The position numbers and the translations under genes were made by a program. A model generated the notes under the pieces. The model searched no databases. It had not been told where the DNA came from and worked only from the letters and a program-made list of their open reading frames with translations. Shown here one piece after another: positions 1 through 64,000 of a DNA stretch of 64,000 nt. Location: positions 779,001 to 843,000 of the forward strand of contig NZ_CP033433.1 of assembly GCF_003713065.1 (NCBI RefSeq). Direction: 5' to 3'. Source of the DNA: Cohnella candidum (GTDB taxonomy: Bacteria > Bacillota > Bacilli > Paenibacillales > Paenibacillaceae). How positions within the stretch are numbered: the stretch's first letter is position 1; the number at the start of each line of letters is the position of its first letter.

Positions 1-461
1 AAGGCCAAGGCGATCCCCGCATCGCCGAGCTGGCCAAGCAAGCGGAGGACAACCATAACCGGTACTTAAGGGTGCAGGCGGACTTCGACAACTTCCGCCG
101 GCGCACGCAGAAAGAGAAAGAAGATTTGGCGCAGTACGCTTCGATGAAGCTCGTCGGACAGCTGCTTCCGGTGCTCGACAACTTCGAGCGCGCGTTGCAA
201 GCGGGCGGCGAATCGGCCGGAACCGATTCTTTCGCGAAGGGTATAGATATGATATACCGCCAGTTCTCGCAAGTGATGGAAGCCGAAGGGCTGCGCAAAA
301 TGGACGTCGTCGGGCAGCCGTTCGATCCGGAACTGCACCAGGCGATCATGCAGGTGGAAAGCGAAGAGCACGAAGAAGGCACCGTGGTGGAAGCCGTTCA
401 GAACGGCTACTGGCTGAAAGACAAAGTGCTGCGGCCGGCCATGGTCAAGGTCAGCGGTTAA
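1..461 (+). CDS. grpE: Nucleotide exchange factor GrpE, 3' part
   Basis: GrpE releases ADP from DnaK in the cytoplasmic Hsp70 cycle. The reading frame is open from base 3, so the 5' end of the gene lies outside the window. The visible part starts in the end of the long N-terminal helix (ELAKQAEDNHNRYLRVQADF), runs through the RRRTQKEKEDL stretch and ends with the typical beta-domain sequence (QPFDPELHQAIM, then VLRPAMVKVSG). dnaK starts 31 bp downstream, the usual operon order, so hrcA is expected just upstream of the window. Identification is firm from sequence plus context; the missing N-terminus cannot be judged. Confidence 0.96.
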   Translation, partial: GQGDPRIAELAKQAEDNHNRYLRVQADFDNFRRRTQKEKEDLAQYASMKLVGQLLPVLDNFERALQAGGESAGTDSFAKGIDMIYRQFSQVMEAEGLRKMDVVGQPFDPELHQAIMQVESEEHEEGTVVEAVQNGYWLKDKVLRPAMVKVSG

Positions 462-492
462 ACCGAAACAGTTTCGATAGGAGGACTTCATT

Positions 493-2337
493 ATGAGCAA
501 AGTAATCGGCATCGACTTGGGCACGACCAACTCTTGCGTGGCGGTCATGGAGGGCGGCGAAGCCGTCGTCATCCCGAACGCGGAAGGCAACCGCACGACC
601 CCTTCGGTCGTCGGCTTCAAGAAGGACGGAGAGCGCATCGTCGGCGAAACCGCGAAGCGTCAAGCGATCACGAACCCGGACCGCACCGTCATTTCGATCA
701 AGCGCCACATGGGCACGAACCACAAGGAAACGATCGAAGGCAAAGATTACACCCCGCAGGAAATTTCGGCGATGATTCTCCAGAAGCTCAAAGCCGACGC
801 GGAAGCCTACTTGGGACAACCGGTCACCCAGGCCGTCATCACGGTACCGGCATACTTTAACGACAGTCAGCGTCAAGCGACGAAAGACGCGGGCGCGATC
901 GCTGGCCTCGAAGTGCTGCGGATCGTCAACGAGCCGACGGCAGCCGCTCTCGCTTACGGTCTCGAGAAAGCCGAAGACCACACCATTCTCGTATTCGACC
1001 TCGGCGGCGGCACGTTCGACGTCAGTATCTTGGAGCTCGGCGACGGTTTCTTCGAAGTCAAAGCGACGAGCGGCGACAACCACCTGGGCGGCGACGACTT
1101 CGACCAGGCGATCATGGAATGGCTGTCCGGCGAATTCAAAAAAGAGCACGGCGTCGACCTGCTGAAAGACAAAGCGGCGGTTCAGCGTTTGAAAGACGCG
1201 GCCGAGAAAGCGAAGAAAGAGCTGTCCGGCACGTTGTCCACGACGATTTCGCTGCCGTTCATCACCGTCGTCGACGGGGTACCGCAACACTTGGAATTGA
1301 ACCTGTCCCGCGCGAAGTTCGACGACCTGACGTCTTCGCTCGTTGAGCGCACGATGGGCCCGACCCGCCAAGCGCTGTCCGACGCCGGCCTCACCGCTGC
1401 CGACATCGATAAAGTCGTACTGGTCGGCGGCTCCACCCGGATCCCGGCAGTCGTCGAAGCGATCAAAAAGCTGATCGGCAAAGAGCCGCACAAAGGCGTG
1501 AACCCGGACGAAGTCGTCGCGCTCGGCGCGGCCGTTCAAGCCGGCGTTCTGACCGGCGACGTCAAAGACGTCGTGCTGCTCGACGTCACCCCGCTGTCCC
1601 TCGGCATCGAAACCGCCGGCGGCGTCCTGACGAAGATGATCGACCGCAACACGACGATCCCGACCAGCAAGTCGCAGGTGTTCTCGACGTTCGCGGACAA
1701 CCAGACGCAGGTCGAAATCCACGTCCTGCAAGGCGAGCGCGCAATGGCACGCGACAACAAAACGTTGGGTCGCTTCATCCTGAGCGATATTCCGCCGGCT
1801 CCGCGCGGCATTCCGCAAATCGAAGTCACGTTCGACATCGACGCCAACGGCATCGTGAACGTGTCCGCGCTGGATAAAGGTACGGGCAAAAGCCAAAAAA
1901 TCACGATCACTTCCTCCGGCGGCTTGAGCAAGGAAGAGATCGACCGCATGCAGAAGGAAGCCGAGCTGCACGCCGAAGAAGACAACAAGCGCCGCGAGTT
2001 GGTCGAAGTCCGCAACAGCGCCGACCAACTGGTCTACACCGTCGAGAAGACGATCAAAGACCTCGGCGACAAAGTCGACGCCGGCGAAATCCAGAAAGCC
2101 GAAGAAGCGAAAGAGAAAGTCAAGAAGGCGCTGGAAGGCGACAATCTCGAAGAAATCAAAGCGGCCAGCGATGAGCTGACTCAAATCGTGCAGCAGCTGT
2201 CCGTGAAGCTCTACGAGCAAGCCCAAGCGCAGCAAGGCGCTCCGGGCGCCGACGCCGCCGATGCCGGCGCGGGCTCCGCGAAGAAAGACAACGTCGTCGA
2301 CGCCGACTACGAAGTCGTCGACGAAGACAAGAAATAA
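493..2337 (+). CDS. dnaK: Molecular chaperone DnaK (Hsp70)
   Basis: ATP-dependent chaperone that binds unfolded segments together with DnaJ and GrpE. The 614-residue protein has the expected order: N-terminal actin-like ATPase with [11 protein letters not shown] near residues 5-15 and the second phosphate loop FDLGGGTFD around 168-176, then the beta-sandwich substrate domain (about 385-500), a helical lid, and an Ala/Gly-rich tail ending in an acidic VVDEDKK motif. The ATG follows AGGAGG at 480-485. It is the second gene of the grpE-dnaK-dnaJ cluster. The length is normal for the Firmicute family. Confidence 0.99.
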
Positions 2338-2605
2338 GCAAGGTTTTTTACAAGGAACCTGAAAGTCAAAGCCTTTGCACTTGCGACTGATCCGGTCCGA
2401 TTCTAGTTACACCGAAAAGGTTTGTGTCTCTCGGAAGAGTTTACGTCCGCTTTTGGAAGCCCTTTGCCACCTCGGAAAAATCATTCCGGCAAAGGGCGGA
2501 CAAGGGCGGCTGGAGAGAGATACAAACCGGGTAGGTGCCCCATGAATCGGCCCTGATTTTAAAGCAATGCACCGGCTTTGGCTTTCCTCATGAGGAGGTG
2601 GAGAG
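2338..2605 (+). other. dnaK-dnaJ intergenic leader with a long hairpin
   Basis: This 268-bp gap is longer than the usual dnaK-dnaJ spacing. The clear structure in it is an inverted repeat with 10-base arms, GCCCTTTGCC at 2459-2468 and GGCAAAGGGC at 2488-2497, and a shorter GGAA/TTCC pairing inside the loop. No T-run follows, so it is not an ordinary intrinsic terminator. It could be an RNA processing or stability element that sets DnaK:DnaJ ratios, but that is inference. No coding frame with a ribosome site was seen. Confidence 0.5.
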
Positions 2606-3730
2606 TTGGCCGACAAGAAAGACTTCTACGAGGTGCTGGGCGTCGCGAAAGGCGCCTCCGCGGAGGACATCAAGAAAGCATACCGCAAGCTGGCGCGTCA
2701 GTACCATCCCGACGTCAACAAAGAGCCGGACGCGGAAGCCAAATTCAAGGAAGTCAAAGAAGCCTATGACGTGCTGAGCGACGATCAGCGCAGGGCGCGT
2801 TACGACCAATTCGGCCACGAGGATCCGTCCGCCGGCTTCGGCGGGGGCGGCGGCTTCAGCGGCGACATGGGCGGCTTCGGCGACATTTTCGATATGTTCT
2901 TCGGAGGCGGAGGCGGCCGGCGTGATCCGAATGCGCCGCAACGAGGCAACGATCTGCAATACACGATGACGATCGAGTTCAAGGAAGCCGTATTCGGCAA
3001 AGAAACCGACATCACGATTCCCCGCACCGAAACTTGCGACACCTGTCACGGCAACGGGGCCAAACCCGGCACGAAGCCGGAAACCTGCTCCGTCTGCCGC
3101 GGCACCGGCCAGCAGGAAGTGGCGCAGAACACGCCGTTCGGCCGCATCGTCAACCGCCGGGCTTGCAACGCCTGCGGCGGGCGCGGCAAAATCATCAAGG
3201 AACGCTGCCCGACCTGCGCCGGCAACGGGCAAGTGAAGAAGCAGCGCAAAATCCACGTCAAAATCCCGGCCGGCGTCGACGACGGCTCCCAGCTCCGCAT
3301 CAGCGGCGAAGGGGAAGGCGGCGTACGGGGCGGACCGGCAGGCGACTTGTACATCGTGCTCCGCGTGAAGTCGCACGATTTCTTCGAGCGCGAAGGCGAC
3401 GACATCTACTGCGAGGTACCGCTGACGTTCGCCCAAGCCGCGCTCGGCGACGAACTCGAAGTGCCGACCCTCACGGAGAAAGTGAAGCTTAAAATCCCCG
3501 CAGGTACCCAAACCGGCACGTATTTCCGGCTGAAAGGCAAAGGCGTGCCGAAGCTTCGCGGTTACGGTCAGGGGGATCAGCACGTCAAAGTGACGATCGT
3601 GACCCCGACCAATCTGAGCGAGGGGCAGAAAGACCTGCTGCGCGAATTCGCTTCTACGGTGGGAGAATCGACGCACGAGCAGCATCAGAACATTTTCGAG
3701 CGGATGAAAAAGGCCATTTTGGGCGACTGA
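2606..3730 (+). CDS. dnaJ: Co-chaperone DnaJ (type I Hsp40)
   Basis: Stimulates the DnaK ATPase and delivers substrates. The 374 residues show a J domain (1-70) with the HPD signature at 34-36, a Gly/Phe-rich linker (about 75-105), four CxxCxGxG zinc modules starting at C144, C161, C187 and C201, and the two beta-barrel substrate domains. I place the start at the TTG at 2606 because TGAGGAGGTG (2591-2600) lies just upstream and it begins with the family-typical [14 protein letters not shown] strong terminator follows at once. Confidence 0.98.
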
Positions 3731-3742
3731 TCACCGTTCGGT

Positions 3743-3779
3743 AAGCACCCCCGGAACTACGTGTTCCGGGGGTGCTTTT
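3743..3779 (+). terminator. Rho-independent terminator of the heat-shock operon
   Basis: A 14-bp perfect stem (AGCACCCCCGGAAC, 3-nt loop, then its complement) followed by TTTT, 15 bp after the dnaJ stop codon. It closes the grpE-dnaK-dnaJ transcript. Confidence 0.9.
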
Positions 3780-3823
3780 AGTTATGCTCGATTTCATTGA
3801 TCATTTAGGACGCAATTCAGAAG

Positions 3824-4006
3824 TTATTGCTTTCAGGCACTAAAATGGAGCCCTGGGTCAGTTCGACCGCTGAGTTGTTGCTTTTGGACACTAAAAACCT
3901 GCATTTGCCATCCAACCGACGGGGAAACAGGCGACTTAGCGTCGAAAAGCAATAAAATCCCCCCGCTATACCGATCTAAACCGAAGTTAGTGTCCGAAAG
4001 CAATAA
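3824..4006. repeat. Symmetric array of four 20-bp repeats (two direct, two inverted)
   Basis: Four copies of one 20-mer: TTATTGCTTTCAGGCACTAA at 3824-3843 (+), TTGTTGCTTTTGGACACTAA at 3875-3894 (+), and on the minus strand TTATTGCTTTTCGACGCTAA (3936-3955) and TTATTGCTTTCGGACACTAA (3987-4006). Copies differ from the last one by 2, 2 and 3 bases. Starts are exactly 51 bp apart inside each pair, and the two pairs mirror each other around about 3915. The 31-bp spacers neither match nor pair with each other, so only the 20-mers are conserved. The array fills most of the gene-free stretch between dnaJ and the next gene (3731-4168). No coding frame was recognised in it. Confidence 0.85.
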
Positions 4007-4168
4007 AACGGGGGCGGCAACGGTGGAGAGGAGACAGTTGCGGTTTTGGCCATGGGAGGGGAGGCGAGCAATACTGACGCATATTGGCTTCCGGCCCTGA
4101 GAATGCTATGGGGAACCGCGCGAATGTTGCCGTTCGCGAGGAAGTTCATCGTGCGCCAGGAGGTCCAT

Positions 4169-4330
4169 ATGGATTTGAATCGATTCGTCCGTTCCCCTTA
4201 TGATCGTCAGGAAGAAGATTTGCCGACGGCTTCGGCGGAAGACGTAGAGTTTTCGGAAGAGCTTGCCGACGAGGACGACCGCGAAGCCCAGCAGAGGGCG
4301 GCGGAAGCCGATCGCCGTCAGGAGGACTGA
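4169..4330 (+). CDS. Small acidic YfhD-like protein
   Basis: A 53-residue, highly charged protein. The ATG at 4169 is preceded by a good ribosome site (CAGGAGGT, 4158-4164). The central part, DVEFSEELADEDDREAQ, resembles what I recall of the small YfhD-type proteins of Bacillales; the call is from memory of the motif. No signal peptide, membrane segment or cysteine is present. The next gene starts 2 bp after its stop, so the two are co-transcribed. Function unknown. Confidence 0.6.
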   Translation: MDLNRFVRSPYDRQEEDLPTASAEDVEFSEELADEDDREAQQRAAEADRRQED

Positions 4331-4332
4331 GC

Positions 4333-4590
4333 ATGGACGTTCAGACGATACAAGCCCGGTTCGACAACCAGGAACAGGCGGAATCGGCCATCCGCAAGCT
4401 GGCCGCGCTCCGCGGCGACCGTTTCCGCATCGAACGCGAAGGCTCTTTTTCCGTGGAGTTCGCCGCCGAACTCGGAACGCCCGAAGAGGCGGCCGAGAGC
4501 GGGTCATTCACGTTGTCGGCCAACATTCCCCAGGAGGCGTCCGACCGGGCCCGCAGCGTCATCGAAGCCGCCGGCGGACGTATGGCATAG
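4333..4590 (+). CDS. Hypothetical 85-residue protein
   Basis: I do not recognise the family with confidence. The protein starts MDVQTIQARFDNQEQAESAI and ends with a helix-like QEASDRARSVIEAAGG segment. The alternating strand and helix pattern suggests a compact alpha/beta fold, similar in outline to small stress proteins with a paired-sequence 'ARFDNQEQAE' opening, but this is only a resemblance. There is no membrane segment. It follows the YfhD-like gene by 2 bp and is closed by a terminator 28 bp after the stop, so the two form a short operon. Confidence 0.7.
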   Translation: MDVQTIQARFDNQEQAESAIRKLAALRGDRFRIEREGSFSVEFAAELGTPEEAAESGSFTLSANIPQEASDRARSVIEAAGGRMA

Positions 4591-4618
4591 CCGCAAGGCC
4601 GGACCCGCATCCATCCCG

Positions 4619-4644
4619 ACCTACCCGTGAGGGTAGGTTTTTTT
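4619..4644 (+). terminator. Rho-independent terminator
   Basis: An 8-bp stem, ACCTACCC and GGGTAGGT, with a GTGA loop and a seven-T run. It ends the two-gene operon and insulates the sugar transport genes downstream. Confidence 0.9.
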
Positions 4645-4741
4645 CGTTTTCCCGTGGGCGCGACCCGAAAAATTGAAACCAAATACGAAATTCCAAGCCT
4701 TACGAGCCATCCGCCAAGGCAGGTAAAATGAGGATAACTTC

Positions 4742-4755
4742 TGAAAGCACTTTCA
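4742..4755 (+). promoter_or_regulatory. cre-like operator (CcpA or LacI-family)
   Basis: TGAAAGCACTTTCA, a near-perfect palindrome with 6-bp arms, fits the catabolite-responsive element consensus TGWAANCGNTNWCA at every position except one (A for G in the central CG). It lies 30 bp upstream of the first permease start, just downstream of a possible -10 (TAAAAT, 4724-4729), a position suited to repression. A dedicated LacI-type regulator is an alternative binder. Confidence 0.65.
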
Positions 4756-4784
4756 AATCCACCGGACGAGGAGGTCCTGAAAGC

Positions 4785-5750
4785 ATGAGCGTCAACTTGA
4801 GCACCGACACACGGGGACATCCGACGGTGAAAGCGGGAATCCGGAGCAAATTCCTCGCGAAGCTGTGGGGACAGCGTTATTTGCAGGTGATGGCGCTGCT
4901 GGGCGTCGCTTGGATGATTCTCTTCAACTACATCCCGATGTACGGGATCCTTTACGCTTTCAAGGATTACATCGGCATCGGCAAGATGGGGGACGCTCCG
5001 TGGGCCGGGTGGACCCATTTCCAAGAGATTTTCGAGGACGACCAGATGATCCAGGTCATCAAGAACACGCTCGGCATCAGCTTGCTGAAGCTGGTCATCG
5101 GGTTCCCGCTTCCGATCATTTTCGCATTATTTCTGAACGAACTTCGCTCCTTGAAATTCAATCGGATCGTGCAGACGATTTCGTACCTTCCGCACTTTCT
5201 GTCCTGGGTCATCCTCGGCGGCATCCTCACCGCTTGGCTGGCGGACGTCGGGATCGTCAACGACATCCTGATGGGGCTCCATCTGATCAAGGAACCGATC
5301 TCCTATCTGGCGGAGCCGAAATATTTCTGGACCATCGTCGTGGCTTCCGACGTCTGGAAGGAGTTCGGTTGGGGCGCCATCATCTATATCGCCGCCATCG
5401 CGAGCATTTCGCCGGAGCTGTACGAAGCGGCCACCATCGACGGAGCCGGACGGTTCCAGAAAATGAGGTACGTCACGCTGCCTTCGATCCGGGGCACGAT
5501 TTCAATCCTGTTCATTCTCGCGGTCAGCGCCCTGCTCAACTCCAACTTCGACCAGATCCTGGTTTTGAAAAACCAGGTGAACGAAAGCGCCAGCAACGTC
5601 ATCGATACCTACGTATTCGAAACCGGCATCTCGCAAGGACGGTTCTCCTATTCGGCGGCCGTCGGCCTCGTGAAAGCCGTGATCGCGCTGTTCCTGCTGC
5701 TGTTCGCCAATTCCGTCACGAAACGCATGAACCAATCCTCTTTATTCTGA
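4785..5750 (+). CDS. Sugar ABC transporter permease, LplB/YteP type
   Basis: Inner-membrane subunit of a carbohydrate ABC importer. The protein has six predicted membrane segments and the permease EAA loop (EAATIDGAGRFQKM, then LPSI) that contacts the ATPase. The ATG at 4785 is preferred over an in-frame ATG at 4728 because GAGGAGG lies 8-9 bases before it and the cre-like site would otherwise fall inside the gene; this gives 321 residues. The N-terminus (about 25 residues) is cytoplasmic. It is followed 10 bp later by the partner permease and then a binding lipoprotein. There is no ATPase gene nearby, so a shared MsmX-like ATPase is expected. The substrate cannot be read from the sequence. 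Confidence 0.93.
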   Translation: MSVNLSTDTRGHPTVKAGIRSKFLAKLWGQRYLQVMALLGVAWMILFNYIPMYGILYAFKDYIGIGKMGDAPWAGWTHFQEIFEDDQMIQVIKNTLGISLLKLVIGFPLPIIFALFLNELRSLKFNRIVQTISYLPHFLSWVILGGILTAWLADVGIVNDILMGLHLIKEPISYLAEPKYFWTIVVASDVWKEFGWGAIIYIAAIASISPELYEAATIDGAGRFQKMRYVTLPSIRGTISILFILAVSALLNSNFDQILVLKNQVNESASNVIDTYVFETGISQGRFSYSAAVGLVKAVIALFLLLFANSVTKRMNQSSLF

Positions 5751-5760
5751 TATACGGGCG

Positions 5761-6660
5761 GTGAAGAACCAGATGAAACGAGACCGCAGAACGCTCGGGG
5801 ACATCGTATTCGACAATATCAACGTGATCGGGATGCTCCTTCTATGTTTCATCACGTTGTATCCGATCTGGTACGTTCTGGTGAACTCCCTGAACGACGG
5901 CAAAGACGCCATGACCGGAGGCAACATCTATTGGGTGCCCCGGATGTTCAGCTTCGAAAACTACTCGACGGTGTTCAAAAACGCCGGCATCATGACCGCG
6001 ATGGGCATCACGATCGCCAAAACGGTCGTCGGCACGGTCATCCATGTGTTTTTCACGGCCATGGTCGCCTACGCTTATTCGCGGAAAGAATTGATCGGCC
6101 GCAACGTGTACATGGTCATCGGCACGATCACGATGTTTTTCGGCGGCGGGCTGATCCCGACTTACCTGTGGTACCGCGATCTCGGGCTGCTCGACCATTT
6201 CGGCGTTTACATCTATCCCGCGATGTTCAGCTTTTTCGATCTCGTCATCTTCCTGGCCTTCTTCCGGGAAATTCCCGACGGCCTTGAGGAAGCGGCGAAA
6301 ATCGACGGTGCCAACGACTTCTCGATCTTCGTCCGGGTCGTGCTGCCGGTATCCCTTCCCGTCGTCGCCACGATCGCGCTGTTCCACGGCGTGTGGCAAT
6401 GGAACGACTACTTTACGGGATTGCTGTACACGAACAAAGAAGTGCTGCAGCCGATTCAGACGTTCCTGTACCGGGTTATCGCCCAATCCAGCTCCAACCA
6501 GATGGCCCAGGCCGTCGGGGGCTCCATTACCCGGCGGGTGACGGGCCAGTCGCTGAAAATGGCGACGATGGTCATCACGACGTTCCCGATCGTGCTCGCA
6601 TACCCGTTCCTGCAGCGTTACTTCGTGAAAGGCCTCATGATCGGCTCGCTTAAAGGCTGA
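5761..6660 (+). CDS. Sugar ABC transporter permease, YtcP/LplC type
   Basis: Second permease of the importer, about 299 residues with six membrane segments. The EAA loop reads EAAKIDGANDFSIF followed by LPVSLP, and the C-terminus ends FVKGLMIGSLKG as usual for this subfamily. The start is uncertain: GTG at 5761 gives the form listed here, but ATG at 5773 has a better spaced GGTGAAG upstream. It lies 10 bp after the first permease in the same operon. Confidence 0.93.
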   Translation: MKNQMKRDRRTLGDIVFDNINVIGMLLLCFITLYPIWYVLVNSLNDGKDAMTGGNIYWVPRMFSFENYSTVFKNAGIMTAMGITIAKTVVGTVIHVFFTAMVAYAYSRKELIGRNVYMVIGTITMFFGGGLIPTYLWYRDLGLLDHFGVYIYPAMFSFFDLVIFLAFFREIPDGLEEAAKIDGANDFSIFVRVVLPVSLPVVATIALFHGVWQWNDYFTGLLYTNKEVLQPIQTFLYRVIAQSSSNQMAQAVGGSITRRVTGQSLKMATMVITTFPIVLAYPFLQRYFVKGLMIGSLKG

Positions 6661-6726
6661 CCGAAAACGGTTTCACTTTTCCCGAAAGGGAGAATCTTAT
6701 ACAATCTATCTTAAAGGGGTATGACA

Positions 6727-8436
6727 ATGAGAAAATGGCTTGCATTCGCACTCATCGCATCGCTCATGATGGCCATCGTCGCGTGCTCCGGCTCGAAAAA
6801 CGAACCGGCAGCCAGCGGCGCAAGCTCCACCGAACCCGCGGCATCCAGTCCCAGCGCCAGCGCCAGCGCGAGTGCGAGCGAAAGCTCCTCTCCGTCGGCG
6901 GATGAGCCCGGCTGGAAATCGGACACGAAGCCGATCACGTTCGATTGGTACCTGAATTTCGCGTGGTTCCCGAACAAATGGGGCGTCGACCCGACTTCCC
7001 AATACGTCACGAAGAAAACGGGCGTCAACATCAACTTCATCGTGCCGGCCGGCAACGAGAACGAGAAGCTGAACGCCATGATCGCCGCGAACGACCTGCC
7101 GGACTTCATTACCCTCGGCTGGTGGGAAGAAGGCGTGAAGAAGATGGTCGAAGGCGGACTGGTCGAATCCTTGACCGATCTGGCCAAAGAATACGATCCG
7201 TACTTCTTCAAAGTCGCCGACCCGGCCAAGTTGTCCTGGTACGCGCAGCCGGACGGCAAAACGTACGTATACCCGAACGCTTCGTCTTCTCCGAAAGACT
7301 TCGAGAAATACGGCACGCAGTTCACGTCCAACCAGACGTTCGTCGTGCGCAAGGATATCTATGAAGCGATCGGCAAGCCGGACATGCGGACGCCGGAAGG
7401 CTTCCTGAACGCGCTGAAAATGGCCAAGGAGAAGTTCCCTGAAATTAACGGCCAGCCGCTCATTCCGATCGGGTTCCATGAATTCGGCCCTGCAGGCAAC
7501 TATTCGTTCCTCGCCGCGGACCAGGATTCCTCGTACCTGTCCAGCTTCCTCGCCCTGCCGCGCGAGAAGGACGGCAAGCTGTACGACCGCACGACCGATC
7601 CGGAATTCGTCAAATGGCTGAAAGTGTTCCGCCAAGCGAACCAGGATGGCCTGATTTCCAAAGACGTATTCGTCGACAAACGCGCCCAAATGGAAGAGAA
7701 AATCGCGCAAGGCCGCTACTTCGCGATGCTGTACCAACGCACCGACTTCGCGGCGCAGCAGAACGTGCTGTTCGCCAAAGATCCGAACTCGGTCTACATC
7801 GCGGTGGACGGCCCGGCGAACGCCAACATGGACCCGCCGACGCTGGCCGGCCCGGCGATCTCCGGCTGGACGGTCACGCTGATCTCCAAAAAAGTGAAAG
7901 ACAAGGAAAGAGCGATCAAGTTCCTCAGCTACCTGATCAGCGAAGAAGGACAGAAGGACCTGTACCTCGGCGAAAAAGGCGTGTCCTACGACACGATCGA
8001 CGGCAAAGACCAGTTCCTGCCGGAAGCCAAGAAGCTGATGGAAACCGACCGCTCCGCGTTCGATAAGAAGTACGGTTCTTCCTACACGTTCTGGATGCTG
8101 ATGGACACGAACATGAACCTGCAATGGGCGCCTCCGTCCGTCGAGCCGTTCAAGCAGCTCGAGGATTGGACGAAGGGCAAGACGAAGAGCTACTCGGAGT
8201 TCGATTTGATCAACCCGCCGGCGACGTCCAAGGAAGGCATCAACCTGACGAAGATCGCCAACGAATGGGGTAAAGTGCTGCCGAAGCTGCTGTTGTCCAA
8301 GTCGGATGCCGAGTTCGACCAAATCATGAGCGATTACGTCGCCAAACGCGACAAGCTCGGTTATGCCGACGTGCAGGCTTACAGGCAGAAGCTGTACGAA
8401 GAAAACATGAAAAAACTCGCGGAATTCATGAAGTAA
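6727..8436 (+). CDS. Extracellular sugar-binding lipoprotein, LplA/YtcQ type
   Basis: Solute-binding subunit that captures the sugar outside the cell and delivers it to the two permeases. A lipoprotein signal peptide ends in the lipobox AIVAC, with the lipidated Cys at residue 20, followed by a Ser/Ala-rich tether (about 30-60) and a two-lobed binding domain with aromatic-rich segments. The ATG at 6727 is chosen over 6721 because AAAGGGG at 6713-6719 is then properly spaced; this gives 569 residues, normal for this large subfamily. A terminator follows the gene. Substrate unknown. Confidence 0.93.
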   Translation: MRKWLAFALIASLMMAIVACSGSKNEPAASGASSTEPAASSPSASASASASESSSPSADEPGWKSDTKPITFDWYLNFAWFPNKWGVDPTSQYVTKKTGVNINFIVPAGNENEKLNAMIAANDLPDFITLGWWEEGVKKMVEGGLVESLTDLAKEYDPYFFKVADPAKLSWYAQPDGKTYVYPNASSSPKDFEKYGTQFTSNQTFVVRKDIYEAIGKPDMRTPEGFLNALKMAKEKFPEINGQPLIPIGFHEFGPAGNYSFLAADQDSSYLSSFLALPREKDGKLYDRTTDPEFVKWLKVFRQANQDGLISKDVFVDKRAQMEEKIAQGRYFAMLYQRTDFAAQQNVLFAKDPNSVYIAVDGPANANMDPPTLAGPAISGWTVTLISKKVKDKERAIKFLSYLISEEGQKDLYLGEKGVSYDTIDGKDQFLPEAKKLMETDRSAFDKKYGSSYTFWMLMDTNMNLQWAPPSVEPFKQLEDWTKGKTKSYSEFDLINPPATSKEGINLTKIANEWGKVLPKLLLSKSDAEFDQIMSDYVAKRDKLGYADVQAYRQKLYEENMKKLAEFMK

Positions 8437-8447
8437 ACCTTATAAGC

Positions 8448-8489
8448 ACGTCCGGAAAAACCCAGCAAGTCTGGGTTTTTTCGGACGTT
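8448..8489 (+). terminator. Rho-independent terminator of the sugar ABC operon
   Basis: A long stem: ACGTCCG and AAAAACCCAG pair with CTGGGTTTTT and CGGACGT, and the U-tract is part of the stem. It separates the transporter from the two-component genes. Confidence 0.85.
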
Positions 8490-8514
8490 TTCGGGTTCGC
8501 CGGCATCCGGCGTA

Positions 8515-8523
8515 TGCTACAAT
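8515..8523 (+). promoter_or_regulatory. Extended -10 promoter for the two-component genes
   Basis: TGCTACAAT is an extended -10 (TG, one base, TACAAT) 40 bp before the kinase start. A poor -35 candidate (TTCGCC, 8496-8501) lies 16 bp upstream, as is common for extended -10 promoters. Confidence 0.5.
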
Positions 8524-8562
8524 GAAGTCAACCTATGGCGGCGAAACGGATGTGACGTTCGG

Positions 8563-10476
8563 ATGTTCCGATATTGGCACGGGAAGTGGGATTCCTGGCG
8601 TTTTAAGCTGGCGCAGCTGACTTTGCAGCAAAGACTCGTAATCGCTTACATCTTGATCATGCTGGTGCCCAGCATCCTGATATCGCTCTATGTTTTCAGA
8701 GGGCTTACGGGCAATACGATCGAAGATTTGAAGAAGTCCAGCTTCGCGACTCTCGAAATCGAACAAGTCCATATCAAAAACAACATGGAAACGATGAAAC
8801 GCGCCGCGCAAATGGCCAGCAGCGATGACGTGGAAGACTATTTGGCCCTTTCCGAAGAGCCGTCCGCGCAGGATTTGATCAACATCGACAAAATCCAGAA
8901 GGAAGACATCGTCCGCCTGCAATACAATAACCCGAACATCGATCTGATCCGTTTTTACATGAGCAATCCGAAAACGTTCGAAATCTCGCCGGTTTTCCTG
9001 TACGAGAACCGGATCAAGACCGATCCCTGGTACGAGCCCGTCATGAAGTCGAATGAAACCGACGTATGGGTGTTCAGGCGCTCCACCCGCGAAGTGATCT
9101 TAAACCGGCCGGAACCGGAAGTGGATAACCGGCCGAAAATCTCGTTGTTCCATGAGATACAGCGTCCGGCCGGCACGCATGTCGGCATTTTGGAAGTCGA
9201 CATGCAGCTCGCCAATTTTTTTCCGAACACGTTCAGTCCCATTCAAGGCGACGATCAATCCCAGCTCGTTGTCCTAAGCCGGGATCGGGAATTGTTTCGC
9301 TACCCGGGAGCAAGTTTCCTGGACGAGGCGGGTTTAACGGACGACGTGCTGCAAGAGCAATTGTCTAACCTTAACGTCAATCCCGACGGGATGGGCAGCT
9401 TGGATTTCATGATCTCAGGCAAGCCTTATCTCGCCGTTTACTCGTACATCGAGCCGCTGCAAGCCCATATGGTCAAAATCGTCGCGCTCGAACCCGTATA
9501 CGAGGACATCAACCAAACGCGGAACCGGATTCTGCTCGCCAACGTCATTTTGCTCGTCATTCTCGCCCTGTCCACTTATTTCATGAACGCCATTATCTTG
9601 AAAAAACTGCACGTGCTCACGGATTCCGTCAAAAAGGTGCGACAAGGGGACTTCAATTTCGACGTCGACATCCGCGGAGGCGGCGAGGTCGGGGAGCTGG
9701 CCCACCATTTTCGCAAAATGCTCCGGAAGATGGGAGAACTGATCGCCGACGCGGTCAACAAGCAGGCTGCCGCCAAAGAAGCCGAACTGGCCACGCTGAA
9801 GAACCAGATCGACTCCCATTTCCTTTACAACACGCTCGAAAACATCAAAATGATGGCGGAGGTCCATGATCACCGGGAGATTTCCGACGCTTTGACTTCC
9901 CTCGGCAGCATGATGCGGTACAACATGCGATGGACGAGCGAATACGTCCGCCTACGGGACGAAATCAACCATATCACCAACTACGTCAACATCGCGAACG
10001 TCCGGTTCGACAACAAAGTGACGCTCGTGACGGATATTCCGGACATGTTGATGGATCAAGAATTGCTCAAAATGTCGCTGCAGCCGGTCGTCGAAAATTC
10101 CGTGAAGCACGGCCTGCAAAACCGCGAAATGACGATCGAAATTCGCGCCGACTCTTCGGACGGCGTCATGCTCATTTCGGTGACGGACGACGGCGCCGGG
10201 ATGTCCGAAGAGCAGACGCAAGAACTGAACCGGCGCATCGCGCGCGGCGACGGGCGAATGCCCGGCGCTCCGGAAGCGAACGGCATGCCGCCGGGCAAAG
10301 GAAACGGAATCGGCCTCGCGAACGTGCACAGCCGGATTCAAATCCATTACGGCAACGAGTACGGTTTGCAGATCGACGGCGCGGAAGGACGTTATACCCG
10401 CGTGACGATCCGCATTCCCTACTTCATCTTGGGAGGGAGGTTGTCCGGACATGCGGACGCTGCTGATCGCGGATGA
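8563..10476 (+). CDS. Sensor histidine kinase, YesM-like
   Basis: Membrane kinase that senses an extracellular signal and phosphorylates the response regulator encoded next. Membrane segments at about 25-45 and 320-345 enclose a roughly 275-residue external sensor domain; a HAMP linker follows. The His_kinase domain has the phospho-acceptor H419 in IDSHFLYNTLENI, and the ATPase has the N box (QPVVENSVKHGL), DDGAGM and GNGIGLANV. The 637 residues are normal for the family. The gene overlaps the regulator by 26 bp, so translation is probably coupled. Its position suggests it controls the neighbouring sugar importer; that is inference. Confidence 0.95.
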   Translation: MFRYWHGKWDSWRFKLAQLTLQQRLVIAYILIMLVPSILISLYVFRGLTGNTIEDLKKSSFATLEIEQVHIKNNMETMKRAAQMASSDDVEDYLALSEEPSAQDLINIDKIQKEDIVRLQYNNPNIDLIRFYMSNPKTFEISPVFLYENRIKTDPWYEPVMKSNETDVWVFRRSTREVILNRPEPEVDNRPKISLFHEIQRPAGTHVGILEVDMQLANFFPNTFSPIQGDDQSQLVVLSRDRELFRYPGASFLDEAGLTDDVLQEQLSNLNVNPDGMGSLDFMISGKPYLAVYSYIEPLQAHMVKIVALEPVYEDINQTRNRILLANVILLVILALSTYFMNAIILKKLHVLTDSVKKVRQGDFNFDVDIRGGGEVGELAHHFRKMLRKMGELIADAVNKQAAAKEAELATLKNQIDSHFLYNTLENIKMMAEVHDHREISDALTSLGSMMRYNMRWTSEYVRLRDEINHITNYVNIANVRFDNKVTLVTDIPDMLMDQELLKMSLQPVVENSVKHGLQNREMTIEIRADSSDGVMLISVTDDGAGMSEEQTQELNRRIARGDGRMPGAPEANGMPPGKGNGIGLANVHSRIQIHYGNEYGLQIDGAEGRYTRVTIRIPYFILGGRLSGHADAADRG

Positions 10477-11998
10477 CGAACGCAACATCCGGGTGGGCTT
10501 GAAAGCGATGATCGAGCGGGAGTTCCCGGATCGGTACCGGATCGAACTCGCGGCGGACGGCAAGCAGGCGCTCGCCATATGCGAGGCCGAGCCGTTCGAT
10601 ATCGTCATCACGGACATCCGGATGCCGGAGATGGACGGGATCGAGCTGATCCGCGCGCTGGCTTCGCGGCCCAGTGTTCCCGCCCTGCTGATCTTGAGCG
10701 GCTATGACGATTTTCAATACGCCAAGGAAGCGATCAAGCACAAGGTCAAGGAATATTTGCTCAAGCCGATCGTGCGCGAAGATCTTTTCGCGGCGCTGGA
10801 CAGAATCGAAACGGAGCTGGCGCAGGAGGCGTCCATCCACGACCGCCTGGAGGCGACGGACCGGTACCGGGAAGGCATGCAGGTCAACACGCTCGGTTAC
10901 GTCTGGGCCCGGCAGGACATCGATCCGGACGAGGTGGAGGCGAGATGCCGGGATGCCGGGCTCTCGGTTTTCGAACCGTCCTATTATGTCGGGATCTTGG
11001 CTTCTCCGGACTTCGAACGCAACGTGCTCAAGGGCAAGGAGTTTCTGGAGAGCGGCGATTCGGAGGGGCGTAAACTGGCGATGGAGGATAAAGACGGCCG
11101 GTTGGTCGTGCTGACGACGAATCCGGAACGATTCCGGGATATGACCGCCTACCTCGGTACGCTGCCGGGCGCCGCGGGCACCTTCGCCGCGGGCATCAGC
11201 GAGCGGGGAGAATCGCTTCGGGAGCTGAAAACGAAATACGAGGAAGCGCGGCACGCATTGAAGTACCGGATCTTGCTCGGCCGGTCGGAATCCGCGCTGA
11301 TCCGGTACGGGCAGCTGCGGCTGCGCGACGCTTCGTACCGAATGCCCGAGGATACGGTCCGCAAGCTCGCGAACATGCTGGGCACGGACAGAGACAAAGA
11401 AATGAAGATGCTCCTGATGGAGCTGTTCGATCCGAAGGCGCTCGCCGAAGCGGACATCGCGTATTTCGAATCCGTCAGCCAGGCGCTGAACGAAAGGGTA
11501 TTCGACCAAGCGTTCCGAACGTACGGGGAAGCCTCGGTGGACATCATCAAAATGCACCGGATGGCGGGCAGCTTGTACAATTTCGCGAGCATCCAGGATT
11601 ATATCCATAACGTGGAGAGCTTGCTGCTTCGGCTGAGCGAATACGCGCGGGATCTGAAATCGGCCCACGTCGACCAGAAGGAAATGGCGCGGGCACTGGC
11701 CTATATCCATGCGAACTTCGACAAGGATTTGAGCATGGCGGTGGTGTCCAACCACGTGTCGCTCAATTACTCTTATTTCAGCGAACGTTTTAAGGAACAC
11801 ACGGGCGAGAGCTTCGTGAACTATTTGAAGAAGATCCGGATCCAGAAGGCGAAGGAGTTGCTCGCGGAGACCGACGAGCGCATTTACGAAATCAGCCGCC
11901 GGGTCGGCTTCGAGAATCCGAAGCAGTTCAACCGGGTATTCCGGGAGATCGAGGGCATCACGGCCATGGAATACCGGCAGAAACAGGCTCTCGCGTGA
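10451..11998 (+). CDS. Response regulator with AraC-type DNA-binding domain, YesN-like
   Basis: The 515-residue regulator has a receiver domain with acidic residues near D8-D9, the phospho-acceptor D55 (VITDIRMPEMDG) and the conserved LLKPI lysine near 107. A middle region of unknown fold (about 130-400) follows, then a C-terminal pair of AraC helix-turn-helix motifs (about 410-510) containing FSERFKEHTGESF and RVGFENPKQFNRVFRE. The start ATG follows GGGAGG at 10434-10439, inside the end of the kinase gene. A strong terminator follows. Confidence 0.95.
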   Translation: MRTLLIADDERNIRVGLKAMIEREFPDRYRIELAADGKQALAICEAEPFDIVITDIRMPEMDGIELIRALASRPSVPALLILSGYDDFQYAKEAIKHKVKEYLLKPIVREDLFAALDRIETELAQEASIHDRLEATDRYREGMQVNTLGYVWARQDIDPDEVEARCRDAGLSVFEPSYYVGILASPDFERNVLKGKEFLESGDSEGRKLAMEDKDGRLVVLTTNPERFRDMTAYLGTLPGAAGTFAAGISERGESLRELKTKYEEARHALKYRILLGRSESALIRYGQLRLRDASYRMPEDTVRKLANMLGTDRDKEMKMLLMELFDPKALAEADIAYFESVSQALNERVFDQAFRTYGEASVDIIKMHRMAGSLYNFASIQDYIHNVESLLLRLSEYARDLKSAHVDQKEMARALAYIHANFDKDLSMAVVSNHVSLNYSYFSERFKEHTGESFVNYLKKIRIQKAKELLAETDERIYEISRRVGFENPKQFNRVFREIEGITAMEYRQKQALA

Positions 11999-12035
11999 AC
12001 GGGAAAACAAGGGCGGCCTTGTTTTCCCGTTTTTT
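11999..12035 (+). terminator. Rho-independent terminator
   Basis: A 14-bp stem, ACGGGAAAACAAGG and its complement, with a 4-nt loop and a T-run, directly after the response regulator stop. Confidence 0.9.
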
Positions 12036-12063
12036 GCCTAGGGGATTCGGAAACGTGTATAAT
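12034..12063 (+). promoter_or_regulatory. Sigma-A promoter for prmA
   Basis: TATAAT at 12058-12063 with a moderate -35, TTGCCT at 12034-12039, and an 18-bp spacer. It starts the prmA-M50-rsmE-mtaB run 55 bp upstream of prmA. Confidence 0.65.
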
Positions 12064-12118
12064 GAAGGCTGACTAAGCAAGCCGGAACGAACGTTCCGGG
12101 CGGAAGGGGCAGCAAGGG

Positions 12119-13111
12119 ATGCAGTGGCATGAAATCATGGTATTGGCGGCGGAACCTTCGCAAGAGATGGTTTCGCATTATTTATATGAGCTCGGCGCGG
12201 CGGGCGTATCGGTGGAGGAATCCTGGACGCCGGACAAACCGAGGGACACTTCCTTGGGCCAGTGGTATGACAAGCCGCTGAACGATATCCGTGCGGGATA
12301 TGCGGAGATCAAGGGTTATTTTGCCGAAGAAGGAACGGATATCGACGCGGTCGTCCAACAGCTGAAGGCGGATTTGGCGGGATTGCCGGAATACGGCTAC
12401 GACGCAGGTGAATTCACCGTCTCCTTAGCGATGGTCCAAGACGAAGACTGGGCGGACGCCTGGAAAAAATATTTCAAACCGCTTCAGGTTTCGGAAAGAT
12501 TGACGATCAAACCGACGTGGGAGGAATACGAGGCCCGCGAGGATGAAGTGATCATCGAACTGGATCCCGGCATGGCTTTCGGAACCGGCACGCATCCGAC
12601 GACGGCGCTGTGCCTTCGCACGCTCGAAGGCGCGGTCCGCGGCGGAGAGACGCTGATCGACGTCGGCACGGGCTCGGGCATTCTCGCCATCGGAGCCGTG
12701 AAGCTGGGCGCCTCGCGCGTGCTCGCGCTCGACCTGGATCCGGTCGCGGTGTCGAGCGCGACGGAGAACATTAAGCTGAACGGCCTGCAGGACGTGATCG
12801 AAGTCCGGCTCAGCGACCTGCTCGGCACCCTGAACGAAGGAGCCGGCGCGGACGTGGAGTCGGTGAAGCCGCCGGTCGACATCGTCGTCGCCAACATCCT
12901 GGCGGAAATCATCCTGCTGTTCATCGCGGACGTGATGAAAGTGCTGAAGCCGGGCGGGATCTATATCGCCTCCGGCATTTACAAGAATAAGGAAGAGGAC
13001 GTCGAAGCGGGCCTTCTGGCCGCCGGGTTCGAGATCATCGACCGCGTGCGGCAGGACGACTGGGTCGCGTTCGTGGCCGGCAAGCCGAAGGAGGATGAAG
13101 AAGGAGCATGA
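12119..13111 (+). CDS. prmA: Ribosomal protein L11 methyltransferase
   Basis: Trimethylates ribosomal protein L11 using S-adenosylmethionine. The 330-residue protein has the N-terminal substrate domain starting MQWHEIMVLA and the methyltransferase domain with ELDPGMAFGTGTHPTT, motif I DVGTGSGILAIGA and VANILAEII. The ATG at 12119 is preceded by AAGGGGCAGCAAGG. Position after dnaJ (here separated by the sugar transport block) matches the Bacillus order. Confidence 0.98.
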   Translation: MQWHEIMVLAAEPSQEMVSHYLYELGAAGVSVEESWTPDKPRDTSLGQWYDKPLNDIRAGYAEIKGYFAEEGTDIDAVVQQLKADLAGLPEYGYDAGEFTVSLAMVQDEDWADAWKKYFKPLQVSERLTIKPTWEEYEAREDEVIIELDPGMAFGTGTHPTTALCLRTLEGAVRGGETLIDVGTGSGILAIGAVKLGASRVLALDLDPVAVSSATENIKLNGLQDVIEVRLSDLLGTLNEGAGADVESVKPPVDIVVANILAEIILLFIADVMKVLKPGGIYIASGIYKNKEEDVEAGLLAAGFEIIDRVRQDDWVAFVAGKPKEDEEGA

Positions 13112-13812
13112 ACTTTTTCTGGTTCCCGATCGAGCATCTGCCGATCATCATTCTCGTGATGTTGGTCGCGTTCTCGACGCACGAATTCGGTCACGCCTGG
13201 ACGGCGTACAAACTCGGCGACGATACGGCTTACCGCGAAGGCCGCGTGACGCTTAACCCAAGGGCGCATCTGGATTGGATGGGGTTCCTGCTGCTGATCG
13301 TCGCCGGCTTCGGCTGGGCCAAGCCGGTTCCGGTCCGGGAAAGCCGTCTCCGCAGGCCCTACCGGTTGAGCAGCATTCTCGTGACCGCGGCCGGTCCGAT
13401 CTCCAACCTCGTGCTGGCCTTCTTAGGGCTGCTCGTTTACGCCATCCTGTTCGCGAGCAACGATTTCTCGGCTTCGATGACCGACAAGCTGGACGTGTTT
13501 TTCCGTTACTGGGCGATCATCAACCTGAACCTGTTCATTTTCAACTTGATTCCGCTGCCGCCACTCGACGGCTATCGGATTTTGGAACAATTTTTCCCTC
13601 TTCGTCTGCGGATCCGCATGATCCAATACGAGCAATGGACTTTTTTCCTTTTTCTTTTGTTGATTTTCGTGGGACCGCTGCGGAACGTCACGATCGATCC
13701 TTTGTTTTCGCTGGTCGGGCCGATCTTGGAAGGCATTCAGCATATGCTGGAATGGTTTTTCCATCAGCCCGCCTCTCCGTTTTTCGAGTACAGATCCTCT
13801 CTAGGGATTTGA
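13108..13812 (+). CDS. Site-2 protease family (M50) membrane metallopeptidase
   Basis: Intramembrane zinc peptidase-like protein of 234 residues with about five membrane segments. The zinc motif HEFGH is at residues 25-29, and the third-ligand region is NLIPLPPLDG. It is short and lacks a PDZ domain, as in the minimal S2P group. The start ATG overlaps the prmA stop (ATGA), so it is translationally coupled and in one operon. The substrate is unknown. Confidence 0.93.
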   Translation: MNFFWFPIEHLPIIILVMLVAFSTHEFGHAWTAYKLGDDTAYREGRVTLNPRAHLDWMGFLLLIVAGFGWAKPVPVRESRLRRPYRLSSILVTAAGPISNLVLAFLGLLVYAILFASNDFSASMTDKLDVFFRYWAIINLNLFIFNLIPLPPLDGYRILEQFFPLRLRIRMIQYEQWTFFLFLLLIFVGPLRNVTIDPLFSLVGPILEGIQHMLEWFFHQPASPFFEYRSSLGI

Positions 13813-13885
13813 TTCCAAGGAGTAGCGCGGCCGCTCCGAACAGGTTATGATGGAGGATGGACAAAACGCGGGAGGCCAAGAGCGC

Positions 13886-14662
13886 ATGCAGCGTTATTTC
13901 GTGGCGCCGGCGCAAATGTCGGTCGACTCCGTCACGTTGACGGGGGATGACGCCCGGCATTTGGGATCCGTCATGCGGGCCAAACCCGGCGATGAATTCA
14001 TCGCCTGCGACGGCGCCGGACGGGACGCGCTGGCCCGAATCAAGAGCATCGACAAAGACGCGATACTCGCGGACATCATACAGGAGCTTCCCGTCACCGC
14101 CGAGATGGCGTGGCGGGTGAGCGTCGCCCAGAGCTTGCCGAAGGGCGACAAGCTCGAGACGGTCATCCAAAAAGGAACGGAAGCCGGAGCCTTCGCCTTT
14201 CTGCCGTTCCTGTCGCGGAGGACCGTCGTCCAATACGACGAGCGGAAGGAAGCCAAACGGCTCGACCGCTGGCGCAAAATCGCCAAGGAAGCCGCCGAGC
14301 AGAGCCACCGGAGCCGAGTGCCGGACATCGAGCCGGTCAGCTCCTGGAAAAACCTCGTACGGCGGTTCGCCGAGTACGATCTGGTGCTGCTCTGCTATGA
14401 GGAAGAAGGACGAGCCGGCGCGGGATTGCGCCAAACGCTCGCCGATTTCCGCGGCAGGGCGAAGGCGGATGCGCCGGCCGTGCTGCTGCTCGTCGGGCCG
14501 GAAGGCGGCTTCGCCCCGGAAGAGGCGGAGGAAACGTCCGCGGCCGGTGCCATACCCGTCGGACTGGGCAAACGCATATTAAGGACGGAAACGGCGGCCT
14601 TGTACGCGCTCGCGTGCATCGCTTACGAATCCGGAGAGTTAGGAGGAGAAACGGATGCCTAG
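13886..14662 (+). CDS. rsmE: 16S rRNA (uridine1498-N3)-methyltransferase
   Basis: SPOUT-class methyltransferase of ribosome biogenesis. An N-terminal PUA-like domain (MQRYFVAPAQ onward) is followed by the knotted domain with LLLVGPEGGFAPEEAE and GLGKRILRTETAALYAL, the SAM-binding knot. ATG 13886 is chosen over an in-frame ATG at 13847 because GGGAGG (13870-13875) precedes it and family proteins start here; this gives 258 residues. It overlaps mtaB by 8 bp. Confidence 0.96.
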   Translation: MQRYFVAPAQMSVDSVTLTGDDARHLGSVMRAKPGDEFIACDGAGRDALARIKSIDKDAILADIIQELPVTAEMAWRVSVAQSLPKGDKLETVIQKGTEAGAFAFLPFLSRRTVVQYDERKEAKRLDRWRKIAKEAAEQSHRSRVPDIEPVSSWKNLVRRFAEYDLVLLCYEEEGRAGAGLRQTLADFRGRAKADAPAVLLLVGPEGGFAPEEAEETSAAGAIPVGLGKRILRTETAALYALACIAYESGELGGETDA

Positions 14663-16004
14663 CGTGGCATTTTATACATTGGGCTGCAAGGTCAACTTTT
14701 ACGACACCGAAGCGATGTGGCAGCTGTTCAAAAACGAAGGCTACGAGCAGGTCGATTTCGAAACGACGACCGCCGACGTCTACGTGATCAATACCTGCAC
14801 CGTGACGAACACCGGCGACAAGAAAAGCCGCCAGATCATCCGTCGCGCCGTGCGCCGCAACCCGGAAGCGGTCATCGCCGTCACGGGCTGCTACGCGCAG
14901 ACGTCCCCGGCCGAAATCATGGCGATTCCGGGCGTCGACCTGGTCGTCGGCACGCAGGACCGCGACAAGCTGATGTCCTTCATCGGCCAAATCCAAAGCG
15001 ACCGCCAGCCGGTCAACGCGGTGCGCAACATCATGAAAACCCGCGAGTTCGAAGAACTCGACGTGCCGGATTTCGCGGAGCGCACGCGCGCGTTCCTGAA
15101 AATCCAGGAGGGCTGCAACAATTTCTGCACCTTCTGCATCATTCCGTGGTCCCGAGGCCTGTCGCGCAGCCGCAAGCCGGAAAGCGTGCTGAACCAAGCC
15201 CGCCAGCTGGTGGCGTCCGGTTACAAGGAAATCGTCCTGACCGGCATCCATACAGGCGGCTACGGGGACGACCTCGAAAACTACCGCCTGTCCAACCTGC
15301 TCGAGGATCTCGACAAGGTCGAAGGCTTGGAGCGGATCCGCATCAGCTCGATCGAAGCGAGCCAAATCGACGACGAGATGATCCGCGTGCTCAACTCTTC
15401 GCCGAAAATGTGCCGCCACCTGCACATTCCGCTGCAGGCCGGAGACGACGACATCTTGCGCCGCATGCGCCGCAAGTACACGACGGCCGAATTCGCGGAG
15501 AAAATCGCGCGGATCCACGAGGCGATGCCCGGCGTCGCGATCACGACGGACGTTATCGTCGGTTTCCCCGGCGAGACCGAGGAGCAGTTCGAGAACGGCT
15601 TCCGGTTCATGGAACACATGGGCTTCGCGGAAATGCACGTATTCCCGTACTCCAAGCGCACCGGCACGCCGGCGGCCCGCATGGAGGACCAAGTGGACGA
15701 AGAAGTGAAGCACGAACGCGTCCACAAGCTGATCGACCTGTCGGAGAAGATGCAGGCGGCTTACGGCGCGCAATGGGTCGGACGCGAGCTATCCGTCATT
15801 CCCGAACGGGAAGCCAAAGGCGCCGAAGGGCAGGGGCTCGTGTCGGGCTACACCGACAATTACCTGAACGTGGTGCTGAACGGCGACGAATCGATGATCG
15901 GCAAGCTTTGCCGCGTCCGCATCGTCGATTCCGGCGTGAACGAATGCCGCGGCGAATTGCTGTCGGTCGAGGAAGACGCGCGCGAAATCGCGCTGCACGC
16001 TTAA
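14655..16004 (+). CDS. mtaB: tRNA (N6-threonylcarbamoyladenosine37-C2)-methylthiotransferase
   Basis: Radical-SAM enzyme that adds a methylthio group to t6A37 of tRNAs. In 449 residues the first Fe-S cluster ligands are C11, C48 and C79, and the radical-SAM motif CNNFCTFC gives C154, C158 and C161. A C-terminal TRAM domain follows. GGAGGAG precedes the ATG, inside the end of rsmE. Its place after rsmE matches B. subtilis yqeV. Confidence 0.97.
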   Translation: MPSVAFYTLGCKVNFYDTEAMWQLFKNEGYEQVDFETTTADVYVINTCTVTNTGDKKSRQIIRRAVRRNPEAVIAVTGCYAQTSPAEIMAIPGVDLVVGTQDRDKLMSFIGQIQSDRQPVNAVRNIMKTREFEELDVPDFAERTRAFLKIQEGCNNFCTFCIIPWSRGLSRSRKPESVLNQARQLVASGYKEIVLTGIHTGGYGDDLENYRLSNLLEDLDKVEGLERIRISSIEASQIDDEMIRVLNSSPKMCRHLHIPLQAGDDDILRRMRRKYTTAEFAEKIARIHEAMPGVAITTDVIVGFPGETEEQFENGFRFMEHMGFAEMHVFPYSKRTGTPAARMEDQVDEEVKHERVHKLIDLSEKMQAAYGAQWVGRELSVIPEREAKGAEGQGLVSGYTDNYLNVVLNGDESMIGKLCRVRIVDSGVNECRGELLSVEEDAREIALHA

Positions 16005-16012
16005 ACGAAGGG

Positions 16013-16044
16013 AAAGATTTCATCCACCGTGATGGAATCTTTTT
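16013..16044 (+). terminator. Probable terminator after mtaB
   Basis: A 12-bp stem (AAAGATTTCATC and GATGGAATCTTT, one G-U pair) with a short loop and a T-run, ending 25 bp before the NUDIX start. Some read-through into the next genes is likely, since no strong promoter is visible. Confidence 0.7.
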
Positions 16045-16069
16045 CTCTACATACGGGAGGGGACCGCAT

Positions 16070-16507
16070 ATGAAAGAAGTCGCGGCGGGAGGCGTCGTCT
16101 ACCGGAAGAAGGACGGCGAATTGGAGATCCAAATCATTGAGGACCGCTTCGGCAAAATCACGCTGGCCAAAGGACGCATGGAAGCCGGCGAGACGGTCGA
16201 GCAGACCGCGCTCCGCGAAATCGCGGAGGAGACGGGCATTACCGGCCGCATCGTCGAGCCGATTTCCGTGATCCGCTATCAATACGAGACGGCGGATCGG
16301 GGCACGATCGACAAAGAAGTTTATTACTTCCTCGTCGAGGCGGATGGCGGGCAGCTGAAGGCGCAGGCAGAGGAAATCTCGGGCGTCGCTTGGTACGCGC
16401 CGGGTGAGGCTTGGCGCCTTCAGAAGGCCAACGGCTACGGCAACAATGACGAAGTAGTGGCGAATGCGCTCGCTAAATTGGGAATCGAGGTGGACCCGGT
16501 TGCCTGA
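16070..16507 (+). CDS. NUDIX hydrolase
   Basis: Hydrolase of nucleoside-diphosphate-linked compounds; the substrate is unknown. The 145-residue protein is a single NUDIX domain, with the box GRMEAGETVEQTALREIAEE followed by TG, giving the metal-binding REIAEE glutamates. The ATG at 16070 follows GGGAGGGGA. The downstream deoC start lies inside its 3' end, so the two are coupled. Confidence 0.93.
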   Translation: MKEVAAGGVVYRKKDGELEIQIIEDRFGKITLAKGRMEAGETVEQTALREIAEETGITGRIVEPISVIRYQYETADRGTIDKEVYYFLVEADGGQLKAQAEEISGVAWYAPGEAWRLQKANGYGNNDEVVANALAKLGIEVDPVA

Positions 16508-17147
16508 AGGTGCCGCACTTCCAGCACGGGTTGACTATTCTTTGCTCCGGGCGGACGCTGTCGCCGCGGACATCCGGAAAATTTGCGAAGAAGCGCTCAC
16601 GCACCGCTTCTACAGCGTCTGCGTCGGCGGAGGATGGGTCCGGCTGGCGCGGGAAATGCTGAGCGGCACGGGCGTCAAAGTTTGCGCGGTGGTCGGTTTC
16701 CCGCTCGGGGCGACCGCAACGCGAGCCAAAGCGTTCGAGGCATCCGCCGCTCTCGATGACGGGGCCGCCGAGATCGATATGGTGCTGCCGATCGGCAAGC
16801 TGATCGACGGGGACGCCGAAGCGGTAGAACGCGATATCTCCGCCGTCGTGCAAGCCGTGCAAGGCGGAGCGCTGGTCAAGGTCATCCTCGAAACGTCGCT
16901 GCTGAGCGACGACCGGAAACGGGAAGGCTGCCGCATCGCCGAAGCGGCGGGCGCGGATTTCGTCCAAACGTCGACGGGTTACGGCCTCTCGGGCGCGACC
17001 GAGGCGGACATCCGCCTGCTCCGCGAAACCGTGTCCCCCGCGATGGGGATCAAAGCGTCCGGCGGCATCCGCACGCGGCAGGCGGCGGAAGCGCTGCTCG
17101 CTGCCGGAGCCGGCCGGATCGGCACGAGTACCCTCTTAATCCAATGA
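16500..17147 (+). CDS. deoC: Deoxyribose-phosphate aldolase
   Basis: Splits 2-deoxyribose-5-phosphate into acetaldehyde and glyceraldehyde-3-phosphate in deoxynucleoside breakdown. The 215-residue TIM barrel shows VDYSLLRADA (the usual DHT is replaced by DYS at the start), VKVILETSLL with the Schiff-base-region lysine, DFVQTSTGYG and GIKASGGIRT. The start is the TTG at 16500, overlapping the NUDIX stop, with GAGGTGG at 16488-16494. Confidence 0.93.
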   Translation: MPEGAALPARVDYSLLRADAVAADIRKICEEALTHRFYSVCVGGGWVRLAREMLSGTGVKVCAVVGFPLGATATRAKAFEASAALDDGAAEIDMVLPIGKLIDGDAEAVERDISAVVQAVQGGALVKVILETSLLSDDRKREGCRIAEAAGADFVQTSTGYGLSGATEADIRLLRETVSPAMGIKASGGIRTRQAAEALLAAGAGRIGTSTLLIQ

Positions 17148-17163
17148 AAGGCGTGAAGCCGAT

Positions 17164-18555
17164 ATGTCGAATCATCCGCGCGCGGTATTGTACCGCACCC
17201 GGCGCCCCCGTCTGGAGCAGGGACATCCTTGGGTGTACGCCAACGAGATCGAGCGCTGGGAAGGCGAGCCTTCCCCCGGAGGCCTGGCGGACATTACCGA
17301 TTCCCGGGGCAAGTTCCTCGCGGTCGGATACGTGAATCCGGCCTCCCAAATCACGATCCGGGTCGTGTCTTATTCGCCGCTCGAGGCGATGGACGCCGAG
17401 TTTTTCCGCCGCCGGTTCGAACGCTGCGCTTCCTTCCGCAGCCGTTTCGTCGGCGAGCGCGCTTCCTGCAGGCTGGTCTATGGGGAAGCGGATTTTCTGC
17501 CGGGCCTGATCGTGGACCGCTTCGCCGACGTGCTCGTCGTGCAGGTACTGTCGCTCGGCATGGATGCCGCCCGGGACACGTGGCTGCCCGTGCTGATCGA
17601 CGTGTTCCGCCCGTCGGGCGTTTATGAGCGGAGCGACGTCGGCGTCCGCACGCTGGAAGGGCTGGAGGAGCGGACCGGCGTTTTGTACGGCGAGTGTCCC
17701 CGTTACGTGGAAATCGAGGAGAACGGGCTCCGCATCGAGGTCGATATCGAAGGCGGACAGAAGACCGGCTATTTCCACGATCAGCGCCAAAACCGCGCCT
17801 CGATCGCCCCGCTTATGAAAGGGTGGGGAGAGAGAAGCGGCATCCGGACGGAAGAGCGAGAGACGGAAAACGGCAAGGAGCTCGTTCCCGTCAACGCTAA
17901 CGGCAACGCCGTGACGTTCCCGTATTGGGACGGGGCGACGGTGCTGGAATGCTTCGCGCACACCGGAAGCTTTACGCTTCACGGCTGCCAATACGGCGCC
18001 AAAAAAGTGACGTGCCTCGACGTGTCGGCCCACGCGATCGAGACGGCCAAGCGGAACGTCGAGCGCAACGGGTTTTCCGACCGGGTGGAGTTCGTCGTCG
18101 AAGACGCGTTCGAATATTTGCGCCGCCAAGTCGCGGGCCGCGAAGAACGGGCGGCCCGGGCGCGCAAGGACGCTTCGTCCGGGCAGAAGGTCGATACGTC
18201 GAAGCCGCTGACGTCGGAAGGGCGCACTTGGGACGTGATCATCCTCGATCCGCCGGCTTTCGCCAAGACGAAGAAAGCGGTGACCGGCGCCTGCCGAGGC
18301 TACAAGGACATTAACCTGCAGGCGATGAAGCTGCTGAACGAAGGCGGTTTTCTCGTGACGGCAAGCTGTTCGTACCATGTCCGGCCGGACCTCTTCTTGG
18401 AGACGATCCAGGAAGCGGCGCGGGATGCGGGCAAAACGCTGCGCCTCATCGAGTGGCAGGGCGCGGGCCGGGATCATCCGCGGCTGGCGGGCGTGGAGGA
18501 AGGCCATTATTTGAAGTTCGGAATTTTCGAGGTCCGCAGCCGTACGGAGCTGTAA
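17164..18555 (+). CDS. RlmI-like class I 23S rRNA (cytosine-C5) methyltransferase
   Basis: Putative SAM-dependent rRNA methyltransferase of 463 residues. An N-terminal PUA domain (VLYRTRRPRLEQGHPWVY) leads into the EEHD-type middle region and a Rossmann domain with CFAHTGSFTLHG, then the catalytic motif DPPAFAKTKKAV and SCSYHV. RlmI methylates C1962 of 23S rRNA in E. coli; the exact target here is inferred. There are two low-similarity insertions (about 219-240 and 330-350). It starts 16 bp after deoC and ends at a strong terminator. Confidence 0.9.
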   Translation: MSNHPRAVLYRTRRPRLEQGHPWVYANEIERWEGEPSPGGLADITDSRGKFLAVGYVNPASQITIRVVSYSPLEAMDAEFFRRRFERCASFRSRFVGERASCRLVYGEADFLPGLIVDRFADVLVVQVLSLGMDAARDTWLPVLIDVFRPSGVYERSDVGVRTLEGLEERTGVLYGECPRYVEIEENGLRIEVDIEGGQKTGYFHDQRQNRASIAPLMKGWGERSGIRTEERETENGKELVPVNANGNAVTFPYWDGATVLECFAHTGSFTLHGCQYGAKKVTCLDVSAHAIETAKRNVERNGFSDRVEFVVEDAFEYLRRQVAGREERAARARKDASSGQKVDTSKPLTSEGRTWDVIILDPPAFAKTKKAVTGACRGYKDINLQAMKLLNEGGFLVTASCSYHVRPDLFLETIQEAARDAGKTLRLIEWQGAGRDHPRLAGVEEGHYLKFGIFEVRSRTEL

Positions 18556-18566
18556 GGATACATAAG

Positions 18567-18600
18567 AAAGGTACGCGGTTGAAAACCGCGTACCTTTTTT
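18567..18600 (+). terminator. Rho-independent terminator
   Basis: A perfect 14-bp stem (AAAGGTACGCGGTT, GAA loop, complement) ending in a T-run. It lies between convergent genes; the A-rich 5' edge could also serve the minus-strand gene. Confidence 0.92.
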
Positions 18601-18614
18601 GCGTTTAAGCGCAA

Positions 18615-19592
18615 CTACGTTTCCAAGGCCGCCGGCCTCTTCCTCCATGGCCAATAGGCCAGCGGGAGCGCAAGGAGAGAGCAGGCGACGTTGAAAATCG
18701 TTTGGGCGTGGGCGATTTGGGCGGAGGGGTCCGAAGGAGCCAGCAGCTCCGCGGCTCCCTGCAGCAGAGGCATCAAGGGAAAGAACAGCAAGGCGCCGCT
18801 TACGTTCAACGCCAGCTGGGAGAGGGCGACGAACCGGCCGCCGGGACCTCCGCTTAAAGACGCCACGAGTCCCGTGAAGCAGGTGCCGACGTTCGCGCCG
18901 AGCACGACCGCGATACCGGCTTCGGGAGACAAAGTGCCCGCTCCGGCGACGGCCATCGCCATGCCGATCACGGCCGAGCTGGAATGGACGACGGCCGTCA
19001 GAGCCGCACCGCCGAGCAGGCCCAAGTAAGGATGGGCGGAGGCGGTCTCCATTAAGGAACGGAAAGCGCCGCTGTGCTGCAAAATGTTTCCCATGCCAAG
19101 AAGGATCTCGAATCCGATCAACAGGAAGCCGAAGCCGGCCAGCGCCACCGAGCCGTACCGGAGCGGAAGCAGCTTGGAGGCCGGGGCTTTGCCGGCGCGG
19201 TTCATTTCGCCCGATACGGCGGTCCAAAGCCAGCCGATGAAGGAAACCGCCAGCAGCGCCCACCCGTAACGGTGAAGCTGCAGGCTCATGATTTCGGTCG
19301 TAAGGGTCGTGCCCACGTTCGTACCGAGGATAATGGCGAAGCTTCGCCCGAAAGGAATCCAGCCCGCGTTTACGAACCCGATCGTCAGCACGGTGACGGC
19401 GGTGCTGCTTTGCAAGGCGGCCGACGCCGCCGTGCCGAACAGAAATCCGCGTAGCGGCGTGGAGGTCGCCCGGGACAGCCATCCGCTCAGACGGTTGCCT
19501 GCCCAACGGCTCAGGGCGGCTTCCGTCAGCTTCATGCCCCCGATCAGCAAGATGAACCCGACAACCGACGAAAACAGCAAAGCGGCGTACAA
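18615..19592 (-). CDS. Na/Pi cotransporter family protein (YqeW-like)
   Basis: Probable sodium-dependent phosphate transporter of the PNaS family. The 325 residues form about eight membrane segments in two repeats with the duplicated motifs ALQSSTAVTVLTIGF and VVHSSSAVIGMAMAVAG, and both GTNVGT and GANVGT. There is no C-terminal PhoU domain. I place the start at the TTG at 19592 because GGAGGA lies just upstream, which drops 68 upstream residues that lack a ribosome site. In B. subtilis yqeW occupies nearly the same position, between mtaB and rpsU. Confidence 0.88.
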   Translation of the reverse strand: MYAALLFSSVVGFILLIGGMKLTEAALSRWAGNRLSGWLSRATSTPLRGFLFGTAASAALQSSTAVTVLTIGFVNAGWIPFGRSFAIILGTNVGTTLTTEIMSLQLHRYGWALLAVSFIGWLWTAVSGEMNRAGKAPASKLLPLRYGSVALAGFGFLLIGFEILLGMGNILQHSGAFRSLMETASAHPYLGLLGGAALTAVVHSSSAVIGMAMAVAGAGTLSPEAGIAVVLGANVGTCFTGLVASLSGGPGGRFVALSQLALNVSGALLFFPLMPLLQGAAELLAPSDPSAQIAHAQTIFNVACSLLALPLAYWPWRKRPAALET

Positions 19593-19796
19593 GCGGAGTC
19601 CTCCTTCGTTTTGCGCTTGGTCTCCTCCCCAACCTATGCCCGTCCGAAGCCGGACATGATGCCGCGGGCCGCGAAAGTTTGTTAACAAAGTGTTAGAAAA
19701 AAACGCAAAGCGCTCATCCGCCGCCCCCAAAAGTTCTAACGTCTCGGTGGTATCTTGGAAGCATGGAAAGATCAGAGACCGGGGAGGAACACCCAT

Positions 19797-20018
19797 TTGA
19801 ATTTAGACGTGATTTTGTTCGGCAAGCGTGCCGTACCGATCGACAACCGCGCCAGGATGGCGGAGAGCCGGAAGAAGTTCGACGATCGCGTTCGGGAAAT
19901 GGCGGACGACCTGGAATTCCGGCGCCAGTGGAAGAAGGTTTCGAAAATCGAGCTGTGGTCGAGCGCGGCGATTTTCCAGTTCGACGACGGAAGCAAATGG
20001 TACTTGAACATTTCGTGA
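19797..20018 (+). CDS. Hypothetical 73-residue protein
   Basis: No family recognised. Starting at the TTG at 19797, nine bases after GGGGAGG (19781-19787), the protein begins MNLDVILFGKRAVPIDNRAR, has a charged helical middle (SRKKFDDRVREMADDLEF) and ends with WSSAAIFQFDDGSKWYLNIS, which looks like two beta strands. No cysteines and no membrane segment. It is monocistronic, closed by a terminator at the stop. An in-frame ATG at 19764 is possible but has no good ribosome site. Confidence 0.7.
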   Translation: MNLDVILFGKRAVPIDNRARMAESRKKFDDRVREMADDLEFRRQWKKVSKIELWSSAAIFQFDDGSKWYLNIS

Positions 20019-20047
20019 CAACGGGCCGATTCGGGCCCGTTTTTTCG
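20019..20047 (+). terminator. Rho-independent terminator
   Basis: Stem AACGGGCC and GGCCCGTT with a short loop and a six-T run, immediately after the small hypothetical gene. Confidence 0.85.
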
Positions 20048-20167
20048 TTTCCGGGGGCGTTTTGGAGGATGATGACAACGGCGAACGTCTGTGCGCATCG
20101 AACGCCGTATGTTACAATGACAAAATAAGCGTTCGGCGGTTGGCCGCCGGCAGGGAGGGGACGGAAC

Positions 20168-23100
20168 ATGTCGCTGCGGCTCGTGACGGGTCGATCCGGG
20201 AGCGGGAAATCGCGTTTCGTGATGGACGAAATCCGCGGCAAGCTGAGGGAGGACCCGCAAGGCTCCCCGCTGGTGCTGCTCGTGCCCGAGCAGGCTACGT
20301 TCGAAGCGGAACGGACGATGGCTTCGACGCCGGGATTGGGCGGCTTCCTCCGGGTCCAGGTGCTCAGCTTTCGCAGGCTGGCGTACCGGGTGCTGCAGGA
20401 AACCGGCGGACTGGCCGTCATTCCGATCCATGAAAACGGCAAAGCGATGCTTTTACATAAAGTTTTGGAGACTCGGCGCGAACAACTGAAGCTGTTTCGG
20501 GGAGGCCCTTCGGAGGCCGGGCTCATCGCCCGGTTGAACGAGCTGCTGACGGAGTGGAAACGGTACGCGGTGTCTGCGGACCGGGTGGCGGACGCGGCCG
20601 GGGGCGGTTTCGGGGGAGCGGAGACGCCGCTGCTGGCGGACAAGCTGCACGATCTTTCCCTGATTTACGGAGACATCGAAAAGGAGCTCGCGGGCCGCTG
20701 GATGGACGGCGAGGACATGCTGGCGAGATTGGCCGTCGGCGCGGCTTCTTCGGATTGGCTGGCCGAGGCGGAAATTTGGCTGGACGGTTTCCATGGCTTC
20801 ACGCCGGGTGAGCTGGCCGTAATCGAAGGGCTGCTTCGCCGGGCGAAGCGGGTGACGGTCGCCTTGTGCGTGGACAAGCCTTTCGGGGCGGGCGAACGGC
20901 CGGACGAGCTGCATCCGTTCCATCCGACGGCCGAAACGTCGGCGCGCCTGTGCGAGCTTGCCGTCGCGGCAAACGTTCCGGTCGAGCCGCCGGTCGTACT
21001 GGATCCGCCTTCGGGGCCGCGGTTCGCCGGCAATCCGGCGCTCGCGTTCCTCGAGCGGAATTGGGAACGGAGAACCGCCGTATGGCAAGATGACCCCGAG
21101 GTGCTCCGTCCGGAGCATCCTTCGTGCGGCCTGTCTCTTCATGCCGCGTCGAACCGGAGGGCGGAAGCGGAAGCCGCCGTCCGCGACATGCTGCGCCGCG
21201 TGAGGGAGGAAGGCTTCCGTTGGCGAGATTTGGCGGTGTTCGTGCGCCGGATGGAGGATTACGCCGACCTTCTGTCCACCGTTTTATCGGACTATGGAAT
21301 CCCGTACTATTTGGACGGCAAAGCTCCCGTCGCCCATCACCCGCTCGTGGAATTCATCCGTTCGGCGCTCGAGTGCGCCGTGGGCGGCTGGAAATCCGAA
21401 GCGGTGTTCCGCTGCGCCAAGACGGACCTGCTCGGCACGCCGGAGCGCCGGGTCACCCGGGGAGAAATCGACCGGCTGGAGAACTACGCGCTCGCGGCCG
21501 GCATCGACGGCTGGAGATGGCATGACGACCGGCTTTGGCGTCCGCTTTCCCGAGGAGACCTCGAGGAGGAAGGTGAAGCCGGGGCGAGACGGGAATCGGA
21601 GGCCGATGAGCTGATCCGCATCCGTGACGCGTTGCTGACGCCGGTGCGGACGCTGGAGAAGCGCCTGAACAAAGCGGATTCGGTGCGGGCGTTATGCGAA
21701 GCGTTGTACGGGTTCCTGGAGGAGACGGGGGCCGCCGACGTGCTGGAAAGCTGGAGCCTTGCGGACGCCGCCGCCGGGCAGCCCGGCCGTGCCGTCATGC
21801 ATCGCCCGTTGTGGGACGGCGTCATGAACGTGCTTGACCAGCTCGTGGAATTGATGGGCGACGCCAAACCGGACGTCCCGCTGTTCGCCGGCATGGTCGA
21901 TTCCGGCTTGGAGGAGCTCAAGCTTGGCGCCGTGCCGCCTTCCTTGGATGCCGTGCTCATCGGCAGTCCGGAACGGACGCGGTCCGACCGGCTCAAAATC
22001 GTTTATTTCCTAGGCGTGAACGACGGGGTGCTGCCGATGCGGATTCCCGAAAACGGCCTGCTTTCGGAGCCGGAACGGGAACGGTTGTCGGAGGCGGGGC
22101 TGGAGATGGCGCCGGGCGCCAAACGGCGCCTGCTGGACGAGCGGTTTCTCGCCTATTTGGCGTTCGCGACGCCGTCCGTCCACCTCTGGGTGTCCTGGCC
22201 GCTCGCGGACGATGAAGGCTCGGGCCTGCTGCCGTCCGAATGGATCCGCCGTCTGCGGCGGCGTTTCCCCGGCCTTCCCGTGACCCTCGAAGCCGCGGAA
22301 CCGCAGCCGGGGGATCCCGAGGAGAAACAGCTCGACTTCGCGGTGCAACCGGGCCGCGCACTCACGCACGTCCTGACGCGGCTGCGTCAGCTGCGCGGCG
22401 GGGAAAGCCCTTCGCCGGGCTGGTGGTCCGTTTACAATTGGCTGATGGAACGCGAGGAATGGCGGGGACGTCTGAGCCGCCTGCTCGTTTCTTTGAGATA
22501 CAAGAACGAAGAACGGCCGCTGGCCGCGGAGACGAGCTCGCTGCTGTACGGAGACCGCCTGCTTGCCAGCGTGTCCCGCATGGAGCGTTTCGTCGCTTGC
22601 CCGTTCCGGCATTTCGCTTCCCATGGGCTCCGGCTGCGCGAACGCCGCCTGTACCGGGTCGACGCTCCGGACATCGGGCAGCTGTTCCATGCCGCGCTGC
22701 GGCAAACGACGGAGAAGCTGTTCGCGCCTGATGCCGGTTCCGTGGACGCGGCGGTTTGGCAGGCCGAAGCTGCGGCTGCGGTAGAGAGGCTGCTGCCGCG
22801 CGTGCAATCGCAAATCTTGCTGTCTTCCCATCGCCATGGGGTGATGGCCCGCAAGCTGCGCGATATCGTCGCCCAGGCGTCCGCCATGCTCGGCGAACAG
22901 GCCCGGCTGTCGGCTTTCCGGCCGGTCGGCTTGGAGCTGGGCTTCGGCCCGGACGCCCCGCTGCCGCCGCTTTCGCTCGATCTGGGCAACGGCCGGGCGA
23001 TGGACATCGCCGGACGGATCGACAGGGTCGACGCGGCGGAGACGCCCGAAGGTTTGCTGCTGCGGATCATGGACTACAAATCGGGCGCGGTGAAGCTAAA

Positions 23101-23698
23101 GCTCGACGAAGTGGCGCATGGCCTGACGCTCCAGATGCTAACGTACCTGGACGTCGTCGTGACCCACGCGCCGCATTGGCTCGGCAAACCCGCGAACCCC
23201 GCGGGAGTGCTTTATTTCCACGTCCGCAATCCGCTGCTGCCTACGGCGAACGGCATGTCGCCCGCCGAAGCGCAGGCTGCCATGCTTAAGCAATTCCGGA
23301 TGCAGGGACTGGTGCTGGCGGACGGCGAGACGGTGAAGCTGATGGACACATCGCTCGAAGCCGGCCCGAAATCGACGGTCATTCCCGTCGAATTCAAGAA
23401 GGACGGCACGTTTTCCGCCCGATCCCAGATCGCGGACCGCAGCCAATGGGACGTTTTGCGGTCTTCCGTTAGAGGACAGATCCGGAAAATCGGCAAAAGG
23501 ATCGTGGAGGGCGACGTCGCCATCGCTCCGTATCGGATGGAGAAGCGCAGCCCTTGCGCGCATTGCGAGTATCGGCCGGTATGCCAGTTCGATCCCGAAC
23601 TGGACGGCAACCGGTATCAAGTGCTGTCCAAGCCGGGCAGCCGCGAGGAATTGTGGCGGAAGCTCGGAGAGGAAGCGGAAAGGAGGGAGCCGGAATGA
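20168..23698 (+). CDS. addB: ATP-dependent helicase/nuclease AddB
   Basis: Subunit of the AddAB helicase-nuclease that resects double-strand breaks for recombination. The 1176-residue protein has an N-terminal Walker A motif (GRSGSGKS, residues 8-15), an inactivated helicase region, and a C-terminal nuclease with RIMDYKSGAVK. Four cysteines, C811, C1130, C1133 and C1139, match the Fe-S cluster that holds the nuclease domain. The ATG follows GGGAGGGGA. A weak -10 (TACAAT, 20113-20118) lies upstream. Its stop overlaps the addA start. Confidence 0.97.
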   Translation: MSLRLVTGRSGSGKSRFVMDEIRGKLREDPQGSPLVLLVPEQATFEAERTMASTPGLGGFLRVQVLSFRRLAYRVLQETGGLAVIPIHENGKAMLLHKVLETRREQLKLFRGGPSEAGLIARLNELLTEWKRYAVSADRVADAAGGGFGGAETPLLADKLHDLSLIYGDIEKELAGRWMDGEDMLARLAVGAASSDWLAEAEIWLDGFHGFTPGELAVIEGLLRRAKRVTVALCVDKPFGAGERPDELHPFHPTAETSARLCELAVAANVPVEPPVVLDPPSGPRFAGNPALAFLERNWERRTAVWQDDPEVLRPEHPSCGLSLHAASNRRAEAEAAVRDMLRRVREEGFRWRDLAVFVRRMEDYADLLSTVLSDYGIPYYLDGKAPVAHHPLVEFIRSALECAVGGWKSEAVFRCAKTDLLGTPERRVTRGEIDRLENYALAAGIDGWRWHDDRLWRPLSRGDLEEEGEAGARRESEADELIRIRDALLTPVRTLEKRLNKADSVRALCEALYGFLEETGAADVLESWSLADAAAGQPGRAVMHRPLWDGVMNVLDQLVELMGDAKPDVPLFAGMVDSGLEELKLGAVPPSLDAVLIGSPERTRSDRLKIVYFLGVNDGVLPMRIPENGLLSEPERERLSEAGLEMAPGAKRRLLDERFLAYLAFATPSVHLWVSWPLADDEGSGLLPSEWIRRLRRRFPGLPVTLEAAEPQPGDPEEKQLDFAVQPGRALTHVLTRLRQLRGGESPSPGWWSVYNWLMEREEWRGRLSRLLVSLRYKNEERPLAAETSSLLYGDRLLASVSRMERFVACPFRHFASHGLRLRERRLYRVDAPDIGQLFHAALRQTTEKLFAPDAGSVDAAVWQAEAAAAVERLLPRVQSQILLSSHRHGVMARKLRDIVAQASAMLGEQARLSAFRPVGLELGFGPDAPLPPLSLDLGNGRAMDIAGRIDRVDAAETPEGLLLRIMDYKSGAVKLKLDEVAHGLTLQMLTYLDVVVTHAPHWLGKPANPAGVLYFHVRNPLLPTANGMSPAEAQAAMLKQFRMQGLVLADGETVKLMDTSLEAGPKSTVIPVEFKKDGTFSARSQIADRSQWDVLRSSVRGQIRKIGKRIVEGDVAIAPYRMEKRSPCAHCEYRPVCQFDPELDGNRYQVLSKPGSREELWRKLGEEAERREPE

Positions 23699-26600
23699 AC
23701 CGACAACCGGGACGTTGGCCCGTGAAGCCGGACGGCAGCCGGTGGACGGACGAGCAGTGGGCCGCCATCGCGGCCGACGGCTCCCATCTGCTGGTCGCCG
23801 CCGCGGCGGGCTCCGGCAAGACGGCGGTGCTGGTCGAGCGAATCATCAAGCGCATCGCCGACCCCGAGCGTCCGTTGAGCGTGGACGCCTTGCTGGTGGC
23901 GACGTTCACGAAAGCGGCCGCCGCCGAGATGAAAGAGAGGATTCGGCACGCGCTGGAAGAGGCGTTGGAGCGGGATCCGGAGTCGCGGCATTTGGAACGG
24001 CAGCTGGCGCTGCTGCCGCGCGCCACGATCACGACGCTCCATTCCTTCTGCATGGAAGTGGTGGAGCGCTATGCGCCGCTTATCGGCCTCGATCCGGGCT
24101 TTCGGATCGCGAACGAAACCGAAGCGGAGCTTCTCCGCATGGACACGCTGGACGAGCTGTTCGAGGAGACGTACGAGAAGGAAGGCGAGAACGGGACGCT
24201 GGCCCGGCTGGCCGACCGTTTCGGCGGAGAACGCAGCGACGAGCCGCTTCACCGGCTCATCCTTGAGCTTCATGCCTTCGCGGGCAGCCATCCTTGGCCG
24301 GCGGATTGGCTGAAGGAGATGGCCGAGCGTTTCCAAGTACAGGACGCGGCGGAGCTCCTGCAATCGCTATGGGTGCGAAGCCTGCTCGGCGATGCCCAGC
24401 TTCAGCTGCGAGGGGCGGTCCGCATGCTCGAGTTCGGACTGCGCCTCTGCGGAGAGCCCGGCGGTCCGGCGCCGTACGCCGAAACGCTGCAGGAGGATCT
24501 CTCCGCCGTAGGCAGCCTGCTGGCCGCGCTGGATACCGATCAATGGCCGCTTTGGCAGCAGGCGTTCGCCTCCTGCGCGTTCGGCCGGCTGAAGCCCTGC
24601 CGCGGAGATGATTACGATCCTTCGCTGCAGGAGCGGGTGAAAGGTTACCGGGACGCCGTCAAGAAGATCGTGTCCAAGCTGTCCGAGGAATGGCTGGTCC
24701 GGCCGGCGGAGCGGTATGCCGAAGAGATGCGCGAGCTGGCCCCGGACATGGAGGCGCTCGCGGAGCTCGCGATCGCGTTCGACGAGCGGTACGAGGCGGC
24801 CAAACGCGCCAAGGGACTGCTCGATTTCGGCGACCTGGAGCATTACGCGCTGCGCATTTTACGGGATCCGGCTTCCGTGCCGGGACAGGTAGTTCCTTCC
24901 GCGGCCGCGGCGGATTATCGGAATCGATTCGCCGAAATTTATTTGGACGAGTACCAGGACACGAACGAGGTGCAGGAAGCGATCGTTTCCTTGATCGCCC
25001 GATCGGCTCCCGGCAACATCTTTATGGTCGGCGACGTTAAGCAGAGCATTTACCGGTTCCGCCTGGCGGAGCCGGGCCTGTTCATGTCGAAATACAAAAC
25101 TTACGACATCTGGGAAACCGGATTGGCCGATGCCGAATCTCCGGAAGGACTGCGGATCGACCTGGCCCGCAACTTCCGAAGCCGCCGGGAGATCATCCGC
25201 GCGGTCAACCACGTGTTTCGGCTGATCATGAACGAACCGGTCGGGGAAATGACTTACGACGGGCGGGCGGAGCTCGTTTACGGCCAGGGCTACCCCGATG
25301 CCGACGGAATGGCGGGAGAAGTCCCGCCGCCGAACGGCCCGAACGGCTGGGGGTGCGAGCTGATCGTGCTGGATCAAGCGTCGTCCGGGAACGGCGGCGC
25401 GGGCGGACCGGGAGAAACGGAAGAGGATCCGGCGTCGGAGCCGGAGGGGCATGCCGGGAACGACAACGACGAAGAGGAACTCGAAACCGCGCAATTGGAG
25501 GCTCGCTGCGTGGCGGCGGAAATCCGCCGCCTGATGGACGGCGGGGAGGACGGGAAGCCGCCGTTCGCCGTCTACGACGGAAGAAGCGGGCTTTACCGGC
25601 CGGTCCAGTATCGCGACATCGTGATTCTGCTTCGGGCGACGAGCGCTTTGGCTCCGGCCTATCTGGAGGAATTGAAGGCCGCCGGTATCCCGGCATACGC
25701 GGATCTCGCGACGGGCTACTTCGCGGCCACGGAAGTCGACGTCATGCTGTCGCTCCTGTCGATCATCGACAACCCGCGGCAGGACATCCCGCTCGCCGGG
25801 GTGCTGCGTTCGCCGATCGTCGGTTTGACGGCGGACGAGCTGGCGAGAATCCGGCTGTGCGACCGGCGCGGGGAATTTTGGGACGCGGTGGAGGCGGCAG
25901 CCGATGATGAATCGCTGGAGGAAGGGCTGCGAGGCATCGTCCGCTCGTTCCTCGGCAAGCTGTCGGAGTGGCGGGATTACGCGAGAAGGGAGCCGCTCCG
26001 CGATCTGCTCTGGACGTTGTTCCGCGACACCGGGTATTACGACTTCGTGGGCGGACTGCCCGGCGGCGCGCAGCGGCAAGCCAACCTGAGGGCGCTCGTG
26101 GACCGGGCTCGAGGATATGAGCAGTCGTCCCGGTTCCGGGGGCTGTTCCGGTTCCTGCGCTTCCTGGGACGGATGCGCGATACGGGTTCCGACCTCGGCG
26201 CGGCGCGCGCGCTCGGCGAAGGAGAGAACGTCGTCCGGATCGTTTCGATCCACAAAAGCAAAGGCCTGGAGTTTCCCGTCGTGTTCGCGGCCGGCATGGG
26301 TCGGGGGTTCAACCGGCGGGATTTGAACGGGATGTTCCTCAAGCACAAAACGCTCGGCTTCGGGCCGAGAATGGTCGAACGGGACACTCGCGTGACCTAT
26401 CCGACGCTGCCGCAGCTGGCGATCCGCCGCAGGCTCGCGGCGGAGATGCTCGCGGAAGAGATGCGGGTGCTGTACGTAGCGCTCACCCGCCCGAAAGAAA
26501 AGCTGTTCCTGATCGGCACGGTCAAGGACGCCGCCAAGCAATGGGACAAATGGACGGAGACCGCGTCCATGTCCGAAGGAGCGCTGCCGGACCATGCGGT

Positions 26601-27627
26601 CGCGGCGGCTTCCCGTTACCTGGATTGGCTGGGTCCGGCGGCTGTGCTCGCGGGCGCGAAACGGGAAGCGGAAGGCGCGCAGACCGAAGGCGGCGCTTCG
26701 CCGGCTTGGAGCTGCCGCATCCTCCCCGCGTCGGCGTATACCGCGCCTGCCGCGGAAGCGGGCAAGGAAGAGGAGCCGGACGAACGGCTTTGGGCGGCAG
26801 CGGCGCGCGGCGAACGGGCTGAAGTGAAGGAAACTCCGGCCGGGGAACGCATCCGCGCCGTCCTGTCTTGGGAATATCCTTACGGGAACGCCGCCAAGGT
26901 GGCGGCGAAAACCTCGATCACCGCATGGAAGTCGCGGTTGTCGGCGGAAGAAGCCGCCGCTGCGCTGGAGGCAGCGGAAGAAAGCGGCTCGGAAGAACGG
27001 ATGCGGGAGGAAGGAGGGGAAGCCGATTCCTTCGGAGCCTCGTCGGCTCCAGTAGAGCTCTCGTTCCGCTTGAGGCGCCCCCGTTTTATGGGGGAAAGCA
27101 AGTTGACGCCGGCGGAACGGGGGACGGCTTTCCACCTCGTCATGCAGAATCTGCCGCTTCGCTCGGATCTTGGAGTCGGCGACATTTCGGAGCTGCTGGA
27201 CCGCATGGTCGAACGCCTGCTCCTGACCGTAGAACAGCGCCGGGCGATCGATCCGGCGGTCATCGCCTCGTTTTGCGCCGGCCCGCTGTTTCCCCGCCTG
27301 TGCGCCGCGGATCGCGTTTGGAGGGAGGTTCCCTTCACGTACGGAATCCAGGCCGGAGAGGTCTATTCCGGCATGCAAGGGGTTGACGCGTCCGAGACGG
27401 TTATCATCCAAGGCGTCGTGGACTGTCTCTTCTCGGAAGGGGACAGCCTGGTGCTGATCGATTACAAAACGGATTTGCTCAAAGGGAAAAGCCCCGAGGA
27501 AGCGGCGGAGAAGCACCGTTTTCAGGTCGAGAAATACGGGGAAGCCGCCGGCCGGATTTTGGGGCGCCCGGTGAGCGAAGCCTACGTATACTTTTTCGAC
27601 GGGGACAGCGCGGTACGGCTCTGGTAG
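23695..27627 (+). CDS. addA: ATP-dependent helicase/nuclease AddA
   Basis: UvrD-like helicase and nuclease partner of AddB. The 1310 residues show Walker A AAAGSGKTAVL (K42), the Walker B region LDEYQDTNEVQ, VGDVKQSIYRFR, a late helicase motif HKSKGLEFPVVF, and a C-terminal RecB-family nuclease with VLIDYKTD. The start is the ATG at 23695, which overlaps the addB stop (ATGA) and follows AAAGGAGGG; a longer in-frame opening inside addB is ignored. An acidic, Gly/Glu-rich linker is inserted at about residues 562-600. Confidence 0.97.
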   Translation: MNRQPGRWPVKPDGSRWTDEQWAAIAADGSHLLVAAAAGSGKTAVLVERIIKRIADPERPLSVDALLVATFTKAAAAEMKERIRHALEEALERDPESRHLERQLALLPRATITTLHSFCMEVVERYAPLIGLDPGFRIANETEAELLRMDTLDELFEETYEKEGENGTLARLADRFGGERSDEPLHRLILELHAFAGSHPWPADWLKEMAERFQVQDAAELLQSLWVRSLLGDAQLQLRGAVRMLEFGLRLCGEPGGPAPYAETLQEDLSAVGSLLAALDTDQWPLWQQAFASCAFGRLKPCRGDDYDPSLQERVKGYRDAVKKIVSKLSEEWLVRPAERYAEEMRELAPDMEALAELAIAFDERYEAAKRAKGLLDFGDLEHYALRILRDPASVPGQVVPSAAAADYRNRFAEIYLDEYQDTNEVQEAIVSLIARSAPGNIFMVGDVKQSIYRFRLAEPGLFMSKYKTYDIWETGLADAESPEGLRIDLARNFRSRREIIRAVNHVFRLIMNEPVGEMTYDGRAELVYGQGYPDADGMAGEVPPPNGPNGWGCELIVLDQASSGNGGAGGPGETEEDPASEPEGHAGNDNDEEELETAQLEARCVAAEIRRLMDGGEDGKPPFAVYDGRSGLYRPVQYRDIVILLRATSALAPAYLEELKAAGIPAYADLATGYFAATEVDVMLSLLSIIDNPRQDIPLAGVLRSPIVGLTADELARIRLCDRRGEFWDAVEAAADDESLEEGLRGIVRSFLGKLSEWRDYARREPLRDLLWTLFRDTGYYDFVGGLPGGAQRQANLRALVDRARGYEQSSRFRGLFRFLRFLGRMRDTGSDLGAARALGEGENVVRIVSIHKSKGLEFPVVFAAGMGRGFNRRDLNGMFLKHKTLGFGPRMVERDTRVTYPTLPQLAIRRRLAAEMLAEEMRVLYVALTRPKEKLFLIGTVKDAAKQWDKWTETASMSEGALPDHAVAAASRYLDWLGPAAVLAGAKREAEGAQTEGGASPAWSCRILPASAYTAPAAEAGKEEEPDERLWAAAARGERAEVKETPAGERIRAVLSWEYPYGNAAKVAAKTSITAWKSRLSAEEAAAALEAAEESGSEERMREEGGEADSFGASSAPVELSFRLRRPRFMGESKLTPAERGTAFHLVMQNLPLRSDLGVGDISELLDRMVERLLLTVEQRRAIDPAVIASFCAGPLFPRLCAADRVWREVPFTYGIQAGEVYSGMQGVDASETVIIQGVVDCLFSEGDSLVLIDYKTDLLKGKSPEEAAEKHRFQVEKYGEAAGRILGRPVSEAYVYFFDGDSAVRLW

Positions 27628-27647
27628 CCGGATAGGAGGAATCGAAT

Positions 27648-28256
27648 TTGGCAAGCAAACGATCGTACACGGTGCCGGTTCTGCTGCTGATCATCACGGG
27701 ATTGGCGATATTGCTGATGTTAATTTACTCCAAGCTGCTCTTCACGCAGCAGAAGGAGTATACCGATGCAGGCAAACGCTTGGCGGAAAGATATAATTAT
27801 GCGTTGATTTTCGCGGACCGGCTCGGCACGGGGGCGGACCTGCTGCTGAAGGATGGTTCCGTCGCGGACCGCCTGAAAGCGAAGAAGCTGCTCGGCGAAG
27901 CCTCCATGGCGGGGGGAGAAACGGTCGGCATCCTGGCCGAGGCTTCGAGCCGATCGACGGGACAATCCTTCGAAGAGGCGTTCAAGCCGGTTTCCGAAGC
28001 GATGACCCGGATCATGAGCGAGCAAGCGGGCAACGTCTACGGCGTCTCCGAGCATGAAGGGGCGCTGACGGCCGAAGAGAAGGAGCTGCTGACCGCGGTC
28101 CGTGACGGCGCCTCCAAAATGAAAGAGCAGCTGCTCGTTTTCCGGCCGCCGACGGTCGATTCCGGTTACCGGACGATGAATGCGGGCGGGGAATGGATCG
28201 CCCAAGCCGTTGCCGCCGGTCAAACGCTAATCGACACCGCGGCGAAGGTGAAGTAG
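27648..28256 (+). CDS. Hypothetical single-pass membrane protein
   Basis: No family recognised. The 202-residue protein has one N-terminal membrane segment (about 9-28, VLLLIITGLAILLMLIYSKL) followed by a mostly helical extracytoplasmic domain rich in Ala and Glu, with no cysteines. The TTG start follows TAGGAGG. It lies 20 bp after addA and is probably read through from it, ending at a bidirectional terminator. A role near DNA repair is not supported beyond the position. Confidence 0.8.
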   Translation: MASKRSYTVPVLLLIITGLAILLMLIYSKLLFTQQKEYTDAGKRLAERYNYALIFADRLGTGADLLLKDGSVADRLKAKKLLGEASMAGGETVGILAEASSRSTGQSFEEAFKPVSEAMTRIMSEQAGNVYGVSEHEGALTAEEKELLTAVRDGASKMKEQLLVFRPPTVDSGYRTMNAGGEWIAQAVAAGQTLIDTAAKVK

Positions 28257-28314
28257 TGAAGGTTTCGGTGGAATAGCGTACTGCGTTCCGCTATCTGCTA
28301 CCAAACAAACAAAC

Positions 28315-28350
28315 GAACCCCCTGATCCACGAGGATCAGGGGGTTCTTCG
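28315..28350. terminator. Bidirectional terminator between convergent genes
   Basis: GAACCCCCTGATCC and its exact complement form a 14-bp stem with an ACGA loop, 60 bp after the plus-strand gene and 16 bp from the end of the minus-strand oxidoreductase. U-rich flanks are weak on the minus side. Confidence 0.8.
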
Positions 28351-28365
28351 TTCGTATATGGCAGC

Positions 28366-29682
28366 TTACCGTACCGCGACCGGCAACTCTTGCAGCACCA
28401 GCTGCGCAACCGCGCGGGCGCTGGAGAATGCGCGCTCGGCGAGCTCGCCTTTGCCGACGCAGCCGTCTCCGCAGAAGTAGAAGGGCACGCTTTCGATGCG
28501 GTTCGGCAGCAGCCGGTTGCCGGCGACGTTTTTGACGCTTTGGACCATCGCTTTTTTGCTCATGCGCTTCACGGCGACGGCATCGCGCCAGCCGGGGTAA
28601 TGGCGGTCGAACAGTGCTTCCATCTGCGCCTGCCGTTCATCGAGGTACGCTTTGCGGTCCGTTTCCCCGTCGAACGTCTCGTCGGACAGGTACGCGACGC
28701 CCTGAAGCAGCTGCCCGCCTTCCGCCACGAGCGTGTGGTCCGTCGCGGAAACGTCGGTGATAAACATTTTGTTGTTCATGTCGCTGATGTACGAGAAAGG
28801 ACGGTTCACGACCCGGCTCAAGCCGACGTCGTACACGAGCACTTCCGTCGCAGTGTTGGATTCGTAAGGCGCCATGAACGGCTCCCAAGGCGTTCCCTTG
28901 AGCAGCTTGACGACCTGCTGCGAGGGCATCGCGAAAACGACTTTGTCGAACGCGAGCTCGCGGTTTTTCGTCGTGATCCAGTACTTGCCGTTCTCGTAGC
29001 GGATCGAATCGACGCCTTCCTGCTGCGCCAGCTCCCAGCGGGACGACGCTTCGATTTTATCCTTCAGCTGGCCCGTGATGACCGCCCAGCTTCCCAGGAT
29101 GTAATTGACGGGCTTCTGCGACAGGAACAGGTTATGATAGTAGTCCGCGATGACATGGCCGGGCACGCGCCGCGCATCCTCTGGAGAGATGAAGAAGTTG
29201 GAGCAAACGAGGTGCTCCCACAGCTCTTTCAAGTCCTCGCCTTCGTTTGACTCCGCCAAATAGTCGCCGAGCGTCGGGTATTTGCGAAGCTGGTGGATGT
29301 TCGCGATCATGGCGGCGATCTCCGCGGCGAAACGCACCTTCTGGCCGGCGGAAATGACGTCCGTCTTCATCAGGTTGATGAAGTCCAACGGCGCGGGGGT
29401 CAGATGGTCTCCCTTTTCGTACATGACTTTGCGTTTGTCGACCTGGCGGCTCGAGAATTGGAGGTCCAGCTCTTTCTCCAGCTTGCCGATCGTATGGCGG
29501 TCGATGCCGTAGACCGCATGCGCGCCATAGTTCAGCGTGAATCCGGCTTTCTCGTAAGTAAATGCCCGTCCGCCCCATTGCGGACTCCGTTCGAAAATCA
29601 CGCCCCGGATGTCCGGGGAACGGCTCAAATAAGCGGCGGCCGTCAGTCCGGCCAAACCTCCGCCGATTACGGCGATCTCCAT
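28366..29682 (-). CDS. FAD-dependent oxidoreductase, phytoene desaturase/amine oxidase type
   Basis: Flavoprotein oxidoreductase of unknown substrate. The domain starts MEIAVIGGGLAGLTAAAYLS, a classical GxGxxG FAD-binding fold, followed by SPQWGGRAFTYEKAG and a C-terminal FAD motif FYFCGDGCVGKGELAERA. From the ATG at 29682 it has 438 residues, the usual length for the group. AAGGAGGAA lies 6-8 bases upstream, so this ATG is a good start by itself. The upstream tetR frame is continuous with it: no stop codon separates them (see the separate entry and finding), so both a fusion and a separate protein can be made. Confidence 0.85.
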   Translation of the reverse strand: MEIAVIGGGLAGLTAAAYLSRSPDIRGVIFERSPQWGGRAFTYEKAGFTLNYGAHAVYGIDRHTIGKLEKELDLQFSSRQVDKRKVMYEKGDHLTPAPLDFINLMKTDVISAGQKVRFAAEIAAMIANIHQLRKYPTLGDYLAESNEGEDLKELWEHLVCSNFFISPEDARRVPGHVIADYYHNLFLSQKPVNYILGSWAVITGQLKDKIEASSRWELAQQEGVDSIRYENGKYWITTKNRELAFDKVVFAMPSQQVVKLLKGTPWEPFMAPYESNTATEVLVYDVGLSRVVNRPFSYISDMNNKMFITDVSATDHTLVAEGGQLLQGVAYLSDETFDGETDRKAYLDERQAQMEALFDRHYPGWRDAVAVKRMSKKAMVQSVKNVAGNRLLPNRIESVPFYFCGDGCVGKGELAERAFSSARAVAQLVLQELPVAVR

Positions 29683-30288
29683 GTTCGGTTCCTCCTTGAG
29701 CACGGATCCGGTCCCGGCGGGGGAACTTCCGCCGACTTCCGCCAATCCGCGCCATGCCCACATCAAATTGTCCCGCAGCGACCGCTCCAGATCGGAGCCG
29801 GCGCCCGCGGCCCATGTCCATAACGTGCCGGTAAACAAATCGTATAAGTAAGTGGCTTTGCGCCGGTCGGAAAGCCATTCCGTCAGGCAGTCTGCCAATT
29901 GCGCCGCCCATTCCGCCTGCGCCGCGGCAAGCTGGGGCTCTTCCTTGCTCAAAAAGTAGACGCTGCGGACGAGGAGCGGAACCTCCCGAAGGGCGTGCGC
30001 CAATTCCAGCAGCAGGCTGTTGACGCGCCCTTCGGGCGAAACGCCTCCGGAAAGCCCGCGTTCCTTCCATTGCCGGATAATCTCGCATTGCCGCCGGGGC
30101 AGCTCGCATAGAAGCTCTTCTTTGCTCCGGAAATAATGATAGAACGTCCCTTTCGACGTCCCGGTCGCTTCGATAATGTCGCCGACCGACACTTGGTCGT
30201 AGCCGCGTTCGGCGAAAAGCCGCAAAGCCGTTTCGACTACCAGCGCTCTTTTGCGATGTGTAGCCGCTCTCAAACCGGGGATTTTCAC
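29683..30288 (-). CDS. TetR-family regulator, in frame with the oxidoreductase
   Basis: A 202-codon TetR-type transcription regulator. The DNA-binding helix-turn-helix is RALVVETALRLFAERGYDQV, then SVGDIIEATGTSKGTFYHYF, followed by an all-helical ligand/dimer domain (about 60-190) ending near NLMWAWRGLAEV. The start is taken as the GTG at 30288, with GGGAGGAG about 10 bases upstream; an ATG at 30315 is an alternative. The frame has no stop and continues through a short Gly/Ser linker (GGSSPAGTGSVLKEEPN) straight into the next gene. A perfect inverted repeat 58 bp upstream is a likely operator. Confidence 0.8.
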
Positions 30289-30346
30289 GCCGACCACGCT
30301 CCTCCCGTTTGCCATTATACGTCGAGCCGGCAAGGAAAACCAGAGA

Positions 30347-30369
30347 AAAATAGACCGCCAGTCTATTTT
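30347..30369. promoter_or_regulatory. Inverted-repeat operator candidate for the TetR-type gene
   Basis: AAAATAGAC and GTCTATTTT form a perfect 9-bp inverted repeat with a 5-bp spacer (CGCCA). The TAGAC-N5-GTCTA core has the form of known TetR-family operators. It lies 58 bp upstream of the TetR GTG start, in the region shared with the HIT gene, so it fits autoregulation. No clear -35/-10 pair was identified beside it. Confidence 0.7.
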
Positions 30370-30474
30370 CGACTGCCCATTTTGAAAACGGCATCCGGGC
30401 GATTGGACGAGCCCCATCCGGTTGCGGTATGATAGGAGAAGTTTGATTGACGGAGCGAATAGGGGACCTTGCCG

Positions 30475-30849
30475 ATGGACTGCATTTTCTGCAAAATCGC
30501 CGAGGGGACGATTCCGTCCCGCAAAGTTTACGAAGATGACCACGTGCTGGCCTTCCATGACATTCAGCCGCAGGCGCCGGTGCATCTGCTGGTCATCCCC
30601 AAGAAGCATGTCGCATCGCTCGACGACGCTTCTCCGGAAGACTTAGAGCTGCTCGGCCGGGCTATGTTGGCCGCCAAGCAGGTCGCCCGGGATGCGGGAC
30701 TGACGGACAGCGGTTACCGCGTGGTCACCAACATCGGACCGGACGCGGGGCAAGTCGTCTTCCACCTTCATCTCCACGTGATGGGCGGGGAAAAATTGGC
30801 TGGGCTCAATCCGAAAAATTCATCGGAATCGGACACCCGCCCAAGTTGA
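30475..30849 (+). CDS. HIT family protein (nucleoside phosphate hydrolase/transferase)
   Basis: Histidine-triad protein of 124 residues; the family hydrolyses or transfers nucleotidyl groups. The triad HLHLHV gives H97, H99 and H101, and two N-terminal cysteines (C3, C6) plus H45 suggest a structural zinc. The ATG at 30475 is 8 bases after AGGGGA. The family member is close to B. subtilis Hit. It is transcribed away from the TetR-oxidoreductase gene. Confidence 0.95.
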   Translation: MDCIFCKIAEGTIPSRKVYEDDHVLAFHDIQPQAPVHLLVIPKKHVASLDDASPEDLELLGRAMLAAKQVARDAGLTDSGYRVVTNIGPDAGQVVFHLHLHVMGGEKLAGLNPKNSSESDTRPS

Positions 30850-30875
30850 CACCCCCTTTCCCCATCACCTATAAT
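30846..30875 (+). promoter_or_regulatory. Sigma-A promoter for rpsU
   Basis: A near-consensus promoter: TTGACA at 30846-30851, an 18-bp spacer, and TATAAT at 30870-30875, about 51 bp before the rpsU GTG. Confidence 0.9.
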
Positions 30876-30925
30876 GAAGTTTGATAACCGTGTGTTGTGG
30901 TCTGTTGCGGAGGGAGGGAAAACAG

Positions 30926-31099
30926 GTGTCCGAAACGAAAGTACGCAAAAACGAAACAATCGACGCTGCACTCCGCCGCTTTAAGCGTTCCATCGCGAAA
31001 GACGGCGTTCTCGCTGAAGTGAAGAAACGTAAACACTACGAGAAACCGAGCGTTAAGCGCAAGAAGAAGTCCGAAGCCGCGCGTAAACGGAAGTTCTAG
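30926..31099 (+). CDS. rpsU: Ribosomal protein bS21
   Basis: Small-subunit ribosomal protein, 57 residues, strongly basic, with [15 protein letters not shown] and a lysine/arginine-rich tail ([12 protein letters not shown]). The GTG at 30926 follows GGAGGGAGG at 30909-30917. It heads the rpsU-yqeY pair under a strong promoter, as in B. subtilis. Confidence 0.97.
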
Positions 31100-31113
31100 G
31101 AGGAAATTGCATC

Positions 31114-31557
31114 ATGAACCTCGAGGAGCGATTGAACGAAGATATGAAACAGGCGATGAAGGCCGGCGATAAGTTCCGCCTTCAGACGATCCGCATGGTT
31201 CGTTCTTCGATCAAGAACCAAGAGATCGAACTGCGTCGTCCGCTTGACGACAACGAATTGATTCAAGTCGTCAGCCGGGAGCTCAAGCAGCGCAGGGATT
31301 CCCTCCAGGATTTCCAAAGAGGCGGTCGTGAGGACCTTGTTGCAGGTGTCTCTGCCGAGATCGACATTATCAGCCAGTATCTTCCTCAGCAGCTAACCGA
31401 AGAAGAAATCAAAGATATCGTTATGCAGACCATGCAAGAAACCGGTGCTTCTTCCAAAGCCGATCTGGGTAAGTTGATGGGCGCTTTGATGCCTAAGGTC
31501 AAAGGACGTGCCGACGGCAAGCTTGTCAACCAGTTGGTCCAGCAGCTTCTTTCCTGA
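31114..31557 (+). CDS. yqeY: GatB/YqeY domain protein
   Basis: Stand-alone YqeY-type protein of 147 residues with the tRNA-amidotransferase-related YqeY fold. It shows MNLEERLNEDMKQAMKAGD, QYLPQQLTEEEI and the C-terminal KADLGKLMGALMPKVKGRAD. The exact role is not established; it is conserved beside rpsU. AGGAGG precedes the start by 9 bp and the gap to rpsU is 14 bp. Confidence 0.93.
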   Translation: MNLEERLNEDMKQAMKAGDKFRLQTIRMVRSSIKNQEIELRRPLDDNELIQVVSRELKQRRDSLQDFQRGGREDLVAGVSAEIDIISQYLPQQLTEEEIKDIVMQTMQETGASSKADLGKLMGALMPKVKGRADGKLVNQLVQQLLS

Positions 31558-31574
31558 TTCCAAACAAAAGCAGG

Positions 31575-31601
31575 CACTCCCCGATGAGGGGGGTGTTTTT
31601 T
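31575..31601 (+). terminator. Rho-independent terminator after yqeY
   Basis: Stem CACTCCCC and GGGGGGTG (one G-U pair) with a GATGA loop and a six-T run, 18 bp after yqeY. Confidence 0.88.
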
Positions 31602-31714
31602 GCATATTTTCCCGTCCGAAATCTGCGAGCAAGCAAGCGAAGTGAAACCTTTGCAAACGCATTCGCGTAGTACATCATAATCTTGACGATGAAACCATAG
31701 AGGAGGAACCCGAT

Positions 31715-33088
31715 TTGTTGGCCGGCGGAAGAGGCTTATGGAGGAAACTGATTTTCCCGATCATGCTGGCGATCTCGCTGTTCGGCGCCGGCAACGCGGC
31801 GGTGCTCGCGGCGGACAACGTTCCAAAAACGGCCAAGGCGGGGCCGGTCTATGTCATTCCGGTCCATATGACCGTCCAGAGCGGTCTCGCCTCTTTCCTT
31901 GACCGTGCGTTGACGGAAGCGGAAGAGGCCGGTGCGGCTCTCGCCGTACTGGAGGTCGACACGCCGGGAGGACGGCTGGACACCGCCGAGGAGATCGGCT
32001 TGCGGATCCGCAGCGCCAAAGTGCCGACGGTCGCCTTCGTGAACGGCAAGGCCGCTTCCGCGGGCGCCTACTTGTCCTTGAACGCCGGGGACATCGCCAT
32101 GGCGCCGGGCTCGACGATCGGAGCGGCCATGATCGTCAACCAGACGGGCGAAGCGGTTCGCGATCCGAAGCTGATCGGTCACTGGACGTCGGAAATGATC
32201 GCGGCTGCCGAACTCAACGGCCGGAAACCGGACATCGCGGCCGCGATGGTGGATCCCGACACGTCCGTTACCATGCAGGAAATTGGGCGGACGAAAGAGA
32301 AAGGCCAAATTCTGTCGCTTTCCGCCGAGGAAGCGCTCAAGGTCGGCTATTCCGACCGGACGTCCAAATCGGTGGCGGAGGTTGTCGCCTGGCAAGGGCT
32401 GTCCGACCGCACCGTCGTAGAAATTCGGCCCACGTTCTCCGAGCGGGTATCGGAATGGCTGACCCAGCCGGGCGTCGCCACCCTGCTGCTGATCGTGGGC
32501 ATCGCCGGAATCGCGATCGAGCTTCTCGTACCCGGCTTCGGCATTCCCGGCATCGTCGGGCTGCTGGCTTTCGGCCTGTATTTTTTCGGCCAGTCCATCG
32601 CGGGTTTTGCGGGGAGGGAGTCGATCGTGTTTTTCGTCGCGGGCATCGTACTGCTGATCCTGGAAATGTTCATGCCTAGCTTCGGCATTCTGGGCGTTCT
32701 CGGCATCGCGGGCGTCGTCTACGGGATCGTGAACGCGGCTTTCGACACCGGGCACGCCTTGCAGTCGCTCGGGATCGCCGCTTTGGTCGCGATCGTCATC
32801 GTGACCATCGTCGCTTACGTATTCCGCCGGAGGGGTATCTGGAACCGGTTCATCCTTAAGGATCAGCTGACGACGGATCAAGGCTACGTGCCGAACGAGC
32901 CGAGGGAAGGGCTGGTCGGCGAACAAGGGATTGCCCTGTCGACGCTGCGTCCCGCCGGCGTGGCGGACATCGCCGGACGGAGGATGGACGTCGTCACCTC
33001 CGGCGAATTCGTCGAGCACGGCAGGAGGGTGCGAGTCATCGCCGTCGACGGAACGCGCATCGTCGTGAAGGAAATCGATCCTGCTTAA
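31715..33088 (+). CDS. nfeD: NfeD family membrane serine protease
   Basis: ClpP-like membrane protease that pairs with the flotillin encoded next. The 457 residues have an N-terminal signal segment (about 10-32), a ClpP-type domain with LEVDTPGGRLDTAEE and the candidate nucleophile S115 in KAASAGAYLS, a cluster of membrane segments (about 245-375) and a C-terminal OB-fold NfeD domain. TTG at 31715 is used, after GAGGAGGAA; a second TTG follows directly. In B. subtilis (yqeZ) it helps bacteriocin (sublancin) resistance and floats with FloA. It is co-directional with floA. Confidence 0.94.
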   Translation: MLAGGRGLWRKLIFPIMLAISLFGAGNAAVLAADNVPKTAKAGPVYVIPVHMTVQSGLASFLDRALTEAEEAGAALAVLEVDTPGGRLDTAEEIGLRIRSAKVPTVAFVNGKAASAGAYLSLNAGDIAMAPGSTIGAAMIVNQTGEAVRDPKLIGHWTSEMIAAAELNGRKPDIAAAMVDPDTSVTMQEIGRTKEKGQILSLSAEEALKVGYSDRTSKSVAEVVAWQGLSDRTVVEIRPTFSERVSEWLTQPGVATLLLIVGIAGIAIELLVPGFGIPGIVGLLAFGLYFFGQSIAGFAGRESIVFFVAGIVLLILEMFMPSFGILGVLGIAGVVYGIVNAAFDTGHALQSLGIAALVAIVIVTIVAYVFRRRGIWNRFILKDQLTTDQGYVPNEPREGLVGEQGIALSTLRPAGVADIAGRRMDVVTSGEFVEHGRRVRVIAVDGTRIVVKEIDPA

Positions 33089-33135
33089 CGAAGTGAAAAG
33101 AACGTACAATTCATTCGAACAATCGGAGGTTTCCC

Positions 33136-34128
33136 ATGGACGCGAACATTCAGGTTTTGGTGATTATCGCATTGGTCGTGATCGCATTATCGGTATTTCT
33201 CAGTTTCTTCCCCTTCATGCTGTGGATTTCGGCGCTGGCTTCCGGCGTACGGATCAGCATCATCACGCTCGTCGCGATGAGGCTGCGCCGCGTCGTGCCG
33301 AGCCGGATCGTCAACCCGATGATCAAAGCGACGAAAGCCGGCCTTGGCCTTACGATCAACCAACTGGAGAGCCACTTTCTAGCCGGGGGCAACGTCGACC
33401 GGGTCGTCAACTCACTGATCGCGGCGCAGCGAGCCAACATCCCGCTCGTGTTCGAACGCGCCGCGGCGATCGATTTGGCTGGACGCGACGTGCTGCATGC
33501 CGTCCAAATGAGCGTCAACCCGCGCGTCATTGAAACGCCGTTCGTTTCGGCGGTTGCGAAGAACGGGATTGAGGTTAAGGTGAAAGCGCGCGTCACCGTC
33601 CGTGCAAACATTGATCGTCTTGTCGGCGGCGCAGGCGAAGAAACGATCATCGCCCGTGTCGGCGAAGGGATCGTCAGCACGAACGGAGCCGCGAATTCGC
33701 ACAAAGACGTCTTGGAGCATCCGGATTTGATCTCCAAAACCGTTCTGAACAAAGGTTTGGATGCGGGCACCGCGTTTGAGATTCTTTCGATCGATATCTC
33801 GGAAGTGGATGTCGGCAAAAACATCGGAGCCTACCTTCAAACCGAGCAAGCCGAAGCCGACAAACGGATCGCGCAGGCGAAGGCGGAAGAACGCCGCGCG
33901 ATGGCCGTTGCCCAGGAGCAAGAAATGAAGGCGCGCGTCGTGGAGATGAGGGCGAAAGTCGTCGAGGCCGAATCCGAAGTGCCGCTCGCGATGGCGGATG
34001 CGCTCAAAGGCGGCAAGCTCGGCGTCATGGATTACATGAACCTGAAAAACATCGAGGCGGACACGCAAATGCGCGGCTCGATCGGCAAGCAAGGCGACCT
34101 CCGCGGTGACGGAGAAGACAAGAAATAA
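33136..34128 (+). CDS. floA: Flotillin-like protein FloA
   Basis: Scaffold of functional membrane microdomains. The 330-residue protein has an N-terminal membrane hairpin (about 5-30), an SPFH/band-7 domain ([17 protein letters not shown] onward) and a long C-terminal helix rich in Ala/Glu repeats ([17 protein letters not shown]). It starts at ATG 33136 after CGGAGG. It follows nfeD by 47 bp as in B. subtilis (yqeZ-yqfA). Confidence 0.97.
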
Positions 34129-34158
34129 GGCGTCTCGCCCGAGAAAGGAGGCGGAAGC

Positions 34159-34653
34159 TTGGAGGAGCTCATCTCCTTTTTGCTGAAACACTTTTATGTC
34201 GTGATCGTCATCGTCGGTTTGATTTACTCCATGTTTTTCCGCAAGTCGCCGCTCGAGAAACCGCCGGCCAATCGCCCTAATCCGCGTCCGGTCAACCGGA
34301 TGCCGGATTTCGGGGGCGCTCCGGCATTTCCCCCGAAGCCGCGCAGAGCCGAGGAGCCGGCGCAGGTCGAAAAGCCCCGGCCCTCCCCCGCCGTACAGGA
34401 AGAGCCGCGGCCGCAGCGGCAGACCGTATACCGGTCGACTGAAGCCACGGCACCCGTTTCTGCCGAGCCGCCACGGGACCGGAGAGCACTCGAGCCGGCT
34501 CCGGCGCCGACGCCCGCCCCTGCGCTCGTCGCCGCCCCATTGATGCAGGCGGAGGAAACGCAGGGCTCTCGCATTCGCGAGGATATGGCCCGCGCGGTCG
34601 TCTGGGCCGAAATTCTCGGTCCGCCGCGAGCCCGGCGTCCGTTCCGGCGTTAA
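34159..34653 (+). CDS. Hypothetical membrane-anchored Pro-rich protein in the yqfB position
   Basis: No family recognised. An N-terminal membrane segment (about 11-27, HFYVVIVIVGLIYSMFF) is followed by a long Pro/Arg/Ala-rich, probably disordered stretch (about 30-140), then a compact C-terminal motif, MARAVVWAEILGPPRARRPF, which is the only part that looks under selection. The TTG start follows AAAGGAGGC. It is the third gene of the nfeD-floA run, where B. subtilis has the much smaller yqfB; the two show no obvious relation. Confidence 0.8.
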   Translation: MEELISFLLKHFYVVIVIVGLIYSMFFRKSPLEKPPANRPNPRPVNRMPDFGGAPAFPPKPRRAEEPAQVEKPRPSPAVQEEPRPQRQTVYRSTEATAPVSAEPPRDRRALEPAPAPTPAPALVAAPLMQAEETQGSRIREDMARAVVWAEILGPPRARRPFRR

Positions 34654-34685
34654 CCGAATAGCAAGGGTGCAATAGAACTTCCAAG

Positions 34686-34714
34686 AGCCTGCCGCGGAAA
34701 GCGGCGGGCTTTTT
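34686..34714 (+). terminator. Rho-independent terminator
   Basis: Stem AGCCTGCCGC and GCGGCGGGCT (one G-U pair) with a GGAAA loop and a T-run, 32 bp after the Pro-rich protein. It ends the nfeD-floA transcript. Confidence 0.88.
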
Positions 34715-34781
34715 CGCGTTTCCGTAAGCCGTCCGGATCGCCTCCCGCCCGGCAAAAGCCCTTCGCCCGTCCGCTCCGGCT

Positions 34782-34810
34782 TCATATTCGGCGCCCTCCG
34801 CGCATATGTT
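34782..34810 (+). promoter_or_regulatory. Candidate sigma-E promoter for yqfC-yqfD
   Basis: TCATATT (34782-34788) and CATATGTT (34803-34810), with 16 bp from the ATA core to the -10, fit the mother-cell sigma-E pattern ATA-N16-18-CATACANT with two mismatches in the -10. It ends 26 bp before the yqfC ATG. yqfC is sigma-E-controlled in B. subtilis, which supports the reading. Confidence 0.6.
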
Positions 34811-34836
34811 TTACCGTACGGGAGGAGGACCGCTTC

Positions 34837-35133
34837 ATGCCGCGAGTCAGCCGAAAGCTGCGCAAATGGACCGCCGCCATTCTCGACCTGCCGCAGGACG
34901 TGGCGCTGGATCTTCCCCGCGTCACGATGATCGGCGGAATCCAGCTCACGGTGGAAAATCACCGCGGAGTGCTCCATTTTTCCCCGCAGTCGCTGCGGCT
35001 GGCCATGGAACGGGGAGAAATCGAGGTGTCCGGGGAAGATTTGGTCATCCGCAACATCGGGGCCGAAGAGGTATTCGTCGAGGGACGGATCTTGGGCGTC
35101 GCGCTTCATCCGAAAGGCAAGCCTTCCGGGTGA
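34837..35133 (+). CDS. yqfC: Sporulation protein YqfC
   Basis: Small mother-cell sporulation protein of 98 residues. It contains ILDLPQDVALDLPRVTMIGG and LVIRNIGAEEVFVEGRI, typical of the YqfC/YabP-type family. The start has a GGAGGAGG site (34821-34828). It lies 70 bp before yqfD with which it is conserved. Confidence 0.93.
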   Translation: MPRVSRKLRKWTAAILDLPQDVALDLPRVTMIGGIQLTVENHRGVLHFSPQSLRLAMERGEIEVSGEDLVIRNIGAEEVFVEGRILGVALHPKGKPSG

Positions 35134-35203
35134 GGCCGTTTCGGGGACAAGCCCGGGAAAGAAAGCACCGGACAAGCCCCGGGAGGGGGAGAGGGCGGTA
35201 AAA

Positions 35204-36406
35204 ATGAAGGGAACATGGATGGCCGCGGTACGCGGCTACGTATGGGTCAAATTGATCGGCGGAGACGCGAAGGCGTTCCTGAACGCCGCCGTGGCGGAAG
35301 GAATCGCCTTGTGGAACATCGCCTATTCTCCATCGGGTGAACTCACGTTCGGCATCACGGTGCCGGATTTTTTCCGTCTGCCGCCACTGCTGAAGAAGTG
35401 CGGAGCGAGGACGAGAATCCTGCGCAAGCGGGGGCTTCCGTTCCAATTCGCTCGGCTGGGGCGCCGTAAAACGTTCGCGGCGGGCATGCTGGCTTTCGCC
35501 GCTTTGTTGTTCATTTTGTCCACATTCGTGTGGCACGTGAAAATAGCGGGAGAAAGCCTCATTCCGGAGGAGAAAATCCGGCAGGCTGCGAGGCAGGAGG
35601 GGCTGTTTCCGCTTCAGTGGTCTTTGCGGCTGGCCGATACGGGGGTGCTCGCGAAGCGGCTGGCGGCCCAATTGCCGGACGCGGCGTGGGTCGGCGTGGA
35701 AAAAAAGGGAACAACGGTTATCATAACGGTAGTGGATTCCACGAAACCCGACACGAAGCAGACGGACGGCCCGCGTGATCTCGTCGCGAAAGCGGATGCC
35801 GTCGTCACCGGAATCGTCGCGGAGAACGGAAGGCCGCTGGTGGAACGGAACGATCGGGTCCGCAAAGGACAAGTTCTCGTTTCGGGCTGGCTCGGCGAAG
35901 GGGAACTGCGGAAGGCGGTCGTGTCCAAAGGAACCGTCAGGGGCCTCGTCTGGCACGAGATGAGGATCGTGTCGCCGATGGTCCGAGAGCAGAAAACGCT
36001 GACGGGGGAATCCAAGGAGCGCAGCTATTGGGTCATCGGCAACCGGGCCCTGCAATATTCCGGCTACGGCGGGGACGAGTACGCCGAATCTCGGACCGGG
36101 GCGACGATCCATCCTTGGCGGATTTTCTACTGGACGCTTCCGCTGGGCATCATGAAGGAGACGGAGATGGAGGTCCGGACGACCCGCGAGCGGTTGACTG
36201 CCGCCGAGGCCAAGGAGGCCGGGCTCCGCCAGGCGCGCCTGGAATTGCGGGAGAAGAACGGGCCGGACGCCCGTATCACGTCGGAAAACATTTTGCATGA
36301 ACAAAAGGAGAATGGTAAAGTGTTCATGACCGTTCTTTTTGAGGTGGAACAATCGATCGCCGTCGAACGGCCCATTGTGCAGACGCCTTCACATGAGGGG
36401 GAATGA
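35204..36406 (+). CDS. yqfD: Sporulation protein YqfD
   Basis: Membrane-anchored sporulation protein of 400 residues. A cytoplasmic N-terminal domain (about 1-85) precedes one membrane segment (about 91-111, FAAGMLAFAALLFILSTFVW), then an extracytoplasmic domain with GESLIPEEKIRQAARQEGLF and VGVEKKGTTVIITVVDST. Its molecular function is unknown; in B. subtilis it belongs to the sigma-E regulon. It stops 6 bp before the phoH start. Confidence 0.95.
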   Translation: MKGTWMAAVRGYVWVKLIGGDAKAFLNAAVAEGIALWNIAYSPSGELTFGITVPDFFRLPPLLKKCGARTRILRKRGLPFQFARLGRRKTFAAGMLAFAALLFILSTFVWHVKIAGESLIPEEKIRQAARQEGLFPLQWSLRLADTGVLAKRLAAQLPDAAWVGVEKKGTTVIITVVDSTKPDTKQTDGPRDLVAKADAVVTGIVAENGRPLVERNDRVRKGQVLVSGWLGEGELRKAVVSKGTVRGLVWHEMRIVSPMVREQKTLTGESKERSYWVIGNRALQYSGYGGDEYAESRTGATIHPWRIFYWTLPLGIMKETEMEVRTTRERLTAAEAKEAGLRQARLELREKNGPDARITSENILHEQKENGKVFMTVLFEVEQSIAVERPIVQTPSHEGE

Positions 36407-36412
36407 GGCTTT

Positions 36413-37384
36413 TTGACAGAATTGAAGCATACCGTCACGATCCCGTTGCAAAACACGGCGGAAGGGCTGGCGTTGTTCGGCCCGCAGGACAAGTTCCTGA
36501 GGCTGATCCAACGCGAGACGACGTCGGCGATCCATTCCCGCGAAGCTGAAATCGTCGTGGAAGGCCCGGAGCGGGAAGTGTTATCTCTGGAGCAGCTTTT
36601 CGATACGCTTCTCCAACTGATCCGGGGAGGCTTGCAGTTGAGCGAGCGGGACGTCCGCTACGCGTACGAGCTGGCGCGCGAAATGAAAGCGGACCAGCTG
36701 CTGGGATTGTTCAAAGGCGAAATCACGACGACGTTCCGCGGCAAACCGATCGTTCCGAAAACGCTCGGCCAGCGGCACTACGTCACGACCATACGCAAAA
36801 AAGACATCGTTTTCGGCATCGGTCCGGCCGGTACGGGCAAAACCTACCTCGCCGTCGTCAGCGCGGTCGCCGCGCTTAAGGACGGCAGGGTGAAGCGGAT
36901 CCTGCTGACGCGCCCCGCGGTGGAAGCCGGCGAAAGCCTCGGATTCCTGCCCGGAGACCTGCAGGAGAAGGTCGATCCTTACCTGCGGCCGCTGTACGAC
37001 GCGCTGAACGACGTGCTCGGCGCGGACGGTGTCGCCAAGGCGCTCGAACGGGGCATGATCGAAATCGCGCCGCTCGCTTACATGCGGGGCCGGACGTTGG
37101 ACGATTCGTTCATCATTCTGGACGAAGCGCAGAACACGACGCCCGAGCAAATGAAAATGTTTTTGACCCGTTTGGGGTTCGGTTCCCATATGGTCATCAC
37201 GGGGGACGTCACGCAAATCGACCTGCCAAAAGGAAAAAAATCGGGGTTAATCGAAGCCCAGCGCATTTTGCGCGACATCGAGGAGATCGGAATCGTCTAT
37301 TTCTCCGAGCAGGATGTCGTGCGCCACGCCCTGGTGCAGAAGATCATCATGGCTTACAACCGCGACCTCGATCAACAGCCCTAG
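36413..37384 (+). CDS. phoH: PhoH-like ATPase
   Basis: Cytoplasmic P-loop ATPase linked to RNA metabolism; often coupled with YbeY. It has an N-terminal KH-like part, Walker A GPAGTGKT (about residues 137-144), SLGFLPGDLQEKVDPYLRPL and the Walker B region IILDEAQNTTPEQMKMFLTR. The TTG at 36413 is used: GAGGGGGAA at 36395-36403 provides the ribosome site. 323 residues, normal. Confidence 0.96.
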   Translation: MTELKHTVTIPLQNTAEGLALFGPQDKFLRLIQRETTSAIHSREAEIVVEGPEREVLSLEQLFDTLLQLIRGGLQLSERDVRYAYELAREMKADQLLGLFKGEITTTFRGKPIVPKTLGQRHYVTTIRKKDIVFGIGPAGTGKTYLAVVSAVAALKDGRVKRILLTRPAVEAGESLGFLPGDLQEKVDPYLRPLYDALNDVLGADGVAKALERGMIEIAPLAYMRGRTLDDSFIILDEAQNTTPEQMKMFLTRLGFGSHMVITGDVTQIDLPKGKKSGLIEAQRILRDIEEIGIVYFSEQDVVRHALVQKIIMAYNRDLDQQP

Positions 37385-37399
37385 GAAGGAGAATGCCGG

Positions 37400-39649
37400 A
37401 TGAGTCGGAATCGCAGCGGCCCGTCAGGCACCCGTCTGACCTTGCAACGGGCAGGGTGGAAGCAAAGCGTAGCGTTACGCTGGCTCCTGCTCCTGCTTTT
37501 TGTGTTCTTGTTTTATTTCAGCATGGCTTCGCGGTTCGTGCCCGAGACTTACGACATCACGCTCGGCGCCAAAAGCGAACGCGACATCAAGGCGCCTCAT
37601 CAGATCACGGACGAGAAGGCGACGCTCGAAGCCCAAGAGAAAGCCGCGGAAAGCATCTCCCCGATCTACTCGATCGTGGCGCTTCGCAACGAGACGCTGC
37701 TGGACCAGATTTTTTCGCGGATCGAGCAATTGAACCAGGACGACCAGATTACGGAAGCCGACAAGGTGGACATTTACCGCCGGGAAATCCCGGACCTTGT
37801 CAACCGGTACCTGGATTCGTTCGTACAAGCCAACACCGGAACGCAAACGTATTCATCGACGCTGCTCGAGGAAATGAAGAAGGTGACCTCGGAGCAGTTG
37901 TACCGGGTTCCCGAGGAGACGTTTTATAAACTGCCGAAATTGACCCCGGAACAGATCGCCGACATGAAGACGGTCGGCCGGGACGTCGTCCGGCAGCTCA
38001 CGCGGGAGTCGCTGACGGAAGCCGAAACCGGAAGGACGAAAGTCGCCGAGCTCGTCAACGCCAGCTCCCTGTCGCTGAAAACCGAACGGGAAGCCGTTCA
38101 GGAGCTCGCCCGCCTCGTCATCCTCCCGAACAAGTTCTACGATAAGCAAGCGACGGAAGAGGCCAAGGTGGAAGCCAAGCAGAACACGCCTCCCGTCGTC
38201 ATCAAGCAGGGCGACGTCGTCGTGAAAGCCGGCCAAGCCATCACGCAGGACATCTATGACCGCCTGGTCGCGCTTGAGCTGTTGAAAGAGCGAACGACCT
38301 ATTGGCCGCAGCTCGGCGTGCTGCTTCTCTCGGTCCTGTTCACGCTGGCGATCTACGGATACGGCGCGATGACGGAACCGACGGACGTTTCGCGGGAGCT
38401 AACGAACGTGCAATGGCTGATGCTGCTGCTCATTTTCGGCTTGAACACCCTGATGATGCATTTGGTGGCGTTTACGCACTCGGAGCAATGGCCGTTCATC
38501 GGCTACCTCGCTCCCGTGGCGCTCGGAAGCATGCTCGTCACGCTGCTGCTGGACATGCATCTGGGGCTCGTCAGCGCATTCCTGTTCACGATGCTGGCCA
38601 GCGTCGTCCTCAACGTGCGGCAGGACAACCTGTTCGATTTCCATTACGGCATCGTTGCCGCCGCAGTATCGTTTACCGCCGTGCTTGCGATCCATCGGGC
38701 GAGCCAGCGCTCCGCGATCCTCAAGGCGGGGATTATGGTCAGCCTGTTCGGTTCGGTGACGGTGCTCGCGATCGGCTTGATCGCGGAAGAGCCCGACCGC
38801 ATCCAGCTTGTGCAATCGGTCGGCTTCATGTTCGCCAGCGGACTGCTTACGGCGGTGCTTGTCATCGGCTTAATGCCCTTCTTCGAATTGACGTTCGGAC
38901 TGCTGTCCGACTTGAAGCTGGTCGAGCTGTCGAATCCGAACCATCCGCTGCTCCGCAAGCTGCTTACGGAAACGCCGGGCACGTACCACCACAGCCTCAT
39001 GGTCGGCAATCTCTCCGAAGCCGCCGCCGAATCGGTCGGAGCGAACGGGCTGCTCTGTCGGGTCGGTTCGTTCTATCATGACGTGGGCAAAACCAAAAGG
39101 CCGATGTATTTCATCGAAAACCAGAACGGCGGGGCGAATCCCCACGACAAGCTGGAGCCCAAAGTAAGCGCGTCGATCATCATCGCGCATGCCCGCGACG
39201 GCGCGGACATGCTGAAGGCGCACAAGCTGCCCAAACCGATCCGCGATATCGCCGAGCAGCATCACGGGACGACGTTCCTGAAATTTTTCTATTATAAAGC
39301 GGTCAAGCAAGCGAAGGACCAAGGCGTAGAGTGCGAATACACCGAGGACGATTTCCGTTATCCGGGCCCGAAAGCGCAATCCAAGGAAGCGGCGATCGTC
39401 GGCATCGCCGACTGCGTGGAAGCCGCGGTCCGTTCGCTGAACCATCCGACGGTGGAACAAATCGAAGGCATCATCGGCAAAATCATCAAGGACCGTCTCG
39501 ACGACAACCAGTTCAACGAATGCGATTTAACGCTTCGGGAGCTCGACCGCATCGCGGTATCGCTGAAGGAAACCGTCATCGGCACGTTCCATTCCCGCAT
39601 CGAATACCCCGACGAGAAAGATTTCAAGCCAAAGGAGAAACTGTCATGA
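37400..39649 (+). CDS. pgpH: 7TM-HD cyclic-di-AMP phosphodiesterase PgpH
   Basis: Membrane enzyme that degrades the second messenger c-di-AMP. The order is one N-terminal membrane segment (about 28-46), a large extracellular 7TMR-HDED domain, a seven-helix membrane core (about 300-510) and a cytoplasmic HD domain with YHHSLM (H530, H531) and FYHDVGK (H560, D561). 749 residues. It starts 15 bp after phoH after GGAGAA and overlaps ybeY by 4 bp. Confidence 0.97.
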   Translation: MSRNRSGPSGTRLTLQRAGWKQSVALRWLLLLLFVFLFYFSMASRFVPETYDITLGAKSERDIKAPHQITDEKATLEAQEKAAESISPIYSIVALRNETLLDQIFSRIEQLNQDDQITEADKVDIYRREIPDLVNRYLDSFVQANTGTQTYSSTLLEEMKKVTSEQLYRVPEETFYKLPKLTPEQIADMKTVGRDVVRQLTRESLTEAETGRTKVAELVNASSLSLKTEREAVQELARLVILPNKFYDKQATEEAKVEAKQNTPPVVIKQGDVVVKAGQAITQDIYDRLVALELLKERTTYWPQLGVLLLSVLFTLAIYGYGAMTEPTDVSRELTNVQWLMLLLIFGLNTLMMHLVAFTHSEQWPFIGYLAPVALGSMLVTLLLDMHLGLVSAFLFTMLASVVLNVRQDNLFDFHYGIVAAAVSFTAVLAIHRASQRSAILKAGIMVSLFGSVTVLAIGLIAEEPDRIQLVQSVGFMFASGLLTAVLVIGLMPFFELTFGLLSDLKLVELSNPNHPLLRKLLTETPGTYHHSLMVGNLSEAAAESVGANGLLCRVGSFYHDVGKTKRPMYFIENQNGGANPHDKLEPKVSASIIIAHARDGADMLKAHKLPKPIRDIAEQHHGTTFLKFFYYKAVKQAKDQGVECEYTEDDFRYPGPKAQSKEAAIVGIADCVEAAVRSLNHPTVEQIEGIIGKIIKDRLDDNQFNECDLTLRELDRIAVSLKETVIGTFHSRIEYPDEKDFKPKEKLS

Positions 39650-40188
39650 CTTTAAGCCTGGAATGGATCGACGAACGCGAGGGCGGCGCCGGCCCGAAAG
39701 AAGAAGCCTGGATGGAGCTGCTCGAGAAGCTGCTGAAGCTGGCGGGCGAATCGGAAGGCGTCGCCAAGGGCATCGTCACGCTTACCCTGACCGACGATGA
39801 AGGCATTCGCGAGTTGAACCGGCAATACCGCGGGCTGGACAAGCCGACGGACGTGCTGTCGTTTTCGATGGTCGAGTCGGCCGGAGAAGAGCCGGAGCTT
39901 CATTTCGACGAAGAATACGAAGGCACGGAAGAAGAAGGGGAAGAGTGGACGGACGAGGCGCAAGCCGAAGACCCGTTCGCCGACATGCTCGGGGACGTCG
40001 TCATTTCCGTTCCGCGGGCCGAAACGCAAGCGGCCGAGTACGGCCACAGCTTCGAGCGGGAGCTGGGCTTCCTGTTCGTGCACGGCTTCCTCCATTTGCT
40101 CGGCTATGACCACGGCAGCGAAGAGGAAGAGAAGGAAATGTTCTCGAAGCAGGAGGCCGTGCTCGCGAAAGCGGGGCTGACCCGGTGA
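39646..40188 (+). CDS. ybeY: Endoribonuclease YbeY with an acidic insertion
   Basis: Metal-dependent endoribonuclease of 16S rRNA maturation and ribosome quality control. The zinc motif HGFLHLLGYDH gives H146, H150 and H156, after RQYRGLDKPTDVLSF. ATG 39646 overlaps the pgpH stop with AAAGGAG just upstream. At 180 residues it is about 20 longer than usual; the extra part is a very acidic loop (about 80-108, ending in DEAQAEDPFADM). Confidence 0.97.
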   Translation: MTLSLEWIDEREGGAGPKEEAWMELLEKLLKLAGESEGVAKGIVTLTLTDDEGIRELNRQYRGLDKPTDVLSFSMVESAGEEPELHFDEEYEGTEEEGEEWTDEAQAEDPFADMLGDVVISVPRAETQAAEYGHSFERELGFLFVHGFLHLLGYDHGSEEEEKEMFSKQEAVLAKAGLTR

Positions 40189-40559
40189 ATCGTCGCCGCC
40201 CGTCCTGGGCCGCTTCCTTCGGGCATGCGTTCCGGGGTATCTTTTACACGCTTGCTCATGAGAGGAACATGCGGTTCCACGCGGGTGCCGCCGCAGTCGC
40301 AGCCATTGCCGGAGCGTGGCTGCGAATCGGCTTGACCGATTGGCTATGGCTGGGCGTTGCGGCAACGGGGGTGCTTTCCGCGGAGCTGATGAATACCGCG
40401 GTAGAACGGGCGGTGGATTTGGCGTCGCCGGACGAACATCCGCTGGCGAGGGCGGCGAAAGACGCGGCGGCCGGCGCGGTGCTCGTCACCGCGGTTTTCG
40501 CCGCGGCGGTAGGTTTGGCGGTATTGGGTCCGCCTTTATGGCGGACGATATTCGGATAA
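40185..40559 (+). CDS. dgkA: Diacylglycerol/undecaprenol kinase family protein
   Basis: Small membrane lipid kinase. The 124 residues have three membrane segments and the DgkA signature AELMNTAVERAVDL, then AKDAAAGAVLV. In Firmicutes this family phosphorylates undecaprenol. The GTG at 40185 overlaps the ybeY stop (GTGA). It is the usual gene after ybeY. Confidence 0.95.
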   Translation: MNRRRPSWAASFGHAFRGIFYTLAHERNMRFHAGAAAVAAIAGAWLRIGLTDWLWLGVAATGVLSAELMNTAVERAVDLASPDEHPLARAAKDAAAGAVLVTAVFAAAVGLAVLGPPLWRTIFG

Positions 40560-40579
40560 GGGCGAGAGGGGAACATCGG

Positions 40580-41002
40580 ATGGCGGAACAACGGCAATGG
40601 GATCCGGTCAAGCTGCTGGAGGCGGCCAAGGCCGTCAGGGAAAACGCGTACGTCCCGTATTCGGGCTTCCGCGTCGGGGCCGTTTTCATGGATGCGGAAG
40701 GACATTTGCACGCGGGCTGCAACGTAGAGAACGCGGCCTACGGGCCGACGAACTGCGCCGAGCGCACCGCCCTGTTCCGGGCGATCGCGGACGGCCGGCA
40801 GGCGGGCGAATTTCAAGTCGCCGCCGTGATCGGGGATACGGAGGGGCCGATTTCCCCTTGCGGCATTTGCCGGCAGGTGATGCTGGAGCTGTGCGAACCG
40901 GACATGCCGGTCATCCTGGGCAACCTGCGCGGCGATTATAAGTTGACCACCGTCGCCGAGCTGCTCCCGGGAGCGTTCTCCAAACGGGACCTGGCGAAAT
41001 AA
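40580..41002 (+). CDS. cdd: Cytidine deaminase
   Basis: Deaminates cytidine and deoxycytidine in pyrimidine salvage. The 140 residues show the zinc ligands C59 (in NCAERTALF, with catalytic E61), C94 and C97 ([10 protein letters not shown]), and [10 protein letters not shown] for substrate binding. The ATG at 40580 is preceded by AGAGGGGA. It belongs to the dgkA-cdd-era run. Confidence 0.97.
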
Positions 41003-41015
41003 GGAGAGACCAACA

Positions 41016-41912
41016 GTGAAAGAAGGCTTCAAGTCCGGTTTCGTGGCGATCGTGGGGCGCCCGAACGTCGGCAAATCGACGCTGATGAATCAAGTCATCG
41101 GCCAGAAGATCGCGATCATGTCGGATAAACCCCAGACGACCCGAAACAAAATTCACGGCGTCTATACGACGGAAGACATGCAGATCGTTTTCCTGGATAC
41201 GCCGGGCATTCATAAGCCGTTCTCCAAGCTCGGCGATTATATGGTGAAAGCCGCCGTGAGCGCGCTCGAGGAAGTGGACGCGGTCCTGTTCCTCACGGAC
41301 GTGACGGAAGAGCTCGGCGGCGGCGACCGGTTCATCATCGAGCGGCTGAAAAACGTCAGCACCCCGGTGTTCCTCGTCCTGAACAAAATCGACAAGGTCC
41401 ATCCCGAGGCGCTGCTGCCCATCATCGAGACGTACCGCAAGCTGCACGATTTTACGGAAATCGTGCCGGTCTCGGCGCTGCAGGGGAACAACGTGAACGC
41501 GCTGCTGGAGACGGTCGGCAAATATTTGGACGAAGGCCCGATGTATTATCCGGCCGACCAGGTGACCGACCATCCGGAGCAATTCGTCTGCGCCGAGCTG
41601 ATCCGCGAGAAGATCCTTCAGCTCACCCGCGAGGAGGTTCCCCACTCCATCGCCGTGGAGATCGAGAGCATGGGAACGGGAGATAACGGTGTCGTTAACA
41701 TCGGTGCAGTCATCTACGTGGAACGCGATTCGCAGAAAGGGATCGTGATCGGCAAACAGGGAGTGCTGCTCAAGGAAATCGGCAAGCTCGCCCGCCAAGA
41801 CATGGAACGGCTGCTCGGGTCCAAGATTTTCCTCGAGCTGTGGGTGAAGGTCAAGAAAGACTGGCGCAATCGCGAATCCGTGCTCAAATCGCTCGGCTTC
41901 CGCCACGAATGA
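41016..41912 (+). CDS. era: GTPase Era
   Basis: Ribosome assembly GTPase that binds the 3' end of 16S rRNA. It has G1 GRPNVGKST (14-22), G3 DTPGIHKP, G4 NKID and a C-terminal KH domain containing [14 protein letters not shown]. The start is GTG 41016 after AAGGAGAG. 298 residues, normal; 13 bp after cdd. Confidence 0.98.
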
Positions 41913-42008
41913 CGCCTTCGGCGTGAGCCGGGAGGGATACGGGGGGCGCCGCGGGACATCCTAACGGAGGAAGAGCAAGTCATTTCCGCCCGGAGAGGAT
42001 GAAGCGCT

Positions 42009-42170
42009 GTGCGGGATTTTACTTGGCACGTCTTTACGCAAACCGGCGACATTGAAGCCTATCTGCTTTATAAGGAAATGGATGCGCTCGGAAACGCCGA
42101 GCCGGCGGCCGGGGCGGAAAGCCTCGAACCGGAATCCGGCGTTTCCGCGGAAGAGTCGGCGACGCCGTGA
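42009..42170 (+). CDS. yqzL: YqzL family small protein
   Basis: A 53-residue protein starting with GTG 42009, MRDFTWHVFTQTGDIEAYLL, the hallmark of YqzL proteins that lie between era and recO in Bacillales. GGAGAGG (41992-41998) is the ribosome site. The C-terminal half (after KEMDALGN) is Ala/Glu-rich and longer than in B. subtilis. Function unknown. Confidence 0.9.
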   Translation: MRDFTWHVFTQTGDIEAYLLYKEMDALGNAEPAAGAESLEPESGVSAEESATP

Positions 42171-42287
42171 GGGCGGGGCCGGGTCGGTAACGGCAGTCAC
42201 GGGTACAGGGCTCCCCCGGAAGGATACGGTCTGGCTTGCGAGCTGCCGTCGCTTTCGGGGGACATTCGCATTCAGGGGAGAGGTCCG

Positions 42288-43103
42288 ATGCTGTATCGGG
42301 TGGAAGGAATCGTCATCCGGAGTACGGATTACGGGGAAGGCAACAAAATCGTCACTTTGCTGACCGAAACGCACGGCAAGCAGGGACTGGTGATCCGAGG
42401 CGCCCGCAAGCCGAAAAGCCGTTACGGAGCGCTTGCTCAACTGTTTACATACGGGGAATATTCGTACTACAAATCGGGCTCTCTCGGCACGCTGAACAGC
42501 GGGGAGGTCATCGAGCCTTTCCGCGAACTGCGCGAGGGGCTCGACGGTCCGGCCTACGCTTCCTACGCGGCGGAACTGACGGACAAAGCGGTCGGCGACG
42601 AAGACGCCGGCTCTTTTCTGTTTCGCCAGCTCAAAGCGTGCCTGTCGGGACTTGCGCAAGGCAAGGATCCCGCCGTTCTCATGCGGGTCTACGAAATGAA
42701 GATCGTCGGCGCGGCCGGCTACCTGCCGGCTTTGGACGAATGCGCCAACTGCGGGAGGACGGAGGGCGAGTTCCGGTTCAGCCCCGCGCTCGGAGGAGCA
42801 TTATGCCCGCTTTGCCGGCACCGGGATCCGTCCGCGCTGGAGCTGGACGAAGCGGTGTGGAAGCTGCTGCGTCTGTTCGTCGGGCTGGATTTGGCGAGGC
42901 TGGGCAACATCGCGCTGAAAGAAAGCTCCAAGCGCCAACTTCAGCTGGCCATGAGGCGTTGGATGGACGCCCATCTAGGGTTGAACCTGAAATCCCGGCA
43001 TTTCCTCGACCAGCTGGAGCGGCACGGGGAGCTGCTCGGGCGCGCGCCGGAGACCGGCGTTCGGGAAAGCCGGCCGTTTGACAATCCGGACGACGTTGGA
43101 TAG
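42288..43103 (+). CDS. recO: DNA repair protein RecO
   Basis: Recombination mediator that loads RecA onto SSB-covered DNA with RecR. The 271-residue protein has an N-terminal OB fold (MLYRVEGIVIRSTDYGEGNK) and a zinc-binding module with C152, C155, C173 and C176. The ATG follows GGGGAGAGG. Its 3' end contains the promoter for the glycine T-box operon. Confidence 0.97.
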   Translation: MLYRVEGIVIRSTDYGEGNKIVTLLTETHGKQGLVIRGARKPKSRYGALAQLFTYGEYSYYKSGSLGTLNSGEVIEPFRELREGLDGPAYASYAAELTDKAVGDEDAGSFLFRQLKACLSGLAQGKDPAVLMRVYEMKIVGAAGYLPALDECANCGRTEGEFRFSPALGGALCPLCRHRDPSALELDEAVWKLLRLFVGLDLARLGNIALKESSKRQLQLAMRRWMDAHLGLNLKSRHFLDQLERHGELLGRAPETGVRESRPFDNPDDVG

Positions 43104-43106
43104 AAT
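43078..43106 (+). promoter_or_regulatory. Sigma-A promoter of the glyQS operon
   Basis: TTGACA (43078-43083), 17-bp spacer and TAGAAT (43101-43106). It starts inside the recO coding end and drives the T-box leader. Confidence 0.85.
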
Positions 43107-43112
43107 GTCATC

Positions 43113-43355
43113 ATTAAGGTTCTCGATGAAGGAGAAAGTAGCCGGTCACCGTCGGCAGCGAAGCGATCCGGGGAGAGTGGAAGCCCGGACGGACGGATCG
43201 TGCGAAGGGCGCTCCAGAGAGACGGGTTTTGGAAAAAGAGGGTTTCGGTCCGCTCGGCGGATCGGGCCAAGTAGGGTGGAACCGCGGGATCAAGCTCCCG
43301 TCCCTACGTCTGCGCATACCGCGGACGTAAGGGACGCGGAGCTTTAATTTTTATC
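43113..43355 (+). ncRNA. T-box riboswitch leader, glycine type
   Basis: tRNA-sensing leader upstream of glyQS. Landmarks are the stem I features GGAGAAAGTAG and AGCGA...CGGGGAGAGTGGAAGCCCGG, a GGC triplet at 43208-43210 that fits a glycine specifier, and the T-box AGGGTGGAACCGCGG at 43273-43287. The terminator hairpin (43292-43352) pairs AAGCTCC-GTCCCT-ACGTC with its complement and ends in AATTTTT. Uncharged tRNA-Gly would favour the antiterminator and transcription of glyQS. Confidence 0.93.
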
Positions 43356-43410
43356 CCCAAAAAGTGAAGATGGCCTTCGAAGGTGATTCCGATTACTTTT
43401 CGGGGGCCCC
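43354..43410 (+). repeat. 57-bp dyad element, copy A
   Basis: TCCCCAAAAAGTGA at the left and TTACTTTTCGGGGG at the right can pair as a hairpin around CCTTCGAAGG. The sequence matches the reverse complement of 61827-61885 at 38 of the first 47 positions, including the 15-base run ATTCCGATTACTTTT. It lies between the T-box terminator and the glyQ ribosome site, so it is in the leader of the glyQS mRNA. See copy B. Confidence 0.8.
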
Positions 43411-43434
43411 ACCCCATGTTAAGGAGAGATAGTT

Positions 43435-44322
43435 ATGAATTTTCAGCAAATGATGCTGACGCTTCAGCAGTTCTGGGCGGAACAGAACTGCATCGTCGTA
43501 CAGCCGTACGACACGGAGAAAGGCGCGGGCACGATGAACCCGATGACGTTCCTTCGCACGATCGGGCCCGAGCCCTGGAACGTCGCTTACGTGGAACCGT
43601 CCCGCCGCCCGGCGGACGGCCGGTACGGGGAAAACCCGAACCGCCTGTACCAGCATCACCAGTTCCAGGTCATCATGAAGCCGTCTCCGGACAATATCCA
43701 GGAGCTGTATCTCGAAAGCCTGAAGCGGCTCGGCATCGATCCGCGCCACCACGACATCCGGTTCGTCGAGGATAACTGGGAATCGCCGACGCTCGGCGCC
43801 TGGGGGCTCGGCTGGGAAGTGTGGCTGGACGGCATGGAAATCACGCAATTCACGTATTTCCAGCAGGTCGGCGGCATCGACTGCCATCCGGTTGCCGTGG
43901 AGATCACGTACGGCATGGAACGGCTGGCTTCGTACATCCAAGAGAAAGAAAACGTGTTCGACCTCGAATGGGTCGAAGGCGTCTCCTACGGAGCCGTCTT
44001 TAAGCAGCCCGAATTCGAGCATTCGAAATATACGTTCGAGGTGTCCGACGCGGCGATGCTGTTCCAGCTGTTCTCCACGTACGAGACGGAAGCCAAACGC
44101 GCCATGGACGAATCGCTCGTTTTCCCGGCCTACGATTACGTGCTCAAATGCTCCCATACGTTTAACCTGCTGGATGCGCGCGGCGCGATCAGCGTAACCG
44201 AACGGACGGGCTACATTGCCCGCGTCCGGAATCTGGCCCGCCAAGTGGCGGCGACGTATTTGCAGGAACGGGAACGCCTCGGATTCCCGCTGCTGAAGAA
44301 AGGGGCTGAGGAGCATGCCTAA
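43435..44322 (+). CDS. glyQ: Glycyl-tRNA synthetase alpha subunit
   Basis: Catalytic subunit of the alpha2beta2 glycyl-tRNA synthetase. The 295 residues open [18 protein letters not shown] and contain [19 protein letters not shown], motif 2 region [20 protein letters not shown] and [10 protein letters not shown]. The ATG follows AAGGAGAGA. Regulated by the upstream T-box. It overlaps glyS by 8 bp. Confidence 0.98.
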
Positions 44323-46396
44323 GGATCTCCTGCTGGAAATCGGGCTCGAGGAAGTCCCGGCGCGCTTCGTGCGGGCCGCGATGGAGCAATTGAAGGATAA
44401 AACGGAAAAGTGGCTGCAGGACAGCCGTCTGGCGTACGATGAAGTGCGCGCCTACGCGACGCCGCGGCGTTTGGCGGTGTTGGTAGCGGGGCTCGCCGAC
44501 CGCCAGGAAGACTTGAACGAAGAAGTGAAGGGGCCGGCCCGCAAAATCGCGCTGGACGAAACGGGCGCTTGGAGCAAAGCCGCGCTCGGTTTCTCCCGGA
44601 GCAACGGCGTCGAACCGAACCAACTGTTCTTCAAGGAGCTTGGCGGCGTGGAATACGCGTACGCCAACAAAAGCAGCAAAGGGGTAGACGCGGCTTCGCT
44701 GCTGCCTGAGGCGCTTCCCGCCCTCGTGACTTCCTTGACGTTCCCGAAAAACATGCGCTGGGGCGATTATGAACTCCGTTACGTGCGTCCCATCCGCTGG
44801 CTCGCGGCGCTTCACGGAACGGAAGTCGTGCCGTTCGAAATCACCGGCGTCGCTTCCGGAAGGACGACGAGGGGCCACCGCTTCCTCGGCGCCGACGCGG
44901 ATATCCGAGAACCGAAGGAATACGCGGACCGTCTCCGCGAGCAGCACGTGCTGGTGGACGTAGAAGAGCGTCAAGCGGCCATTTTGGCAGGCATCCGCGA
45001 GCTGTCCGAACGTCAAGGCTGGCATATCGCCGTGAAGGACGACTTGCTGGAAGAAGTGCTGTTCCTGGTGGAAACGCCGACCGTGCTGACCGGCTCGTTC
45101 GATCCCGCGTTCCTGGACATTCCGCAGGAGGTGCTGATCACCTCGATGCGAGAGCACCAGCGGTATTTCCCGGTGCTGGACCGGGACGGCAAGCTGCAGC
45201 CGCATTTCGTGACCGTGCGCAACGGCGACTCGCTGTCGCTGGACGTCGTATCCAAAGGCAACGAGAAAGTACTCCGCGCCCGCCTTTCGGACGCGAAGTT
45301 CTTCTACGAGGAAGACAAAAAGCTGAAGATCCCGGACGCGCTGGCGAAGCTCGAGAACATCGTTTATCACGAAGAACTGGGCACCGTCGCCGACAAAGTG
45401 CGGCGCGTCCGCCAAGTCGCCGATCGGGTGGCCGAACGGCTGCGCGCGGACGAATCCGTGAAGGCGGACGTCAGCCGGGCGGCGGACATCTGCAAATTCG
45501 ACCTCGTTTCGCAGATGGTCTACGAGTTTCCGGAGCTTCAAGGCATCATGGGCGAGGATTACGCCCGCAAAGCCGGTGAACGGGAAGCCGTCGCCCGCGC
45601 GATCAACGAGCACTATTCGCCCCGCAACGCGGGCGACACGCCTCCTCCGTCCACCGTCGGCGCCATTGTCGGCATCGCCGAGAAAATCGACACGATCGTC
45701 GGCTGCTTCTCGATCGGGATCGTGCCGACCGGCTCCCAGGACCCGTACGCGCTTCGCCGCCAGGCGGCGGGCATCGTCTCGACGCTGCTGGAACACAAGA
45801 TGGAGCTCACGCTGACCGAGCTGTTCGATATCGCGCTGGAAGTCCAAGCGGCGCGCGGCCTGAAGCGCGAGGCGTTCGACATCCGCAAGGATCTGCAGGA
45901 ATTTTTCGCGCTGCGGGTAAAGAATGTGTTGACGGAGCAAGGCATCCGTTACGACGTCATCGATGCCGTGCTTGGAGCCGGCTCGGGAGATGTCCGCCGC
46001 ACGCTGCTGCGGGGGCAGGCTCTCCAGAAGCAGGCGGGAGACGAGGGCAAGGAAGCGTTCCGTCCGGTGGTCGAAGCGTTCAACCGCGTTTGCAACCTGG
46101 CCGCCAAGTCGGAGTCCCGGAGAGTCGACCCGCTGCTGTTCGCCGACCCGACGGAAGGCGCTCTTTACGAAGCTTGGCAGGAAGCGCACGGCAAATTCGA
46201 GAAGGCCGCGGCGGAAGCACGGCTGGATGACGCTTTGTCCGCTTTGTCCGCGCTGAGCGAGCCGATCGCCCGCTATTTCGAAGCGGTCATGGTCATGGCG
46301 GAAGACGCCGCGATCCGGGCCAACCGCCTGGCCGTGCTCGGGCGCATCGCGGACGACGTGAAGTCGTTCGCCGATTTCTCGAAATTGGCCGGATAA
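44315..46396 (+). CDS. glyS: Glycyl-tRNA synthetase beta subunit
   Basis: tRNA-binding subunit of the heterotetrameric synthetase. The 693 residues begin [20 protein letters not shown] and carry the beta-subunit core ([31 protein letters not shown]), an HD-like region and the DALR-type anticodon-binding C-terminus. The ATG follows GCTGAGGAG within glyQ. Confidence 0.98.
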
Positions 46397-46427
46397 ACGG
46401 AACTCCGCAACGGGAGGTGCATCTGGG

Positions 46428-47234
46428 ATGACGCAGACGAGCGTAACGGTATTCGTCGTATCCGATTCCGCCGGGGATACCGGCGAGCTCGCGGTCCGCG
46501 CGGCGGCGGCGCAATTCCATCCGCTGTCCGTGCAGATCCGCCGGGCCGCGTTTATCCATTCTCCTGAAGGAATCGACGCCGTGCTGGGAGCGGCTGATGA
46601 AGAACGCGGCATCGTGCTCTACACGCTGGTGATTCCGGAGCTTCGCAACCATATGGTCGAGCAATCGTCACGCCGCCAGGTGACGGCCATCGATTTGCTC
46701 GGATCGCTGATCGACCGGCTGGAGGAGCGCTTCGGACGGGAATCCCGGCACGAGCCCGGGCTGAACCACGTGCTGGACGCCGATTATTTCCGCAAGGTGG
46801 AAGCGGTCGAATTCGCCGTACGGTACGACGACGCCCGGGACGTGACCGGCATCCATAAAGCGGACATCGTGCTGGTCGGCGTCTCCCGGACGTCCAAGAC
46901 GCCGCTCTCGATGGTGCTCGCGCACAAAACGTTCAAGGTCGCGAACGTGCCGTTGGTGCCGGAACTCGTTCCGCCCAAGGAGCTGTTCACGGTTTCTCCT
47001 TCCAAGGTGATCGGGCTGACGATCAATACGGAAGCCCTCAACGCGATCCGCAAGGAAAGGCTGAAGGCGCTCGGCCTGCCGGACACCGCCTCGTACGCCA
47101 CGTCCGAACGGATCGAACGGGAGCTGCGCCACGCGCACGAGGTCATGGACAAAATCGGCTGCGTGGTTATCGACGTCTCGAACAAAGCCGTGGAGGAAAC
47201 CGCCAGCCTGATCATGGAAAGGTTCGAACGGTGA
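46428..47234 (+). CDS. ppsR: Pyruvate phosphate dikinase regulatory protein (PPDK/PEPS kinase-phosphorylase)
   Basis: DUF299 bifunctional kinase/pyrophosphorylase that switches PPDK or PEP synthase by reversible threonine phosphorylation. The 268 residues have VSDSAGDTGELAVRAA and the P-loop GVSRTSKTP (G151-K157). The B. subtilis homologue (yqfL) sits behind ccpN, but no ccpN lies here: only 31 bp separates glyS. ATG after GGGAGG. Confidence 0.95.
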   Translation: MTQTSVTVFVVSDSAGDTGELAVRAAAAQFHPLSVQIRRAAFIHSPEGIDAVLGAADEERGIVLYTLVIPELRNHMVEQSSRRQVTAIDLLGSLIDRLEERFGRESRHEPGLNHVLDADYFRKVEAVEFAVRYDDARDVTGIHKADIVLVGVSRTSKTPLSMVLAHKTFKVANVPLVPELVPPKELFTVSPSKVIGLTINTEALNAIRKERLKALGLPDTASYATSERIERELRHAHEVMDKIGCVVIDVSNKAVEETASLIMERFER

Positions 47235-47240
47235 CAGCCA

Positions 47241-47268
47241 AGCATCGCCGCTACGCGGCGGTGCTTTT
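47241..47268 (+). terminator. Rho-independent terminator after ppsR
   Basis: Stem AGCATCGCCGC and GCGGCGGTGCT (one G-U pair) with a 3-nt loop and TTTT, 6 bp after the ppsR stop. The remaining gap to 47478 holds scattered promoter-like words (TTGACA at 47359, TATAAT at 47436) that are not correctly spaced with each other. Confidence 0.88.
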
Positions 47269-47478
47269 ACGTTCGGCGGAGCTTTCGCGTTTTCTTCAAA
47301 AGTCGAATTTTGTCTGATACTGGCTTTAAATTCCTTCGGTTTTCATTCTATCTGGGTCTTGACAGGCCGGGGTTCGGCTCGACGAAGGATAAAATTTGCT
47401 GAATCGACGGCAGGATTTCGAAGCTCTTTGACGTATATAATAGTACGGCAAACTTTGGGTAAGCGGGTGGTGAATCGG

Positions 47479-47949
47479 ATGGAACGCGTCCGGAACCGCG
47501 TGGTGGTCGATGCCGACGCATGTCCCGTCAAGCCTGAAATCGCCCGGACCGTCCGGGCGTGCGGCGCGACCGCGCTTTTGGTTTCCAGTCACGCCCACGT
47601 GCTGGTACCGGAGGATCGGGTCGAGGTGGTCACGGTAGACGCGAGCGATCAAGCTGCCGACCTTTATATCGCGAACGCGCTGAGACGGAGCGACATCTTG
47701 GTGACGGGTGACTATGGCCTTGCCGCCCTGGGTTTGTCCAGGGGAGCGGCGGTGCTGACGCCCAGGGGCAAGGAGATCCGGGAGACCGATATCGACGGCT
47801 TGCTCGAACAGCGGCATTTTTCGGCCAAGCTGCGAAGAGGGGGCACAAGGACGAAGGGACCGCCCGCTTTTACCGACGAGGATCGAAACAGGTTTCAACA
47901 AAAACTGACAAAGCTTCTGCAAGGCGTGCAGGAGAATGACGGCCACTAG
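47479..47949 (+). CDS. yaiI: YaiI/YqxD family protein (DUF188)
   Basis: Predicted PIN-like nuclease-fold protein of unknown role, 156 residues. It shows VVVDADACPVKPEI, VDASDQAADLYI and LVTGDYGLAALGLSRGAAVL, then PRGKEIRETDIDGLL. ATG 47479 is chosen after GGTGGTGA. A perfect -10 TATAAT is found at 47436-47441, but its -35 is not clear. It precedes dnaG as in B. subtilis (yqxD). Confidence 0.93.
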   Translation: MERVRNRVVVDADACPVKPEIARTVRACGATALLVSSHAHVLVPEDRVEVVTVDASDQAADLYIANALRRSDILVTGDYGLAALGLSRGAAVLTPRGKEIRETDIDGLLEQRHFSAKLRRGGTRTKGPPAFTDEDRNRFQQKLTKLLQGVQENDGH

Positions 47950-47988
47950 CGAATTGTAAGTAGGTGCAATCGAAGAAGGTGATTTCAT

Positions 47989-49815
47989 ATGAACTACGGC
48001 ATGATCCCCCAAGAGGTCATTGACGAAGTGCTTCGGAAGCATGATATCGCCGATACTGTCGGCAGATACGTGCACCTGTCGAAGAACGGGAAGTACCTGA
48101 AGGGGCTCTGTCCGTTTCATTCGGAGAAGACGCCTTCCTTCACGGTAACCCCGGAAAAGCAAATTTTTCACTGCTATGGCTGCGGCAAAGGCGGCAACGT
48201 CATCAAGTTCGTGATGGAGATGGAAGGGGAGACGTTTCCCGAAGCGGTCAAAAGGCTCGCCGAGGAATCCGGCATCCCCGTCACCTGGTCCGCCAGCCGG
48301 CCGGAAGAGCAGAGCCCAAGGCAGAAGGAACGCCAAACGCTGTACGAGGCGCATGCCTACGCGGCCAAACTGTACCATTACGTGCTGAGGAACACCGAAC
48401 CCGGCAAAATCGCCATGGATTACTTGCGGTCCCGCGGTTTCACGGACAAGCTGATCGAAGAGTTCGGCATCGGGTACGCTCCGGCCAGATGGGATACGCT
48501 CACGCAGGCGCTGCAGCGGCAAGGGTTCGATCTCGCCGAAATGGAACGCGGAGGGCTTCTCTCCCGTAAACAAGAGGGAGAAGGTTACGTCGACCGGTTC
48601 AGGGACCGGATCATGTTCCCGATCCACGACAGCGAGGGCAAAATCGCGGCGTTCGCCGGGCGCCTGATGGGCGACGGGCAGCCGAAGTACTTGAACTCGC
48701 CGGAGACGCCTCTGTTTAACAAAAGCCGCATTCTTTACAGGCTGCACGAAGCGAAATCCGCGATCCGGCGAGCGAGGCAGGTCGTTTTGTTCGAAGGCTA
48801 CGTGGACTGCATCAAGGCTTGGTCGGCCGGCGTGCACCACGGCGTGGCTTCGATGGGAACGGCTTTGACCGCCGAGCATGCCGCGCTGCTTCGGCGGTTC
48901 GCCGACGAGGCGGTCGTCTGCTACGACGGCGACGACGCGGGACAAGCCGCCGCGCGCAAAAGCATTCCCCTGCTCGAGTCGGCGGGATTCCGCGTTCGGG
49001 TCGGCGTGCTGCCCGGAAGGATGGATCCGGACGAGTACATCTCGGCCCACGGACCTGAGGCTTTCGTTCGGGAGTTTATCGACGGTGCGGTTTCCGCGGT
49101 CAAATTTCAGCTTATATATTTAAGGAAATCCCATATACTCCTAGAAGAAGACGGGAAGATCCGGTATTTGCGCGAGGCGGTCCGCCTCGTGGCGCACCGG
49201 GACTCCCCGACCGAGCGGGAGTTGCTGCTGAAGGAGCTGGCCCAAGAATTCGGGGTATCCCTCGATACGCTGAAGCAGGAGGTGCTGGAGTTCCGCAGGC
49301 AGGAGAAATTGGGAAACGCAGGGGATATTCCAGCCGGATCGTGGAATAATGTATGGAATGAAAAGAGATCTTCCTCCAAACTGCCCCAGGTGACGCCGGC
49401 CTATGTTCAGGCGGAACGGCAGCTGCTCTTGTGGATGATGCAGGACGCCGATACGGCCGCGCGGGTGAAAGAGCGGTTGGGGGACGATTTTCACGTGGAG
49501 GATCACGCGGCGCTCGCCGCTTACTTATATGCTTACTACGCCGAAGGCAACGAACCCGACGTCGGGCGGTACGCCGCTTATTTGCAGGACGACCGCTTGG
49601 AACGAGCCGTCAGCGCGATCGCGCTCATGGAGGTTCCGTTCGGCGAGCGGGAGCTGGAGGATTGCATCCGCGCCGTCGGCCGAGTTTCTTTGACGAGGAA
49701 CATCGACCGTCTCAAGGAAGAGATGCTGCGTGCGGAAAAAGCCGCGGATCATTCCCGGTTGGATCAAATTTTGTTAGAGATTATCGCCCTGGAAAAAAAG
49801 CTTCGGGAATGGTGA
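47989..49815 (+). CDS. dnaG: DNA primase DnaG
   Basis: Makes RNA primers at the replication fork. The 608 residues have an N-terminal zinc finger (C41, H44, C62, C65), the RNA polymerase domain with the Toprim motifs [11 protein letters not shown] and YDGDDAG, and a C-terminal helicase-binding domain. Starts with ATG after GAAGGTGA. sigA follows, the macromolecular-synthesis operon without rpsU. Confidence 0.98.
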
Positions 49816-49849
49816 CTTGAAGCGGTTTTCAGGGAGGAGGGAGTCGGAA

Positions 49850-50974
<1,125 letters not shown>

Positions 50975-50989
50975 GACGATATAGGAGAT

Positions 50990-51027
50990 ATCGAGGCCTT
51001 CCGCCCTTGAGGGTTGAAGGTCTTTTC
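50990..51027 (+). terminator. Probable terminator after sigA
   Basis: An imperfect stem (AGGCCTTC and CCC against GGG and GAAGGTCT) followed by TTTT, 16 bp after the sigA stop. Confidence 0.65.
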
Positions 51028-51057
51028 GTTCCAGGAATCGTTCAGGGGGAATGGCGG

Positions 51058-51897
51058 GTGCCGGCGACGGAAATCGAAGAGAAACGAAAATTCATCGTCA
51101 ACGAAATCGAGGCTTGGCGCAGAAGCAAGCTGCTGCCGGAGCATTATTGCGATTTTCTGCAGAACCTTTATTTAGACGATCTGACGCAGCGTCCGAAGGG
51201 AGCCGTGGAAACGGCGGTCCGCAAAATCGGTCAGGCGCCGCGCAAACATTGGGTGCTTGTTTTTGGAATTTTTGCCTTGATTTGTGTTGTTGTTCTTCAT
51301 TTTAGCGCGTTTCCCCTGCCATTGCAAATGGGCCTCGTCGGCTTCGTGACGACGGGATTCGTCGCTTTGGGCGGTTCCTGGCGGGAAAGCCGTCCGATCG
51401 GCGCGATGATGGCGCTCGTCGGAGGCATGCTGTTCCTGTTCGGCGCGGGCGCCGCGATTTTGGACTTGCACGGATGGACGGAAGGTACGGGTCCCCTCGT
51501 CTTGCTCGGGATCTGCGCGGCCGTGTGCATCGGCTGCGGACTGGTCGTGCGGATGGCGCTTGTGCAATGGTTGGGCTGGATGGCGGTCATCGCGCTTTAT
51601 GCGAAGCTGCTGCTCGGGCACATTCCGGACCCCTCTTGGGGGGAGACGCAGCTATTCTGGCTGCCGGCGGCGCTGCTGTTCATGTGGCTGTCGTGGTACA
51701 TGCATGTCCGCTTCAAATCGGTCGGCGCCGTTTTCTTCACGACCGGCCTCATTTTGTGGTTCATGCCTGAACTGCACGCCGCGATCGAACGGTTGGATGC
51801 GCAATGGATCCAGACAGGGCTATTGGGTAAAACAATATTGGCGGGGTTCGGCTTGTTCCGGCTTCGCAAACAATGGATGGAATGGGTTGTGCGATGA
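51058..51897 (+). CDS. Hypothetical multi-pass membrane protein
   Basis: No family recognised. A charged cytoplasmic N-terminus (EIEEKRKFIVNEIEAWRRS, then a helical LPEHYCDFLQNLYLDD) leads into about nine membrane segments from residue 65 on, with KHWVLVFGIFALICVVVLHF as the first. The layout (short soluble region, then eight or nine helices) resembles DUF2157-like proteins, an unverified resemblance. GTG 51058 is used because AGGGGGA lies 8 bases upstream; an ATG in another frame there is not coding. In B. subtilis a cytochrome c550 gene is in this position. It overlaps trmK by 4 bp. Confidence 0.82.
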   Translation: MPATEIEEKRKFIVNEIEAWRRSKLLPEHYCDFLQNLYLDDLTQRPKGAVETAVRKIGQAPRKHWVLVFGIFALICVVVLHFSAFPLPLQMGLVGFVTTGFVALGGSWRESRPIGAMMALVGGMLFLFGAGAAILDLHGWTEGTGPLVLLGICAAVCIGCGLVVRMALVQWLGWMAVIALYAKLLLGHIPDPSWGETQLFWLPAALLFMWLSWYMHVRFKSVGAVFFTTGLILWFMPELHAAIERLDAQWIQTGLLGKTILAGFGLFRLRKQWMEWVVR

Positions 51898-52700
51898 ACG
51901 CGAATAACGTATCGAAAGAGGGAGCGGCCGTCAAGCTGTCCCGCCGCCTCGCGGCATTGTCCGAATGGGTGCCCCAGGGCGCCCGGTTCGCGGACATCGG
52001 GACGGATCACGCGCTGCTTCCCGTTTATTTGGCCGGCTCCGGCAAAATCAGTTTCGCGGTCGCCGGCGACGTGAACGCGGGACCGGTGGAGGCGGCGAAA
52101 CGGCAGGTTGCCGAAGCCGGGCTTGCCGGGCTCGTATCGGTCCGGCACGGAGACGGACTTACCGTGCTGGAGCCCGGTGAAGTCGACACCGTCTGCATCG
52201 CCGGCATGGGCGGCAGTTTGATGGTTCGACTCCTGGAAGCGGCCGGAGAACGGCTGAACGGCGTCAACACGCTGATTTTGTCTCCGCACGTGGCCGAAGA
52301 GGCGGTACGGCGGTGGCTGACGGAGCACGGATTCGTGCTGGACCGCGAAGCGCTGCTCGAAGAGGACGGCGTGATCTATACGATGCTCCGAGCAGAACGC
52401 GAAGCGGACCGCCGCGAGGCGGACCGCCGCAACGGCGAGCTTTACGGGACCGGGGCGCTTGCGCCTTGCGTCCGGTCGGTTTCGAAGCCGCTGCTGTTCG
52501 AAATGGGACCGCTGCTGTTTCGCCAAGGAGGCTCGGCGTTCCACCGGAAATGGGAGCAGGAAATCGCGAAGCGCGAACAGATCATCGGGCAGATGAAGCG
52601 CTCAACCGCGCCGGAAGCCGCGGAGAAGATCAAGGAATGGGAATCGTCCGTCGCGGAAATCAGGGAGGTGTTGGCATGTTCGCCAGAGGAGAAACCGTAA
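51894..52700 (+). CDS. trmK: tRNA (adenine22-N1)-methyltransferase TrmK
   Basis: SAM-dependent m1A22 tRNA methyltransferase. The methyltransferase domain has FADIGTDHALLPVYLA (motif I) and VDTVCIAGMGG, LILSPHV; a coiled-coil C-terminal region follows. ATG 51894 overlaps the preceding stop (ATGA), which gives 268 residues. It overlaps nif3 by 25 bp, the conserved order trmK-yqfO. Confidence 0.94.
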   Translation: MNANNVSKEGAAVKLSRRLAALSEWVPQGARFADIGTDHALLPVYLAGSGKISFAVAGDVNAGPVEAAKRQVAEAGLAGLVSVRHGDGLTVLEPGEVDTVCIAGMGGSLMVRLLEAAGERLNGVNTLILSPHVAEEAVRRWLTEHGFVLDREALLEEDGVIYTMLRAEREADRREADRRNGELYGTGALAPCVRSVSKPLLFEMGPLLFRQGGSAFHRKWEQEIAKREQIIGQMKRSTAPEAAEKIKEWESSVAEIREVLACSPEEKP

Positions 52701-53791
52701 TCCAGATTATGGAGCGATTGGCTCCGAAGCATTATGCGGAGCCTGACGACAAGATCGGTCTCCAGGTGGGCACGCTTCGTAAAGAGGTATCCAAGGTGCT
52801 CGTCGCGCTCGACGTGACGCCGGAAGTCGTCGCGGAAGCCGCGGAGATCGGGGCCGAGCTGATCATCGCCCATCACGCCGTCATTTACCGGCCCCTTGCG
52901 CACTTGCAGACGGACACGCCGGCGGGATCGTTGGCGGCCGATCTGCTGAGGAACGATATCGCCGTGTACATCGCCCATACGAACCTGGATTCCGCCGAAG
53001 GCGGCATGAATGATTGGATGGCGGAGGCGCTCGGACTGGAAGGCCGGAACGTCCTTCGCGAGGCGCATACCGACAAGCTGTATAAGCTGGCGGTTTTCGT
53101 TCCCGAATCGCATCAAGCGAAGGTGAGGGACGCCTTGTTCGCCGCAGGGGCGGGCTGGATCGGCAACTACAGCCATTGCAGTTTCAACGTGGCGGGAACG
53201 GGCACCTTCATGCCGAGGGAAGGCAGCGATCCGTACATCGGCAAGCAGGGAAAAATCGAGTCGGCTTCGGAAATCCGGATCGAGACGATCGTGCCGCAGA
53301 GCGTCCGTAAAGCGGTCATCGCGGCGATGCTCAAAGCGCATCCATACGAGGAAGTGGCGTACGATTTGTATTCGATGGACCTCAAGGGCAGGTCCTTCGG
53401 GTTGGGCCGCGTGGGCAAGCTGCCGGCCGACGAAAGCTTGGACGAATTCGCGGAACGGGTCAAACGTGCTTTCGACGTCCCGTTCGTGCGGGTCGTGGGA
53501 GAAGGGGACAAACGCATCCGCAAGGTGGCCGTGCTCGGCGGCTCGGGCTCGCGTTTCATCAAAAACGCGATGTTCGCGGGAGCCGACGTTCTCGTAACCG
53601 GGGATATCGATTACCATACGGCTCATGACGCCGCGGTGGCGGGACTCGCTCTCGTGGATCCGGGACACAATGCGGAAAAAATCATGAAGCGGAAGGTAGC
53701 GGATTGGCTGCAGCAGCATCTCGATGACCAAGGCTACGCCACGCAGGCGGTCGCTTCGCGCGTGAATACGGAGCCGTTCCGCTTGAAATAA
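52676..53791 (+). CDS. Nif3-like dinuclear metal-centre hexameric protein (YqfO)
   Basis: Conserved metal-binding protein, annotated in places as a GTP cyclohydrolase I type 2 homologue; its cellular role is unclear. The 371 residues have two Nif3 halves with HHAVIY and VYIAHTNLDS in the first and TGDIDYHTAHDA, LVDPGHNAEK in the second, separated by a PII-like insert (about 130-235, ending GRVGKLP). The ATG follows GGGAGGTG. Confidence 0.94.
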   Translation: MFARGETVIQIMERLAPKHYAEPDDKIGLQVGTLRKEVSKVLVALDVTPEVVAEAAEIGAELIIAHHAVIYRPLAHLQTDTPAGSLAADLLRNDIAVYIAHTNLDSAEGGMNDWMAEALGLEGRNVLREAHTDKLYKLAVFVPESHQAKVRDALFAAGAGWIGNYSHCSFNVAGTGTFMPREGSDPYIGKQGKIESASEIRIETIVPQSVRKAVIAAMLKAHPYEEVAYDLYSMDLKGRSFGLGRVGKLPADESLDEFAERVKRAFDVPFVRVVGEGDKRIRKVAVLGGSGSRFIKNAMFAGADVLVTGDIDYHTAHDAAVAGLALVDPGHNAEKIMKRKVADWLQQHLDDQGYATQAVASRVNTEPFRLK

Positions 53792-53830
53792 AGCGTGCGG
53801 GTGAACTGGCGGCACAGCCAACGATTGCCG

Positions 53831-53859
53831 TTGTGTCCGGGCGGCTTTCACGCTATACT
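53831..53859 (+). promoter_or_regulatory. Promoter of the RNase P RNA
   Basis: TTGTGT (53831-53836), 17-bp spacer, TATACT (53854-53859); start expected near 53866, matching the P1 stem. Confidence 0.75.
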
Positions 53860-53865
53860 AGACGT

Positions 53866-54309
53866 TGCGAACCGGAAAGTTTGACAGACAATCGCCGGCG
53901 GCGAGAGCCGCGGGAGGAAAGTCCGGGCTCCGCAGGGCAGGATGCTGGATAACGTCCAGTCGGCGCGAGCCGAAGGATAGTGCCACAGAAATGGACCGCC
54001 GATGACTGCTCCCCACTTGTGGGGAGCAGAACAGGTAAGGGTGGAACCGTGGTGTAAGAGACCACGAGGAGCAGGGGTGACTCTGATCCTGGTAAACCCC
54101 ATCCGGAGCAAGACCTAAGAGAACGCGAGCGGCGGCGCATGCCGGCCGCAAGCCCTTGCCCGGGGCGCGTTGGGTTGGTCGCTTGAGCCGTTCAGCAATG
54201 GGCGGCCTAGAAAGATGATTGTCGCTTCAGTCCGTGGGAGGACGGCTCCGGCCGTCCGCGATGACCACTTGAAGTACAGAACCCGGCTTACGGCAAACTT
54301 TCCGGAAGT
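53866..54309 (+). ncRNA. rnpB: RNase P RNA, type A-like
   Basis: Catalytic RNA that cleaves the 5' leader from pre-tRNA. P1 is a perfect 12-bp stem, CCGGAAAGTTTG (53872-53883) with CAAACTTTCCGG (54294-54305). Conserved blocks follow in order: GAGGAAAGTCCGGGCTCC, GATAGTGCCACAGAAA, CAGGTAAGGGTGGAAC, GGTAAACCCCATCCGGAGCA and ACAGAACCCGGCTTA. Their arrangement and the CAGGTAAGGGTG element resemble the ancestral type A form of E. coli or clostridia and not the type B RNA of Bacillus. Its own promoter and terminator bracket it. Confidence 0.93.
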
Positions 54310-54310
54310 C

Positions 54311-54355
54311 CAAAAACCCGCAAAGCGCGAGCGCGCTTTGCGGGTTTTTGGCATT
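54311..54355. terminator. Strong bidirectional terminator after rnpB
   Basis: An 18-bp perfect stem (CAAAAACCCGCAAAGCGC and complement) with a 4-nt loop. Its A/T ends give a U-tract on both strands, so it ends rnpB and the convergent minus-strand bdbC. Confidence 0.92.
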
Positions 54356-54358
54356 CTG

Positions 54359-54790
54359 TCATTCTTCGGCGTGATCGGACGGTTTCCTCGACAGCAGCAG
54401 GAAAACGATGATTAAAATAAACGCGAACAGCGCCATGAGCGGGATCGTGATGACTCCGAACCAGTCCAGATAGTCCGTGTTGCAGGGAATCCCGGTTTTG
54501 CAAGGCGCGATATCGGCCACCCCGGGAATCTTCTGCTCGGCGTAATGGTAGGCGGAGAACAAGGCCCCGATAATCGCCAGCGGCAGGACATAGCCGCGGA
54601 TGCCGCGATCGTCTCGTATGGCCGCCCTGCCGAGCAGCCACACGAGCGGGTACATGAAAATCCGCTGGAACCAGCATAGGTTGCAGGGGATGTAACCCAT
54701 CACTTCGCTGAGAAACAGGCTTCCGCAAGTCGCGGCCAGCGATACGATAAAAGCGAACAGAACGCCGTATTCCCGGATGAGGGCTCGCAT
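54359..54790 (-). CDS. bdbC: Disulfide bond formation protein BdbC (DsbB family)
   Basis: Membrane quinone reductase that reoxidises the DsbA-like partner. The 143 residues form four membrane segments with the cysteine pairs C36-C39 (PCNLCWFQR) and C97-C103 (PCKTGIPC), the DsbB signature. It follows bdbD by 12 bp, forming an oxidative folding pair for exported proteins. Confidence 0.95.
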
Positions 54791-54802
54791 GCGGACCTCC
54801 CT

Positions 54803-55519
54803 TTATTTGTCGGCTTCTTTGAGTGCCTTGTCGATGGCGGCTTTTAGATTATCGTAATTGAGGGCGGTGTTGTCGTCGAGCTTCTTCCCGTTGACGAGAA
54901 CGGACGGCGTGCCGGTGAAGTTATGCGCGACCGCGAAGTTGTTTTGGGCGGCGAGCTCGTCCGCGTACGTCTTGTTCTCGATGTCTTTCCGGAGCAGGTC
55001 GTAGTCGATGCCGAGATTTTGCTTTTTCGCGGTGTCCACCAAATAATCGACCGTTGCCCAAGATTCGGACTCCGGCGGTTGATTCGTATACAGCGCGTCG
55101 TAGAACTTCCAGAACGCATCGTTGTTCTGGTGGTAGATGGCCAGTCCCGCCAGAGCCGCCGTCGTGGAATCGGGGCCGATGATGGTCCAGTTTTGGAAAG
55201 AGAGCGAAGCTTTGCCGGTATCGATGTATTCCGTTTTGATTTTAGACATGATGTTTTGGCTGAAGTACGCGCACGTCGGGCATTTGAAATCGCCGAATTC
55301 CATGATTTTCACCTTGGCGTCGGCGTTCCCGAGCAGCGGGGATTTATCGTATTCGAAACTGAGCGGTGCAGGCTTCGGCCAGAAAACGATTAGGGCCGCG
55401 ATCAAAAGGACGAATAATCCGGATAAGGACCAAACCATGATCCGCATGTTGCGGCGTTTTTTTTCTTGCGCCAGCTGCCGCTGGATTCTGGCTTCTTTTT
55501 TTCTTTGCGCTTTTTCCAC
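54803..55519 (-). CDS. bdbD: Thiol-disulfide oxidoreductase BdbD (DsbA family)
   Basis: Membrane-anchored oxidant for exported proteins. A basic N-terminus (1-26) and membrane segment (about 29-46) precede a thioredoxin-fold domain with the active site C80-PT-C83 and the cis-Pro loop FTGTPSVLVNG; an inserted helical domain lies between. The GTG at 55519 is preferred because AAGGAG is then 7 bases upstream; 55525 is an alternative start. It is followed by bdbC. Confidence 0.94.
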   Translation of the reverse strand: MEKAQRKKEARIQRQLAQEKKRRNMRIMVWSLSGLFVLLIAALIVFWPKPAPLSFEYDKSPLLGNADAKVKIMEFGDFKCPTCAYFSQNIMSKIKTEYIDTGKASLSFQNWTIIGPDSTTAALAGLAIYHQNNDAFWKFYDALYTNQPPESESWATVDYLVDTAKKQNLGIDYDLLRKDIENKTYADELAAQNNFAVAHNFTGTPSVLVNGKKLDDNTALNYDNLKAAIDKALKEADK

Positions 55520-55593
55520 AAGCACACTCCTTTTCCTCCGGCTTGTCCCCGGACATGTTCCTTTCTATTTTATAGCAAATGACTTAAAAAGAC

Positions 55594-55639
55594 ATGAAAA
55601 AAAGTGTCCGACTGACGACAGTTTCGCCGCGGACACTTT
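55594..55639 (-). terminator. Terminator of the S8 protease gene
   Basis: On the minus strand, arms AAAGTGTCCG and CGGACACTTT enclose a smaller ACTG/CAGT hairpin and are followed by TTTTTT, just after the protease stop. Confidence 0.82.
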
Positions 55640-55645
55640 GATGGT

Positions 55646-57517
55646 TTACCGGATGCCGATACTCTCTAACTCCCGTCGTACCTGATCGGGATACATCTGA
55701 AGGGAAGACGCTTGACCGCCGACCGAACGGAGCGCGTTTCGAATATCGATTTGGCCGTATCCGTAATACTTGTCTTTTCCTTTGTCGCCCAAATCGACGG
55801 CGGTGCTGCGAAGCACGTTCGCCACTTCCGCGTTCGATAGCTGCGGGTTGGCTCCGCGGATCAGGGATGCCAGCGCGGCGACATGCGGGCTGGCCATCGA
55901 GGTGCCCGAGAGAGACGCATACCGGCTGCCCGGGTAGGTGCTGGCGATGGACGTTCCCGGCGCCGCGACGTCGATATAATCGCCGAAATTGGAATACTCG
56001 GCTTTGCCGCCGCCCGGATCGGTCGCCGACACGGCGACTACCTCCGGATAAGCCGCCGGATATCCCGGCCGGTCGGTGTTGTCGTTGCCGCTCGCCGCCA
56101 CGACGAGAACTCCCTTGTTGTTGGCGTATCGGATCGCGTCGTGCAGAAATTGGGCTTGGGCGTAATTGCCCAAACTCATATTGATGACGTTCGCCCCGTG
56201 ATCCGCCGCCCAGATGACGCCTTCGGCCACGGAGTAAGTGGACCCCGCGCCGGAACTGTCGAGCGCCTTTACCGGCATGATTTTCGTATACCAGGTCAGT
56301 CCGGCCACGCCTTCGTGGTTGTTGATCTGCGCCGCGATGATCCCCGCAACGTGCGTGCCATGGCCGACGTCGTCTTCGGGAGGTTTGGAGGAATCCACGA
56401 TGTTGACGCCGGGTACCAGTTTGCCCTGCAAGTCCGGATGGTCCGACTGAACCCCCGTATCCACGACCGCGACGATCACTTGGCTGCCCCTATTGACGTT
56501 CCAACCCTGCTCAGTGTCGATTTGGGGCAGGTTCCATTGGTACCGGGAATACAGGGTATCGTTCGGCACGATGGGCTGAGGGTCGGTTTCCCCGTCCAGT
56601 TCGTTGGTTAAGTACAGGTAATGCGGCTCTACGTACACCGGATCGAATTTCTTGAAATACTCCATCAGCGGTTCCGCGCGGTGTTTACGGGACCGGAAGA
56701 CATAGGTTTGACGGGTTTGGCGCACAACGGTCAAATCCAGATCCTTTCGGAGCCGGAGCAGCTCTTTCGGCTGAAGCGGCTTGCGGAATTTGACCACGAC
56801 TTCGTCGACGGAATAGTGGCTGGCGTTTCCATTATCTTCGCCTTTACGCACCGTGATGTCCTTCGTCGTGTTCGGCAAGACCGATTCCGTACGGTACCTG
56901 CCCTCAGCGGGAAACGGGATCAGACGCAGGTTGCGCCGTTGGTGGCGTTCGACCTCCTGTACCGCGGAGGCGGAAACCAACGCGATGACGCCTTGCCCCT
57001 TGCGCGCGGGAGAGGGCTCGCCGATGATGAAGTAGGCGTGTCCGTTCACGGAGAAGGCGGGAGAGGAATAGGATTGCCCGCCGAGCACCGCCGACCGGGC
57101 GCTTTTCCAGTGCGCGTCCCCGGAGCTTTGCATGCCGGAGACCGCCGTGCCCGCCGTGCGGTCCTTCCCGCCCGGGCCTGCGATCCAAGCGGCTCCCGCC
57201 AGCTCGGGATGTTCGCGAAGATAGCCGAGCAGCGCTTGATCCGGTTTTGCGGAAGCCGTTTGCGACCGGGAGACCCGGATGGCGAACTGACGGGCGTCGC
57301 GGATGCTCTGCATTCGTCCGAGGCGTTCCGTCGCCTCCATGTCCTGACGCACGGTGAGCTCCTTATAATGGGATTCGCGCGCGGCCGCGAGGGGAGAGCT
57401 TTGCGGGACTGGCGGTTCCGCGGTCCTGCCGGGTCCGTGATTCCGGGGAAACAGCAACAGTCCGGCGGCGATGGCGAGCACCACCCCGGCGGTCCCGATC
57501 CATGTTTTATTGCGCAC
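55646..57517 (-). CDS. Secreted or membrane-anchored subtilisin-like (S8) serine protease
   Basis: Extracytoplasmic serine protease. From the GTG at 57517 (AAGGAGGTG upstream) the 623-residue protein has a membrane anchor or signal (about 4-22), then a roughly 190-residue extra domain of unknown type, then an S8 prodomain-like segment (about 235-300, ending VYVEPHYLYL) and the catalytic domain with D353 (VAVVDTGVQSDHPDL), H386 (VGHGTHVAG), the oxyanion N478 (AASGNDN) and S540 (SGTSMASPHVAAL). Its neighbours are the BdbC/BdbD pair, which may serve extracytoplasmic protein folding. Confidence 0.94.
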   Translation of the reverse strand: MRNKTWIGTAGVVLAIAAGLLLFPRNHGPGRTAEPPVPQSSPLAAARESHYKELTVRQDMEATERLGRMQSIRDARQFAIRVSRSQTASAKPDQALLGYLREHPELAGAAWIAGPGGKDRTAGTAVSGMQSSGDAHWKSARSAVLGGQSYSSPAFSVNGHAYFIIGEPSPARKGQGVIALVSASAVQEVERHQRRNLRLIPFPAEGRYRTESVLPNTTKDITVRKGEDNGNASHYSVDEVVVKFRKPLQPKELLRLRKDLDLTVVRQTRQTYVFRSRKHRAEPLMEYFKKFDPVYVEPHYLYLTNELDGETDPQPIVPNDTLYSRYQWNLPQIDTEQGWNVNRGSQVIVAVVDTGVQSDHPDLQGKLVPGVNIVDSSKPPEDDVGHGTHVAGIIAAQINNHEGVAGLTWYTKIMPVKALDSSGAGSTYSVAEGVIWAADHGANVINMSLGNYAQAQFLHDAIRYANNKGVLVVAASGNDNTDRPGYPAAYPEVVAVSATDPGGGKAEYSNFGDYIDVAAPGTSIASTYPGSRYASLSGTSMASPHVAALASLIRGANPQLSNAEVANVLRSTAVDLGDKGKDKYYGYGQIDIRNALRSVGGQASSLQMYPDQVRRELESIGIR

Positions 57518-57725
57518 GAAGCGCACCTCCTTGCGTAGCCGATGCATTCCCCGTTAGCATGAAGGGGAAAAGGGAAAAATATACGGCGCTTTGCTTCTTT
57601 GCCAGTACCGTTCGGGACGGATTTATGGTACGATGAGGTAGAATTTCGCGGACTATGCCCGCGGGTTTTTTGCATCCGAACACCTATCGTGAAATACGCT
57701 TCGGGACAACGAAAGGGGAACCATC

Positions 57726-58223
57726 ATGCCAGCCAATATTAAAGGAATCGCCGAGACCAGCCGGGAAAAACTGAAAACCGCCATCCTGGAACTGGAGCAA
57801 TTCCTGAATGGGCACGCTTTGCCTGAGCTCGTCCAAGAGGATAGCGAAGAGGCGAAAAGCTTTTACAGCGGCCTGCTCTCCGACCTGCGCCACCTGCTCG
57901 TCTTCTCGGAAGTGGCTTACGAGAAGCTCGGCGCGCTGCTTCGCCGGCCGAATCTCGATACGGATCAAGCCGAACGCGCGCTGTACGAAGTCTATCACCA
58001 TTGCGTCAACGCTTTCTTTTATCCGAAAAACGAATGCTACTCGGAAGACGGCCGTTATGCCTATACCGGCCAGGACGCGATCCGTTTCCGCATGAAGCCG
58101 CTCCGTGCCGCACGCGACGTCGTGCTGAACGTTTCCCGGGTCTACGAAGAGCTGCGCGACGATCTCTCTTATTACGAAAGCGACTACCTGACCCAGCGCC
58201 GCATGATGGGCCAGTCGAAATAA
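57726..58223 (+). CDS. YpuI family protein (DUF3907)
   Basis: Soluble helical protein of 165 residues with a conserved middle segment ALYEVYHHCVNAFFYPKNE followed by AYTGQDAIRFR and ending YYESDYLTQRRM. This pattern matches my memory of B. subtilis YpuI, whose function is unknown; the match needs a search. ATG after GAAAGGGGAA. Near the terminator-like inverted repeat at 58232-58249. Confidence 0.75.
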   Translation: MPANIKGIAETSREKLKTAILELEQFLNGHALPELVQEDSEEAKSFYSGLLSDLRHLLVFSEVAYEKLGALLRRPNLDTDQAERALYEVYHHCVNAFFYPKNECYSEDGRYAYTGQDAIRFRMKPLRAARDVVLNVSRVYEELRDDLSYYESDYLTQRRMMGQSK

Positions 58224-58231
58224 ACCCGTAC

Positions 58232-58253
58232 GGAGCGTCAAGACGCTCCCTTT
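58232..58253 (+). terminator. Weak terminator after the YpuI-like gene
   Basis: GGAGCGT, a CAAG loop and ACGCTCC, followed by CTTT. The short U-run makes this less certain. Confidence 0.5.
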
Positions 58254-58320
58254 AACCTCCACCCCCCGGTCCGCATACCCGTTTTCGACGGGCGCACAAT
58301 AGGATCGGGGGGTGATTTGC

Positions 58321-58536
58321 TTGCCGAAAGGCGTCGCTTGCAGCGTCAGCAACTGTGCGTTCTGGAATCAAGGCAACCGGTGCGGAGCCGACGAGATCGC
58401 GGTGGAAATCGATGAGCATTCCACCGTCAACCTGAACGAGGAATTCGGGGAAGAAGGGTTCCGCGACCATCAGGATTACGCCAAGGCCTCTTCCGTTACC
58501 TGCTGTCTCACGTTCAGGCCTCAATTTCGAAAATAG
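58321..58536 (+). CDS. DUF1540 domain protein
   Basis: A 71-residue cysteine-bearing protein. The TTG at 58321 follows GGGGGGTGA; the protein opens MPKGVACSVSNCAFWNQGNR and has CGADEIAVEID, the four-cysteine pattern of DUF1540, and a later CC pair (TCCLTF). Small DUF1540 proteins are frequent in spore formers; the biochemical role is unknown. Confidence 0.85.
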   Translation: MPKGVACSVSNCAFWNQGNRCGADEIAVEIDEHSTVNLNEEFGEEGFRDHQDYAKASSVTCCLTFRPQFRK

Positions 58537-58640
58537 GTCCGGGGAACGGGAATCCGCCGCTTGTCGGGACTGGTCGAAAGGTTGGACATGATGTACAATG
58601 GATGCATCAGGCAAACATGCCCAACCAGGAGCGAACGGAC

Positions 58641-59333
58641 TTGAACGTAACCATGGACCCGCGGGTCGTCAAACAGCTGCTTCTGTCCCAATGGATCAAC
58701 AACGCCAATTCTCTCGATCCGTCCGCTCAGACGGAGGACGGAAGCGTATTCGGCTTGCTGCTGAATGATTTGCTCGGGTCTTCCGATTCCTCGGATACCG
58801 GCATTTCGGAGGCGGCAAGTTCCGTCATGACCGGCGGATTGCCTAATTTGTCTTATTCATCGGTTTTGAACGGCAGCGCGTTAGGGGCCTTGACCGCCGA
58901 TAGCGGCAGCAGTTCGGCTTACGACGGGCTGATCGCCGCCGCGGCTTCCAAATACGGTTTGGACCCCGCGCTGATCAAAGGCGTCATTCAAACGGAATCG
59001 GGCTTTAACGCGGGGGCGGTTTCGCCGGCAGGCGCAAAGGGCTTGATGCAGCTCATGGACGATACGGCCAAGGGGCTCGGCGTCAACGATTCCTTCGACC
59101 CTGCCCAGAACATTGACGGGGGCGCCCGATTCTTGTCGTATTTGCTTCGCAAGTATGACGGTAACGCTTCTTCGGCTTTGGCTGCTTATAATGCCGGGCC
59201 CGGTCGGGTCGACCGTCTCGGTCTGACGACCGATGAGGCGATCCGCGATAGGCTGGCCGAGCTGCCGGAGGAGACGCAGCGTTACATCGGGAAGGTGCTC
59301 GCCGCCGCCCGGCAATGGAGCCGGCAAGGGTAA
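58641..59333 (+). CDS. Lytic transglycosylase (SLT domain)
   Basis: Predicted peptidoglycan lytic transglycosylase of 230 residues. A Ser-rich N-terminal region (about 1-95) precedes an SLT domain with the catalytic E119 in VIQTESGFN, then GAKGLMQLM and AAYNAGPGRVDR. No signal peptide is evident from the TTG at 58641 (AGGAGCG upstream), so how it reaches the wall is unclear. Upstream a longer in-frame opening exists without a ribosome site. Confidence 0.9.
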   Translation: MNVTMDPRVVKQLLLSQWINNANSLDPSAQTEDGSVFGLLLNDLLGSSDSSDTGISEAASSVMTGGLPNLSYSSVLNGSALGALTADSGSSSAYDGLIAAAASKYGLDPALIKGVIQTESGFNAGAVSPAGAKGLMQLMDDTAKGLGVNDSFDPAQNIDGGARFLSYLLRKYDGNASSALAAYNAGPGRVDRLGLTTDEAIRDRLAELPEETQRYIGKVLAAARQWSRQG

Positions 59334-59358
59334 CCGGGCTTCGCAAGTTACGGGGATC

Positions 59359-59401
59359 AAGACGGGCGCGACCTGTGCCGCCCGGTTTGGTCTTTTTCTT
59401 T
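59359..59401 (+). terminator. Terminator after the lytic transglycosylase
   Basis: Outer pair AAGAC/GTCTT and inner GGGCG/CGCCC enclose a short loop, followed by TTTTTC. It lies 25 bp after the stop. Confidence 0.6.
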
Positions 59402-59428
59402 TATTCGGACATAGATAGGCGGGAACAC

Positions 59429-60598
59429 ATGGATACGCTCTATTTCGACCACTGCGCCTCAACGCCGATACATGGACGGGTTGCCGAAACCGTCCTCGAG
59501 GTCATGAAAATCCACTTTGCCAACGCTGCCGCGCTGCACCGGGCGGGTGCCGAAGCCATGAAGCTCGTCGATCGCGCCCGCGCGGGAATCGCCGCCGGCT
59601 TCCGGGTGAAGCCCGACGAAGTGGTATTCACCTCCGGAGGCACGGAAAGCAACAATCTTGCGCTTAAAGGCACGATCGGGTCGCTTGCCCGTTCGGCCAA
59701 ACACGTCATCGTTTCTTCCGTCGAACACGCCTCGGTTTACCGCTGCGCGAAGCAGCTCGAAGAGCAAGGCGTGGAGGTGACCTGGCTACCCGTCGACCGT
59801 TACGGAAGCGTCCGGGTCGAGGACGTGACCGCGGCGCTGAGGGCGGACACGGCGCTCGTCAGCGTCATGCACGTGAACAACGAGACCGGCACGGTTCAAC
59901 CGATCCGGGAGATCGGGGAAGCGCTCGCGCGCTATCCGCAGGTCCGTTTTCACGTCGACGGCGTTCAGGCGATCGGAAAAGTGCCGGTTCGGTTCCGGGA
60001 ATGGGGAATCGACATGTACAGCGCCTCCGCCCACAAATTCCAAGGGCCGAAGGGCGTCGGGTTCCTGCTCGTTCGAGAGGGCTTGGCGCTTGCGCCCTTG
60101 CTGGCCGGCGGGTCGCAGGAGGCGGGCGTCCGCGGAGGAACCCACAACGTGCCGGGCATCGTCGGCATGGCACAGGCGTTCCGGCTCGCGACGGAGTCCA
60201 TGCCGGAAAGAAGGGAGCGGATGTTCCGGCTGCGGCGCAGGCTTCTGGAGCTGGCGTCGACGATACCGGAACTCGTCTTGAACGGTTACGGAGCGGAAGA
60301 AGAGGAGAAGACTTCGCCGCACGTCGTCAACCTGTCGTACCCGGGCATGAGGCCCGAGGTGCTCGTTCACATGCTGGAGAAACACGGCGTGCTCGTTTCC
60401 ACCCAATCCGCCTGCTCTTCCAAAAGCCTGCAGCCCAGCCGCGTGCTGTCCTCCATGGGCTTAGGGGAAGACCGGGCGTCCGGAAGCATCCGCATCAGCT
60501 TCGGCGACGAGCATGACGAACGGGATATCGACACCCTCGGCGAGCGGCTGCGCATGACGGTGGACAAATTGAAGCCGCTGGAGAGGAGCAGGGGATGA
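59429..60598 (+). CDS. Cysteine desulfurase (NifS/IscS type)
   Basis: PLP enzyme that takes sulfur from cysteine. The 389 residues have PLP-binding SVEHASVYR and the Schiff-base lysine K203 in SASAHKFQGPKG, and the persulfide cysteine C329 in STQSACSSKS. It overlaps thiI by 4 bp, so its sulfur is probably passed to ThiI for tRNA 4-thiouridine and thiamin thiazole synthesis. Confidence 0.95.
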   Translation: MDTLYFDHCASTPIHGRVAETVLEVMKIHFANAAALHRAGAEAMKLVDRARAGIAAGFRVKPDEVVFTSGGTESNNLALKGTIGSLARSAKHVIVSSVEHASVYRCAKQLEEQGVEVTWLPVDRYGSVRVEDVTAALRADTALVSVMHVNNETGTVQPIREIGEALARYPQVRFHVDGVQAIGKVPVRFREWGIDMYSASAHKFQGPKGVGFLLVREGLALAPLLAGGSQEAGVRGGTHNVPGIVGMAQAFRLATESMPERRERMFRLRRRLLELASTIPELVLNGYGAEEEEKTSPHVVNLSYPGMRPEVLVHMLEKHGVLVSTQSACSSKSLQPSRVLSSMGLGEDRASGSIRISFGDEHDERDIDTLGERLRMTVDKLKPLERSRG

Positions 60599-61815
60599 AA
60601 GAGGATTGGATTTTGGTCCGCTTCGGGGAGCTGACGATCAAAGGGCGGAACCGCGGACGGTTCGAAGATATGTTAGTACGGCAAGTCAAGCAAGCGCTGG
60701 CCGCTTATCCGGCCTTAAAATACACGAAGACGTTCGGGCGCCTGTACATTCAACTGAACGGAGAACCTTATGAGCCGGCGGCCGAGCGTTTGAAGGACGT
60801 TTTCGGCATTGTGTCGTTCAGCCGGGTCATCCGCTGCGGGCATGACCTCCAGGACATCCGGGAAACGGCGCTTCAAGCGATCCGGCAGGTCGAGCCCGCG
60901 CCCAAAACGTTCAAAATGACGGTTCGGCGGGCCTGGAAAGCCTACCCGCACGACTCTCAGGAAATGAACCATCTGGTCGGCGCCCACGTGCTGCGCAATA
61001 CGCCGGATCTCAAGGTGGATGTCCGGAATCCGGACACCGAGCTGAAGGTAGACATCCAACCGGAAGGCACGTACGTGTACGCGTCGGTCGAGCAGGCGGC
61101 GGGCGGCTTCCCGCTCGGCATGAACGGAAAAGCCATGCTCCTGCTGTCCGGCGGCATCGACAGTCCCGTGGCGGGCTGGATGGCGATGCGCAAAGGCTTG
61201 GAGATCGAAGCGGTCCATTTTCACAGCTACCCGTTCACCAGCGAGCAGGCGAAAGAAAAGGTCGTCACGCTGGCCCAGAGATTGGCGTATTACGGCGGTT
61301 CGATCAAGCTGCATCTCGTTCCGTTCACGGAGCTGCAGACGAAACTTGCGCAAACCGGCCAGGAACATCTGATCATTACGCTCATGCGCCGCTCGATGCT
61401 CAAAATCGCGGAAAAGCTGGCGGCAAAACGCGGCGCGCTGGCGATCGTGACCGGGGACAGCCTGGGGCAGGTCGCCAGCCAGACGCTCGGCAGCATGAAC
61501 GTCATCGGCCGGGATACGTCGCTGCCGTTGCTGCGGCCGCTCGTCATGATGGACAAGCTCGAAATCATTCGAATCGCCGAGAAGCTCCGTACTTACGAAA
61601 CGTCGATTTTGCCTTACGAGGACTGCTGCACGCTGTTCGTGCCGAAATCGCCGGCGACAAACCCGAACTTGGGCATCGTGCTCAAAATCGAAAGCCAGCT
61701 CGGCGCCGAACTGGAACGGCTGGTGGACGAGGCGGTAAACGGGACGGAGACGGTCGTGCTGACCGAAAACAGCCGCTCGGATGCTCCGGCGGCTGCTGAA
61801 GATAAATGGTTCTAA
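60595..61815 (+). CDS. thiI: tRNA 4-thiouridine synthase ThiI
   Basis: Thiolates U8 of tRNA and provides sulfur for thiamin. The order is an N-terminal ferredoxin-like and THUMP domain and a PP-loop ATPase with SGGIDSP (S185-P191). No C-terminal rhodanese domain is present, as in Bacillus ThiI. ATG overlaps the desulfurase stop. 406 residues. Confidence 0.97.
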   Translation: MKEDWILVRFGELTIKGRNRGRFEDMLVRQVKQALAAYPALKYTKTFGRLYIQLNGEPYEPAAERLKDVFGIVSFSRVIRCGHDLQDIRETALQAIRQVEPAPKTFKMTVRRAWKAYPHDSQEMNHLVGAHVLRNTPDLKVDVRNPDTELKVDIQPEGTYVYASVEQAAGGFPLGMNGKAMLLLSGGIDSPVAGWMAMRKGLEIEAVHFHSYPFTSEQAKEKVVTLAQRLAYYGGSIKLHLVPFTELQTKLAQTGQEHLIITLMRRSMLKIAEKLAAKRGALAIVTGDSLGQVASQTLGSMNVIGRDTSLPLLRPLVMMDKLEIIRIAEKLRTYETSILPYEDCCTLFVPKSPATNPNLGIVLKIESQLGAELERLVDEAVNGTETVVLTENSRSDAPAAAEDKWF

Positions 61816-61826
61816 ATAAATAAAAC

Positions 61827-61885
61827 GGGGGCTCCCCCAAAAGTAATCGGAATAAGCTTCGGAGGTTCGCGTCACTTTTGGGGGA
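61827..61885 (-). repeat. 59-bp dyad element, copy B
   Basis: CCCCCAAAAGT and ACTTTTGGGGG are perfect complements, 11 bp long, around CTCCGAAGC. On the minus strand it reads like copy A (43354-43410), with 38 of the first 47 aligned bases equal. It lies 12 bp after the thiI stop and can act as a terminator-like hairpin. Confidence 0.8.
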
Positions 61886-61893
61886 TGAAGATA

Positions 61894-61930
61894 AAGCAGG
61901 GAACGCGTTATAGCGTTTCCCTGCTTTTGT
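61894..61930 (-). terminator. Terminator of the minus-strand terC gene
   Basis: AAGCAGGGAACGC and GCGTTTCCCTGCTTT form a stem that overlaps the stop codon end of the TerC gene. A-rich sequence on the plus strand gives a U-tract on the minus strand. Confidence 0.65.
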
Positions 61931-62630
61931 TTTGTACTTGTCGTGCCTTCACGGCATTCGTCCATATTCCCGCGACGATGACCAGAGCGACGATGGCCGC
62001 TTGAAACGTCCAAGCCAGCGCCGGATTGTCGCCGAAAAAGTCCGCGAAGCGTTTCTCGTGCGTAATCATCTTGGCTGCCGTGTAGGCAAGTACGCCGGAA
62101 CCGGCATAGATGATCCATTTGTAACGGTCGATGATCTTAATGAACAGCGTGCTTCCCCAGACGACGATCGGTATGCTGATCAGCAAGCCTAGTACGACCA
62201 GCTCGAAGCTGCCGTGTGCCGCTCCGGCTACCGCGATCACATTGTCGAGCCCCATCGCCGCGTCGGCGATAATGATCGTCCGAATGGAGGCCATGAGCGT
62301 CGCCGCGGGTTTGATGTTATCATGCTGGTCTTCCTGCACAAGCAGCTTGTAGGCGATCCAAACGAGGACCACGCCTCCCAGCGCGAGCAGGAAAGGAATT
62401 TCGAGCAGCCAAACGACCAGCACCGTGGCGAGAATCCGAATGCCGACCGCCCCGGCGGTGCCCCATAGAATCGCTTTTTTCTGGGTTTCCTTCGGCAAAT
62501 TGCGAGCTGCAAGGCCGATCACGATCGCGTTGTCTCCCGCCAGCAGCAGATCGATGAACACGATGGTGAGCAGCGAGGACCAAAACTGCAGCGTCCCCAA
62601 ATCTGAAATGAATCCTGAAATCCAGTCCAC
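61908..62630 (-). CDS. TerC family membrane protein
   Basis: Integral membrane protein of the TerC group, of which some members export metal ions such as manganese. The 240 residues form about seven membrane segments with the acidic motifs FIDLLLAGDNAIVIGLAAR and DAAMGLDNVIAVAG. GTG 62630 is chosen since AGGGGGAA is just upstream; an ATG 72 bp further on has none. Divergent from the next TerC gene. Confidence 0.92.
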   Translation of the reverse strand: MDWISGFISDLGTLQFWSSLLTIVFIDLLLAGDNAIVIGLAARNLPKETQKKAILWGTAGAVGIRILATVLVVWLLEIPFLLALGGVVLVWIAYKLLVQEDQHDNIKPAATLMASIRTIIIADAAMGLDNVIAVAGAAHGSFELVVLGLLISIPIVVWGSTLFIKIIDRYKWIIYAGSGVLAYTAAKMITHEKRFADFFGDNPALAWTFQAAIVALVIVAGIWTNAVKARQVQNKSRETL

Positions 62631-62750
62631 TTTCGTTCCCCCTAACCTCTTTGCAGTGACTAATACGTCCGATGCGACAAAAGGATTCATATTTCCGTTC
62701 ACATATCCAATCGGGCTTGTACATACATCTGTTAGGAGGAGGTGCCCGGA

Positions 62751-63419
62751 ATGGAGCTGCTGGACCGTCTTTTCGTTTTCCTGGAGATCACGCTGATCAA
62801 CTTGCTGCTGAGCGGAGACAACGCCGTCGTCATCGCGCTGGCCGCGCGCCGACTGCCTCTCCCGCAGCGCCGCAAAGCGGTATGGTGGGGCGCGGCGGCC
62901 GCCGTGTTGCTTCGCTGCGTACTTACATTAGGCGCCGTCGCGATGCTGGGCGTGCCATTCCTGCAGACGGCGGGGGCGTTGCTGCTGTTTGGAATCGCGC
63001 TCAAGCTGATGCTCGAGAGGGGCGGGCACGACACCCGGACGCCGTCCGCCTCCAGTCTTGCCGGCGCCGTATGGACGATCGTCGCCGCCGACTTCGTCAT
63101 GAGCCTGGACAACGTGCTCGCGGTCGCCGCGGTGGCCGACGGGGATGTGGCGATGCTCGTCATCGGGATCGTCATGAGCATTCCGATTATCATTTGGGGG
63201 AGCTCTTTTATTATGCGACTGTTGGACCGGCTGCCCGGATTAACTTACGCGGGCGGAGCGCTCCTTGCCTATACCGCTGGGGAAATGATGCTCCACGACG
63301 AGGGGCTTGCGCGGCTCATTCCCGCCTTTGCGGGGGAAGGGCAGAAGTCGCTGCCGTACGTTGCGGCCGCCGTACTGCTGGGCGCTGCGCTCGTCATCAG
63401 ACGAACCCGGAATTCATAG
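62751..63419 (+). CDS. TerC family membrane protein, second paralogue
   Basis: A 222-residue TerC relative of the previous gene, with about seven membrane segments, LINLLLSGDNAVVIALAAR and DFVMSLDNVLAVAAV. The ATG at 62751 has an excellent AGGAGGAGGTG upstream. It is shorter, missing the N-terminal residues of its neighbour. Substrate not determined. It is read divergently from the first. Confidence 0.92.
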   Translation: MELLDRLFVFLEITLINLLLSGDNAVVIALAARRLPLPQRRKAVWWGAAAAVLLRCVLTLGAVAMLGVPFLQTAGALLLFGIALKLMLERGGHDTRTPSASSLAGAVWTIVAADFVMSLDNVLAVAAVADGDVAMLVIGIVMSIPIIIWGSSFIMRLLDRLPGLTYAGGALLAYTAGEMMLHDEGLARLIPAFAGEGQKSLPYVAAAVLLGAALVIRRTRNS

Positions 63420-63567
63420 TCGGAAGGGGCGAAAGAAGAAAAGGATGCCCGCCTATTTCGCGACTGGTTTTTTCCCCGGACTTCCAGTACACTAAGAAGA
63501 AAAAGATGTCATAAACCGACAACGGTTTCTGCGTCCGAGAGTCTGTCTATGAAGTGGGGGAACCGTC

Positions 63568-64000
63568 GTGAACAAGCAATCCGCCGCAGTGGGCGTTTTG
63601 GTGTTGGCCGCGGGATTGGTCATTCTGTTGGGCAAGTGGGGAGTATTCGCTTTTATCGGCAGCGTTTTTTGGCCATTATTCATTCTCGTACCGGGCGTGC
63701 TGCTTCACGTGCTATATTTCGGGAGAATGGTTCCTTCCGTGGCGCTGGTGCCGGCGGGCATTCTGACGGTCGTATCGGTCATTCTGCTGATCGGCAACTG
63801 GTTCGGGTGGGATTTGATGAAATACCTGTGGCCTTTCTTTCCGTTCGCGGTCGCCGTCGGTCTCTACGAATATTACGTGTTCGGCTATTCGCGCTCGAAG
63901 ACGTTGTGGACGGCTTCGATCGGCTTGGCCGTGTTTTCCCTCGTCCTGTTCGGCATGACGCTCTTGTGGACCTGGGGGATTTATTTGCTGGCGCTCGCGC
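63568..64000 (+). CDS. Hypothetical membrane protein, 5' part (LiaF/DUF5668-like layout)
   Basis: The frame starts GTG 63568 (GTGGGGG upstream), and is open to the end of the window, so the 3' end is missing. At least six hydrophobic segments follow MNKQSAAVGVLVLAAGLVIL, with repeated WPLFILVPG and WPFFPFAVA-like motifs seen in LiaI/LiaF and DUF5668 membrane regions. The family is not certain and the C-terminal domain that would decide it is outside the window. Confidence 0.75.
   Translation, partial: MNKQSAAVGVLVLAAGLVILLGKWGVFAFIGSVFWPLFILVPGVLLHVLYFGRMVPSVALVPAGILTVVSVILLIGNWFGWDLMKYLWPFFPFAVAVGLYEYYVFGYSRSKTLWTASIGLAVFSLVLFGMTLLWTWGIYLLALA

Follow-up and report, generated by a model that had tools for sequence, protein, structure and literature searches.

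The 64,000-nucleotide stretch analysed as a whole (the window, G000:C1:779001-843000; the genome is one contig of 5.29 Mb) carries a gene in which a TetR-family regulator and an FAD-dependent oxidoreductase are encoded in one frame. Comparison with related loci makes it probable that this is a self-contained, self-regulating enzyme gene, which would give both a regulator–enzyme fusion and the free enzyme. The features on which the following sections draw are these:

28366–30288, minus strand: fused TetR/FAD-oxidoreductase frame, 640 aa from GTG 30288, with orthologous fusions in 101 loci
29683–30288, minus strand: TetR-family part with C-terminal linker (PF00440, E 2.2e-18; nine-helix model; invariant helix-turn-helix residues)
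29683–29742, minus strand: variable 20-aa linker, frame 0 (88 distinct peptides; dN/dS 0.50)
29689–29697, minus strand: internal Shine-Dalgarno (SD) AAGGAGGAA, codons K-E-E, with a mean match above that of all 500 synonymous recodings (101 loci)
29680–29682, minus strand: internal ATG, putative start codon for the free enzyme, ATG in 99/101 loci
28366–29682, minus strand: FAD-dependent oxidoreductase, flavin amine oxidase fold, 438 aa (Pfam)
28315–28346, minus strand: hairpin resembling an intrinsic terminator directly 3' of the fused gene, with a 14-bp stem and a T-rich tail
30299–30306, minus strand: SD GGGAGGAG for the GTG 30288 start, 10-nt gap (read from the sequence)
30314–30319, minus strand: −10 box TATAAT, with a weak −35-like TGGTTT at 30337–30342 and a 17-bp spacer (read from the sequence)
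30350–30366, minus strand: palindromic putative operator ATAGACTGGCGGTCTAT, the sole genome match to WTAGACYNNNRGTCTAW; TAGACN5GTCTA in 98/101 fused loci

The fused gene and its two protein parts

Translation of the window gave a single stop-free frame on the minus strand, which extends from a point before 30315 as far as the stop at 28366; the earlier note on this DNA, which had reported the fusion, had given no strand. The TetR end ...GSVLKEEPN joins MEIAVIGGG directly, with no stop between the two as that note had claimed, and the same join was found in 101 orthologous loci. A missing base or other assembly indel in this genome is ruled out because the identical frame join recurs in these 101 loci, and on this comparative ground the fused frame was confirmed to be real and not an assembly artefact. 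Pfam detected TetR_N (E 2.2e-18) and Amino_oxidase (E 1.7e-18, profile 1-443 of 443) within one protein.

The fusion likely starts at GTG 30288, which is preferred because the alternative ATG upstream of it, at 30315, shares bases with the TATAAT box. The codon aligned with it in four Cohnella relatives is TTG, TTG, GTG and ATG. The terminator-like hairpin lies right at the 3' side of the gene (a terminator scan of the region gave 8 such sites vs 3.7 expected), and the upstream neighbour is a divergent gene which we take to be of the HIT family. This arrangement suggests that the fused gene is probably monocistronic.

The TetR part comprises about 200 aa, the 20-aa linker included. It scored 66.2 bits against PF00440 (TetR_N helix-turn-helix), the cut-off of which is 24, and its helix-turn-helix (HTH) residues are invariant across 43 aligned fusions. 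Its dN/dS is 0.13. The structure model places nine helices over residues 8-183 (block pLDDT 73-94 for residues 11-180), and the predicted all-helical C-terminal dimer/ligand domain of the TetR family is present in it. In the fold search with the fusion, the match lists were filled by the enzyme part.

The enzyme part belongs to the flavin amine oxidase superfamily, as it covers the PF01593 profile from 1 to 443 of 443 and also matches PF13450 (FAD Rossmann). The motifs GGGLAGL and GGRAFT are invariant in 43 aligned sequences, and a dN/dS of about 0.05 indicates strong constraint. Large portions of the enzyme are poorly modelled (mean pLDDT 68). Its scores are below the curated cut-off for all 25 NCBIfam models listed, of the 32 matched; it reached 68.2 for the HpnE model (283.05 needed), 49.2 for protoporphyrinogen oxidase (TIGR00562; 97.85) and 30.4 for the CrtI family (238.1). 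Elsewhere in the same genome (G000:C1, about 4129000-4131500), a distant paralog of the enzyme (23% identity) lies near a separate TetR gene and is a possible unfused counterpart.

Putative internal start and linker

The earlier note had also pointed to a Shine-Dalgarno site just before the junction ATG, and this reading held: AAGGAGGAA lies at 29697-29689 with the ATG 6 nt on, so that the junction reads AAGGAGGAA-CCGAAC-ATG. Of the 101 orthologous loci, 99 have ATG as the junction codon; L084 has TTG and L011 has ATT. The mean longest match of the internal SD to the anti-Shine-Dalgarno complement was 6.43, in comparison with 4.52 in synonymous recodings, none of the 500 of which was as high. 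For 56 linker clusters, the corresponding values were 6.39 and 4.62, again with 0/500 as high. A match of at least 6 was found at 82 of the 101 junctions vs only 17 of the 1477 other in-frame ATGs of these genes. The codons that encode the internal SD differ across the loci (KEE, KGE, KGD, KEG, REE). Their pS of 0.12 on 42 sites is below the 0.31 of the linker, but it derives from only 5 changes, and their dN/dS interval is wide (0.13-1.36). From this comparison, the internal start signals look to be under selection. The best-guess starts of TetR in the 101 loci are ATG in 55, TTG in 29 and GTG in 17; their SD match is 4-5 in 64/101, while that of the internal starts is 6-7 in 68/101.

The locus L011 (G040) has no SD and no ATG, GTG or TTG at the junction, and its enzyme frame is full-length. 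ATT is a rare start codon. With both the SD and the ATG missing, the enzyme is probably made there only as the fusion, and a lone enzyme appears improbable.

The linkers are 7-32 aa long (20 aa in 78/100) and form 88 distinct peptides, as determined at the 100 loci where the TetR end motif was found; no conserved protease site was seen among them. No linker could be delimited in L061, and this locus was counted as having no stop in the shifted-frame tally of 101 linkers. Read in frame +1, 53 of the 101 linkers contain a stop, and the same number do so in frame +2; the zero stops in frame 0 follow from the way in which fused loci were defined. TetR adjoins the enzyme in 102 orthologous loci and is in frame with it in 101 of them, L260 being the sole exception. 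The linker dN/dS in frame 0 was 0.50 (bootstrap 0.36-0.67; 33 independent close pairs). Changes at the three codon positions numbered 80, 71 and 114 of 429 each, the third position being the most variable, and the shifted frames gave a pS of 0.17 and a pN of 0.19-0.20. By these substitution estimates, the linker is under weak purifying selection while it is hypervariable and in frame. A fusion, an enzyme alone or both had been proposed as products of the locus, and the comparative evidence from the SD, the ATG and the linker favours both.

Distribution, origin and putative operator of the fusion

The first set examined comprised 60 genomes, the window's own and 59 relatives. Of the 59 relatives, 11 have an ortholog of the enzyme at 65% identity or more, which is fused to TetR in 9 and stands alone in 2. 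The gene is patchy: only 4 of 36 other same-genus genomes have the ortholog (86-92% identity), and all 4 genes are fused. Wider searches, each with the own genome included, gave enzyme matches in 69/394 genomes of the family (E 1e-60), 139/392 of the order and 109/398 of the class (E 1e-50). Most but not all of the family and order hits, together with 80 of 95 relatives, provided 161 distinct enzyme genes, and a locus was taken as fused if at least 150 in-frame codons preceded the enzyme. An in-frame TetR was found in 103 of these 161 genes, 101 orthologous ones and two of a second lineage (L013, L014). The fusion thus persists in relatives, a check which had been suggested with the original observation. 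The alternative that relatives generally have two genes divided by a stop was rejected, because 57 of the 58 non-fused loci have no TetR HTH motif within 1300 nt upstream and no genuine tblastn match to TetR; this search recognises TetRs like those in the set, and one too divergent would escape it. The upstream frames of 13 non-fused loci likewise contained no recognisable TetR. Several apparent TetR matches at non-fused loci proved to be an artefact, as a portion of the L001 query is antisense to the HIT gene.

The remaining locus, L260 (Paenibacillus sp. P25), was rejected as a case of broken TetR. Its 222-aa TetR frame looks intact, is out of frame with the enzyme, runs on beyond the enzyme ATG and ends 77 nt into the enzyme gene; the operator and the internal SD-ATG are kept. 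It represents either a sequencing error or a real overlapping pair and, if real, separate products would work there. Long open frames in G571, G723, G842 and G582 were rejected as further fusions since their upstream part is not TetR-like. Two enzyme genes, L183 (G177) and L184 (G090), are broken into two frames in the assemblies. G470 has two enzyme copies (L170 and L171), one fused to TetR and the other alone beside an unrelated gene. No plasmid copies covering 80% of the fusion were found.

In a tree of 159 rows, 103 of them fused (L183 and L184 left out, L260 scored as non-fused), lone genes nest among the fused ones. The tree requires at least 9 state changes, 5 of which are forced by well-supported branches. 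In the stretches examined, the divergent HIT gene lies upstream of 18 of 56 non-fused genes (L260 included) and of 61 of 101 fused genes. The sharing of this neighbour by lone genes fits repeated loss of TetR in place, the direction of change being read from the pattern. In the second lineage (G039, G047, G537), a different TetR is fused to the enzyme, also with no stop and with an SD-ATG. This TetR has 21-28% identity to that of the first group over long alignments, or short matches only, and the enzyme is about 34-37% identical to that of the first group. A single origin of the fusion was rejected because, in the tree with class-level relatives, the genes of G039, G047 and G537 are placed among lone enzymes and away from the first group. 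A lone enzyme with 68% identity is present in a family member of G537. The p-AU of 1e-85 for both fusion groups as one clade overstates the case since lone genes also nest inside the first fusion group, and the placement is the better evidence. By this phylogenetic comparison, such TetR–enzyme fusions arose at least twice.

The palindrome TAGACYNNNRGTCTA lies 5' of 98 of the 101 fused loci and often forms the −35 box. The pattern TAGACN5GTCTA occurs in these 98 loci vs only one of 58 non-fused ones, and that one is L260, which has a TetR; a control palindrome of the same bases occurred 0 times in the loci searched. Near copies with one mismatch are present at L199 and L240, L006 has no copies closer than three mismatches, and the pattern is absent from L013 and L014. 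Two operator copies were found in 7 fused loci (L095, L136, L201, L203, L205, L209, L236); tandem operators, 23-24 bp apart, are at the two positions which are found singly elsewhere. WTAGACYNNNRGTCTAW matches one place in each of the genomes G000, G007, G013 and G018, and this is always the gene in question. It is absent from both lone-enzyme genomes searched, and G030, the operator of which differs in a flanking W, has zero matches. The backward control pattern matched two sites in G018 and none in the other six genomes, which means that the single match in G018 is not by itself beyond chance. With the strict pattern WTAGACYNNNRGTCTAW, no regulon beyond the own gene was found in the window's genome. 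The conserved palindrome is the candidate site to which the TetR part would bind.

A TATAAT match of at least 5/6 lies within 55 nt of the operator in 98/98 operator loci, vs a mean of 41/98 and a maximum of 54 after shuffling. The TATAAT-like box starts 8 nt past the operator in 67/98 loci and 31 nt past it in 20/98. For 71 of 105 operators, the first hexamer is exactly 17 bp before the box, which is the −35 position, so that bound TetR would cover the −35. Among the other gaps between hexamer and box, 5 is the commonest (58; at this gap there is overlap with the right arm of the operator itself), and a gap of 10 was seen in 17. In Cohnella loci, the window included, the operator is 23 bp further upstream (the 31-nt arrangement), and the sign of regulation could differ there for this reason. 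Repression is plausible for the arrangement in the window, activation being the alternative sign.

Proposed mechanism and relation to known systems

In the mechanism which we propose, the promoter of the gene would have a palindromic operator of its own. Translation from GTG 30288 would yield the 640-aa TetR–enzyme fusion, and translation from the internal SD-ATG the free 438-aa enzyme. The fusion would dimerise through TetR, occupy the operator and regulate little or nothing besides its own gene, most likely by repression until the substrate, the product or the flavin state of the enzyme releases TetR. Both enzyme forms would then accumulate until the ligand is consumed. We infer that the gene yields both proteins, that the TetR part binds the palindrome, that the regulation is negative and that the ligand stems from what the enzyme itself catalyses. 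A tentative and rather doubtful extension would have the catalytic domain itself sense substrate or flavin state and thereby move the covalently attached TetR onto or off the single operator, while free enzyme mixing with the fusion sets the repressor:enzyme ratio; a single gene would then form a metabolic feedback circuit, of an architecture that arose at least two times.

It is unlikely that the fusion is the only product and the internal SD-ATG a relic of a once separate enzyme gene. Lone enzyme genes have a similar SD and ATG, so the signals could be ancestral, and L011 has lost both and yet keeps a full-length enzyme frame. Mere relics do not fit an SD that is kept through the different codons listed above in hypervariable linkers, with a mean match beating 500/500 synonymous recodings, or an ATG kept in 99/101 loci. 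A role of the FAD domain mainly as the sensor of a redox- or flavin-sensing repressor, with catalysis secondary, would agree with its being tied to TetR in 101/102 orthologous loci that have one. This is very improbable, however, as the enzyme stands alone in 57/161 genes and in nearly all class-level relatives fetched. Many genomes retain the enzyme without TetR, and this lone occurrence, together with the strong constraint, fits a metabolic enzyme.

We consider least probable of all that the fusion is unselected, TetR being simply without a stop, its tail neutral and the free enzyme doing the work of a conventional pair of genes. The strong internal start, the weaker-looking TetR start signals and the retention of TetR, operator and enzyme by the out-of-frame L260 would be in agreement with it. 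But stops or frameshifts should be frequent in a neutral tail, and such a change was seen in 1/102 loci, while 53/101 linkers have stops in each shifted frame. The linker dN/dS is below 1, and L011 is apparently able to make the fusion only.

If the self-regulating gene with two products is the correct reading, the internal start would set the regulator:enzyme ratio. A private operator and a probably monocistronic gene make a compact system for testing direct control by a substrate of the transcription of its own enzyme gene, and the system offers a route to the substrate of the enzyme.

No published description of this fusion gene was found in searches of open-access papers, which is weak evidence of absence since most subscription papers lie outside them. 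TetR-family repressors with self-operators are known as a class, and TetR proteins are normally free. The fusion resembles these repressors in the HTH, the size, the helical core and the palindrome near the promoter; it differs from them in that, save for cleavage or truncation and with the exception of L260, there would be no TetR without the enzyme. From the flavin amine oxidase superfamily members protoporphyrinogen oxidase, carotenoid desaturase and HpnE, the enzyme part differs by falling below the curated NCBIfam cut-offs.

PutA is a frequent illustration of enzymes that repress their own gene. Trifunctional PutA is a flavoenzyme with an N-terminal DNA-binding domain which acts as an autogenous transcriptional repressor (PMC5293562). 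The fusion shares with it a flavoenzyme and an N-terminal DNA-binding domain, and its proposed autogenous repression would resemble that of PutA (for PutA, PMC5293562; PMC6978683). PutA combines a ribbon-helix-helix (RHH) domain with proline and P5C dehydrogenase domains, whereas TetR is combined here with an enzyme of the amine oxidase fold; no RHH or PRODH/P5CDH domain is among the 7 Pfam matches of the fusion. The present gene also differs in having an internal start for the enzyme alone and an operator seen at its own gene only. In cas8/Cas11, one frame gives a long protein and, from an internal start, its C-terminal part, the short form demonstrated being a small Cascade subunit (PMC11899642). 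Here, in contrast, the short form would be a complete enzyme free of the regulator. The fusion gene is a member of neither PutA nor cas8/Cas11. If the proposed mechanism is correct, it would represent a second architecture with PutA-like logic, built of unrelated parts, namely a member of the very large TetR family and an enzyme of the amine oxidase fold.
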